Part shown: positions 1 through 39,551 of the stretch, piece by piece
How the letters are laid out: every line of letters starts with the position of its first letter
How positions within the stretch are numbered: the first letter of the stretch is position 1
Virus record (IMG/VR): IMGVR_UViG_3300035698_021780
Span: 1 to 39,551 of that record
From: a virus
Length of the DNA stretch: 39,551 nt
Direction: 5' to 3' (one strand)
Translations under genes and position numbers: made by a program
Notes under the pieces: generated by a model
What the model was told of the DNA's origin: nothing
What the model saw: only the letters and a program-made list of their open reading frames with translations
Database searches by the model: none

Positions 1-3000
1 ATTGGAGACACTTTCTCTGTAGACCGATCCGTATATGATGAAGTGGCCGGAGATCCCGGAGAGGTTGAAGACGCTCGAAACAGGATTATTGATTCTCTTA
101 CAGATGAGCGTGGATCATTCTCAACCGTAACAAAAGAGGGTGGGCTGATATACAAAGATATCTTAATTGTTGGCCGGGATATTTATGATAAAGGCCACAC
201 AAAAGCTATTCAATTCATTGCAAAACTTAAAAAAGCGTTGTCTCCGGTTTGGTCAAAGATTAAGCATTTATCCAGGGCAATCTTTGATGATGTTGTAAAT
301 CGTGTGAATAATGAAAGGGGATCCATAACTTTAGGCGGCAAGAAAACTGTAAGCGAGATTTTAAATGGTGAGATCCCGGACGATATGTTAGTTACTGAAA
401 ATATTGATATGGGACAGGTTGAAAAGCTTGAATCACCTCCGCAATGGCTGGCAAAAAAATACGATGAAGTTAAGGAAATGTTTAAGCGCATGCAGCAAAG
501 GGATAAAGACAGGACCAGGCTATTATCCAGGAGTATTGAAGAGACAGCCGACTTTTATGGAATGAAGAAAAATAGTGAGGAATTCGGGCAGCTTAATAAC
601 CTTATTTGGACATTAGAGGATGAGGCGATAAAGGGTTTACCGAATAACTTTATTAAAAATGAAGCCGGTGGGTATGATATCAATGAAGAGCATTTCACTG
701 AATTCAGGCGCTTCCTTGATAAGATGCCGAGTTTAACCAGCCAGGTGAAGGATACATACATAACAATCCGCAAATCCCTGGATAAGGATCTTGCCATGGT
801 TTATAAATCAATGGCTGAAATGAAAGACATTGATGAAACAGTATTAGACACCTTTCGAAGATCGATAGGTAAAATTCATAATTATTTTCCTCATGTTCGA
901 TACGGCAAATATTACCTTAAAGCGTATAATTTCAGCATGGAAAATGATGGGGGTACATGGAATGCCGTTTTAGGTGATGAGGTTATTGCTTCTGGAAAAG
1001 ATAAAGAGACTGTGTTCCTGGCAGCGGAAAAGAATAAAGGTGCCGAGAGTCTATACCGGGAGCATTTCGATGCTAATCTTAGTTATATCCGAAAGGGAAA
1101 ACGGATTACAGAAGAGCTTAAACAGTCCGCGGAATTTAAGGACCAACAGGTGGCTTTCTGGGTTGGTAAGGTTGAAAAACTTCCGGAAGAGGTTTTTTCA
1201 ATCCCGGTCCCGATTGAAGCTATCGAGGCCGTTATGAACGCTGCTGTTGACAGACTTGAAGATCCTGCTGCAAAAGACTCGTTCAGACAGTTATTACCAA
1301 GGGCTGTATCTGACGCATTAAAAAGCCGTGGATGGGGTAGCCACATGATTAAGAGAAAAGGCACACCAGGCTTTGAAATGAAGGACACACAGCGAGTATT
1401 ATTTGAGCATAAGGCAGGCCTTTATGGATGGATTACAAAGATGGAGGCGGCAAGGGACTTCTCTCGCATGATGGCCAACGTTACCGCTGGAAAAAAACCG
1501 AGGCTTTGGGCCTGGATGCGTAACTATTCCTATCACATGCTCGAAAACACTGATGAAATTGACAGGGTTGTCTCTAACCTAAAGGCTATCTTTTTTGCAA
1601 AATATCTTGGTGGTAATGTAAAAACAGCGGCTCTGAATACGACACAGAACATTATAGCCGGCTGGCCGCGACTTGGTATGGAAGTCGGCATGTCATTTGG
1701 GAAGATGTTAAAGGGTGCTAATTCTGCTGTTGTCCAGGCAGCTACAGGGAAAAAGAATCTTACTGAGAATGAAATCAAACTGCTTAATGAAATGTTCGAG
1801 GAAGGCACGACCGGGAGCCAGTTCCTTGCAGAAGTCAGGTCACAGATAGGCGATAATGTTTTTTCTGTAGGGAACAAATATATAATGCGCGGCCTGGGGC
1901 TCCCGATGGAAATAGCAGAACGCTTTAACCGTACATCTATTGCTCTTGCTTCATATCGGGCTGCTGTTAATGGACAGATAAACAACCAAAAAACCCTGGA
2001 ACATTATGGAATGAAACAGGGTGAGGCTTTTTCCTATGAACAGGCAAAGGAATTCAGTACTGAAATTGTAGAGGATTCACATTTTGTATATGGGAAATCG
2101 AACAGGCCGGAAGCGTTACGGGGATCTCCAGCAGGGAAGCTGGCCCTTACTGCATATACGTTTAGGTCTTTCACTCATCATCTTGCACATCTTTGGAAAT
2201 TCATGTTCCAGGATAGTGGTAGGGGAAAAGTCGCTATTGCGAAATCTCTGGCTGCATCAATCGCAATAGGTGGCATGCATGCCGTACCACTTTATAAAAT
2301 GTTTATGTTTTTCCTACGACAGTTGACCGGGGATGATCCGGAAGATGAGCTACTGAGTATTCTTCCAGAAGACGCACATATGTTGCGTGATATGATAGTA
2401 TATGGTATTCCTGCCATAACAGGATTTACAATGGGAGGATCGATCGGAATGGAATTGCCAGTATTTGATAGGTTAAGATTTGATCAACCGTTTATGAGGC
2501 AACTCGGCTCGAATTTTGGGGAAATAATCGGGGTGCCATGGGCAGCGGCCGAGGATGTTGGAAGTGCTTATAGCGCAATTCAGTCAGAACAGGGATCAAG
2601 GGCTTTGGAATACCTTGCACCTGCAGGCGTAGCAAATATAATGAAGGGCCATAGAATGAGAACAAAGGGAACGCATACTCTTTCAGGTAGGCCAATAAAC
2701 GTCCCTGGTTCAGAAGGCCCATTAAAGCTTAGTTTATACGAATCTGTAGGCAAAAGCATTGGCTTTCAACCTGTTAAATTAGCTAAATCATGGGATATTC
2801 ACCAGAAATTGCAGAATTTCCAGACATATAAGACAAGCAAACGCTCATCCATTGCCAAAAAGATAGTGAATGCTCGTGGTGATGAGAACAAAATGGATCA
2901 GATAAAAAATGAGTTTATTGACTGGAATGAATCACAGCAAGCTAAAGGCCGGCCTGAATATGTTATTTCTATAGAGGAACTTGCTTCCTCAGTACAGGCC

Positions 3001-3084
3001 AGGGGGAAAACCCGTAAACCGCCGATGTATTTATTCGGTAAAACAAAAGAACTCAGAGACAGAAATTTCAAGGAGGCACCATGA
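1..3084 (+). CDS. C-terminal part of a large internal-virion / polyvalent-type phage protein (5' truncated by window)
   Basis: The frame is open from base 1. A GTG at 43 is the first possible start inside the window, but coding continues upstream of it, so this is most likely the tail end of a much longer gene. At least 1,027 residues are visible. The sequence is mostly charged alpha-helix, with hydrophobic patches around 750-800 (numbered from the GTG) and the motif SPAGKLALTAYTFRSF, which resembles the P-L-x-R-F-G element near the C-terminus of giant phage polyvalent or internal virion proteins. A domain around residues 285-340 looks inserted. Position after the head genes (across the window edge) and before the fibre genes fits a virion protein ejected with the DNA. 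It overlaps the next gene by ATGA, and an AAGGAGG site lies in its last codons. The family assignment is inference. Confidence 0.6.
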   Translation: MGDTFSVDRSVYDEVAGDPGEVEDARNRIIDSLTDERGSFSTVTKEGGLIYKDILIVGRDIYDKGHTKAIQFIAKLKKALSPVWSKIKHLSRAIFDDVVNRVNNERGSITLGGKKTVSEILNGEIPDDMLVTENIDMGQVEKLESPPQWLAKKYDEVKEMFKRMQQRDKDRTRLLSRSIEETADFYGMKKNSEEFGQLNNLIWTLEDEAIKGLPNNFIKNEAGGYDINEEHFTEFRRFLDKMPSLTSQVKDTYITIRKSLDKDLAMVYKSMAEMKDIDETVLDTFRRSIGKIHNYFPHVRYGKYYLKAYNFSMENDGGTWNAVLGDEVIASGKDKETVFLAAEKNKGAESLYREHFDANLSYIRKGKRITEELKQSAEFKDQQVAFWVGKVEKLPEEVFSIPVPIEAIEAVMNAAVDRLEDPAAKDSFRQLLPRAVSDALKSRGWGSHMIKRKGTPGFEMKDTQRVLFEHKAGLYGWITKMEAARDFSRMMANVTAGKKPRLWAWMRNYSYHMLENTDEIDRVVSNLKAIFFAKYLGGNVKTAALNTTQNIIAGWPRLGMEVGMSFGKMLKGANSAVVQAATGKKNLTENEIKLLNEMFEEGTTGSQFLAEVRSQIGDNVFSVGNKYIMRGLGLPMEIAERFNRTSIALASYRAAVNGQINNQKTLEHYGMKQGEAFSYEQAKEFSTEIVEDSHFVYGKSNRPEALRGSPAGKLALTAYTFRSFTHHLAHLWKFMFQDSGRGKVAIAKSLAASIAIGGMHAVPLYKMFMFFLRQLTGDDPEDELLSILPEDAHMLRDMIVYGIPAITGFTMGGSIGMELPVFDRLRFDQPFMRQLGSNFGEIIGVPWAAAEDVGSAYSAIQSEQGSRALEYLAPAGVANIMKGHRMRTKGTHTLSGRPINVPGSEGPLKLSLYESVGKSIGFQPVKLAKSWDIHQKLQNFQTYKTSKRSSIAKKIVNARGDENKMDQIKNEFIDWNESQQAKGRPEYVISIEELASSVQARGKTRKPPMYLFGKTKELRDRNFKEAP

Positions 3085-3881
3085 AGAAACTAATTGCGTC
3101 AGTCTTTATTGTTTTATTTACTGCAACAATCGCTTTCGGAACCGCTGGAACTGTTGGAACGGCAATCACTAAAGATGTTCCAGGGATTATAAAGGTAACG
3201 TTTTCCTGTGTTGGTGGGACAGCCGGTGATGCCGGAACGGTCCCTGATACGGCTGTTCCCACTGAGGCTATCAATCTCTTAAAAAGTAGTGGCCCTTATT
3301 TCCTCTATCGGGCTGTTGGATATCCCACAGGTGTTGGGACCTCATCTTTTGTATTCGTTGACGCTGATGTAACTGTTGCGGATGATACCGTTACGGAAGT
3401 CGCACACGGATTCGCTACTGGTGATCCAGTCTTTTTAGCAACTACCGGAGTTGTGCCAGCTGGGCTTGCGATTGCAACGACCTATTATTTAATAAAGGTC
3501 GATGTGGACACCATTGCCTTTGCCACTACTGCGGCGAATGCTGCAATCAATACAAAAATCGATATTACGGCTGCTGCTGGCGGCGGGAACCATACGCTTG
3601 ATGCTGAAAGGCCGGATGAGGCCAGTATCTTTGTGACTGATGCACATGGCCTTGATCTGTTTGGAAGCGTTGACGGAAGCACGACCGCTTACAGGGGCTC
3701 TAAATTAATACATGCTACTCTTGCCATGCAGACCAGCCCTGATCTTTATAATATTGGGCAAACAGCGCATATTGATTTTAGGCCAGAAATAACCGGGGCT
3801 CTTACGCTAAAAGTCGCGGACCAGGCTACAGCCAGGGCGGTATTCTATATCGAATTAATCTTTATCAGAAAAGCTTTATAG
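3081..3881 (+). CDS. Exported Gly/Ala/Thr-rich phage surface protein, function unknown
   Basis: This 266-residue protein starts at the ATG that overlaps the previous stop; AAGGAGG lies 5 bases upstream. Residues 1-20 form a textbook Sec signal peptide (KK, hydrophobic core, AFG cleavage site). The mature part is rich in small residues and beta-prone. Around residues 105-175 it has the HGFATGDPVFL...PAGLA...YYLI pattern that recurs in phage tail and head surface proteins. It is the first of three consecutive genes with signal peptides, so it is probably a fibre- or decoration-like component. I cannot assign a specific function. Confidence 0.75.
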   Translation: MKKLIASVFIVLFTATIAFGTAGTVGTAITKDVPGIIKVTFSCVGGTAGDAGTVPDTAVPTEAINLLKSSGPYFLYRAVGYPTGVGTSSFVFVDADVTVADDTVTEVAHGFATGDPVFLATTGVVPAGLAIATTYYLIKVDVDTIAFATTAANAAINTKIDITAAAGGGNHTLDAERPDEASIFVTDAHGLDLFGSVDGSTTAYRGSKLIHATLAMQTSPDLYNIGQTAHIDFRPEITGALTLKVADQATARAVFYIELIFIRKAL

Positions 3882-3891
3882 AAGGTAGACC

Positions 3892-5109
3892 ATGAAACAG
3901 ATAAAAATATTCTTATCAGTTTTAATTTTATGCAGTATGGCTGTTTTGGCTTATGCCGTTGATGAGATAAAATTCACAAACAACGCAACCTCATTGGTGG
4001 CTGATGTTGGTGGAATAACGAATGTGGCTACCTCTCTGACCGTTACAACCGGTGAAGGCGCTTTGTTCCCAGTGCTTACCGGATCAGATTATTTCATGGT
4101 TACATTAGTGGATTCGAGTAATAACCGTGAAATTGTACAGTGTACAGCAAGGACCGGAGACACACTTACGATTGTTCGTGCCCAAGAGAGTACCGCTGCG
4201 AGAGCTTTTTCAGAGGACGATATAGTCTCTCACAGAGCGACAGCAGGGGCTTATGAGTATTTCCGTGACAATGTTGACACTGGTGCTGTTGATACCGCAC
4301 AGCTGGTTGATGATGCCGTTACGCTGGCAAAGATGGACGCCGGTACAGACGGGAACCTTATTACATATGATGCTGCTGGTGATCCTGCTGCGGTTGTGAC
4401 TGGAACCGCTGATCAGGTCCTCACTTCAAATGGTGCAGGCGCCGCGCCTACTTTCCAAGACGTCCAGGCTATTCCGGACAATGCCGTTACCCTTGCTAAA
4501 ATGGCTGCTGGTACGGATGGAAACCTTATCACCTATGATGCGGCCGGCGATCCGGCTGCGGTCGCTACCGGTACTGCAGGTCAAATCCTTATCTCAAGTG
4601 GTGCCGGGGCAGCTCCGGTGTTTTCTTCTATCCCAGTGCCTACCGGATGTATTATGGCATGGCCCACAAGCTCTGCCCCTACTGGATGGCTTGAATGTAA
4701 TGGTACGGCAATTTCAAGAACTACATACGCCGCGCTATTCGCTGTTGTAAGTACAACTTACGGTGTTGGTGATGGTTCAACCACTTTCAATCCCCCTGAT
4801 TTACGAGGCCGGTTTTTGAGAGGATGGGACCATGGAGCTGGTACAGATCCTGATGCGGCAAGTCGTACCGATAGAGGGGATGGAACCGGTGGAGACAATA
4901 TCGGGTCAAAACAGGCTGATGAATATGAGTCCCATACACATACGCTTACAAATGGAGCAAGTGTGTGGAGAAATACTGGCGGTTCAAACACTATGACTGG
5001 AGGGGGGGCGTCTACGGTTGCAACTCTATCAAATGCTAATTCTGGTGGAAGTACTGAAACACGGCCTGTTAATATAAATATGATGTGGATAGTCAAAACA
5101 GGCAACTAA
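3892..5109 (+). CDS. Phage tail-collar fibre protein with N-terminal signal peptide
   Basis: This 405-residue protein has four parts. Residues 1-22 are a Sec signal peptide ending AYA. Residues 27-124 are one copy of a repeat domain found three more times in the next gene. Residues 141-246 hold two copies of a roughly 50-residue VTLAKMxAGTDGNLITYDAAGDPAAV repeat typical of fibre shafts. Residues 247-405 are a phage tail-collar domain, with the GCIMAWP start, the PTGWLECNG motif, the PPDLRGRFLRG signature and the HTH segment. Collar domains sit at the tips of tail fibres and contact the host surface. The family call is solid; the signal peptide is unusual for a tail fibre. Confidence 0.88.
   Translation: MKQIKIFLSVLILCSMAVLAYAVDEIKFTNNATSLVADVGGITNVATSLTVTTGEGALFPVLTGSDYFMVTLVDSSNNREIVQCTARTGDTLTIVRAQESTAARAFSEDDIVSHRATAGAYEYFRDNVDTGAVDTAQLVDDAVTLAKMDAGTDGNLITYDAAGDPAAVVTGTADQVLTSNGAGAAPTFQDVQAIPDNAVTLAKMAAGTDGNLITYDAAGDPAAVATGTAGQILISSGAGAAPVFSSIPVPTGCIMAWPTSSAPTGWLECNGTAISRTTYAALFAVVSTTYGVGDGSTTFNPPDLRGRFLRGWDHGAGTDPDAASRTDRGDGTGGDNIGSKQADEYESHTHTLTNGASVWRNTGGSNTMTGGGASTVATLSNANSGGSTETRPVNINMMWIVKTGN
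3970..4263 (+). repeat. Single copy of the FSNNATS...EIV..TAR fibre repeat
   Basis: Codons 27-124 of the collar fibre encode the same roughly 98-residue domain that occurs three times in the downstream gene. Shared landmarks are NNATSL, TGxGALFP, YFMVTLVDSSNNREIV and TARxxDTLTI. This points to duplication and exchange between neighbouring fibre genes. Confidence 0.85.
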
Positions 5110-5110
5110 A

Positions 5111-6817
5111 ATGAAAAGATTGCTCGGAGTCCTTTTAATCACATTGTTTTGTTCAACCGCTTTCGGTGGCACTTACCTTTTTAGCAATAATGCTACTTCT
5201 TTAGTCGATGATGCCGGTGGAATCTCAGATGTAGATACCACGTTGACAGTCACGGCTGGAGATGGGGCCCTGTTCCCAGTTATAACCGGGACTGACTTTT
5301 TCATGGTTACCCTGGTTGACGCAAGCAGGAACCGCGAGATAGTTAAAGTAACCGCCAGGTCCTCAGATACTCTTACCATTGATCGGGCAGAAGAAAATAC
5401 AACAGCCATTTCCTTTGCAAAAGGATCTATTGTCACAAACAGGGTAACCGCAGGCGCTCTCGATTATATCCGGGATTATGGTCCTGGTGCTGTTGCCGTG
5501 GTTCATGCTGCAGGTCATTATCTGTTTAGCAATAATGCGACATCGATTATCGATAATGTTGGTGGGATCTCTGCCATAGATACAATCCTTCATGTTACAA
5601 CTGGTGACGGTGCCCTCTTCCCTGCTGTGTCTGACGATAATTATTTTATGGCCACACTGGTTGACTCGAGTAATAATCGAGAGATTGTCAAAGTTACGGC
5701 CAGGGCTTCTGACTCATTCCTAATTGACCGTGCCGAAGAAGGGACAACAGCCATTGCATTTGCAAAAGGGTCCATCGTTTCAAATAGGGTAACTGCTGGC
5801 GCTCTCGAATATGAAAAGGCTTACGCCGCGACTGTTACCACTGTTGATTTAGGTGGGCACCCCATATACTCAAACAACACAAGTTCATTGATCGATGATG
5901 CAGGCGGTATTACTGATACAGCCACAACCCTACATGTTACAGCCGGAGATGGGGCACTGTTCCCCACTATAACTGGCGATAATTATTTCATGGCTACGTT
6001 GATTGATTCGAGCAATAACCGTGAAATCGTTGAGGTTACTGCAAGAACGACTGACACCTTTACAATCTCCCGGGGAGAAGAAAGCACCACGGCCATTGCA
6101 TTTGCAAAAGGTTCTATCGTTTCAAATAGATTAACTGCTGGTTGTCTTGAATATATTAGGGGAAATGGAGGCGCGGGGTTTATTGTCGCGGATTTGCCTT
6201 ACACTGGCTTTACCCAAATGGATCCCGGTAGCTTTATAGAAGCAACAGCTACAAAAATCACGTTGGTAAATTATTATGCTCAAGGCGGTGACTCAAACTA
6301 TTTTTATATCGATAGGGATGCTGGCTACTGTTTCGGGAATTTTGACAGAAGGGTAATGATAAACGCGACCGCGATTACAGATGGATATGCAGCCGGTAGC
6401 AGTCCGTATGGTGGCACAGCTCTATTTTTAATGATGGGGAATGCTCTTGGAGTTTGGGGTGACAGTACAGAATGCTTGGCTGCGTTCGTGACAAACTATG
6501 ACCATGGGGCCGGGGATAGGCATTATGAAATAAGGATACAATATAAGACCGGTGGCAGTTCGGCTGATGATTATATAGAATTCGCTTTAGCAACAGATTA
6601 TTACATAGAGATGAAGCGAATAGGCACGGCGTTTACTCTTGATGTTTATACTGATTCTGATTTTTCAACTCTTTTGCCAAATGGTGATCTGTCATTGACC
6701 TTGCCTGATATCGATTCTTTCCGATACGAATATGGAGTGAACGGATGGGTAGCTTCAAGTGGATATAGGGTTACCATGACCATTGAAGACCTTCAAGGTG
6801 TTCTTGGACTCAGATAA
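5111..6817 (+). CDS. Exported three-repeat fibre-like protein with C-terminal lectin-like domain
   Basis: This 568-residue protein begins one base after the collar gene's stop. Residues 1-19 are a signal peptide (KR, hydrophobic core, AFG). Three near-identical 100-residue domains follow at about 21-120, 136-235 and 251-350, with an exact 115-residue period. The last 210 residues are different, with many aromatic residues and beta-strand alternation (VNYYAQGG..NYFYIDRDAGYCFGNFDRR); this resembles a concanavalin/LamG-type carbohydrate-binding fold, though that is only a guess. With the collar fibre it probably forms the receptor-binding apparatus, or it is displayed in the host envelope if the signal peptide is used. 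Confidence 0.75.
   Translation: MKRLLGVLLITLFCSTAFGGTYLFSNNATSLVDDAGGISDVDTTLTVTAGDGALFPVITGTDFFMVTLVDASRNREIVKVTARSSDTLTIDRAEENTTAISFAKGSIVTNRVTAGALDYIRDYGPGAVAVVHAAGHYLFSNNATSIIDNVGGISAIDTILHVTTGDGALFPAVSDDNYFMATLVDSSNNREIVKVTARASDSFLIDRAEEGTTAIAFAKGSIVSNRVTAGALEYEKAYAATVTTVDLGGHPIYSNNTSSLIDDAGGITDTATTLHVTAGDGALFPTITGDNYFMATLIDSSNNREIVEVTARTTDTFTISRGEESTTAIAFAKGSIVSNRLTAGCLEYIRGNGGAGFIVADLPYTGFTQMDPGSFIEATATKITLVNYYAQGGDSNYFYIDRDAGYCFGNFDRRVMINATAITDGYAAGSSPYGGTALFLMMGNALGVWGDSTECLAAFVTNYDHGAGDRHYEIRIQYKTGGSSADDYIEFALATDYYIEMKRIGTAFTLDVYTDSDFSTLLPNGDLSLTLPDIDSFRYEYGVNGWVASSGYRVTMTIEDLQGVLGLR
5171..6160 (+). repeat. Three tandem in-frame repeats, 345-bp period
   Basis: Units are at about 5171-5470, 5516-5815 and 5861-6160. 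Each encodes a domain with YSNN, DDAGGI, GDGALFP, REIV.VTAR, FAKGSIVSNR and TAG.LEY landmarks. Nucleotide identity is visibly lower than protein identity, so the duplication is not recent. Confidence 0.88.
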
Positions 6818-6832
6818 TGAAAGGAACCTGAT

Positions 6833-7069
6833 ATGAGACTGTTTATGATTTTGCTGTTATTTATGCTGTGTAGTTGTTCCACAATTACAACCGTTACCAC
6901 GCCTAAAGGAGATGTTTACCGGGTATCGAGCAAAGCAGATGCCATGGTGACATTGACAGAAGGTGACAAGACAATAACCGTTGACAATCGGGGTCGGCCT
7001 GGGATGGTTGAACAAGCTCTCGGGATTATGTTCATGAACTTGCCAGATGTAACTATATCACCAGATTAA
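6833..7069 (+). CDS. Small lipoprotein, possible lysis-module component
   Basis: This 78-residue protein opens with a hydrophobic segment ending in L-C-S-C, a plausible lipobox with the lipidated cysteine at residue 15. The rest is short and polar. An AAGGAACCTGAT stretch precedes the ATG. It sits directly before a one-helix membrane protein and a peptidoglycan peptidase, so an outer-membrane spanin-like role is possible. It lacks the usual proline-rich spanin character, so function stays open. Confidence 0.65.
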   Translation: MRLFMILLLFMLCSCSTITTVTTPKGDVYRVSSKADAMVTLTEGDKTITVDNRGRPGMVEQALGIMFMNLPDVTISPD

Positions 7070-7088
7070 AATGGAAAGGGAATTTACT

Positions 7089-7352
7089 ATGCTGAAATCT
7101 GCTACTGATATATGGGAATTGGGACTTGCTGCGCTTCTCGGAGTTTTTTCATGGGGGCTGGCCTGGGGTCAAGTTGTGAAAAAAAGTGCGATTTATGATA
7201 AACATGGTAACCAAATTTATTTATCTGTTGTGCAGTATGAAAAATCAATCGCTAAGATTGAAGAGCATTGTGAAAAGACAGATACAACCTTAATTGCAGT
7301 TAGAGAACTTATGGTAAGGCTTGATGAACGATATCCTAAAAAAAATAATTAA
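7089..7352 (+). CDS. Single-helix membrane protein, holin or spanin candidate
   Basis: I chose the ATG at 7089 (87 residues) because GGAAAGGG lies 8 bases upstream; an in-frame ATG at 7071 has no such site. One transmembrane helix covers about residues 7-30 (ELGLAALLGVFSWGLAWGQ). A charged, probably coiled-coil tail follows, ending KKNN. The position between a small lipoprotein and an M23 peptidase fits a lysis cassette. Whether it is a holin or an inner-membrane spanin cannot be decided from sequence. Confidence 0.6.
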   Translation: MLKSATDIWELGLAALLGVFSWGLAWGQVVKKSAIYDKHGNQIYLSVVQYEKSIAKIEEHCEKTDTTLIAVRELMVRLDERYPKKNN

Positions 7353-7854
7353 TCCAACTGGATTGGGGATTAGAAATGATAGGTCCGGGCACGGAACTTG
7401 GGGCGCTCCAAGAGGAAATAGAATCCATAAGGGCATTGATCGATTGTGTGTACCAGGGCAAACAGTCAAGAGTTATATCACTGGGATATATATCAGACCT
7501 GCGCGTCCATATGCAGATGATACGCAGTATACTGGAGCGCTGTTCGGCAACAAATGGATCAGAGTCAAAATGTTCTACGTGCATGTTACCATGTTCCAGC
7601 CAGGGCAGAATATTAAAGCTGGCGAAGTATTTGGAGTTGCACAAGATATAAGCCTGAAATATAATAAACCTGGTATGGATGAGGATATGAAGATGTTGCC
7701 GCACGTTCACTATCAAATTGACAGTATGGATCCGCTGGTCATAGAGGAGTTTTTATGTGGAGAAAATCTTTTGAACACAATGGAATCAAATACGATCGAG
7801 TGGGGACCTTCAGCGTCCTTTCCAACAGGTATGTTAACGCGCGAGAATATGTAG
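7324..7854 (+). CDS. M23/LytM-type metallopeptidase, probable endolysin or virion muralytic enzyme
   Basis: Starting at the ATG at 7324, this is a 176-residue protein overlapping the previous gene by 29 bases. It has the zinc-site pattern of M23 endopeptidases: GNRIHKGID with H35 and D39, then LPHVHYQI with H127 and H129. These enzymes cut peptide cross-links in peptidoglycan. The domain is compact and there is no signal peptide, so export would need a holin or virion delivery. The last 33 codons overlap the next gene in another frame, an unusually long overlap. Confidence 0.75.
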   Translation: MNDILKKIINPTGLGIRNDRSGHGTWGAPRGNRIHKGIDRLCVPGQTVKSYITGIYIRPARPYADDTQYTGALFGNKWIRVKMFYVHVTMFQPGQNIKAGEVFGVAQDISLKYNKPGMDEDMKMLPHVHYQIDSMDPLVIEEFLCGENLLNTMESNTIEWGPSASFPTGMLTRENM

Positions 7855-8180
7855 GGCAGACCGGCATTGAGGGCTATTTCGTTAATATCCCTTGCGCTAC
7901 GCTTTATCGTGATGGAAGCCTTGAAATTGCACCAGGCTACAAGTCAGATGGACCTTCGGGGCCTACATTTGACACAAAGTCAACTATGCGTGGCTCAATG
8001 TATTATCATGATCCATTATATCAAATGATGCGACTCAGGAAGCTACCCTTCTGGATTCGCTGCCATGCAGACATGTTATTATACGCTATCTGCATGGAGG
8101 ATGGCATGATGCCCTGTAGGGCTAAGTATTTTTATGAAGGCGTTGCTCAGTTTGCCGGGTTTGCGGCGTTGCCCTCTTAA
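7755..8180 (+). CDS. DUF1353-family phage protein
   Basis: This 141-residue protein has the DUF1353 landmarks: LEIAPGYKSDGPSGPTFDT, followed by HDPLYQMMR and a C-terminal region with conserved aromatics. Family members are common near phage lysis genes and have no established activity. The ATG at 7755 has AGAGGAG 6 bases upstream, which supports a start inside the peptidase gene and a true 100-base overlap. It is the last gene of the late rightward region; its stop overlaps the stop of the convergent gene. Confidence 0.8.
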   Translation: MWRKSFEHNGIKYDRVGTFSVLSNRYVNAREYVGQTGIEGYFVNIPCATLYRDGSLEIAPGYKSDGPSGPTFDTKSTMRGSMYYHDPLYQMMRLRKLPFWIRCHADMLLYAICMEDGMMPCRAKYFYEGVAQFAGFAALPS

Positions 8181-8515
8181 ATATATTCGAACTCAATTCT
8201 GTTTACTGGTGTTGCATAAGAACATTTCATTTCCTTCATAAACATTTTTATAAAATCATCGTTGTCTAAATCAGGAAAACCCTCTTTTATATAATCAAGC
8301 GGTTCCATATTACACAGCAAGGTTTCCCGGGTGTGAACTATGCGTATCTGGCACAGCTTTTTAATCTTTTCACCTTTCTTTAATCCCTGGCATTTTTCAC
8401 AGGCATTAATAATGTCACCAGCGGATAAGAACCACCAGCCTAACCGCCTGGTTACAGTTTTTGACCTGTCTTTTATTTGCTGTGTTGTAAGCATGAAGCT
8501 CATATTCCTTGGCAT
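8177..8515 (-). CDS. ASCH-like small protein
   Basis: This 112-residue protein begins MPRNMSFMLTTQQI and has a T-K-TVTRRLGWWFL motif followed by GD and KCQGLKKGEKI. The TVTRR and GD positions match the ASCH (ASC-1 homology) fold, thought to bind RNA or nucleotides and common in phages. It is the last gene of the leftward operon, sharing one base with the helicase stop. The exact substrate is unknown. Confidence 0.7.
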   Translation of the reverse strand: MPRNMSFMLTTQQIKDRSKTVTRRLGWWFLSAGDIINACEKCQGLKKGEKIKKLCQIRIVHTRETLLCNMEPLDYIKEGFPDLDNDDFIKMFMKEMKCSYATPVNRIEFEYI

Positions 8516-10212
8516 TACATACCTCCTTCAAATTGGTTTAAAATTCCTTTCACATGCTTAGGCCATGGTATAACTTTATTCGTAACCCTGGACCCTGATC
8601 CCCTTTTCTTACAAGTCCCGATAGGATAATTGTTTTTAAGATGAATAAAAAGCGAGTTGAGTTCTTTTAAGGTCATTATACTACGTGGTTTCTCAAATTT
8701 TTCTTTAAGTTCGAAGTTGATTTTTTCCGGTCGGTACCGGTTATCAAAACAATATTTATTTACATGCCAATGAATTCTTTTCCGGATATCCTTTTCCTGT
8801 TCTTTCTGCGTTTTCTGTATAGGAGCTGCAACATAGCTTGCCTGGTCTGCATCCAGGCCCATAAAGAACAAGTCTGATTCTGTCATTTCTGCTAAAATAG
8901 GGGTGATTGGTGGCGGTGGTACAAACAGATCAAGCTGAATAGGAGGCTCTGACTCTTTTTCCTCTTCTGCCTCTCTTACACTGGCAAAATACTCGATTGC
9001 AGATAGCTGCTGTGCCTTGATCATGTCCACTACCTTTTTAAAAGCTTTATCCATAGGAGCATGCACATAACACTTTTGTCTTGCATATGGGCCTGCTGCT
9101 GGATCAACACGAACTCCCCTGGCCAGCATTTGTTCAATCCATTCCCTCGAGCGGATATTTGTCAGCACACAGATATGAGATATCCCCGGGACGTCAAGCC
9201 CCTCATACGCCATAGCAATCGTAACCAGGCAATTACAGTGACCTGCCTTGAACCTGTTAATTGATCTTATGGCCTGCGGTGTTTCATGACTGGTGGCTAT
9301 CTCTGCTTTGATCTGAGCCTTCCCGGTAATCATTGATAGCACGTTCTTTGCATTTTCGTAATTGGCAGTAACGATAAGGAGCTTTGCAGCAGGATTGCGG
9401 GTGCGTTCTTCATTCCAGTGGAGTATACATTTCATCAACATATCAGCGGCAAAGTCTGAATTAAGTGCCGTGAACAACGCCTCAGATGCTTGCTCGGGGT
9501 TCTTTGTCTTCTTGAACGAGTCAACGCCTGTTTCCTGGCCGTTGGCCCTACGCCATTTAAACCGACCGTCATTGAGTGTGAATTCTATCGGGAGTATGGC
9601 CTGTTCTTTCAATGCGTCTGTCCGGGAATAAATGATTGTCCTGGTGTTCCCGGTGTTTTTAAGATGCGGATATTGGCCGGCATACTCAACATAGGCTATC
9701 TGTTTCTTGTCACCACGGCCAAGAGTCCCGGTCATTTTTATAAGGAACTTCCCGGCTTCAACTATTTCCTTTATGTGTTCATGCCAAACGCCGCCTTCTT
9801 CAAGATGATGGAATTCATCAAGAATGATAATATAACGCTTTGACTTGACCTCGCGCAGCACGGTCTTTTCTTTGTCTGATGCAATAGCCTGGAAAGTTGT
9901 TACAAACCCGGTTGTCCCACGGCAGGGGTCCCATTCGTTCGTTGACTCCCGGATTAAGAAGCTGTGCCCGAACATTTCCCGGAACATAGGGTCAATGAAA
10001 TTCCTCTCCCCCTGGTTCTGTAATGCCGACCGTGGGACAACCCAAAGAACAGCGTCAGCGAGTCCGACTTTAATCAGCCTGCAGGCCTGGGCCGGGATCG
10101 TGCTTTTCCCTGCCCCAGGCGTTGCAATAATGTCAATGACTTTAACAAGTGATCCGGAAATCATATCATCTATTATTGTCTTGAACTCTTTCTGGTGTTT
10201 TCGTAAATTCAT
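8515..10212 (-). CDS. SF2 DEAD/DEAH-type helicase
   Basis: This 565-residue ATPase has helicase motif I ATPGAGKST at 30-38, motif II DEFH at 132-135, motif III TGT at 161-163 and motif VI QMLARGVRVDP in the second RecA lobe. The layout fits the ResIII-like superfamily 2 group used by phages for replication or recombination. The last 130 residues form a poorly conserved basic tail, possibly DNA-binding. The ATG overlaps the stop of the upstream endonuclease gene (ATGA). The bases before it are AT-rich without a good ribosome site, so translation is probably coupled. Confidence 0.85.
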   Translation of the reverse strand: MNLRKHQKEFKTIIDDMISGSLVKVIDIIATPGAGKSTIPAQACRLIKVGLADAVLWVVPRSALQNQGERNFIDPMFREMFGHSFLIRESTNEWDPCRGTTGFVTTFQAIASDKEKTVLREVKSKRYIIILDEFHHLEEGGVWHEHIKEIVEAGKFLIKMTGTLGRGDKKQIAYVEYAGQYPHLKNTGNTRTIIYSRTDALKEQAILPIEFTLNDGRFKWRRANGQETGVDSFKKTKNPEQASEALFTALNSDFAADMLMKCILHWNEERTRNPAAKLLIVTANYENAKNVLSMITGKAQIKAEIATSHETPQAIRSINRFKAGHCNCLVTIAMAYEGLDVPGISHICVLTNIRSREWIEQMLARGVRVDPAAGPYARQKCYVHAPMDKAFKKVVDMIKAQQLSAIEYFASVREAEEEKESEPPIQLDLFVPPPPITPILAEMTESDLFFMGLDADQASYVAAPIQKTQKEQEKDIRKRIHWHVNKYCFDNRYRPEKINFELKEKFEKPRSIMTLKELNSLFIHLKNNYPIGTCKKRGSGSRVTNKVIPWPKHVKGILNQFEGGM

Positions 10213-10748
10213 ATTAAATTATTTTCTTTTAAATAGTTTAAGGCTGAAGAGTCTTTCTTATATATGCCAAAATTGTTTTTTAATTCCGACCTATATCTTG
10301 CCAATACGGCATCATTGAAGTTTGAAAAAGAGCCGAGGTTTTTAGCTTTATAATTTATTGTTATTTGGGGGCACCACTTCCCTGTTTGTTTTTGCCAATA
10401 TACACCAACAACTCCAGATTTATTTCTAACGGTAAGGTCCTTGTTGATATTGTTTTGAGTTCTGTTTAAATTTCTTAAATTATTCCAAGCATTATTGCTT
10501 TTGTTTCTGTCCTCGTGGTCAATCTCTCCATCTTTAACAATGTTTCCAGTCATGTATATCCAAGCAAGGACATGCGCCTTATAGCACTTGTAATCAATTC
10601 TAATTTGAATATAACCAAAATTAGTTTTTGTTCCGGCTATTTTATTTTTTTTAATCCCACGCCTCTTGACATTCCAGGTAAAGACACCGGTTACTGGATC
10701 ATAATTTAATATTTTTATGAGATATCCTTGATTTATAGTGTTAGGCAT
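10209..10748 (-). CDS. HNH homing-type endonuclease with AP2 domain
   Basis: This 179-residue protein has an HNH core (AHVLAW at 58-63, IDHEDRNKSNN at 76-86, then NNLR) and a C-terminal AP2-type DNA-binding domain at about 109-155 (SGVVGVYW..TGKWCPQI). This is the usual build of free-standing phage homing endonucleases, which cut alleles lacking the gene. It is clearly more AT-rich than its neighbours and lies between SbcC and the helicase, so it was probably inserted into the recombination operon. Its start directly follows a run of nine G on the coding strand. Confidence 0.88.
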   Translation of the reverse strand: MPNTINQGYLIKILNYDPVTGVFTWNVKRRGIKKNKIAGTKTNFGYIQIRIDYKCYKAHVLAWIYMTGNIVKDGEIDHEDRNKSNNAWNNLRNLNRTQNNINKDLTVRNKSGVVGVYWQKQTGKWCPQITINYKAKNLGSFSNFNDAVLARYRSELKNNFGIYKKDSSALNYLKENNLI

Positions 10749-10882
10749 CCCCCCCCCTTGCTAATTCGCTGTGGTTTTTTGGTTTTTTTGTCCCTGTTCG
10801 TAAAAAACAGCAGCAAATCTGCACTTTTTTCTGGATTTCGTGTTGATTTTCCGTAAAATCGGTGCAAATCTGCATTTTCACC
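10749..10882. repeat. Gap with two copies of GCAAATCTGCA and a C9 tract
   Basis: The gap between the SbcC-like stop and the endonuclease start holds GCAAATCTGCA at 10813-10823 and 10864-10874, 51 bases apart. The core TGCA-N4-TGCA of the second copy is nearly palindromic. A run of nine C lies at 10749-10757. No gene is visible. The repeats could be binding sites or scars of homing-gene insertion. Confidence 0.6.
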
Positions 10883-13387
10883 CTAAAAGCTTATTTCATG
10901 GTCAGCCATGGCCACGACTTCGGGGTTATGAGATATAAAAAAACAGGTGTCAAAATCACCCGTATCCATCATGGACCGGTATAGTGCAACAAATTCAAGA
11001 GCTTTTTCTGAATCAAGGGCACCATCTTCCTCATCGGCAAACAGGGTCCGGAAGTCTCTTTCTGATTTCCGTTTAGATACCAGCGTCATGCCAAGTTCAA
11101 GAGCTTTTGCAATCCATACCTTTTGCCCTCCGGACAGCATTTCAAACTTATCCTCAGATCCATCCTCTCGAATAACCTTGATCCAGAAAACCTCTTTCCC
11201 GGTTTCAGGGTCCTGCGTAACGATTTTAATTTGACTTTCAAGGCCGAATGCTTTTTCAAGAAGCTTGTTTGCCTCCGTGGTGATCAGCGGGGCAGCTCCA
11301 TCGATCTCAAGGGCCTGCAATCCATTTTTAGAGCATGCTTGCCGTAAATAATCCCATTCAGACAGCTCTTTTTTAAAATCCTTCGCGGATGATTGATTTA
11401 ATAAGAGTGTTAAATCAAGTGCATCTTTCCTTACAAGATCGTTTTCCAGGACCGCAACCTTACCTTTTAAGACTTCTATGTACTCGCTTAAAGTGTCAAG
11501 CTCTGCTGATTTCTCTTCCTTTGTGTTTTTAAGATTGTGTATTTCAAGGTCGATTTTAGGATTGATGCTATTGGAGAGTCTGGTAATTTCCTTCCGAATA
11601 TCAAAGAGATCCCTACCCATAGAATCGATAGTGACAAGGTATTCTTGCTTCCGGTTCTCAAAATTGTTAACCATTAAAGTGGACTCGGCATCCAGGGAAA
11701 CCTTTTTAGCTTGAGTGATCTCAAGCTCATTCGCTTTGCCTGCCATTTTTGACAACTTCGAATATTGCCCCCTGGCCCAGTCAAGAGATTCCTTGTAAAA
11801 GGTTTTAAGCTCGAACAGCTCAGTGTGGTTAGCGCATAGCTGGTCAAATTGCTTTTGGAATACGTCAATATCGTGCTGCAATGCCGCTATTTTTCCTGCA
11901 TCTTCCTGTTCCATTTCAACCAGCTCAAAGGCAAGGTGGCTAAGCACGGTGTTTGATTCCTTTATAATTATGGATAGCTTTTCCATTGCCATATTAATGG
12001 ACATTTCTTTAACTTTTATATCGGTCAGCAGCAAATTAAGGTTTGATTTTTCAATAGGTAATCCTTTTTTAGCACGCTCAACCCTAAAAATTGCAGGACA
12101 GGTAGTGCTTTCACAGTCTGGATCTATGGCCAACGCTATTTCTTCTTCAAGCCCTTTTATCTTATCCTGCAACCGAATAACACTGATGCTACCTTTAGCA
12201 CATTCTGTTTTAGCCGCTTCAAACTTGCTTAAATCCTGAATATGCATTTCTATTAGTTCTTTCCGTTCTGCGATCTTGGCTTTCTGTTCCAGTATAAGCG
12301 GATTCCCCTGTATTTCCTTTATCTCTTCCCTGGATGGACGGAAAACATTGAGTTCTGTTAAATCCTTTTCCTCTGTTATTGCATCCATTTCAATAATAAC
12401 GCATTCAAAACAGTGTGAAAAATGGTTCCCCTGGGCCTCAACGACCTTGAGCTTTTCGGAAGCTGCAAAGATTTCATCTTTCTGGGACAAAATATCTGTT
12501 AAATCAAGGATATCGTTGCTTAATAGCTGGAAGTTCTCTATATGGTCGTGAGTGAGCTTATCTCTATTCTCCTGAATTTTTGCCCGGTCGCGGACCAGCT
12601 GGTCAACAGACTTTTCAAGCACAGCCCTACGCTCCAACAGCTCCTTTTCCTGTGCCTTATTGATTTCAAGCTGGTTAATACTGACAGTAAGATCATTGAT
12701 CCGGTCTTCAATGGAATTGCTCTCGTTGGCATATCTGATCGTAATATCACCTTTTATGCCCATAAGCTCAGTTTCGGTGTATTTAAGAGATTCCAGAGAT
12801 TCGTTGCAGTCTGCTATTTTCCCAGTGACCAGATCTAATTTCGATTGGAAATAGGCCACCCCTGCTTTTGCCTGTTTTTCGTATCCGACCAGGCGCTCTA
12901 TTCGCAGGAATTCTACAAACAGATCCTTTATCGGACCAGCAGTCATGTCTGACATGTTCTCGCTGTTCTGGGCACAGAAAACACTATTATAGAAAAGGAC
13001 CTGGCTTCCAAACTCTTGCAGTATGTACCGATCGTATTCAGTGACCTTTCCATTAACGACCGAGACTCCGTCAATAACGATAAAAGCCTCTGTCCTATCT
13101 GAGCCAGAGTCTATTTTACGTATGGTATTCCATTTCCTTCCGTTAAATTCAAAGCGAGTCTCTATGTATGAGTCTCGCAGGTAAAAGTGGTGCCTGAGTG
13201 AACCTTTTCTACTTGCGAACGTTCTGTAGGGGCTCATAAGCTCCAGGAGCGTTGTTTTGCCCTTTCCATTTGGACCAGCCAGCGCGACAAGACCCGTCAG
13301 TCCTCTGAGATCGTACTCAACTTCATCAACCCCAAGACCTTTGCTAAACCCGATTGCACCCCTTACTTTGATATATTCCATTCTCAT
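10883..13387 (-). CDS. SbcC/Rad50-like ATPase (T4 gp46 type)
   Basis: This 834-residue SMC-type ATPase has Walker A GPNGKGKTT at 38-46, two long coiled-coil arms, the LSGGQ signature at about 751-755, Walker B/D-loop LFADEEDGALD at 782-791 and a His switch (ISHN) near 818. It pairs with the nuclease encoded upstream to resect or trim DNA ends during recombination-dependent replication. The hook region is unusual: instead of one clear CPxC it has CFEC at 326-329 and C-x4-CP at 425-431. AAGGAG lies 9 bases upstream of the ATG. The length is shorter than bacterial SbcC (about 1,050) and longer than T4 gp46 (about 560). Confidence 0.88.
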   Translation of the reverse strand: MRMEYIKVRGAIGFSKGLGVDEVEYDLRGLTGLVALAGPNGKGKTTLLELMSPYRTFASRKGSLRHHFYLRDSYIETRFEFNGRKWNTIRKIDSGSDRTEAFIVIDGVSVVNGKVTEYDRYILQEFGSQVLFYNSVFCAQNSENMSDMTAGPIKDLFVEFLRIERLVGYEKQAKAGVAYFQSKLDLVTGKIADCNESLESLKYTETELMGIKGDITIRYANESNSIEDRINDLTVSINQLEINKAQEKELLERRAVLEKSVDQLVRDRAKIQENRDKLTHDHIENFQLLSNDILDLTDILSQKDEIFAASEKLKVVEAQGNHFSHCFECVIIEMDAITEEKDLTELNVFRPSREEIKEIQGNPLILEQKAKIAERKELIEMHIQDLSKFEAAKTECAKGSISVIRLQDKIKGLEEEIALAIDPDCESTTCPAIFRVERAKKGLPIEKSNLNLLLTDIKVKEMSINMAMEKLSIIIKESNTVLSHLAFELVEMEQEDAGKIAALQHDIDVFQKQFDQLCANHTELFELKTFYKESLDWARGQYSKLSKMAGKANELEITQAKKVSLDAESTLMVNNFENRKQEYLVTIDSMGRDLFDIRKEITRLSNSINPKIDLEIHNLKNTKEEKSAELDTLSEYIEVLKGKVAVLENDLVRKDALDLTLLLNQSSAKDFKKELSEWDYLRQACSKNGLQALEIDGAAPLITTEANKLLEKAFGLESQIKIVTQDPETGKEVFWIKVIREDGSEDKFEMLSGGQKVWIAKALELGMTLVSKRKSERDFRTLFADEEDGALDSEKALEFVALYRSMMDTGDFDTCFFISHNPEVVAMADHEISF

Positions 13388-13415
13388 GGTGTTTTTCTCC
13401 TTCCCTATGCTTTTG

Positions 13416-14666
13416 TTAGATCTCTAATTTTTTGACCCATGGTTCTATTTCCCCGCCTTCAAGCGCCTTTGCCTTGTCAAGAATAGACTCTGATACGGTT
13501 TCCCCTCTCATTTCAGCCATGGCTGTTAGTTTTTCCGGAAGGGTTTCAGCCTCAAGCACCCTTTCAGCCCTGACATTTTCCCGGGGCTTCCTGATCAGGA
13601 TAAGCTTTACTCGAGAGCAGCCGGAATCAAGAAAGTGCTGTTTGATTTCACTTTGATTAATAGTGCCGGCTTCATCCTGCCATACTGTCAATGTGATTTT
13701 CATGTCAGCGCCAGCGAGTTGATCAGGGTAAAATTTATCCGGAAGAACATAATCAATTTCACCAGGAAGGTTTCCCTGGACCTCTTGCCCGTCCGTAAAG
13801 TCTTCCTTGATTTCCAGCATTTGCTTTGCAGGGGTTAAAAGGAATTCTGATTTAAGGGAGAATTTCCCATCCAGATCCAGGCCGGAAAAGAGTCTATGAA
13901 TAAAAAACCCCTTTTCCTCTTTTTCTCCAAAATTCGTTCTCGTTGGAGAGCCTGCGTAATAGACGCCGGCACCCATGGACTGAGCCTTATGAATATGACC
14001 AAAACAAACAAGATCAGCGTTCAACATGGCCAGCTGCCCTTTTGATATCTCAATGTCCCGGCCTATAAGCTGCTGAGTCTCTGAAATCATGCAGCCGCCT
14101 ATCTGCCCATGGCCGTTGACAATGTGCGGGATCCCTTTTAACTCTTCGGGAAGGTATCCGAAACTTGCAAACATGGAATCCATTGCCTGTGCAATCGCCT
14201 TATCCGAATCCTCTATGGACATTAAATTGATAAAAAACTGTTTGGTCGGTTGTGGGATCTGAGTGAGAAGAAAGTCCGGATGATCGACTGGAAAAATTAA
14301 GGCAGAGGTCGCGATCCATTTTTTCTGGTTGCTATCATAAACAAATCTTTCAGGCAGAGCTGATACTATAATAGGATATTCCCCCCGGCATTCCATTAAA
14401 GCGAGGGCCGCGCTGCCATCGTGTGAAGGTGTGCCGGTCACGATCGCAACCGGAGCAACGTTCAGCATGTCAGAAACATGGTGGAGTATAGATCTTGACG
14501 ATTTTGAATCAAAGTCGAGATACTTAGAATCCGTAATGTCCCCTGAAATTACAATTAAATCCGGTTTTTCCTCTTCGGCCTGGGCTACAATAAACTGTAC
14601 ACATTTGTTAATTTCCTCATAATCCTTTTCCCGGTAATGCCAGTCTGCGGTGTGTAATACTTTCAT
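13416..14666 (-). CDS. SbcD/Mre11-like nuclease (T4 gp47 type)
   Basis: This 416-residue metallophosphoesterase shows the Mre11 signature in order: HTADWH at 5-10, SGDITD at 41-46, SHDG at 81-84, then GHGQ and GHIHK. These residues bind two metal ions. I start it at 14666, where GGGAGG precedes the ATG by six bases; an upstream in-frame ATG at 14687 lacks a site. It lies 28 bases before the SbcC-like gene, the normal order, and the two should form one exonuclease/endonuclease complex. Confidence 0.9.
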   Translation of the reverse strand: MKVLHTADWHYREKDYEEINKCVQFIVAQAEEEKPDLIVISGDITDSKYLDFDSKSSRSILHHVSDMLNVAPVAIVTGTPSHDGSAALALMECRGEYPIIVSALPERFVYDSNQKKWIATSALIFPVDHPDFLLTQIPQPTKQFFINLMSIEDSDKAIAQAMDSMFASFGYLPEELKGIPHIVNGHGQIGGCMISETQQLIGRDIEISKGQLAMLNADLVCFGHIHKAQSMGAGVYYAGSPTRTNFGEKEEKGFFIHRLFSGLDLDGKFSLKSEFLLTPAKQMLEIKEDFTDGQEVQGNLPGEIDYVLPDKFYPDQLAGADMKITLTVWQDEAGTINQSEIKQHFLDSGCSRVKLILIRKPRENVRAERVLEAETLPEKLTAMAEMRGETVSESILDKAKALEGGEIEPWVKKLEI

Positions 14667-14740
14667 GTGTTTCCTCCCTGTAAACATGGATAAAGCCAGT
14701 TTTGCTCTTTAGCCATGTTTACACATTTAAGGTGTTTAAT

Positions 14741-15808
14741 TTAATAAGGAATATCATCATCCCTTGCCTGCGGTAACGGCTCTGAAAATTCAGGAGCTTG
14801 CTCTGGTTCCTTTGCCGCATTCCTTAGCAGATGATTGAACAACCCGTTCCGCCATTTTTGTCCGGAGTCTGCGAATTCGCCTTTAAGGTCGCCAGTCATT
14901 TCTTCCCAGGTGTATGTGCCTATCTCAGCGACATAATCCTTGCAAGTCGCTTCCTGTTCAGAAATAGGGCTCTTCTGGAAAGCCTCGAGTGTTGTCGTCC
15001 TGGTTTGTGTCGCCTTTTTTTTGGGCTCTGGTTCAGGTGTCGGCTCTGGCTGAATGTCAATCACATCGGGTTCTGGTAAAGAGGCTTGTCCTCCTCCTGC
15101 AACACTCCCATAAACCATGTTCATGGAGGCCGTTAATCCTCTTAGGAGTGTGCCTTTTACATCGGGATGCTTTGGATTAAGGGCATAGCGGACCATGACA
15201 AAGTTTTTACCAAAAATCTGTTTTTCGTCTGAATAGCTGTTCTGTAACCCCAAGATAAACCGAATCACCCGGGCCTTTGCTCCGGATTCGACAAACATTA
15301 ACTTATTTTTCCGTTTTTGGATGGAGTCGCGATGTACCATTGCAGCAACAAAGGTTTCGATTGTTTTATGCCCACCTAATTTCCATGCCAGTTTTGGGTT
15401 TTTTTCAACAGCTTTCCATGAAGCCTCATATTGTTCTTGGAGTTCTTCCTCGATAATTTCAATATCGAGATCCTTCTCCGCTTTCTGGAAAGGGATTTCC
15501 CCGTCGGCCTTGCGGACACCCCCCACGGCTTGGAATGAACAATACAGGGGGTTATTGTTCTTGTCTGTCCTTTTTGTGTCAAGGGCAGACCATTGCATAC
15601 CTGCGGCCTGTGCCAGCCGTGCCAGCCCATTAAAATGAAGCCGGAACTTCTTTTGTGCTGGATAATATTCATCCTTTCTTAGCGCTACAACCTCGACAAG
15701 TGGTTGATAATAAGAATCTTCCATGTTCAGGATTGGACTTGGCAGGAAAATAAAGGACCCTTTCGCCCTCTCTTCCTCAATCTGTGCCCTTACCTTTTCA
15801 TAATCCAT
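14741..15808 (-). CDS. Putative ssDNA-annealing or -binding recombination protein with SSB-like tail
   Basis: This 355-residue protein has a conserved N-terminal domain ending in the basic block RKNKLMFVESGAKARVIRFIL, followed by a Pro/Glu-rich linker around 250-270 and a small C-terminal domain. It ends RDDDIPY, the acidic tip typical of single-strand binding proteins, used to recruit partner enzymes. Together with SbcCD and a helicase next door, this suggests a RecT/Bet-like or SSB-like role in strand annealing. No canonical RecT motif is certain, so the family is inferred from context and tail. Confidence 0.55.
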   Translation of the reverse strand: MDYEKVRAQIEEERAKGSFIFLPSPILNMEDSYYQPLVEVVALRKDEYYPAQKKFRLHFNGLARLAQAAGMQWSALDTKRTDKNNNPLYCSFQAVGGVRKADGEIPFQKAEKDLDIEIIEEELQEQYEASWKAVEKNPKLAWKLGGHKTIETFVAAMVHRDSIQKRKNKLMFVESGAKARVIRFILGLQNSYSDEKQIFGKNFVMVRYALNPKHPDVKGTLLRGLTASMNMVYGSVAGGGQASLPEPDVIDIQPEPTPEPEPKKKATQTRTTTLEAFQKSPISEQEATCKDYVAEIGTYTWEEMTGDLKGEFADSGQKWRNGLFNHLLRNAAKEPEQAPEFSEPLPQARDDDIPY

Positions 15809-15818
15809 AAATCCTCCT

Positions 15819-16019
15819 TTATGTTATTGTTTTTGCGACCTCTCGAAGCTCTCCAATCGATTTAAAAGACTCGCAACATGTCCTTGTGTGGACAAAACCG
15901 TAAAACGAACGGGTGGCTATCTCAGTATCCATTATTCCAAAATTAACATTATCAATCTTTGGATTGATCTTACGCAGACTGGTTAAGATCTTTTTTAAAT
16001 GATTTTCAATTTTCTTCAT
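15819..16019 (-). CDS. Small protein of unknown function, early leftward operon
   Basis: This 66-residue basic protein is preceded by AAGGAGG at good spacing, so it is likely translated. It contains two adjacent cysteines (TRTCCES) and no recognisable domain. It lies 10 bases upstream of the annealing-type gene. Confidence 0.65.
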   Translation of the reverse strand: MKKIENHLKKILTSLRKINPKIDNVNFGIMDTEIATRSFYGFVHTRTCCESFKSIGELREVAKTIT

Positions 16020-16030
16020 GCTGCCTCCTT

Positions 16031-16189
16031 TTATATAGTACCGTATTTAGATTCATATCTGATCTGTTCCGGTTCGAATACGATCTCAGTGTATTCATCC
16101 TTGATATAATTAAAGGAATACACGGCCAGCGCCAGCAGGATAAAGAATAGCAGGACCGGTCTTATAAATCGTTCAAATTCATTATCCAT
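16031..16189 (-). CDS. 52-residue single-pass membrane protein, first gene of leftward operon
   Basis: This short frame starts at an ATG preceded by GAAAGGAG with six bases spacing. It encodes one transmembrane helix at about residues 9-26 (FIRPVLLFFILLALAVYSF) and an acidic C-terminal half. It sits about 24 bases after the predicted leftward promoter start, so it should be among the first phage products made. Membrane-targeted early peptides often act in exclusion or host takeover, but nothing here proves that. Confidence 0.72.
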   Translation of the reverse strand: MDNEFERFIRPVLLFFILLALAVYSFNYIKDEYTEIVFEPEQIRYESKYGTI

Positions 16190-16219
16190 ATGAAGCTCCT
16201 TTCTATTGTTTCCAACCCT

Positions 16220-16248
16220 ACCATATGGGGCATGGCTGTTGTTGTCAA
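16220..16248 (-). promoter_or_regulatory. Predicted leftward early promoter
   Basis: On the minus strand, TTGACA (16248-16243) is separated by 17 bases from TATGGT (16225-16220). This is a perfect -35 with a four-of-six -10. It would start transcription about 24 bases before the 52-residue membrane-protein gene. Confidence 0.7.
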
Positions 16249-16279
16249 TAACTATTATTATTTATTTTGCCCTTGACAA
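16242..16279. promoter_or_regulatory. Inverted TTGTCAA/TTGACAA operator pair
   Basis: TTGTCAA at 16242-16248 and its exact reverse complement TTGACAA at 16273-16279 flank an AT-rich 24-base core. Each arm contains the -35 hexamer of one divergent promoter, so one bound protein could control both. The same box is repeated in the control region near 24.1 kb. Confidence 0.65.
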
Positions 16280-16301
16280 TAGATTTAAGCCGGTGTATCC
16301 A
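16273..16301 (+). promoter_or_regulatory. Predicted rightward promoter giving a leaderless regulator mRNA
   Basis: TTGACA at 16273-16278 is followed after 17 bases by TATCCA at 16296-16301. The expected transcription start is about 7 bases later, at the ATG at 16308 of the HTH gene, which has no ribosome site. Confidence 0.6.
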
Positions 16302-16307
16302 TGAAAT

Positions 16308-16490
16308 ATGAAACTACAAAAATATATAAAAAGCGTCAGGCAGCGGATGGGGTTGAAACAAGAGGACTTTGCCAAACTGGTAGGGGTCAAGCGGTCTACG
16401 CTTGCAAACTACGAGATCGGGATAATTAAACCAGGAGTTGATAAATATATCAAGATCCAGGAATTAGAGGCAAATTTAAATAAGTCCTAA
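16308..16490 (+). CDS. XRE/Cro-type HTH regulator
   Basis: This 60-residue protein is almost entirely a Cro/C1-type helix-turn-helix: QRMGLKQEDFAKLVGV followed by KRSTLANYEIG. Cro-size regulators bind operators as dimers. It is the first rightward gene after the divergent control region and probably recognises the TTGTCA boxes there. No Shine-Dalgarno sequence precedes it; the promoter predicts a leaderless message, as with lambda cI from PRM. Whether it acts as repressor or activator, and for which direction, is unknown. Confidence 0.85.
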   Translation: MKLQKYIKSVRQRMGLKQEDFAKLVGVKRSTLANYEIGIIKPGVDKYIKIQELEANLNKS

Positions 16491-16526
16491 TGTTTTACAT
16501 AGTAACTCAATATAAAGGGGGATACC

Positions 16527-17327
16527 TTGAGGCCAACCACGGCTAAAGAAGTGCGCGACCTGCTTATAAACAGACACGGTGAAAAGTTCGTATGTATCCC
16601 GGAATGTAAAACCGGCCGGTCATGGGGCAATGAATACGGGATTATTGATTTATGGTGCATGGCAAAATCATGGACACAGCCACGAACCATAGCTTATGAG
16701 ATAAAGGTAAGCAGATCTGATTTCCTGAATGATAATAAATGGACAAAATATCTTCCTTTTTGCAGCGAGTTCTATTTTGCTGCACCTTGGGGTATTATCC
16801 TACCTGAAGAGCTACCAGCAGAGGCCGGGCTGGTGGTCATGTCTAAAAACCTTTCCAGGGTTTACACAAAAAAGAAAGCCCCATCCCGAAATATAGCAAT
16901 CCCGGATTCAATCTTTCGATATATCCTCATGTGGAGAGCCCAGATAAAAAAAGAAAACAGGCGCGGCAAACTGCCCTCAGAGGCTTACTGGCGCGAATGG
17001 GTTGCCAATAAAGAGGCCAGGGCTCTACTTGGGGTAAGTGTATCAAAAGAGCTTAGAAAAAGGGTCCACGACAACATAGAGATCGTTAATGCAGAGAACC
17101 GGCGATTGTTAATTGAGAACCGGGACCTTGAATACATCAAGTTGTTTCTGGAAAAAATCGGAGTGCAAAACCTGAAAGGCTGGAATGTTGAAGATGATAT
17201 AAGGGAGTGCATTTCACGGGTTCAAAGCGGCATTCCTAAAAAGTTGATAAACCGTATCAATATCGCTTATGAAAATTTGAGGATAGCGCACAAGGAGATG
17301 GAAAACCATGCCCAAAAGATTTCTTAA
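16527..17327 (+). CDS. MmcB-like nuclease-fold protein
   Basis: This 266-residue protein starts at TTG, preceded by AAAGGGG six bases upstream. Residues 1-110 match the MmcB-like DNA repair family: D41, then YEIKVSRSDFLNDNKW with E58-x-K60, then the FYFAAPWGII...LP...GL segment. This arrangement is that of PD-(D/E)XK nucleases. The second half is helical, with a likely coiled coil near 185-225, and is not part of the usual short family, so this is an extended version. Confidence 0.72.
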   Translation: MRPTTAKEVRDLLINRHGEKFVCIPECKTGRSWGNEYGIIDLWCMAKSWTQPRTIAYEIKVSRSDFLNDNKWTKYLPFCSEFYFAAPWGIILPEELPAEAGLVVMSKNLSRVYTKKKAPSRNIAIPDSIFRYILMWRAQIKKENRRGKLPSEAYWREWVANKEARALLGVSVSKELRKRVHDNIEIVNAENRRLLIENRDLEYIKLFLEKIGVQNLKGWNVEDDIRECISRVQSGIPKKLINRINIAYENLRIAHKEMENHAQKIS

Positions 17328-17664
17328 AGTATCGCGGGAAAAATCTACAAATTACATAGATAAGTTTATCCCGGAACAGCCCTGTTTCGTATGTCTGACA
17401 GAGGCTCATCCTGGGCTGGATATTGTTCCGGCTCATCAAAATAGGAACGGCGGGAAAATGGGCGGCAAGGATCATGATCTGTTTGCCCTGCCTCTCTGTG
17501 CTATCCCCTGCCATGACGATGAACACAATCACCACGACAAGTTGATTCAATCATATGAAAAGGCACATGGAGTTATAGTCGAATCAGCACAAGAATGGGA
17601 TGATATCATTGGAGAGGCTATTGACGATCATATGCTTAGATTTCTTAGATGGTTAGGGCGATAA
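17308..17664 (+). CDS. Small HNH/Ref-like putative nuclease
   Basis: This 118-residue protein has a zinc- and metal-binding pattern: CFVC, then AHQN, then PLCAIPCHDDEHNHH. This resembles DUF968/Ref-type HNH nucleases found in phage recombination regions. It overlaps the preceding gene by 20 bases. The order MmcB-like, then HNH-like, then replication genes suggests DNA processing. Confidence 0.65.
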   Translation: MPKRFLKVSREKSTNYIDKFIPEQPCFVCLTEAHPGLDIVPAHQNRNGGKMGGKDHDLFALPLCAIPCHDDEHNHHDKLIQSYEKAHGVIVESAQEWDDIIGEAIDDHMLRFLRWLGR

Positions 17665-17665
17665 A

Positions 17666-18142
17666 ATGGATAAACACTATTTCAATCCCAGTGCCGGCAA
17701 GTATAATTTTGAAGATGCAAAGGCTTTTAAGGAGCTGCCCGGGACGCTCCGGGAGGGTAGATGGTATTTCAAACCAGAGAGATACCATCCACTCCGGTCT
17801 CTTGGTATCAATGCCTATTTCCATTGTATAGTTATCCCTTGTTTTGCTGGTGAATATTACGGCAAACAGGTGTTAAATAAAGAGGGCAGGGCTTCTAAGT
17901 TAATCGAAAAAGAGATGAAAAAACTGCTTTGTGAGGAACACCTTCGCTTTCCTCTTCCCGGATGTCCCGGACATTATTACACCCGGGCAACATCAAGCCT
18001 GAATGGGATAGAATTCTGGAATCTGTTGCTTGAACCTTGTTTTTTAACGTTTATCCGTACCTATAATGGGACTATCCCGCCGCCAGAAAAGCGCGGATAC
18101 AAATCAAAGGAAGAAACCTACAACACTGAAAAGGTGTCTTAA
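17666..18142 (+). CDS. Conserved-looking protein of unknown function
   Basis: This 158-residue protein starts one base after the previous stop and ends overlapping the next start by one base. It has several invariant-looking aromatic and cysteine positions (PGTLREGRWYFKP, PGCPGHYYTR) but no fold I recognise. Tight coupling to the replication initiator suggests a replication or recombination role. Confidence 0.6.
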   Translation: MDKHYFNPSAGKYNFEDAKAFKELPGTLREGRWYFKPERYHPLRSLGINAYFHCIVIPCFAGEYYGKQVLNKEGRASKLIEKEMKKLLCEEHLRFPLPGCPGHYYTRATSSLNGIEFWNLLLEPCFLTFIRTYNGTIPPPEKRGYKSKEETYNTEKVS

Positions 18143-18945
18143 TGCCTAAAATCGATGGTGGATATTATATCAAGGCCAGGAAAATACAGGAATCAGAAAT
18201 AGCCCACCTTGCTCCAGTTGTACGAGAAACCTGGGATTATTTATTGAGAGAGGCAAACCATAAAGATGTTAAATACTCTGGATTTATTGTGGAAAGAGGC
18301 CAATTATTCAGGACTTATAAAGAAATCAGAGAGGCTTTGCACTGGAAAGTTGGCTACCGGAAAATGACCTACAACGAAAACCAGACGAAGAAGGCAATGA
18401 AGGCACTAAGGAACGCACTAATGATAACCACAGCGAAGGCACTTGGAGGGGTGTTGATAACTGTCTTAAATTACAACTATTACCAGAACCCCAAAAACTA
18501 TGAAGGAACCAATGAAGGAACCAGCGAAGGCACTGGGAAGGAACCAATGGAGAACCATCCTATACCCGTCAATAACAAGAATGAGAAGAATGGGAAGAAT
18601 GGAAGTCCCCCCATACCCCCCGCAAAAATAGAATGCCCTTACAATGACATTATTTCTAAATACCACGTAAAACTTTCGACTCTTCCAAGGGTTATCAGCT
18701 TATCAGATGATTTCAAAGTTAGAATAAAAGCTCGGTGGAAACAACATCCACAAATTGAATGGTGGTGTTGGTATTTCGAAGGCATTTCAGACAGTGATTA
18801 TCTGATGGGCAAAAAAAAGGACTGGTGTGCAAACCTGTACTGGATAACAGGTCCCAAAAATATGACAAAAATACTCAATGGTACCTATCTTAACCAACAA
18901 CAAATGAACGAGCGCAAAAGCTATGAGGATTTTATAAATGGATAG
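18142..18945 (+). CDS. Phage replication initiator (O-like)
   Basis: This 267-residue protein has an N-terminal winged-helix region at about 40-118 (RGQLFRTYKEIREAL...MKALRNALMI...VLNYNYYQ), a low-complexity EGT-rich linker near 120-150, and a C-terminal domain with W..YFEGISDSDYLMG and KILNGTY, as in many phage replisome organisers. Such proteins bind the origin and recruit the helicase loader encoded next. The gene itself carries iteron-like repeats, as lambda O does. Confidence 0.75.
   Translation: MPKIDGGYYIKARKIQESEIAHLAPVVRETWDYLLREANHKDVKYSGFIVERGQLFRTYKEIREALHWKVGYRKMTYNENQTKKAMKALRNALMITTAKALGGVLITVLNYNYYQNPKNYEGTNEGTSEGTGKEPMENHPIPVNNKNEKNGKNGSPPIPPAKIECPYNDIISKYHVKLSTLPRVISLSDDFKVRIKARWKQHPQIEWWCWYFEGISDSDYLMGKKKDWCANLYWITGPKNMTKILNGTYLNQQQMNERKSYEDFING
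18390..18545. other. Candidate replication origin: GAAGG(C/A)A iteron cluster inside the initiator gene
   Basis: GAAGGCAAT/GAAGGCACT/GAAGGAACC copies begin at 18390, 18399, 18435, 18502, 18514, 18526 and 18537. CAGCGAAGGCACT occurs identically at 18431-18443 and 18522-18534. The last four are 11-12 bases apart, about one helical turn. The repeats fall in two different reading frames, so protein repetition does not explain them. Another GAAGGCACT lies at 18979. Confidence 0.55.
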
Positions 18946-19453
18946 CAAAGAAGAAAAAAAAAGGTTCTGGTCCTGCATGAAGGCACTGGCAATAAATTCA
19001 GGTGTCAAACTTGAGGATGATGTATTGAAATTATATTATCAGGCATTCAAAGGGTATTCCATTCAAGATATTGAGAACGGAGTCAAGAATGTTTTAATCG
19101 AATGGCAATACAATCGCATGCCTCCTATTGCCTTCATCCTTGAAAAAATCAATCCGGCACCGGCTATTGAAGACAGAGCCCTTATAACAGCTAATAAAAT
19201 TGTAGCACATTTGAAGTTAGAGGGCTCAAAAGTCTTTCCGGATATAAAAGATGATCCTATTGCAATGTATTTAATGACAAGTCGCTGGCCGTACCAGAAT
19301 TGGGCTGAAAATACTATAGAATCAGAAAACCAATGGTGGGTAAAAAGATTCTGTGATGCATACAGATCCCATGCTGTCGCTGACGATAATCTGCAAATAG
19401 AGGCTCCTGAAGAAATCAAACAAATAAGCGATCATTTATTCAGGAGTATATAA
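18938..19453 (+). CDS. Helicase-loader-like replication protein
   Basis: This 171-residue mostly helical protein overlaps the initiator gene by 8 bases. The first 70 residues (YYQAFKGYSIQDIENGVKNVL..W..NRMPPIAFILEKI) resemble the N-terminal domain of phage helicase loaders or inhibitors such as G39P, which contact the replicative helicase. There is no Walker motif. The assignment rests on that pattern and on the initiator-loader gene order. Confidence 0.6.
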   Translation: MDSKEEKKRFWSCMKALAINSGVKLEDDVLKLYYQAFKGYSIQDIENGVKNVLIEWQYNRMPPIAFILEKINPAPAIEDRALITANKIVAHLKLEGSKVFPDIKDDPIAMYLMTSRWPYQNWAENTIESENQWWVKRFCDAYRSHAVADDNLQIEAPEEIKQISDHLFRSI

Positions 19454-19665
19454 TGCCTGATATCCCAATGACAGGTGTCAAAAAAACTTGTATGTCATGT
19501 AGACACTGGGGATTTAAATACAGGCCTAATGACGGAACAGCCTATTGTTTTGATAAGGAAGATTGGCTTCCAGACCAACGGGGATGGGTAACAGATCCCA
19601 AAAAGAAAAAGCCAGGTGAGAGGATAATGTCAAAGTGTTGGGAAAGGAGGATCGGGGATACATGA
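19453..19665 (+). CDS. Small Cys-rich, probably zinc-binding protein
   Basis: This 70-residue protein has C-x2-C near residue 13 (CMSC), a single Cys near 32 and another near 62 (SKCWE), a plausible four-cysteine zinc site. It starts on the previous gene's stop. Function is unknown. Confidence 0.7.
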   Translation: MPDIPMTGVKKTCMSCRHWGFKYRPNDGTAYCFDKEDWLPDQRGWVTDPKKKKPGERIMSKCWERRIGDT

Positions 19666-19829
19666 TTTTATGCAAGATAGTTAAAGGTGAATACATGTGC
19701 ATAGCTAAAGATCAAAGGCACTGTAAACATTTTCTCGGTGAAAGATGGGAATGTTTTTGCCAGTGGTGTAATCATCCAGGGATATGCGGTATTGGGAAAA
19801 CAATAGGAAAGGGGTTGAGAGATACATGA
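19662..19829 (+). CDS. Small Cys-rich protein
   Basis: The start at 19662 gives 55 residues and an ATGA overlap with the upstream gene; AAAGGAGG lies about 12 bases upstream. It contains six cysteines (CIAK, HCKHF, CFCQWC, GICG), suggesting metal binding. No family is recognised. Confidence 0.65.
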   Translation: MILCKIVKGEYMCIAKDQRHCKHFLGERWECFCQWCNHPGICGIGKTIGKGLRDT

Positions 19830-20212
19830 AAAAGGAAATCGACAATAACGAATCATGGATAGAACAATGTAAGATCTCTTTCAAGGTAGCTGCTGATCAT
19901 AGGATTTTTAGCCAGAAGAAAAAAGGGAACAAGGAAAAAACTGCGGTTATTAAAGAAATGTCCCTGGCAAGCGGTATCCAATTACGGATACTTTACAAAT
20001 GGTTCGCTGAAAAAGAGCAAGACAAACAAAACAGGTTAAATAAGGCCAAAAAAAAACATGCAGGCGGTGAGACACCTTTATGCTCAAAATGTAAGAAAAG
20101 GTTTGTTGAATATGACTATAGAACCGGAAAGATTCGCGGGAAAGAAAGTATTTATTATGGTCTTTGCCGATTTTGCAGGCGGGACAAAACACTAAAGGAG
20201 GGAAAAACATGA
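19826..20212 (+). CDS. Basic protein with zinc-ribbon-like C-terminus
   Basis: The start at 19826 gives 128 residues with an ATGA overlap. The first part contains a possible HTH (VIKEMSLASGIQLRILYKWF) and a lysine-rich stretch. The end carries CSKC and CRFC pairs, typical of a zinc ribbon. A nucleic-acid-binding role is plausible; the specific function is unknown. Confidence 0.62.
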   Translation: MKKEIDNNESWIEQCKISFKVAADHRIFSQKKKGNKEKTAVIKEMSLASGIQLRILYKWFAEKEQDKQNRLNKAKKKHAGGETPLCSKCKKRFVEYDYRTGKIRGKESIYYGLCRFCRRDKTLKEGKT

Positions 20213-20871
20213 GTAGATTTGGATTAAGGGACGTACTCAAGAACAAAACGGCTGGTGATGAGTGGTATTCTTTTCAGATGCCGGAAGAATTACAGATGTG
20301 GACCCTATCTAAAAAATGGGCAAAAACAGCGTTTAAGGCCTACAAAGTAAAAATATCAATGTTGAGCGTATGGGGTGAGATTGAATCTTTTAAAGCTGAA
20401 ACGATTTATAATTCTCGCGCCCCTCTCTTCCTGAAGTGCGGGGTCGATATCAGAAAAGGTAAAACCACATCTAAAAACGTGACAAACGTTTCACTTGGGC
20501 CATTCAATGTTGATTCGGCTGTTGAGGTAAACGAAATACTTGAAGAGGTTAGCCAAAATTATGGGATCTCTGTTTGGACAATTAAAACAGCCTGTCTAAA
20601 CACAGTTGATGGGAGGCAGTTGCATTTCAATCACCACAATCCCAATGGAACTGGGACTGCGCTTTATTTTTTCCGGCTATCAGATGCAGAGCGAGACTTG
20701 TTGTATCCAGAGGTAAGCCTCAATGAACAGCTTGAGCTTATTGGGATGATGAACTTAACTCTCGCTCACTGTACGGCTGTTCCACGTATGGAAATGGTTC
20801 ATGATTGCGCTATCAAGCAGATGAAAAAGAAAAAAGCAGGCAAAAAGAAAATGAAATGGGTGGAGGTATAA
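20209..20871 (+). CDS. Unknown protein of the replication operon
   Basis: The ATG at 20209 has AAAGGAGGG six bases upstream, giving 220 residues. The body looks globular (mixed alpha/beta) with conserved-looking aromatics (LFLKCGVDI, HFNHHNPNGTGTALYFF). A very basic tail (KKKKAGKKKMKW) could contact nucleic acid. No family is recognised. Confidence 0.65.
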   Translation: MSRFGLRDVLKNKTAGDEWYSFQMPEELQMWTLSKKWAKTAFKAYKVKISMLSVWGEIESFKAETIYNSRAPLFLKCGVDIRKGKTTSKNVTNVSLGPFNVDSAVEVNEILEEVSQNYGISVWTIKTACLNTVDGRQLHFNHHNPNGTGTALYFFRLSDAERDLLYPEVSLNEQLELIGMMNLTLAHCTAVPRMEMVHDCAIKQMKKKKAGKKKMKWVEV

Positions 20872-21267
20872 ATGAAAGAGTATCATTTCGAATGTGGGCA
20901 CAAGAGCGATCATTACATACTCGGTAGCTATGGCGCCGGGTGTCCGGAATGTGGCGGCAAGCTTCTTAAAATAATGCGGCAGTGCCTTGACTGCCCCACA
21001 GTGTTTGCAATGGACCCGAAACAAAGCAGGCGGCTCCGGTGCCCTGAGTGCGCTGCTAAAAGCAAGGTCAAAACGGCATACCTGGCAAACCACGGCAAGA
21101 AATGCAAGACATCAAAGATAAGACAGCCACCAGTCTATGAGTCAGAAACATTTAATATCTTTTTCCAGACAAGGGAACTGTTTTCTGCCCAGATATTAAA
21201 CGATGCTGTTGACGGTAGGCGCTGGAAAACTCAAGCTGCTAATCTTGTTGATCAATTCAATTTATGA
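20872..21267 (+). CDS. Multi-zinc-ribbon protein
   Basis: This 131-residue protein starts right after the previous stop. It has FECGH, CPECGG, QCLDC and CPECA modules plus a final lone Cys, so probably two zinc ribbons in the first 65 residues. The remainder is helical. It lies just before the resolvase gene. DNA or RNA binding is likely; nothing more specific can be said. Confidence 0.65.
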   Translation: MKEYHFECGHKSDHYILGSYGAGCPECGGKLLKIMRQCLDCPTVFAMDPKQSRRLRCPECAAKSKVKTAYLANHGKKCKTSKIRQPPVYESETFNIFFQTRELFSAQILNDAVDGRRWKTQAANLVDQFNL

Positions 21268-21274
21268 GGACTTA

Positions 21275-21715
21275 ATGAAAGATATAGCACTCAGGTTCCC
21301 CGGTCGACCGCATGCACAGCAAAGGCACAGGCCGGGGAAAACAAAAAATTACGACCCAGACTCATTGCAAAAGGTTGCAGTCCGGAATATTGCAAGGTCG
21401 CAGCTACCAAATGGCTTTAAGGTTTTCCATGACCAGCCATTGTTTATATCGCTTCGCCTGGTCATAGAGCGCCCTGGTTACCATTATCACAAAAAAACCG
21501 GGGAACTTAAAATGTCTGCACCTATCCTGTGCTATAAAATTCCGGACTATGACAATTATGCTAAATTCTACGGGGATGCCCTTGAAAAAGTTGTCTGGCA
21601 GAATGATGGGATACTGTCGGCTGGCCTGGCTGTGAAAATGTACGGTGAAACGCCTGAAACAATCTTAGTAATTATGTCAGATCTTGATAGAATATTGAAG
21701 ACACTTGGATTATAA
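21275..21715 (+). CDS. RusA-family Holliday junction resolvase
   Basis: This 146-residue protein starts at 21275 behind GAGGA. It fits RusA in length and motifs: GRPHAQQRHRPG near the N-terminus and the acidic cluster PDYDN at 90-94, D101 and D111. RusA enzymes cut four-way junctions using such aspartates and would resolve intermediates made by the recombination operon on the other strand. This is the best supported enzyme of this operon. Confidence 0.85.
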   Translation: MKDIALRFPGRPHAQQRHRPGKTKNYDPDSLQKVAVRNIARSQLPNGFKVFHDQPLFISLRLVIERPGYHYHKKTGELKMSAPILCYKIPDYDNYAKFYGDALEKVVWQNDGILSAGLAVKMYGETPETILVIMSDLDRILKTLGL

Positions 21716-21735
21716 TCTTAAAAAGAGGAAACACA

Positions 21736-21918
21736 ATGACCAAAATCAAAATGCAAAAACTTACACCACAGGAATGGAACTTAAAAACGTCTATTATCGT
21801 TAAACGGTATGGTGGTCAGAAGGCAGAACAGCTCCAGTTCTTTAATGAAATGATCGAGAGCCGGACGCTGAAGTATAAGATCAAAAGATTTTTAAGAAGG
21901 CAGGGGCTTATAAAATGA
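21736..21918 (+). CDS. Small basic protein
   Basis: This 60-residue basic protein has AGAGGA upstream of its ATG. It contains a helical segment (AEQLQFFNEMIESRTLKYKIKRFLRRQG) with no recognised family. Its stop overlaps the next ATG. Confidence 0.6.
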   Translation: MTKIKMQKLTPQEWNLKTSIIVKRYGGQKAEQLQFFNEMIESRTLKYKIKRFLRRQGLIK

Positions 21919-22088
21919 AAACAGAACGGCATTTTCTACCTGAAAAAATAGCAGATAGCAAGAATGCCCCCGTACAGTGTGAACATTGCAAGGTTTACCC
22001 GGGCCAAATGCATAAAGAATTTTGTCCATGCCGGGATGAAAAGGTAAAGCCGGGCCCGAATAGTCGGCCCGGCTTTACATATGTATAG
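21915..22088 (+). CDS. Small CxxC protein whose 3' end encodes the operon hairpin
   Basis: This 57-residue frame overlaps the previous stop by ATGA. It has CEHC and CPC, a possible zinc site. The last third (KPGPNSRPGF) is encoded by a perfect 12-bp hairpin. The real functional end may be earlier, with the terminator overlapping the coding region. Confidence 0.55.
   Translation: MKTERHFLPEKIADSKNAPVQCEHCKVYPGQMHKEFCPCRDEKVKPGPNSRPGFTYV
22045..22077. terminator. Perfect 12-bp GC-rich hairpin at convergent operon ends
   Basis: TAAAGCCGGGCC (22045-22056) pairs with GGCCCGGCTTTA (22066-22077) around a 9-base loop. The arms end in AAA/TTT, so it could terminate transcription from either side, between the rightward replication operon and the leftward small-gene cassette. 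There is no long U-tract beyond the stem. Confidence 0.7.
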
Positions 22089-22103
22089 GCAATAGTGGAC
22101 ATT

Positions 22104-22394
22104 TTATCTATTGGCGTTGTGTATCCGGCATTTCCCCTGGTTTGTGATGCATGTGCAACCGGGGATCGTGGCTTCTGGAAGCTCTTCCCGAAGTCGTGCC
22201 TCCCTCGCATCAACCTTGTCCTGTCGAATATTGTCAATCTTGATCATGTCCTTTATCCGGTCCATACTACGCTGTGTTGCAGGTGTAAAATCATCGGTAG
22301 CAAGCAAATGATGCCTCTCAGTATTCCTGCCGAATTTAACCCAGTCATCATAATCAAGGACTATTTCTATTTTTATTTGAGTTTGATCTCCCAT
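22104..22394 (-). CDS. Small unknown protein, last of leftward cassette
   Basis: The start at 22394, behind GGGAGG, gives 96 residues. The end carries CTCITNQGKCRIHN, a possible metal site. The middle is charged and helical. No family is recognised. Confidence 0.62.
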   Translation of the reverse strand: MGDQTQIKIEIVLDYDDWVKFGRNTERHHLLATDDFTPATQRSMDRIKDMIKIDNIRQDKVDAREARLREELPEATIPGCTCITNQGKCRIHNANR

Positions 22395-22407
22395 TATGCA
22401 ATCCTCC

Positions 22408-22836
22408 CTACGTAAGTGCCAGGACCTCAGACACAAGGTCCTCATAATCTTCAGACGTTCGTTTATATGCCTTAAAATACCGGCCCCAGGCTGAAACATA
22501 GTGCGCTGTGATATTACTGGTCTGATATTCGCACATCCGGAATATCTCTGCCCCGTTTACTGAACGGTGCTTTTCGGGTGGCAGAATCTCAAGTGCATCG
22601 ATGAAAGAGCTTTGTGAGATCTCGGTCCAGTCTGAAACCGCTATTTTGTCTTCTGCATCCCGGATCTGATTCATTGCTTCATCCATGGTGATACAAACAC
22701 AATCCGGTCTTACTTCGAGATATTCCTCAACCGTGAGATTCCGGCCGTGGCTTTTGTGCGCGGTGTACAGGCAAAAGCCATTCATTACAGTTGTATTCAG
22801 ATGCAGCTCCCCGGGCTTGTATATTACTAAATTCAT
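22408..22836 (-). CDS. Unknown phage protein
   Basis: This 142-residue protein starts behind AAGGAGG. It has an N-terminal VMNGFCLYTAHKSHGRNLTVEEYL stretch and a central LPPEKHRSVNGAEIFRMCE motif that looks conserved. I cannot attach a function. Confidence 0.65.
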   Translation of the reverse strand: MNLVIYKPGELHLNTTVMNGFCLYTAHKSHGRNLTVEEYLEVRPDCVCITMDEAMNQIRDAEDKIAVSDWTEISQSSFIDALEILPPEKHRSVNGAEIFRMCEYQTSNITAHYVSAWGRYFKAYKRTSEDYEDLVSEVLALT

Positions 22837-22837
22837 T

Positions 22838-22972
22838 TTATTTGTCCTCCTTGTCTCTTTTTAAGATTGTGCGGTATGGCTCGGTCCTGAATTTCTCGGC
22901 CAGTCGTGCAAGCCCATCGTCTGCCAATTTGTCTAAAAATTCAATATACTGATGTTGCCATTCTTTAACCAT
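22838..22972 (-). CDS. 44-residue protein, unknown
   Basis: This short frame runs from an ATG behind AGGAGG to a stop one base before the next ATG. It is highly charged and probably a single helix. Its final codons (KEDK stop) also form the ribosome site of the following gene. Confidence 0.55.
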   Translation of the reverse strand: MVKEWQHQYIEFLDKLADDGLARLAEKFRTEPYRTILKRDKEDK

Positions 22973-22973
22973 G

Positions 22974-23210
22974 CTATTTGTCCTCCTGGTCTGCTTTTAT
23001 GAAATATTCAGGTTCATAGCGAACGATCCAAGAGTCTGAACCGGCATATGTCAACAGTGCTGCGTAAATTGGAGTCCTTGTTTCACTCGGTCCCAACGGT
23101 CCCCAGATCTTAACTGTTGATTCATTCTTATCAACTATAAAGAATCCGGCATCTTCTACCTGTTTAACAATGTTTTCTATCTGAGCTGTTGTTCCGATAC
23201 ATGCTTTCAT
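22974..23210 (-). CDS. 78-residue protein, unknown
   Basis: The ATG lies behind GGGAGG. The sequence is mixed alpha/beta (MKACIGTTAQIENIVKQVED then strands with WGP and WIVRYEPEYF) and ends QEDK. The same 13-base junction follows this gene and the next one, see findings. Confidence 0.6.
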   Translation of the reverse strand: MKACIGTTAQIENIVKQVEDAGFFIVDKNESTVKIWGPLGPSETRTPIYAALLTYAGSDSWIVRYEPEYFIKADQEDK

Positions 23211-23225
23211 AATATTATACCTCCC

Positions 23226-23429
23226 CTAAAAATCCATTAAACCATCTTCCCGGCAACTGCTTCTTTCATCCATGTCCAGATTGTCCTCCAGAAACACCAA
23301 CAGGTGAGCGACAACTGCCTCTAACGTGTCAATGCGATCCTGCAGCTTTTCTATGTGACCATCGCTCGTTACCCTACTCCTAAAGTCCTTTCTAATTTCT
23401 TCTTCTTTATCAAATTGTCGCTGTCCCAT
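23226..23429 (-). CDS. Small coiled-coil protein
   Basis: This 67-residue acidic protein starts behind AAGGAGG. Residues 25-50 (IEKLQDRIDTLEAVVAHLLVFLE) form a short coiled coil. Function is unknown. Confidence 0.6.
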   Translation of the reverse strand: MGQRQFDKEEEIRKDFRSRVTSDGHIEKLQDRIDTLEAVVAHLLVFLEDNLDMDERSSCREDGLMDF

Positions 23430-23463
23430 TGTTCAAACCTCCTTTTGGTTAATAAGTTTATGC

Positions 23464-23488
23464 GGTGCTGTCCTCTGACAACAGCACC
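23464..23488. promoter_or_regulatory. Intergenic hairpin in leftward cassette
   Basis: GGTGCTGT (23464-23471) pairs exactly with ACAGCACC (23481-23488) around 9 bases, in the gap between two small genes. There is no U-tract on either strand, so an mRNA-processing or stability element is more likely than a terminator. Confidence 0.5.
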
Positions 23489-23500
23489 TTGTTAAACCTA

Positions 23501-23686
23501 CTAAACCTTGTGTGCATCGTATTTGCTTAATACTTTTGCAATCGCATCAAGCGCTTTGGCTGCGTCCTCAACCTTGACAGAATAATGGTCAGGGAAGGTA
23601 ACCTTCGTGGCGTTTTCTGAGGTTGCGGTGGTTGAAATAATATCAGCGAATGAGACTTGTCTTGCTATTGCGTTGTGTTTATCCAT
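23501..23686 (-). CDS. 61-residue protein, unknown
   Basis: It starts behind TTAGGAGG. An N-terminal region with S/T-rich sequence is followed by a helix (DAAKALDAIAKVLSKYD). No family is recognised. Confidence 0.58.
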   Translation of the reverse strand: MDKHNAIARQVSFADIISTTATSENATKVTFPDHYSVKVEDAAKALDAIAKVLSKYDAHKV

Positions 23687-23697
23687 GGATTATCCTC

Positions 23698-23778
23698 CTA
23701 ATTGGTTAAGATCAGAAATATAGTGAACCCAGTGTAAAAGGCCCACGCGATTGTAATTATGATTTGATCGATGTCCAT
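23698..23778 (-). CDS. 26-residue hydrophobic peptide
   Basis: A frame starting three bases past the previous gene's stop junction encodes essentially one membrane helix (IIITIAWAFYTGFTIFLIL). AAGAGGC lies upstream. It is tiny but lies in a continuous operon with adjacent starts and stops, which favours it being real. Confidence 0.45.
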   Translation of the reverse strand: MDIDQIIITIAWAFYTGFTIFLILTN

Positions 23779-23958
23779 TTATGCCTCTTGCCATTCTTCG
23801 TAAAGATTCCAGATGGTATCCTGGTCGATCCCGAACAAACCAAACAGAGCAATATGACTGAGCACATCAACTTCTTTGGTAGCGTTGAAAAACTTAAACA
23901 TTTCATCCCTGTCCATTCCGGCTTCTACTATTTCCTGTGCTTTTTCCATGACTGTCAT
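23779..23958 (-). CDS. 59-residue acidic protein, first of leftward cassette
   Basis: It starts behind GGAGGTCC. The sequence is helical and acidic (KAQEIVEAGMDRDEMFKFF...DTIWNLYEEWQEA). Its stop abuts the ATG of the membrane peptide. As the first gene after the 24-kb control region it should be an early product. Confidence 0.6.
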   Translation of the reverse strand: MTVMEKAQEIVEAGMDRDEMFKFFNATKEVDVLSHIALFGLFGIDQDTIWNLYEEWQEA

Positions 23959-24091
23959 GCGAGGACCTCCTTTAATTTTGGGGTTTTTATTTTATATCAA
24001 TTGCACTATCGGGGCCATGGTTTTCGGTGGCAGCGTAACCTAATGGTTTTATTCGATATAAATATTCACTACCCATTCCTATACCCCGCGT

Positions 24092-24160
24092 AAATTGTCA
24101 CTTTTACCCAAAAGCGCGACAATTCTTGTCAAACATTAACTTGACACCATGAAATTGTCA
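24092..24160. promoter_or_regulatory. Operator array of TTGTCA/TGACAA boxes
   Basis: Boxes: AAATTGTCA at 24092-24100 and again at 24152-24160 (60 bases apart), GACAATT at 24118-24124, TTGTCAA at 24126-24132 and TTGACA at 24141-24146. AATTGTC (24093-24099) and GACAATT (24118-24124) form an inverted repeat whose interior CTTTT/AAAAG also pairs. The box matches the operator pair at 16.2 kb. Confidence 0.62.
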
Positions 24161-24170
24161 GTGTTATTTA
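24141..24170 (+). promoter_or_regulatory. Predicted rightward promoter overlapped by an operator box
   Basis: TTGACA at 24141-24146 is followed after 18 bases by TATTTA at 24165-24170. The TTGTCA box at 24155-24160 lies between the two hexamers, where a bound repressor would block polymerase. Confidence 0.5.
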
Positions 24171-24203
24171 ATACTCTATTGTGTTTTCATCTTTCACTCT
24201 GGC

Positions 24204-24240
24204 GGTGCGGGATGTACGCCAGTCAAATCCATCCCGCACC
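24204..24240 (+). promoter_or_regulatory. Leader hairpin upstream of the small late-proximal gene
   Basis: GGTGCGGGATG (24204-24214) pairs exactly with CATCCCGCACC (24230-24240) around 15 bases. No U-tract follows, so a translational or stability role is likelier than termination. The ribosome site AAAAGGAG of the next gene starts 24 bases downstream. Confidence 0.55.
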
Positions 24241-24278
24241 CCCTCTTAATTATTTACCCAATCAAAAGGAGTATCCTC

Positions 24279-24464
24279 ATGGAAAAATCAGGAAAAGAAA
24301 ACTATTCAAAAGGCACAGGCAGTGGCGGCAGTTCGTTGCAGAATGATATAGGAGATAAAGACTATCGGTCCGGGAAAAGGGACTCTGATTCTGCAAAACT
24401 CAGTTCTGCGGCTTCTAAAGGTTTTAAAGAGACTCACAGCAGCAGAAAACCAACTCAGGGATAA
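24279..24464 (+). CDS. Small polar, probably disordered protein in its own transcription unit
   Basis: This 61-residue protein is rich in Ser, Gly, Lys and Asp with no hydrophobic core and no cysteine. AAAAGGAG precedes the ATG. It is bracketed by a predicted promoter, a leader hairpin and a terminator, so it can be made separately from the terminase genes. Regulatory or antitermination roles are conceivable but unproven. Confidence 0.6.
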   Translation: MEKSGKENYSKGTGSGGSSLQNDIGDKDYRSGKRDSDSAKLSSAASKGFKETHSSRKPTQG

Positions 24465-24499
24465 TTCGCTACCAGTGGTGGCAGAATCTATAAAGGTTT

Positions 24500-24533
24500 C
24501 CGCTGAACCAGCCTGGTAAATCAGCGGTTTTTA
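24500..24533 (+). terminator. Rho-independent terminator before the terminase genes
   Basis: CCGCTGA (24500-24506) pairs with TCAGCGG (24521-24527) around a loop containing a smaller CCAG/CTGG pair, followed by TTTTTATT. This is the standard intrinsic form. Confidence 0.75.
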
Positions 24534-24551
24534 TTCATCTTGGAGTATTTT

Positions 24552-25145
24552 ATGACTGTTAAAAAGAACAAAGTGGGCAGGCCTACTGAGTATGATGAAG
24601 ATTTGCACCCGCGCCTTGCTTATGCTGCATGCTCGGAAGGGATTTACACGCAACGGAGATTAGTAAAGATATTAGGCATTTCCAGACCAACCCTTCGAGC
24701 ATGGAAAAATGATCATCCAGAATTTCTTTCCCAAATGTTACGTGGTATGGATGAGTATTCACTCGAAGAGGGTGAACATAGCCTTAGAAAACTGGTGAAA
24801 GGTGGCCGGTTCACAGAGACAACAAGTGAAATGCAACCCGTTTATGAAGATGTCGAGGGCTCTGATGAATTCGGGGCAAAGACTATTAAAACCCTTACTG
24901 GTTATGAAATGGTTGTAGTCAAAAAGGTTTCAAAAGTCCGGGCACCGAATCAGAAGTCAGTTGAATATCTACTTAACAATCTTTCCAAGAATGGCAGGTG
25001 GAAAAGTCAGACCTCATTAAAGATTGGTGGTGATGGTGAGGGGGATCCCATTTTGTTCCAAGATATAAAGAACCGAAAGGATCTCATGGATGCTGGTGAT
25101 GAGCTCTTAAAACAGATTGCAGCTGGTGGTGCCAAAGATGAGTGA
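24552..25145 (+). CDS. Terminase small subunit
   Basis: This 197-residue protein has an N-terminal HTH (VGRPTEYDEDLHPRLAYAACSEGIYTQ.. then ILGISRPTLRAWK) typical of small terminases, a charged middle and a helical end. It recognises phage DNA for packaging and hands it to the large subunit. The ATG at 24552 follows GGAG; an upstream TTG at 24540 is rejected. It overlaps the large-subunit gene by 8 bases, the normal order. Confidence 0.8.
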   Translation: MTVKKNKVGRPTEYDEDLHPRLAYAACSEGIYTQRRLVKILGISRPTLRAWKNDHPEFLSQMLRGMDEYSLEEGEHSLRKLVKGGRFTETTSEMQPVYEDVEGSDEFGAKTIKTLTGYEMVVVKKVSKVRAPNQKSVEYLLNNLSKNGRWKSQTSLKIGGDGEGDPILFQDIKNRKDLMDAGDELLKQIAAGGAKDE

Positions 25146-26733
25146 ACCTGCGTTGCAACTTCCGATTGAAGCTCTCATGGCGGCTGATGCATGGCACTGG
25201 GCTTATTGGTCCGGGATCAAGCTACAACAGTCACAATTTGCCTATGATGGTTTCGAGTGGATGCCTGGAATAATGCGGAGCAAGAAAAAGAACAAGTGTT
25301 ATAAGAAGGCTTCGCAGATGGCCGGAACAGAATCTTTTGTTATTGACAGTCTCCATGGTTGCAAAACGCAAAAATATCCTCTCGGAGTCCTCTACCTCTT
25401 CCCCTCCAAAGATACCGTTACAGATTTCAGTGCAACCCGGTTCAAACCCTTGCTGAAAGACAATTATGAAGCGATTGGTAAATATGTCCGGGACACAGAC
25501 AGGGCAAACTTGAAGCAAGTCGGTCAAGGCTTCCTGTATTTCCGGAGTGGCACACTCTCAAAGATCATCCAGGGGCAACATAAAACCTCAAATCAGCTTG
25601 TTGCTATCCCTGTTGACTGCATTGTTTACGATGAATGGGACCTCATGAGTCCTGGCGCGCGGGAACTGGCTCTTAGACGTATGGAGCAATCTAATATTCG
25701 CGCAGAATCGTTTCTCAGCAATCCAACGTTGCCTGATTACGGTATAGAACGGGTTTATCATGAAGAATCTGATATGTCTGTCTGGATGATCAAGTGTGAT
25801 GGCTGCGGAAAAGAGACATGTTTAGAACTCGAATACGAGCAAGCCCTTCACAAATTGCCGGATGGTAAAGTCATTCGATTATGTGCCCGGTGCCGCGATC
25901 GTGAGATATATCCCAGGAATGGTCACTGGGTTGCCCGTTATCCTGATAGAGACATGGCCGGGTTCTGGATTAGCCATTTATGCAATTACAAGACCTCATA
26001 CCGAATGGGCACTGACCCTGCTGCGATCCTGGAGATGATTGAGAATCCTCCAAAGGACAATACAAAGATAACTCATTTCTGGAACATGGACATGGGCTGC
26101 GGTTTTGTCTCGGTTCGGGATCGATTGTCTTTTCAGCAGGTCATGGATCTTAGCGGAAGCAACCCCATGGCCTACAAAGATCCCGGGCCTTGTTCCATGG
26201 GAGTTGACCAGGGGAAAGATTTACATGTTGTGATCGGAAAGAAGGATGAACACCTTTCCGGCCGCATTCTTCTAACCCAGACATACAGCGATTGGACAGA
26301 ACTTGATACCCTGATGAAAGATTTCAATGTCACTCGCTGCGTTGTTGATGGTCTACCTGACACCAGCGATGCCCGGGCCTTTGCCAACAGATTCTCAAAG
26401 AGAGTGTATTTGAATTATTACAACATCCACCAAAAGGGCAGCTATGCATGGAATGAAAAGGAATTCACTGTCTCATGTAACCGGACCGAATCTCTTGATA
26501 ATTCACACAGGGAGGTAATGGATGAGGATATTATCCTGCCACAAGCATGCGAAATGGTTGAGGACTTTGCTAAACACATGTCCAATGTAGCCAAACGGTT
26601 AGAAGAGGATCCCGAGTCCGGCAGCAAGCGGTATGTTTATGTGAAACTGGGCCCTGATCATTTCAGACATGCTTTTAATTATGAGGCCATGGCCAGGGCG
26701 AATCTGCCTACCATGCTTTTTCCGGGGATGTGA
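25138..26733 (+). CDS. Terminase large subunit, GpA type
   Basis: This 531-residue packaging motor fits the GpA-like family. The ATPase half has a deviant Walker A (KKASQMAGTES at 56-66, with the lysine at the front of the loop as in lambda gpA) and Walker B IVYDEWD at 162-168. A zinc finger (CDGC at 220, CARC at 249) separates it from the RNase H-like nuclease, which has D357 (MGVDQGKD), D404 (CVVDG) and the D507/H508/H511 cluster. It pumps DNA through the portal encoded downstream and cuts it. Confidence 0.9.
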   Translation: MSEPALQLPIEALMAADAWHWAYWSGIKLQQSQFAYDGFEWMPGIMRSKKKNKCYKKASQMAGTESFVIDSLHGCKTQKYPLGVLYLFPSKDTVTDFSATRFKPLLKDNYEAIGKYVRDTDRANLKQVGQGFLYFRSGTLSKIIQGQHKTSNQLVAIPVDCIVYDEWDLMSPGARELALRRMEQSNIRAESFLSNPTLPDYGIERVYHEESDMSVWMIKCDGCGKETCLELEYEQALHKLPDGKVIRLCARCRDREIYPRNGHWVARYPDRDMAGFWISHLCNYKTSYRMGTDPAAILEMIENPPKDNTKITHFWNMDMGCGFVSVRDRLSFQQVMDLSGSNPMAYKDPGPCSMGVDQGKDLHVVIGKKDEHLSGRILLTQTYSDWTELDTLMKDFNVTRCVVDGLPDTSDARAFANRFSKRVYLNYYNIHQKGSYAWNEKEFTVSCNRTESLDNSHREVMDEDIILPQACEMVEDFAKHMSNVAKRLEEDPESGSKRYVYVKLGPDHFRHAFNYEAMARANLPTMLFPGM

Positions 26734-26736
26734 CAC

Positions 26737-26985
26737 ATGCTGAACTTTATCAAAAGAAAGATATGGCAGTCCACAGAGTGGTTACGACACAAAATGTGTA
26801 AACGATGTGGTGGAGAGGGTGTTATTAGGACCAGCTCGCCGGTTAATGATTCGAGCATATATTCTGAACGCATTGTTATTGATATTTGTCCTCTTTGTAA
26901 CCGAGAGGATAGGGTGCTGCCACCTTGTTATGAAATAGATATAATAATTAGGGGCCCATCGGGGTCGATTTGTAATAACAGATAA
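26737..26985 (+). CDS. Small zinc-ribbon-like protein
   Basis: This 82-residue protein has CKRCGGEG and CPLC pairs, like the cysteine-rich repeats of DnaJ, and a basic N-terminus. It starts 4 bases after the terminase stop. Function is unknown. Confidence 0.55.
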   Translation: MLNFIKRKIWQSTEWLRHKMCKRCGGEGVIRTSSPVNDSSIYSERIVIDICPLCNREDRVLPPCYEIDIIIRGPSGSICNNR

Positions 26986-27003
26986 CAAAGGAGGATAAAC
27001 CAC

Positions 27004-28131
27004 ATGATTGAAAATTATATTTTAGGAACTGATGAGTTTGGATCATTACCAAAATACAAATGCCATAAGATTGTAGCCGGATTTCAGATTGACTCTGTTA
27101 TGATAAATGATGAAGAACCTGAGAACGGTGGCCTGTTCCTATGTTTCATGGAGAATGAAATGAAGAATGTTTTATTTGTCGATCAGGAATACATTAATAA
27201 ACACGGGCCAAAGGTCGGCGGGTATTATGTTCTTTATAAAGATGGTTATGAATCATATTCACCAGCCAAACCTTTTGAAGATGGGTACACCAGGGTCTAT
27301 CCAAACGATTTTTTTGATCGTTGGCTCAAATGTCCTTTGCCCGATTTCATGCAACCTTCTTACACCTGCCCCCTTGACGAAAAGCCTGAAAGTATCCATG
27401 ACACGAACGGCCTTGCCGATCCACAGCATGGCAGGCTTGGCCCGAGGATTAAGGGCAAAGAGGTAAATACTGATGCGGTGAAAGATAAAATAGATGAATG
27501 GGCTGAGGCTGCTGGTAAAACCTTTGGGGAAGCATGGGACAAGATATTTTTAGATACCTATAAAAAGCTTACCGAAAAGGGCAGCGATTTTGATATCTGG
27601 AAAGATGGATTGTCTAACCCTGGCCAAACAGAGTGGGACAGGATGGAGCCGAATAAGGTTGAGCTTCCCACATCGCTCTTAAATAAAACCTGCCCAAGAT
27701 GCGGATCTAATCCAGGTGGAATTGGAGGGCTATCCTTGTCAATCCGTGGAGGCAAAAACAGCGCTGGCAAAATACCGGTAGCGGTTCATTGCCTTGGATG
27801 TGGGCTCGAAGGCCCAACTGTTAGGATTAGATACTCAGATAAAACAGAGGGACCGTGGAATGCATTTTATAAAAGGTTTAAGAAAAGCTATTATCCAACC
27901 CCAGACACTTCAATCCGAAAGGGTGGTGGCCCTCCGATTGGAATAAAGACCAGAAAGTTACATGATGAAGAACGAGCGCTTTTGATCGTGGAGGCCATGG
28001 CCAGGAAGATTAAGATAGGTGGTCGTGTGCCAGATGCATGGAGATTTGAGCTTGATGATCTTCTGGACCAGTTTGACACTGAACTGGAACTTAGCCAAAC
28101 TGGGGAAAACATCTTCGATGAACAAAATTGA
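27004..28131 (+). CDS. Unknown protein with Lar-like zinc ribbon
   Basis: This 375-residue protein starts behind AAAGGAGG. The first 115 residues include GPKVGGYYVLYKDGYESYSPAKPFEDGYTR, a pattern seen in short phage proteins of unknown function. Residues around 230-265 hold CPRCGSN and CLGCGLEGP, the layout of Lar-type restriction-alleviation ribbons. The C-terminal 90 residues are helical. It may be a fusion of two small phage modules. The Lar link is a guess from cysteine spacing. Confidence 0.55.
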   Translation: MIENYILGTDEFGSLPKYKCHKIVAGFQIDSVMINDEEPENGGLFLCFMENEMKNVLFVDQEYINKHGPKVGGYYVLYKDGYESYSPAKPFEDGYTRVYPNDFFDRWLKCPLPDFMQPSYTCPLDEKPESIHDTNGLADPQHGRLGPRIKGKEVNTDAVKDKIDEWAEAAGKTFGEAWDKIFLDTYKKLTEKGSDFDIWKDGLSNPGQTEWDRMEPNKVELPTSLLNKTCPRCGSNPGGIGGLSLSIRGGKNSAGKIPVAVHCLGCGLEGPTVRIRYSDKTEGPWNAFYKRFKKSYYPTPDTSIRKGGGPPIGIKTRKLHDEERALLIVEAMARKIKIGGRVPDAWRFELDDLLDQFDTELELSQTGENIFDEQN

Positions 28132-28732
28132 TCATGCCGAATGGGGCGGCAGTTTCCTCAACATAATACATGCCGGCGATCAGAGGGATAATTTCCAGAT
28201 CGATCTTATCCGTGGTGGTATTATCTGGCCCTCTGCTGTCAACCCGGGGTATATTTGCATAATTGGTCAGTTGCCTAACTACAATGACCAGCATCGAAAG
28301 CCGTTGATTCTCCTGGCAGAACATGTATGCGCTCTTCCATTGGAGCTGATCAAAACAGTATCCGCAGAAACAAGGCGAATGATCTGCAGGGCTTTCTACA
28401 ATGATTCAGATGAATATACTTTTGCATTCGAGGAAAAGCTCGATACATATCTAAAGAAATTTGCCATGGGGAAAGTATCTCTTGATCCTCCTTATCTGAA
28501 AGACTGGATTACCGGGATACTTTCCATACAGCAATGGGCTATCGATAAGGCGCTTGACCTCCCGGACGGGTCGATTATGAAAACACAGCTCTCGGGTATG
28601 TCAGAAGAGGATAAAGATGAGTCAAGGCGTGGGCCGCTGTATGCGGTTGACGCTTTGCGCTGTGTTCTCGGCAGCTTTGAACTTCCAATCTCTCAACCTG
28701 TTGTTATCAAACGCGCGGGGTATGTGTACTGA
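28118..28732 (+). CDS. Unknown protein between terminase and portal
   Basis: Starting at the ATG at 28118 (204 residues), it overlaps the previous gene by 14 bases. The sequence looks globular, with no recognised motif. Its stop shares a base with the next ATG. Confidence 0.55.
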   Translation: MNKIDHAEWGGSFLNIIHAGDQRDNFQIDLIRGGIIWPSAVNPGYICIIGQLPNYNDQHRKPLILLAEHVCALPLELIKTVSAETRRMICRAFYNDSDEYTFAFEEKLDTYLKKFAMGKVSLDPPYLKDWITGILSIQQWAIDKALDLPDGSIMKTQLSGMSEEDKDESRRGPLYAVDALRCVLGSFELPISQPVVIKRAGYVY

Positions 28733-29121
28733 TGAAAGATACATGGAACGAGTCCACTTATTCTGAGATAATATTAGGGAAAATCCTTTTTGTCTTCTAC
28801 GAGTGTCTATTCGGCAGGGATAGTGATCAAATCTGTTTGGATTATTGTGGAGAGATCCTTAAAAGAGGTGAAACCATACAGTTTTTTGATTCAGGCCTGT
28901 TGATGCTTGCAGACAAACAGATCCTATTGGATACAGGTAAATTTGTAACCGATGAATCTAATACCAATTTAGCTGTAGCGGTCAGAGAGTCAAGGGCGGC
29001 GGCTTCCCACTTGGCATCTATTTTATTGGACAAACATCCATTCCACTGGAAATACTTTGCAGCTCAATTCATAGACCAGGACAAAGGTAATCCATACAAA
29101 CTTGTTTACGGGATAAAATAG
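28732..29121 (+). CDS. Unknown helical protein
   Basis: This 129-residue protein has an aromatic N-terminal helix (IILGKILFVFYECLFG) and a conserved-looking HPFHWKYFAAQF end. No family is recognised. It lies in a tight row before the portal gene. Confidence 0.58.
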   Translation: MKDTWNESTYSEIILGKILFVFYECLFGRDSDQICLDYCGEILKRGETIQFFDSGLLMLADKQILLDTGKFVTDESNTNLAVAVRESRAAASHLASILLDKHPFHWKYFAAQFIDQDKGNPYKLVYGIK

Positions 29122-29123
29122 AA

Positions 29124-29330
29124 ATGAAAAATCAATTACAGGTGAAAGTTTTTGACGGGGAGACCGCTTGGAATGTTGAACAGGACATCAACAACTGGTT
29201 GATAGCAGGTGGTGAACAATTACAGGTTTTAAGATTTTATCCTTTGCGTGCTATAAGCCAGGACCAGGACCATGAGCAGAAGCTTTTTAATTTTTCAATA
29301 ATGGCAGAATTTTATATTAAACAGGAATAG
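29124..29330 (+). CDS. Small unknown protein before portal
   Basis: This 68-residue alpha/beta protein (QVKVFDGETAWNVEQDINNWL...FSIMAEFYIK) has the pattern of a short ferredoxin-like fold. It lies 5 bases upstream of the portal gene. Function is unknown. Confidence 0.55.
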   Translation: MKNQLQVKVFDGETAWNVEQDINNWLIAGGEQLQVLRFYPLRAISQDQDHEQKLFNFSIMAEFYIKQE

Positions 29331-29335
29331 AACTT

Positions 29336-31501
29336 ATGGCTGGATACGGAATAGTCGAACAATCGAACCAGGGTGGCCTTCTTCAATTTACGAATAACGA
29401 TGAACTTGATCGTAGAGATAGAGAAGAAGCGGAAAAGAAATCTGATGAAACTCAGCATAAACCGGAAATAATCGGCCTTGCCGGGCATATCAGATCTGCT
29501 TTTACCATGGCCATTACAGCTAAAATGACTATCCAGGAGGAAATGCTCCGTTCTTTACGGCAAAGGAATGGAGTTTATGAGCCTGAAATTTTGCAGGGGA
29601 TCATCAAGCAAGGTGGCACAAAAATATACATGATGATAACTGACGTTAAATGCCGCGCCCTGGAATCGTACCTGAAAGATATCATGTTGCCAGTAGGTGA
29701 AAAGCCTTTCGAATTAGAGCGAACGCCTATTCCTGAAATACGGCCGGAGGTTGCAGAAGAAGCATGGATGCAGCTCGGCAAGGAAGTCGAGCAAAAGCTG
29801 AACGAACAACTTGCCCAGGAAGGTGTAAGGGTCACACCCGAAGAGTTTGGAAAGATATTCCAGGCGAAATTACAGGAAGAAGGCCCAAAGCTAAAAGAAG
29901 AGCTCCTTAAACAAATCAAGGAAATTGCTGATGAGGCTGCGAAGGAACTCGGGGAACAGATCAATGATGAATTTGTAGAGGGCGGCTGGTATCCAGCTAT
30001 CTCGGAATTCATTGACGATCTTTCTACATACCCAACCGCATTTATTGTCGGTCCAACATATCGGAGAGAAAAAGCGTTTGAATGGGTGCCGGTACCGAAT
30101 TCCGATTTGTCTGATATGAAAGTCGTGGATAAGATTGTTAAACGGTATGACAGATTTGATCCTTTTGATGTTTATCCTTCTCCCGGAAGTAAGGACATTC
30201 AGAAGGATGAGCTTTGCCTCCGACTCCGGTTGCAGCGCAAAGACCTGGTGGCAATGAAAGGGGTCCCCGGGTTTGATAATGCCTCTATTGATCAAGTGCT
30301 TTTCCTTTATGGCAAATCTGGATTCAGGGACCATATTTATTCTGATACGCAGCATGCTGATTTGCTTGACCGACCGCAAGAGACTCAAGATCCTACTGGA
30401 TGGATTGATGGCGTTAAATATTTTGGTTCTGTCCAGGGGCGTTTATTAAGGCAGTGGGGTATGAGCAGCAAACAGGTCCCTGAGCCTTTTGATGATTACG
30501 ACATAACCGCGATTGTGATCGGCAATTATGTGATCATGGCCAGGCTTAATGCCCATCCATTGAAGAAACGCGGTATCTATTCAGCGAGTTACAAGAAAAA
30601 GAATGGTTCAATCTGGGGGCAGGCGCCTCCATACCTGATGCGAGATATTCAAAACTTCTGCAATTCATGTGCAAGGGCGATTGCCAATAACTTTGCGGTT
30701 GCTTCTGGCCCACAGGTTTGGCTAAATGCGGAACGTGTGCCTGCAGGCGTTGACATTACAGATATTCATCCATGGAAAATATGGACTTTCAACAATCCTA
30801 AAACGAATACCGCCGGCTCCGGTGATAAACCTATGGATTTCTACCAGCCAAAGGTTATTACAGCAGAGCTGATGAAGGCATATGACTACTTTTTCAAGCA
30901 GGCTTCGGAAATAACCGGGATTCCGGCATACAATTCTGAAAACCTGCAAGGGGCTGGAAAGACAGCCAGGGGCCTTGCAATGCTTCGGAATGATGCTGCA
31001 AGGGGAATTAGGGCAGTTGCACGTAACATCGACATGGGCGCGATCAGCCCGTCAGTAACGGAACACTGGATATCAATCATGCTTGAGGAACCTGATAAGA
31101 GGCGCGGGGATACAAAAGTGATTGCCCGGGCTTCTGATTATCTTGTCCAGCAGGAACAGCTTGAGATGCGCCGGAACGAAATGCTTGACCGTACCAATAA
31201 TCCGGTAGATCTTGAAATCATTGGTGTTGGTGGCAGGGCAGAAATGCTGCGAGAAAATGCAAGGGCTCTTAAAATGGACCCTGATAAGATTGTCCCGGAA
31301 AAGGACGACATGATCAGGAACATGGTTAGAGCCCAGATAGAACAAATTGTCATGACCTTGTCAGAGTCTCTTGGTATTCCTCCGGAACAGGTGATGGAGA
31401 TTTTACAGAATCCGCAGCAAGGCGGCGGTGAAGGGCAAAAACAGGTAGGATTTAAAGAACCGGATGGGACAGCGGTATCAACAGCAGATCGGGAAGCTTA
31501 A
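29336..31501 (+). CDS. Portal protein
   Basis: At 721 residues it is in the size range of podovirus-type portals. The pattern fits: an N-terminal helical section, a long charged coiled region at about 135-215, a central beta-rich crown/stem region (YDRFDPFDVYPSPGS, DYDITAIVIGNYVIM), then AARGIRAVARNIDMG..SVTEHW and a Gln/Gly-rich end. The portal dodecamer is the DNA entry and exit channel, docked by the terminase and joined to the adaptor encoded further on. Position two gene groups after the terminase supports the call. Confidence 0.82.
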   Translation: MAGYGIVEQSNQGGLLQFTNNDELDRRDREEAEKKSDETQHKPEIIGLAGHIRSAFTMAITAKMTIQEEMLRSLRQRNGVYEPEILQGIIKQGGTKIYMMITDVKCRALESYLKDIMLPVGEKPFELERTPIPEIRPEVAEEAWMQLGKEVEQKLNEQLAQEGVRVTPEEFGKIFQAKLQEEGPKLKEELLKQIKEIADEAAKELGEQINDEFVEGGWYPAISEFIDDLSTYPTAFIVGPTYRREKAFEWVPVPNSDLSDMKVVDKIVKRYDRFDPFDVYPSPGSKDIQKDELCLRLRLQRKDLVAMKGVPGFDNASIDQVLFLYGKSGFRDHIYSDTQHADLLDRPQETQDPTGWIDGVKYFGSVQGRLLRQWGMSSKQVPEPFDDYDITAIVIGNYVIMARLNAHPLKKRGIYSASYKKKNGSIWGQAPPYLMRDIQNFCNSCARAIANNFAVASGPQVWLNAERVPAGVDITDIHPWKIWTFNNPKTNTAGSGDKPMDFYQPKVITAELMKAYDYFFKQASEITGIPAYNSENLQGAGKTARGLAMLRNDAARGIRAVARNIDMGAISPSVTEHWISIMLEEPDKRRGDTKVIARASDYLVQQEQLEMRRNEMLDRTNNPVDLEIIGVGGRAEMLRENARALKMDPDKIVPEKDDMIRNMVRAQIEQIVMTLSESLGIPPEQVMEILQNPQQGGGEGQKQVGFKEPDGTAVSTADREA

Positions 31502-31517
31502 AAAAAGGAGTGATATT

Positions 31518-31745
31518 ATGCATAATTTAATTCTTTACCAGTTGCCTAAATCTGGACGCTGGCGCTGGAAGCTGGTTGCTAAAAATGGGAATGTGATTGC
31601 TCAGGCTAACCATCATTATGGCTCAAAACCAAATTGTATCAGAGCTTTCAAGGGCATGGTCAAGGGCGTTACAGAAATATGCTCGGCCTCAGTAGTTAGC
31701 AGGGCAGGAAGATTAGAGGAAATAATGGTGAAGGCGATTGATTAA
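31518..31745 (+). CDS. YegP/DUF1508-domain small protein
   Basis: The ATG at 31518, behind AAAAAAGGAG, gives 75 residues. The order L-Y-Q..GRWRWKLVAKNGNVIAQ...Y.SKP.CIRAFKGMV matches the YegP/DUF1508 fold. Such proteins are small beta-alpha units of unknown role, sometimes inserted between phage structural genes. Confidence 0.75.
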   Translation: MHNLILYQLPKSGRWRWKLVAKNGNVIAQANHHYGSKPNCIRAFKGMVKGVTEICSASVVSRAGRLEEIMVKAID

Positions 31746-31767
31746 ACTTCTAAAGGGAGGATAAACC

Positions 31768-32352
31768 GTGGCAACAATTAATTGTGCAAAACCGGCAAAA
31801 GATTGCATTATGCATGAAGAAGATGTACAACATGACAAGCGAGAGCCCAGAATGCCTTTTGATCATGATCCTGAAAAGGAATATGAGAAATCGGATTACC
31901 GGGACCGAATGACTTTGGATGAGGTTGGTGAAAATGATAAGGAAATGGCAAAGTACGCTATCAGAGGTTCAAAACCTTATTATTTTGACCTCAAATTTAT
32001 CAAAGATCCGATTACAGGCAAACCGATAGCAGATCCAAGAATACCCCGTAAATTTATCGGATATTGTATTGATATAACATTGAAAAGATGTGGTCTTCTG
32101 GTTTTTAAAGGCATCGATGCAGCGCTTCTACAGAAGCGAATGGATTTTGACAAGATCCAGATCGAACCCAGAGGCAACACATATACCGGTGAGGATACCT
32201 GGAGGAACGGGCTTTATATTTTTAAGGCCGGAGAGCTGGTGGCATTTATGTCAGAACCCATGATCGAAATCCCGAGCAAGCTGGCACTCAAACAAAAAAG
32301 ACGTTGGGTTGTCCGGACAAATGCTAAGATCGATATGAAGGGTTATCATTGA
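31768..32352 (+). CDS. Unknown protein in head gene cluster
   Basis: This 194-residue protein starts at GTG behind AAAGGGAGG. The body looks beta-rich (PRKFIGYCIDITLKRCGLLVFKG). No family is recognised. Its stop overlaps the next ATG. Confidence 0.6.
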   Translation: MATINCAKPAKDCIMHEEDVQHDKREPRMPFDHDPEKEYEKSDYRDRMTLDEVGENDKEMAKYAIRGSKPYYFDLKFIKDPITGKPIADPRIPRKFIGYCIDITLKRCGLLVFKGIDAALLQKRMDFDKIQIEPRGNTYTGEDTWRNGLYIFKAGELVAFMSEPMIEIPSKLALKQKRRWVVRTNAKIDMKGYH

Positions 32353-32495
32353 TGGAAGATGAAGGCGATTTTATACCGCTTGAGTACCAGGAAGAATACC
32401 AAAAAAGCCTGGATATCGTGGCCAAGAAAATGGCTGACACAATTGATGCCTTTATTATTGAAGAGGTTATAAAGAATGCTAAAAAACACAGGTGA
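32352..32495 (+). CDS. 47-residue acidic helical protein
   Basis: The ATG overlaps the preceding stop (TGATG). The product is a charged helix (EYQEEYQKSLDIVAKKMADTI..). The next gene starts inside it, overlapping by 20 bases. The compact overlaps favour a real gene. Confidence 0.5.
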   Translation: MEDEGDFIPLEYQEEYQKSLDIVAKKMADTIDAFIIEEVIKNAKKHR

Positions 32496-32757
32496 TTTTC
32501 TTGAACTTCCAAAAGAATTAGGATCGGCGATCGCTTTCAACCGGCTGCTGTTCCATATGCACCAGCCTTCGAATCCTTCTTATACTTATTATCAATGGCT
32601 GCAAGTTCAGCTTGAAATACTTGATGATCAGAACAGATGCGAGATTAACGAAACAACTTTCAAACAACGGCAAGGGGCCGCGCAAACCATAGCGCAACTA
32701 CTTAAATTTTTTAACGATTCACAGGGTAAGGTTCTCGAACTTGAGAAAGCGACCTAA
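32476..32757 (+). CDS. Unknown helical protein
   Basis: This 93-residue protein starts inside the previous gene with AGAGG upstream. It is helical throughout, ending in a likely coiled segment (IAQLLKFFNDSQGKVLELEK). Function is unknown. Confidence 0.6.
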   Translation: MLKNTGDFLELPKELGSAIAFNRLLFHMHQPSNPSYTYYQWLQVQLEILDDQNRCEINETTFKQRQGAAQTIAQLLKFFNDSQGKVLELEKAT

Positions 32758-32779
32758 CCCAAAATGGAGGGCTTTTATT

Positions 32780-34210
32780 ATGCGTAACAGAAAAACATTG
32801 TTCACATTCATTCTTTCTATCTTCTTGATCCTGGCTCTTGTCGCGCCCGTAAATGCGAAGTGGTTTTCTCGGGCTGTTATCGATGAGCTTATTGTAACCA
32901 AATCCGCACAAATTGACGGATTGCTTCAGGCAGTTGCAAACACAACCGGGAACGTTTGGTATGTAAAATCATCCACAGGCATTGATGGAGTCGGCGCGTC
33001 CGGAAAGTCCAAGTCCGCGCCTTTTGACAGTATCGATTATGCCATAGGCCGATGTACTGCAAACAACGGGGATTTCATTATTGTAATGCCTGGCCATGCA
33101 GAAACCATTGCCGCTGCTGACGGGTTTGACGCAGATGTGGCCGGAATCACAATACTTGGGCTTGGGAATGGCACGGACATGCCAGAGCTAACCTTTTCCG
33201 CGACCGCCTCCACGGTTGCGATCGGGGCCGCAAACGTAAGGGTCTTTAATATAAGATTCCTTGCAGGAATTTCGGCTATTGTCGATGGTGTTTCTGTTGA
33301 AGCTGCAGGCGATAGTTTTGAAATGGCTTTTTGTGAATTCCCTGAACCTACCACTTCAACCTTTGAATTCATTACGGCTATCAACCTGGCCGCGCTGACC
33401 GACTGGGCGAATATCCACCACAACTCTTTTTACAATGCAGACGCGACCGGTGGAAGTCACTTTATTGAAATGGGGGATGGTGTCAATGTGGGCACCCAAA
33501 TTGCTGATAATATGATTTTCGGTGAATTTGGAGTGGCTGCAATCTGGTCTGATACAGCGGACCTTGAAACCTTGCTTGCAAGAAACAACATTACCAATAT
33601 GACAACCGCACAATACGCAATCGAATTTACTGCGGCTGCTACCGGTTCTTGTATTGAGAATCTACTCCGGACAGATACACAGGCGATTGCCATAGATCCT
33701 GGAAGCATGTCTTTAGTGAGTAACCTCTGGGACGATGAAGACACAGCCGATTCGGTTGCCGTGCATGTAATTACCGGAGCCGATCAATACTGGCAGGAAA
33801 CAACTCTTACGGCAACTTCCGATCTTACCGCTTCCGCAACTATATATGCTGTCGGTGGTGGAGCCATAAGAGTAACATCTTTTTTCGGGAAGTGTACCGT
33901 TTTGGCAGGTGGAAGTCCTGGAACAATGGTAATAGAGTCTGATGCTACAGCCGGGGCTGATTATGACAGTGATCTTAGCACAACGGTTAATGTCGATGCT
34001 CTTGGTGTAGGAGACTCTATTCGCTTTACAGGTGCAATTGATGAAGGAGTTCTTACCATAACGGCAAATTCAGGTGCAGGACAACCGTTAAGCTGGTTTA
34101 TTGATGCGGGGAATATTGTGCAAACATTATCAAGTACAGGAACAGGAAACATAACTTGGTACATGACTTATATTCCTCTTGAAACAGGTGTTACAGTAAC
34201 AGCACCGTAA
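32780..34210 (+). CDS. Exported beta-helix-like protein within the head cluster
   Basis: The ATG at 32780, behind GGAGG, gives 476 residues. Residues 1-26 are a signal peptide (basic start, long hydrophobic core, VNA). About 60-330 show repeating short strands with Gly, Ala and Thr turns (GITILGLGNG, VRVFNIRFLAG, NNITNMTTAQ), the look of a right-handed parallel beta-helix. A second beta-sandwich-like part follows (TLTATSDLTASATIYAVGG). Beta-helices of this kind serve as phage spikes or glycan-binding proteins. Its place between portal and scaffold, with a signal peptide, is odd. Confidence 0.7.
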   Translation: MRNRKTLFTFILSIFLILALVAPVNAKWFSRAVIDELIVTKSAQIDGLLQAVANTTGNVWYVKSSTGIDGVGASGKSKSAPFDSIDYAIGRCTANNGDFIIVMPGHAETIAAADGFDADVAGITILGLGNGTDMPELTFSATASTVAIGAANVRVFNIRFLAGISAIVDGVSVEAAGDSFEMAFCEFPEPTTSTFEFITAINLAALTDWANIHHNSFYNADATGGSHFIEMGDGVNVGTQIADNMIFGEFGVAAIWSDTADLETLLARNNITNMTTAQYAIEFTAAATGSCIENLLRTDTQAIAIDPGSMSLVSNLWDDEDTADSVAVHVITGADQYWQETTLTATSDLTASATIYAVGGGAIRVTSFFGKCTVLAGGSPGTMVIESDATAGADYDSDLSTTVNVDALGVGDSIRFTGAIDEGVLTITANSGAGQPLSWFIDAGNIVQTLSSTGTGNITWYMTYIPLETGVTVTAP

Positions 34211-34262
34211 TAGAAGGCCTCATGGAGGAATCTTGAGGCAATTTGTATCCTCCTTAGTGATA

Positions 34263-34288
34263 CCCGGGGAGAGTGGTTTCTCCCCGGG
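34263..34288 (+). promoter_or_regulatory. Perfect 10-bp hairpin upstream of the 105-residue gene
   Basis: CCCGGGGAGA (34263-34272) pairs with TCTCCCCGGG (34279-34288) around GTGGTT. A weaker GCCTC/GAGGC pair lies just upstream. No U-tract follows; AAGGAAG does. It precedes the next gene's GGAGG by about 20 bases. Confidence 0.55.
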
Positions 34289-34319
34289 AAGGAAGATAAA
34301 AGACACGGAGGTATAAGAA

Positions 34320-34637
34320 ATGCGAACAGTAACAGATAAGATTACCAAAATTGGTGATAGAAAATATGAAATCCGTCATGCACATGGACCAGCCAGCGTC
34401 ATTAGAATGCAAGACGGTCCTCTCGGTGACTTTAATAATTCAAATGGTTGCACCACTGAAGATCTTATAAATGTCTGTATCGATAGAATTGACCGCTTTC
34501 AGGATGGTCCTCTGTCCTGCAAGGATAACGGTCTTGCTATTAAAAACCTTAAAGGTGCGCTCGGGAACTTGACTCGGCGTATGCAGAAAAGAATTGATCA
34601 AGGTGTAATCGGGACTATGGAGCCACACTCGAAATAG
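34320..34637 (+). CDS. Small helical protein, possible Acb2/Tad1-type hairpin (anti-CBASS/anti-Thoeris)
   Basis: This 105-residue protein starts behind GGAGG. The C-terminal half reads as two helices: TTEDLINVCIDRIDRFQDGP and then CKDNGLAIKNLKGALGNLTRRMQKR, ending GVIGT. This FQ.GP / N.LAI..L..AL..L..R...R..GV.GT pattern is common in small phage proteins that I associate, without certainty, with the Acb2/Tad1 hairpin domain. Those proteins sequester cyclic nucleotide signals of bacterial defence systems. The first 40 residues form a separate strand-rich part. The function is inference. Confidence 0.5.
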   Translation: MRTVTDKITKIGDRKYEIRHAHGPASVIRMQDGPLGDFNNSNGCTTEDLINVCIDRIDRFQDGPLSCKDNGLAIKNLKGALGNLTRRMQKRIDQGVIGTMEPHSK

Positions 34638-34671
34638 ATATTCCTTTACTATTGGATAGGAAAGTGTAACC

Positions 34672-34761
34672 ATGAAACAACCAAGCACAAAAGATTTAAT
34701 AAATGTAATTATCAGAGGTTTGAAACAAATGATTAGTTTATTGGAGGAATTATTACAATGA
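34672..34761 (+). CDS. 29-residue helical peptide
   Basis: A short frame behind AGGAAAG encodes one amphipathic helix (DLINVIIRGLKQMISLLEELL). Its stop overlaps the next ATG, and its final codons provide GGAGG for that gene. It may be a leader peptide coupling translation. Confidence 0.4.
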   Translation: MKQPSTKDLINVIIRGLKQMISLLEELLQ

Positions 34762-35069
34762 CAGTCATATATAATGACGTTTTAGAGCGTTGTGATATAT
34801 TGAATGAATTAATTATGTTAGACCTTAAAAGCTATCCTCTGTGGCATGTTGCCAAATTACTTAAAAAAATCAAGGTTATTGATAATCCGGATGATTTCGG
34901 TTGGTTGTTAATTGGCCTATTTGTTAATCCGGAAGCTAAGCGCCCTGATAAACATTTCAGTATTGCAATTGATATTTATATTTTACTTAAATATTCATAT
35001 AAAAGGAAAAGGCTTGTTGGTAGAATGTTGTATTTTCTTAAAAGAGCATACAAAAAAGATAGCGAGTAA
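34758..35069 (+). CDS. Unknown 103-residue protein
   Basis: It starts behind TTGGAGG. It is helical and basic near the end (YSYKRKRLVGRMLYFLKRAYKK). It is AT-rich compared with its neighbours, which suggests recent acquisition. Function is unknown. Confidence 0.6.
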   Translation: MTVIYNDVLERCDILNELIMLDLKSYPLWHVAKLLKKIKVIDNPDDFGWLLIGLFVNPEAKRPDKHFSIAIDIYILLKYSYKRKRLVGRMLYFLKRAYKKDSE

Positions 35070-35314
35070 ATAAAAGACCCCACTCATTGACGCGCTGAAA
35101 AGCCCCTCTTCGAGTGACGCCAAACGCGCTTTAGACTAAGCCCCTTTGGGATCAAATAGTAATTGTGAATACCTTCTGCAAAAAGGCTCACAGTTATTAG
35201 GATCTCAAATGGGCTTTTTTATTATATACCGTCTGCTAAGAATACCATTTTGCAAATGGCTCTACAGACAAAACTCAAATGGGAATACCTTACGGCTCCC
35301 AGGGAGGTAGTAAC
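35070..35314 (+). ncRNA. Structured non-coding region upstream of the scaffold gene
   Basis: About 245 bases without a convincing gene. It contains the direct repeats ACGCGCT (35090, 35124) and AAGCCCCT (35100, 35138), a long hairpin at 35138-35216 and three copies of a GAATACC...GGCTC hairpin motif (35167-35189, 35240-35262, 35283-35298). Base pairing is kept through G-U wobbles. A structured RNA or multi-part leader is likely. No known RNA family is recognised. Confidence 0.5.
35138..35220 (+). terminator. Long two-part hairpin followed by a U-tract
   Basis: AAGCCCCTTTGGGATC (35138-35153) pairs with GATCTCAAATGGGCTT (35201-35216), with one mismatch and one G-U. Inside, TAGTAATTGTGA pairs with TCACAGTTATTA across 12 positions including two G-U pairs. 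TTTTTT closes it at 35215-35220. It is much longer than an ordinary intrinsic terminator. Confidence 0.65.
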
Positions 35315-36370
35315 ATGGCAATACCAGAGCAGGTTCAGGCTGCGTCAGACAGCGCGGATAAATTAATCTCGGAACAGGCAGCGGCGATAACGCAGCCCCC
35401 GGGAGAAGTTGATCCAGCTGCGGCGCAAGACACGGATCTCATCAAACCGGAACACACGGACACAGTTGAATCATTGACAGCGAAAGTAGATAACTTGACA
35501 CAACAGCTGGTCGTGCTCCAGGGAAAGTACAATGCAGAAATAGAGGCACTTGGCAATGATCCTAAGATACTCAATACCCAAAAGGCTGAGATCAGAGGAT
35601 TAACTCGCCAGGTGAACGATCTCAACAAGATTGTAAGTGATCAGCAAGATCAGATTGCAAGGGCTTCAGTTGCAACGCCTGCAGTCAGTGAAGAGAAAAA
35701 GGAAGTCGCAGTTGTTTCAGTATCAGATGAAGACCTCGCGCATCTTAGTAACGAGGGCTTTACCGGTGAAACAATGGATGTTTTCAAAAGACTTGTTCGG
35801 ACTGAGGCAGAAGCGATTGCTAAAGCGCAACCGGGTTCAATCCCTGAATCTCTTGAAAAAAGGGTTGAATCCATTGAGAAAATTGCCGTTGGTACTGAAA
35901 ATGAACGATTTTTTCAGGCGCTTACACAGGCTGTTCCTAATTGGAGGGCCATAAACAAAACGGTCGAGGATCCGAACAATGACTGGCTTGATTGGCTTGA
36001 CGGTGTTGCAGCAAAAGGCCCTTATGAATCTGGCCCAGATCAAATTCGTGCAGATATCCTGCATGAAGCACAGAAGAATCTAAATGCTATTGTAGCGATA
36101 AAGATTTTTCAAGATTACATATCGGAAAAGGGGATAAAACCCATTGACCCGATTGTTGATGATCCCTTAAAAATAATACCGGCTGATTTAATTGAACCAG
36201 AAGCGAACTCTTCAGGAGGAGCCCCTCCTGAGAAGCCGACTTACACAATGTCCGAGTATAAAGAACATGCTATTGCGCTTACAAAAGGTCACTGGAAAGG
36301 CAGAGAGGCAGAGTGGAAAGAAAGATCTGTTCTACTCGATGCTGCTTATGCAGAGGGCCGAATACTTTAA
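35315..36370 (+). CDS. Putative head scaffolding protein
   Basis: The ATG at 35315 behind AGGGAGG gives 351 residues; an upstream in-frame ATG at 35279 lies inside a hairpin and has no ribosome site. Residues about 50-118 form a long coiled coil (VESLTAKVDNLTQQLVVLQG...LTRQVNDLNKIV). The protein is acidic overall with a Gly/Pro linker near 305. Coiled, acidic proteins just before the capsid gene are typically scaffolds that guide capsid assembly. Confidence 0.72.
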   Translation: MAIPEQVQAASDSADKLISEQAAAITQPPGEVDPAAAQDTDLIKPEHTDTVESLTAKVDNLTQQLVVLQGKYNAEIEALGNDPKILNTQKAEIRGLTRQVNDLNKIVSDQQDQIARASVATPAVSEEKKEVAVVSVSDEDLAHLSNEGFTGETMDVFKRLVRTEAEAIAKAQPGSIPESLEKRVESIEKIAVGTENERFFQALTQAVPNWRAINKTVEDPNNDWLDWLDGVAAKGPYESGPDQIRADILHEAQKNLNAIVAIKIFQDYISEKGIKPIDPIVDDPLKIIPADLIEPEANSSGGAPPEKPTYTMSEYKEHAIALTKGHWKGREAEWKERSVLLDAAYAEGRIL

Positions 36371-36373
36371 CCA

Positions 36374-36440
36374 CCAGGTCTGACGGGCGTTAAGCGGGGG
36401 AGGTCCGACAACCTTCCCCGGCCTGGAATTACCGTGTCGG
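36374..36440 (+). promoter_or_regulatory. Predicted H-type RNA pseudoknot before the capsid gene
   Basis: CGGGGGAGGT (36395-36404) pairs with ACCTTCCCCG (36411-36420), 10 pairs including one G-U. Its loop CCGACA (36405-36410) is the exact complement of TGTCGG at 36435-36440. CCAGG (36374-36378) and CCTGG (36422-36426) can close the outside. The capsid ribosome site AAAGGAG starts about 20 bases later. Confidence 0.55.
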
Positions 36441-36472
36441 CGGGAAACAACAGCTTATAAAGGAGAAATATT

Positions 36473-37399
36473 ATGTCTGCTGTAACTCCTGTTGCAAGTG
36501 GGATAACCTCTCATAGCGGCACATATACACCTGAAATCTGGTCAGCTAAAACCTTAATCAAGTTTTATACCGCGACCGTATTCGGTGCGATTACCAATAC
36601 TGATTATGAAGGCGAAATCAAGGCTATGGGCGATTCTGTCCATATCCGTACTGTTGCGGATATCACAATCCGCGATTATTCAATAGGTCAGAAATTGACC
36701 AGGGAGCGTCCTTCAACTGCAAAAATCACCCTTTTGATTAATGAAGCCAAGTATTACTCTGTATCCGTAAACGATGTTGAGAAGCTTCAGAGTGATATCA
36801 ATTATGTCGAAAGGTGGTCAGATGATGCAGGCCGGCGAATGGCTATCAAAATAGATGAATCCATTCTGGAAGATGTCTATGCAGATGCCAACGCTTCAAA
36901 TAAAGGCAATTCCGCTGGTTATAAATCGGAAAGCTTTGCCCTGGGTGCCTCTGGTACTCCGGTTGTCGTAGACAAGGATAATATCCTTGATTACATCGTT
37001 GACATGGGGACCGTCCAGGATGAAATTGACACTCCTGATGATGGTAAACGTTGGATTGTCTTTCCTCCTGCGTTTTGTGGCCTTATTAAAAAGGGCGATC
37101 TCAAAGACGCGAGTCTTACCGGTGACGGGACTTCTATCGCGCGTAATGGCCGAATAGGAATGATCGACAGGTACGAAATCTACAGATCAAACCAGTTGGC
37201 ATTGACCACAGACGGTGGGAATTCAATCACAAACTGCATTTTCGGACACCCCACAGCTATCACATTCGCAAGCCAGCTTACGGAAAACCGGTACATCGAT
37301 AATCCGGATGATTTTGGCAAGTTGATGGAAGGTCTTCAGGTTTTTGGTAAAAAAGTTATAAAAGCAGAAGGCTTGGGTCACTTTTACGCAAGGAAATAA
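36473..37399 (+). CDS. Major capsid protein candidate
   Basis: This 308-residue protein starts behind AAAGGAG. It has features of HK97-fold coat proteins: an N-terminal arm, an early IRTVADITIRDY stretch, a long helix (DAGRRMAIKIDESILEDVYADA), a WIVFPPAFCGLI core strand, and a C-terminal segment with the FGHPTAITFASQLTENRYI pattern. It follows the scaffold candidate and precedes a likely decoration protein, the normal head order. The specific fold family cannot be told by eye. Confidence 0.78.
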   Translation: MSAVTPVASGITSHSGTYTPEIWSAKTLIKFYTATVFGAITNTDYEGEIKAMGDSVHIRTVADITIRDYSIGQKLTRERPSTAKITLLINEAKYYSVSVNDVEKLQSDINYVERWSDDAGRRMAIKIDESILEDVYADANASNKGNSAGYKSESFALGASGTPVVVDKDNILDYIVDMGTVQDEIDTPDDGKRWIVFPPAFCGLIKKGDLKDASLTGDGTSIARNGRIGMIDRYEIYRSNQLALTTDGGNSITNCIFGHPTAITFASQLTENRYIDNPDDFGKLMEGLQVFGKKVIKAEGLGHFYARK

Positions 37400-37451
37400 T
37401 CTTTTACCGTAGCGGTATTAACCTCTGCGAAGGACATAAGGAGAAAGTACT

Positions 37452-37910
37452 ATGGGTACATATGATTATACCGGTGACGGGGATGGAAAAATTCTAAGTG
37501 ATTTTTACCGGAAAACCGTTTTGATGAAAAGGAAGGTCAAGGTCGCTGATATTATCGCGTCTGACTCAACCCTTACAACCAACGAAAAAATTACTGCGGC
37601 TGATATCATTCAGATTATTGATATCCCGGCCGGTTTTGTTTTTACCAATGCCACGATTAAAACGGTTACTGCTGAAGGCGCGGCTTTGACCGCCGACATT
37701 GGTATTGCCGGCAGCACCGAGATTGCATCAAACTATAACCTCAATCAAACGGCTGATAGCCTTACACAAATGGCGCATGATGCTTCTTGGGGCTCTGACA
37801 ATTACAATGGGGTCCCTTTTGAGGATGCTGATACCATCGATTTTACGTTTGATTCAGATACCGATGCCGGTGAATGGCATGTTTACATTGCAGGCTATTT
37901 CTTGGATTAG
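37452..37910 (+). CDS. Probable capsid decoration or head structural protein
   Basis: This 152-residue protein starts behind AAGGAG. It is beta-rich with repeated alternating strands and many Ala, Asp and Thr residues (FTNATIKTVTAEGAALTADIGIAG, IDFTFDSDTDAGEWHVYIAGYF). No cysteine is present. Position directly after the capsid gene supports a decoration or minor head protein. Confidence 0.6.
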   Translation: MGTYDYTGDGDGKILSDFYRKTVLMKRKVKVADIIASDSTLTTNEKITAADIIQIIDIPAGFVFTNATIKTVTAEGAALTADIGIAGSTEIASNYNLNQTADSLTQMAHDASWGSDNYNGVPFEDADTIDFTFDSDTDAGEWHVYIAGYFLD

Positions 37911-37932
37911 TCTGTAAAACCTTTATAATATC

Positions 37933-37964
37933 ACTGGCACGGACCTAAATCCGTGCCAGTTTTT
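37933..37964 (+). terminator. Strong intrinsic terminator after the capsid genes
   Basis: ACTGGCACGGA (37933-37943) pairs exactly with TCCGTGCCAGT (37950-37960) around CCTAAA, followed by TTTT. It would separate abundant capsid message from the adaptor genes downstream. Confidence 0.85.
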
Positions 37965-37979
37965 AGGGAGGAATAGAAA

Positions 37980-38471
37980 ATGGCTAAATTTCTTAGGAAA
38001 CTTTCAGATGGATCTGTCTATGGATGGGCACCTGGAATTGCTAAAAGAGTCGACATGGTTGAATGTGATAAAGCTGGGAATAGAACCGGTGTTGATCTGC
38101 CTAAAAATGTTGAAGAGCTGAATACGACCGAGATGGAAATAAACGGGAAAAAGTTTGATATCCCTGAATATCTCCTGGAAACTGTTCAAGAACTTCTTGA
38201 GGCTGCAATAGGCCGCGATGTTTCTGATCTTGAGTCGCTGCTTGCCGGTGCAAAGGACGAAATCATAAAGGCACTTGCTGATAACAACGTCCTGGCCAAA
38301 AAGAATATAGATCTGACATCCTCCAATGGCGATCTACAGAAACAGCTTTCTGACTTTGTTACAGGCGCCACTGAGTTGAAAAAGAGCATTGAAGGTCTTA
38401 CCGAGGATAATACTGGCTATCGTGCTGATATTAAAAGATTGAAAACTGAGGTTACAAAGCTGAAAAAATAA
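37980..38471 (+). CDS. Coiled-coil phage structural protein, unknown
   Basis: This 163-residue protein starts behind GGGAGG. The first 60 residues are a small beta domain (GSVYGWAPGIAKRVDMVEC). The rest is alpha-helical with a coiled coil at about 100-160 (LKKSIEGLTEDNTGYRADIKRLKTEVTKLK). A virion or assembly role is likely from position. No function can be assigned. Confidence 0.6.
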   Translation: MAKFLRKLSDGSVYGWAPGIAKRVDMVECDKAGNRTGVDLPKNVEELNTTEMEINGKKFDIPEYLLETVQELLEAAIGRDVSDLESLLAGAKDEIIKALADNNVLAKKNIDLTSSNGDLQKQLSDFVTGATELKKSIEGLTEDNTGYRADIKRLKTEVTKLKK

Positions 38472-38483
38472 GAGAGGTGTGTC

Positions 38484-39212
38484 ATGGGAAGCGTACTCGC
38501 AAGCGCGATCCTTGCAAGGGCTGCTACAACTCTCTTAGATGTGGCTAAAACTCGTTGGCCTGATGCTGAAAAGCTGATCTATCTTAATGATGGCCAGCGG
38601 CTTACGGTGATGTATAAGTCTGATTCGAATGCTGTAATTGCAGCGTATCAGCTCGTTGCCGGGACTAAGCAGAGAATCCCTGACGGATCTGCAAGTTATA
38701 CCAATCCAGCCGGAGCGACACTGGCTGAAGGCGTTAATTTACTTAGCGTTATAAGGAATATGGGTCTGACTGGCCTGGTTGCCGGAAATGCAATCTCGCC
38801 TGCAGACATTAAAGAACTCGATGCCTTTGATATTAATTGGCATGCTGCAACCGCACCAGCTACAGGAATCGTTCAATCATCTATATTTGATGAACGATTC
38901 CCAACATACTTTTTCAATTATCCCCCTCAACCAGTAACGCCGGCCTATGTGGAGATAGCTTATTCTGCTATTCCGGATGATATCGCGGCTGTTGGTGATG
39001 CAATAGAAATATCCGACCTGTACCAAACAGCACTTTATTACTACGTTGTTTCAAGATGTTACATAAAAGATGCGGCTCTCTCACCTTACAATAAGTCGCA
39101 GTCAATAGAGTTTTGGAACCTTTTTGTAACAGAACTCGGCAGGTTGGACCTCATAAAGAAAAATACCAGCCCGAATAAAAAGGCTCCAGATCCTTCAGCC
39201 TCTCTTAAATAG
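38484..39212 (+). CDS. DUF6682-like adaptor protein
   Basis: This 242-residue protein starts behind AGAGAGG. It has a helical start with WPDAEKLIYLNDGQR, a middle region with PPQPVTPAYVEIAYSAIP, and ISDLYQTALYYYVVSRCYIKDA. This is the pattern of podovirus adaptor proteins (DUF6682) that attach the tail to the portal. Position downstream of the capsid genes fits. Confidence 0.75.
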   Translation: MGSVLASAILARAATTLLDVAKTRWPDAEKLIYLNDGQRLTVMYKSDSNAVIAAYQLVAGTKQRIPDGSASYTNPAGATLAEGVNLLSVIRNMGLTGLVAGNAISPADIKELDAFDINWHAATAPATGIVQSSIFDERFPTYFFNYPPQPVTPAYVEIAYSAIPDDIAAVGDAIEISDLYQTALYYYVVSRCYIKDAALSPYNKSQSIEFWNLFVTELGRLDLIKKNTSPNKKAPDPSASLK

Positions 39213-39220
39213 GTGATTTT

Positions 39221-39551
39221 ATGACAACCAGTATATCTCAATTCCGAGGCGGGGTTCTAACAGAAGTCATAGGATGCCCTCCGTTCATAGTTGACCAGGC
39301 AATAGTTGATTCAATCATCCAGTTTTGCAAGGATTCTACCATCTATATAAAGGCCTTTGAGCATGAAGTCGATGCTGATGTAGATGTTGATGAGACTGAT
39401 AATGATTCGATTACAATCGATTTGTCTGATTATGTTTCAGCCACGTTAAGGCCATGGGATATCCTTTCCCTTCAAATAGATGGAACTCCATGGGGCACGG
39501 CCTTTCTCGAACTTGAAAACGATGTTGACGATCTATCCATATATCAGATCA
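39221..39551 (+). CDS. Head-tail connector-type protein (3' truncated)
   Basis: The ATG at 39221, preceded by AGGTGA, opens a frame that runs off the window after about 110 residues. It contains GGVLTEVIGCPPFIVDQAIVDSIIQFCKDS and a stretch of Asp-rich strands ending IQIDGTPW. The helical start followed by beta segments resembles small podovirus connector or tail proteins. The identity is a guess from position. Confidence 0.5.
   Translation, partial: MTTSISQFRGGVLTEVIGCPPFIVDQAIVDSIIQFCKDSTIYIKAFEHEVDADVDVDETDNDSITIDLSDYVSATLRPWDILSLQIDGTPWGTAFLELENDVDDLSIYQI

Follow-up and report, generated by a model that had tools for sequence, protein, structure and literature searches.

We found that the leader of a phage scaffold gene, like those of many other phages, carries an RNA element that is real, strand-specific, covarying, present in multiple copies and confined to one gene family. 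It was found in a 39,551-nucleotide stretch of virus DNA (IMG/VR record IMGVR_UViG_3300035698_021780, positions 1 to 39,551), hereafter the window. On balance we favour the reading that the element controls translation of the scaffold gene as an operator with several sites, probably recognized by a phage morphogenesis protein, in the first place the scaffold itself.

The gene in question (35315–36370, plus strand) encodes a 351-aa scaffold protein of phrog_13678 (PHROGs, E 2e-11), a family listed without an assigned function. It lies directly before the major capsid protein gene (36473–37399, plus strand; phrog_267, E 4e-48), which was used to gather relatives, and occupies the position of the annotated scaffolding proteins in L257, L259, L260 and L262, four phages compared by position whose capsid proteins are related to that of the window. 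A 103-aa open reading frame just 5′ of the leader (34758–35069) had no family match. Two further features were seen 3′ of the scaffold gene in relatives: a group I intron shortly after it in L253 (3957–4240; Rfam RF00028, 81 bits) and, recognized by eye, an open reading frame resembling a LAGLIDADG homing endonuclease in L205 (3511–4092).

A pattern search of the window recovered GAATACC..GGCTC three times on the plus strand, at 35167, 35240 and 35283, as the earlier note had reported, and the looser pattern AATACC-N3..20-GGCT occurred 10 times against 1.24 expected from shuffles. A motif match in the window at 28076 lies inside coding sequence and was taken as chance. The pairing of CC with GG, the AATA facing CU and the closures UGUG/CACA and UGGG/CCCA of copies 1 and 3 could all be read in the sequence. 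The register of the loop had to be moved: relatives favour GA-AUAC / GC-UC over G-AATA / CU-C, so that the internal loop is best described as AUAC against GC, and the core form in the window becomes GUGA-AUAC-C..G-GC-UCAC. The 266-nt leader has a predicted fold of −76.1 kcal/mol (z = −4.5 against shuffles) and showed no direct DNA similarity to known phages in a DNA similarity search. Copy 1 (UGUGA-AUAC-CUUCUGCAAAAAG-GC-UCACA, 35164–35192) sits, in the leader fold, at the tip of the long stem that had been described at 35138–35216, and this stem together with a T run (35215–35220) spans 35138–35220 on the plus strand. Copy 2 (AGA-AUAC-CAUUUUGCAAAUG-GC-UCU, 35237–35265) has an extra outer stem, GUCUG/CAGAC (35231–35235 with 35265–35269). 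Copy 3 (UGGGA-AUAC-CUUACG-GC-UCCCA, 35280–35301) ends immediately before the Shine-Dalgarno sequence of the scaffold gene, GGGAGG (35302–35307, plus strand), and so adjoins the ribosome site as noted earlier. The span originally given to the element, 35070–35314, was too wide, since 35070–35137 falls outside it. Covariance model R1 matched the window in exactly these three places, all on the plus strand, with 26.3 bits (E 2.9e-5) and 21.5 bits (E 8e-4) for copies 1 and 2, which were in its seed along with the relatives, and with 17.4 bits (E 0.015) for copy 3, which was not. A possible weak copy inside the gene (CUCA-AUAC-CCAAAAG-GC-UGAG, 35570–35590, plus strand) was found by the descriptor and missed by the model. 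The start codon itself might be covered by one more weak copy, formed by the start region (35315–35345, AUGGCAAUACC..GGCUGC), and the scaffold start of L241 could do the same with an outer stem of 5 bp; this copy may merely reflect the peptide MAIP.

The search in relatives covered 80 loci collected by capsid protein alone, followed by loci collected by scaffold, by other capsid proteins and from bacterial genomes; the shape recurs around the scaffold start with different stems. The consensus consists of an outer stem, A-N-A-C, an inner hairpin closed by C-G, R-C and the other strand of the outer stem. Its core is an asymmetric 4x2 internal loop, which is conserved while the terminal loops are free. 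In L010 we found the copies UGAUCGGA-AUAC-CAAUUG-GC-UCCGGUCA and UUUGA-AUAC-CGCUUCGGCG-GC-UCAAA, of which the second continues directly into AGGAGG. The stem of the motif in L067 has 12 bp, and L213 has four tandem copies. Copies may be tandem or nested, one motif serving by eye as the inner hairpin of another in the leaders of L106 and L438, and also occur within the first ~100 nt of coding sequence. The loop has lineage variants: Pseudomonas and Halomonas-type prophages have ACCC/GC, Pelagibacter and Roseobacter phages have CUAC/CA and CUAC/CC, and a marine group has AYAC/GA. Carriers include prophages of gammaproteobacteria, betaproteobacteria and Desulfo- lineages, with Pseudomonas, Salinicola, Halomonas and Marinomonas among the cultured hosts, and three isolates, Pelagibacter phage HTVC115P, Aeromonas phage MQM1 and Roseobacter phage CRP-603, whose variants were recognized by eye. 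In members of the marine class such as L021, L074 and L078 another hairpin, GGCGGCAAAG..CUCGCCGUC, is conserved where the upstream gene ends, before the scaffold start.

The association with scaffold leaders was quantified in 84 non-redundant relatives, most of them picked by capsid protein, taking the 300 nt 5′ of the scaffold gene as the leader. A fixed descriptor gave 34 sense-strand matches in 26 kb of scaffold leaders against 13 in 645 kb elsewhere, and 20 on the reverse strand; this descriptor replaced a looser one allowing inner hairpins of up to 34 nt, in which noise swamped the enrichment. When the core was altered in 18 ways, 15 of the altered cores yielded 0–4 leader matches, and the other three were either kin variants, ANACC/GRA (17) and ANCCC/GRC (9), or the overlapping ACANC/GRC (11). 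With no loop named beforehand, the most over-represented 4x2 loops in the leaders were CUAC/CA, AUAC/GC, AGAC/GC, ACAC/GC and AUAC/AC. Furthermore, when cores were taken regardless of their flanks and hence free of selection by pairing, the flanks were paired in 49 of 282 leader cores, where 6.8 were expected and shuffles reached 16 at most, with no comparable excess elsewhere (73 against 55.7 expected) or on the reverse strand (54 against 39.5). Of the 72 matches that a 45-copy covariance model gave over 750 kb, 71 were on the sense strand. Motif matches are most frequent immediately before the start codon, with a density of 2.1 per kb over the final 100 nt, and carry on into the gene within its first 200 nt, with 0.6 per kb over its first 100 nt; the background is ~0.07.

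Covariation was examined in 33 Pelagibacter-type leaders selected solely by capsid protein. The pair type changes at five stem positions (A-U/G-C, U-A/A-U, U-A/C-G, G-C/U-A and C-G/A-U/G-C), and all 33 leaders are paired there. Seed alignment A1 shows like covariation with numbers that are biased, the alignment having been partly selected by pairing; the flank-pairing test and the Pelagibacter leaders are the fairer tests. The proposal that this is a selected RNA, with a repeated shape and changing stems, was therefore supported, since in relatives the loop recurs at the same gene on stems that covary.

When all viral contigs were scanned blind with GGGAATACCG-N3..7-CGGCTCCC, 23 stretches matched, 19 of which lie at scaffold-like genes, corresponding to roughly ten independent phages as several contigs are near-identical. 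By placement, 17 of the 23 lie 57–102 nt inside genes, two in scaffold leaders and four elsewhere. The genes holding the 17 have ends resembling the scaffold family, and that of L438 was confirmed as phrog_13678. The peptides encoded by intragenic copies vary with the stem (GNT..AP with GGG/CCC, ENT..AL with GAG/CUC). A scrambled core of the same composition gave no match over the viral contigs. Two other patterns were set aside: the core of the earlier note plus CAG was too degenerate and gave mostly chance matches, and a 16-base TGA..TCA-type pattern was mostly chance; of its matches with a plausible ribosome-binding site (RBS), those in L490, L492 and L504 precede scaffold-like proteins and are accompanied by further copies.

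The distribution of the element tracks the family of the scaffold, not that of the capsid protein. phrog_13678 was present in every motif carrier tested, and leaders of phages with a related capsid protein and a scaffold of phrog_4708, 2592 or 172 were without the motif. The element is common in relatives with this scaffold family, but it is not universal, L390, L391 and L012 having no clear copy. The loop ends 13–24 nt 5′ of the start codon in nearly 40 loci, and the last leader copy overlaps or abuts the scaffold RBS, the position expected of an operator; in the marine class ACGC-AYAC-C..G-GA-GCGU the Shine-Dalgarno sequence GGAG is itself the 3′ strand of the motif. Copies within one phage agree in the 5′ loop (78% against 30% expected), the 3′ loop (78% against 52%) and the closing pair (100% against 59%), while their stems differ; in this comparison the related pairs L010/L011 and L035/L071 were counted separately, so that the p-values come out a little too low. 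Among 12 carrier phages searched whole, the only common proteins found were portal, scaffold and capsid, by a loose six-frame search that missed the W02 and W04 scaffolds, which PHROGs found.

Because the loop varies by lineage and agrees within one phage, and the stems do not, the pattern suggests recognition of the loop by a protein, as if all copies of one phage were read by one phage-specific candidate binder. Each copy, a hairpin interrupted by an asymmetric loop (ANAC against RC), would offer one recognition surface, and the protein would read this internal loop. Since the final copy of the leader adjoins or includes the Shine-Dalgarno sequence, binding would block the ribosome there, repression being suggested by position, and the other copies in the leader and early coding sequence would raise occupancy. 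Free scaffold left unused by coat would in this way shut off its own synthesis. The scaffold is the likeliest predicted binder because it is one of only three proteins found common to the 12 phages, with portal and capsid, and because the element is associated with its family; the other two proteins and host factors are further candidates. The scaffolds are acidic, with no recognizable RNA-binding domain, which counts against this reading.

A search of whole records gave one strong match outside the scaffold gene and so revealed a second target. In L421 the sequence CGGA-ACAC-CGGGAAACCG-GC-UCCG (4554–4579) stands directly before the Shine-Dalgarno sequence of the gene for the terminase small subunit (terS; Terminase_2, E 2e-32), and L423, a related phage in a Burkholderiales bin, has the same arrangement of motif and terS RBS. 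Because of these terS copies the binder would not be tied to scaffold mRNA alone. Apart from this one, the extra matches on bacterial chromosomes were in genes or not significant for the genome size, and were rejected.

The same operator might instead be read by the capsid or another phage protein, such as the portal or an early regulator, and in some phages also control terS. The copies at the terS RBS in L421 and L423 are compatible with this, and capsid and portal are as universal as scaffold among carriers, but the motif is missing where a related capsid is joined to a different scaffold family, and we consider such a reader unlikely. Still less probable is a site for a host protein (a ribosomal protein, or a factor in RNA processing or stability) through which the scaffold mRNA would be protected, processed or regulated. 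Hairpins can stabilize mRNA ends, the host range is wide (gamma- and betaproteobacteria and Desulfo- lineages), and a loose six-frame comparison of 12 genomes is compatible with a host reader; however, a conserved factor would not explain a loop that varies by lineage (AUAC/GC, ACCC/GC, CUAC/CA, AYAC/GA), and 20 host assemblies yielded no convincing host-gene site.

Readings without a protein fare worse. A small-molecule riboswitch with tandem aptamers would account for a compact conserved internal loop in tandem copies beside an RBS, but the gene encodes a capsid scaffold and has no part in metabolism, the core varies by lineage and copies are also nested and placed in coding sequence, which makes it a very unlikely explanation. 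Transcription termination or attenuation, with the motif stabilizing or breaking a terminator stem, comes to mind for copy 1 in the window, which forms the tip of a long stem with six T behind it; because of this T run, that stem looks like an intrinsic terminator too. It fits the usual description of a GC-rich stem with a U tract, whereas copies 2 and 3 do not, and it was not listed by the consensus terminator scan, which took loops of 3–8 only. Nearly all copies elsewhere also have no T run, and copies sit 3′ of separate terminators, canonical ones lying just upstream of the array in L014, L018, L067 and L071, so that for the element as a whole we regard this function as highly improbable. 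Chance repeats or ordinary hairpins, which a short motif with a degenerate core does produce as frequent single matches in large collections, are excluded by the altered-core controls and further contradicted by the pairing test, strand bias, covariation, blind scan and scrambled control; this explanation hardly deserves credence.

The preferred reading, an operator bound by a phage morphogenesis protein, was then compared with known systems. Rfam 15 gave no match in the window at the gathering cut-off, in agreement with the earlier statement that no known family is recognized; with a relaxed E-value the leader gave only two weak minus-strand matches, and 11 relatives gave only tRNA and the group I intron. 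We found no published description of the element, although subscription journals were largely uncovered and absence there is weak evidence. The proposed mode of action, in which an operator lies at a structural gene's RBS, has precedents. In the single-stranded RNA phages MS2, PP7 and Qbeta the coat protein reads an RBS hairpin and represses translation; theirs is a single hairpin, contacted through a bulged A and the terminal loop, whereas here a 4x2 internal loop occurs in tandem and nested copies in tailed DNA phages. Scaffold of phage P22 (gene 8) outside procapsids reportedly turns down its own synthesis post-transcriptionally; the gene and its position in the window fit such feedback, but the P22 scaffold is of a different family, and no RNA operator hairpin of such a kind is known to us in that phage. 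Tandem guanidine-II (mini-ykkC) RNAs also place two or more hairpins before an RBS, but they conserve ACGR terminal loops, whereas the present element conserves the internal loop and leaves the terminal loops free; copy 3 has the loop UUAC, copies 1 and 2 are without ACGR, and no Rfam match was obtained. The C-loop (RNA 3D Motif Atlas group IL_73276.1), another asymmetric internal loop, counts its closing base pairs as part of the motif (PMC3854523); the likeness is one of general shape, and we claim no identity. C-loops are defined in 3D by specific non-Watson-Crick pairs and triples. Some structured RNA candidates from the human microbiome lie near phage genes, and the text of that study makes no mention of capsid or scaffold protein genes (PMC8040213).

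Scaffold–coat balance in tailed phages is a classic question. Genetic work has shown that a scaffold gene can be autoregulated; to our knowledge, no RNA target has been defined for this, and both the RNA class and its arrays in tailed phages are new. More tentatively, at somewhat less than even confidence, the element may represent a new and widespread class of operator, arrayed in tandem and nested copies over leader and early coding sequence and read by the scaffold as an RNA-binding repressor specific for sequence and shape, coupling assembly to the scaffold's own translation and, in some phages, to packaging through terS. Collectively, these data provide a compact candidate operator, open to testing, in many proteobacterial phages and prophages, and tie an RNA element to phrog_13678, so far listed without an assigned function. 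Should a phage partner come to light, this short hairpin might also be put to use as an RNA–protein tag.
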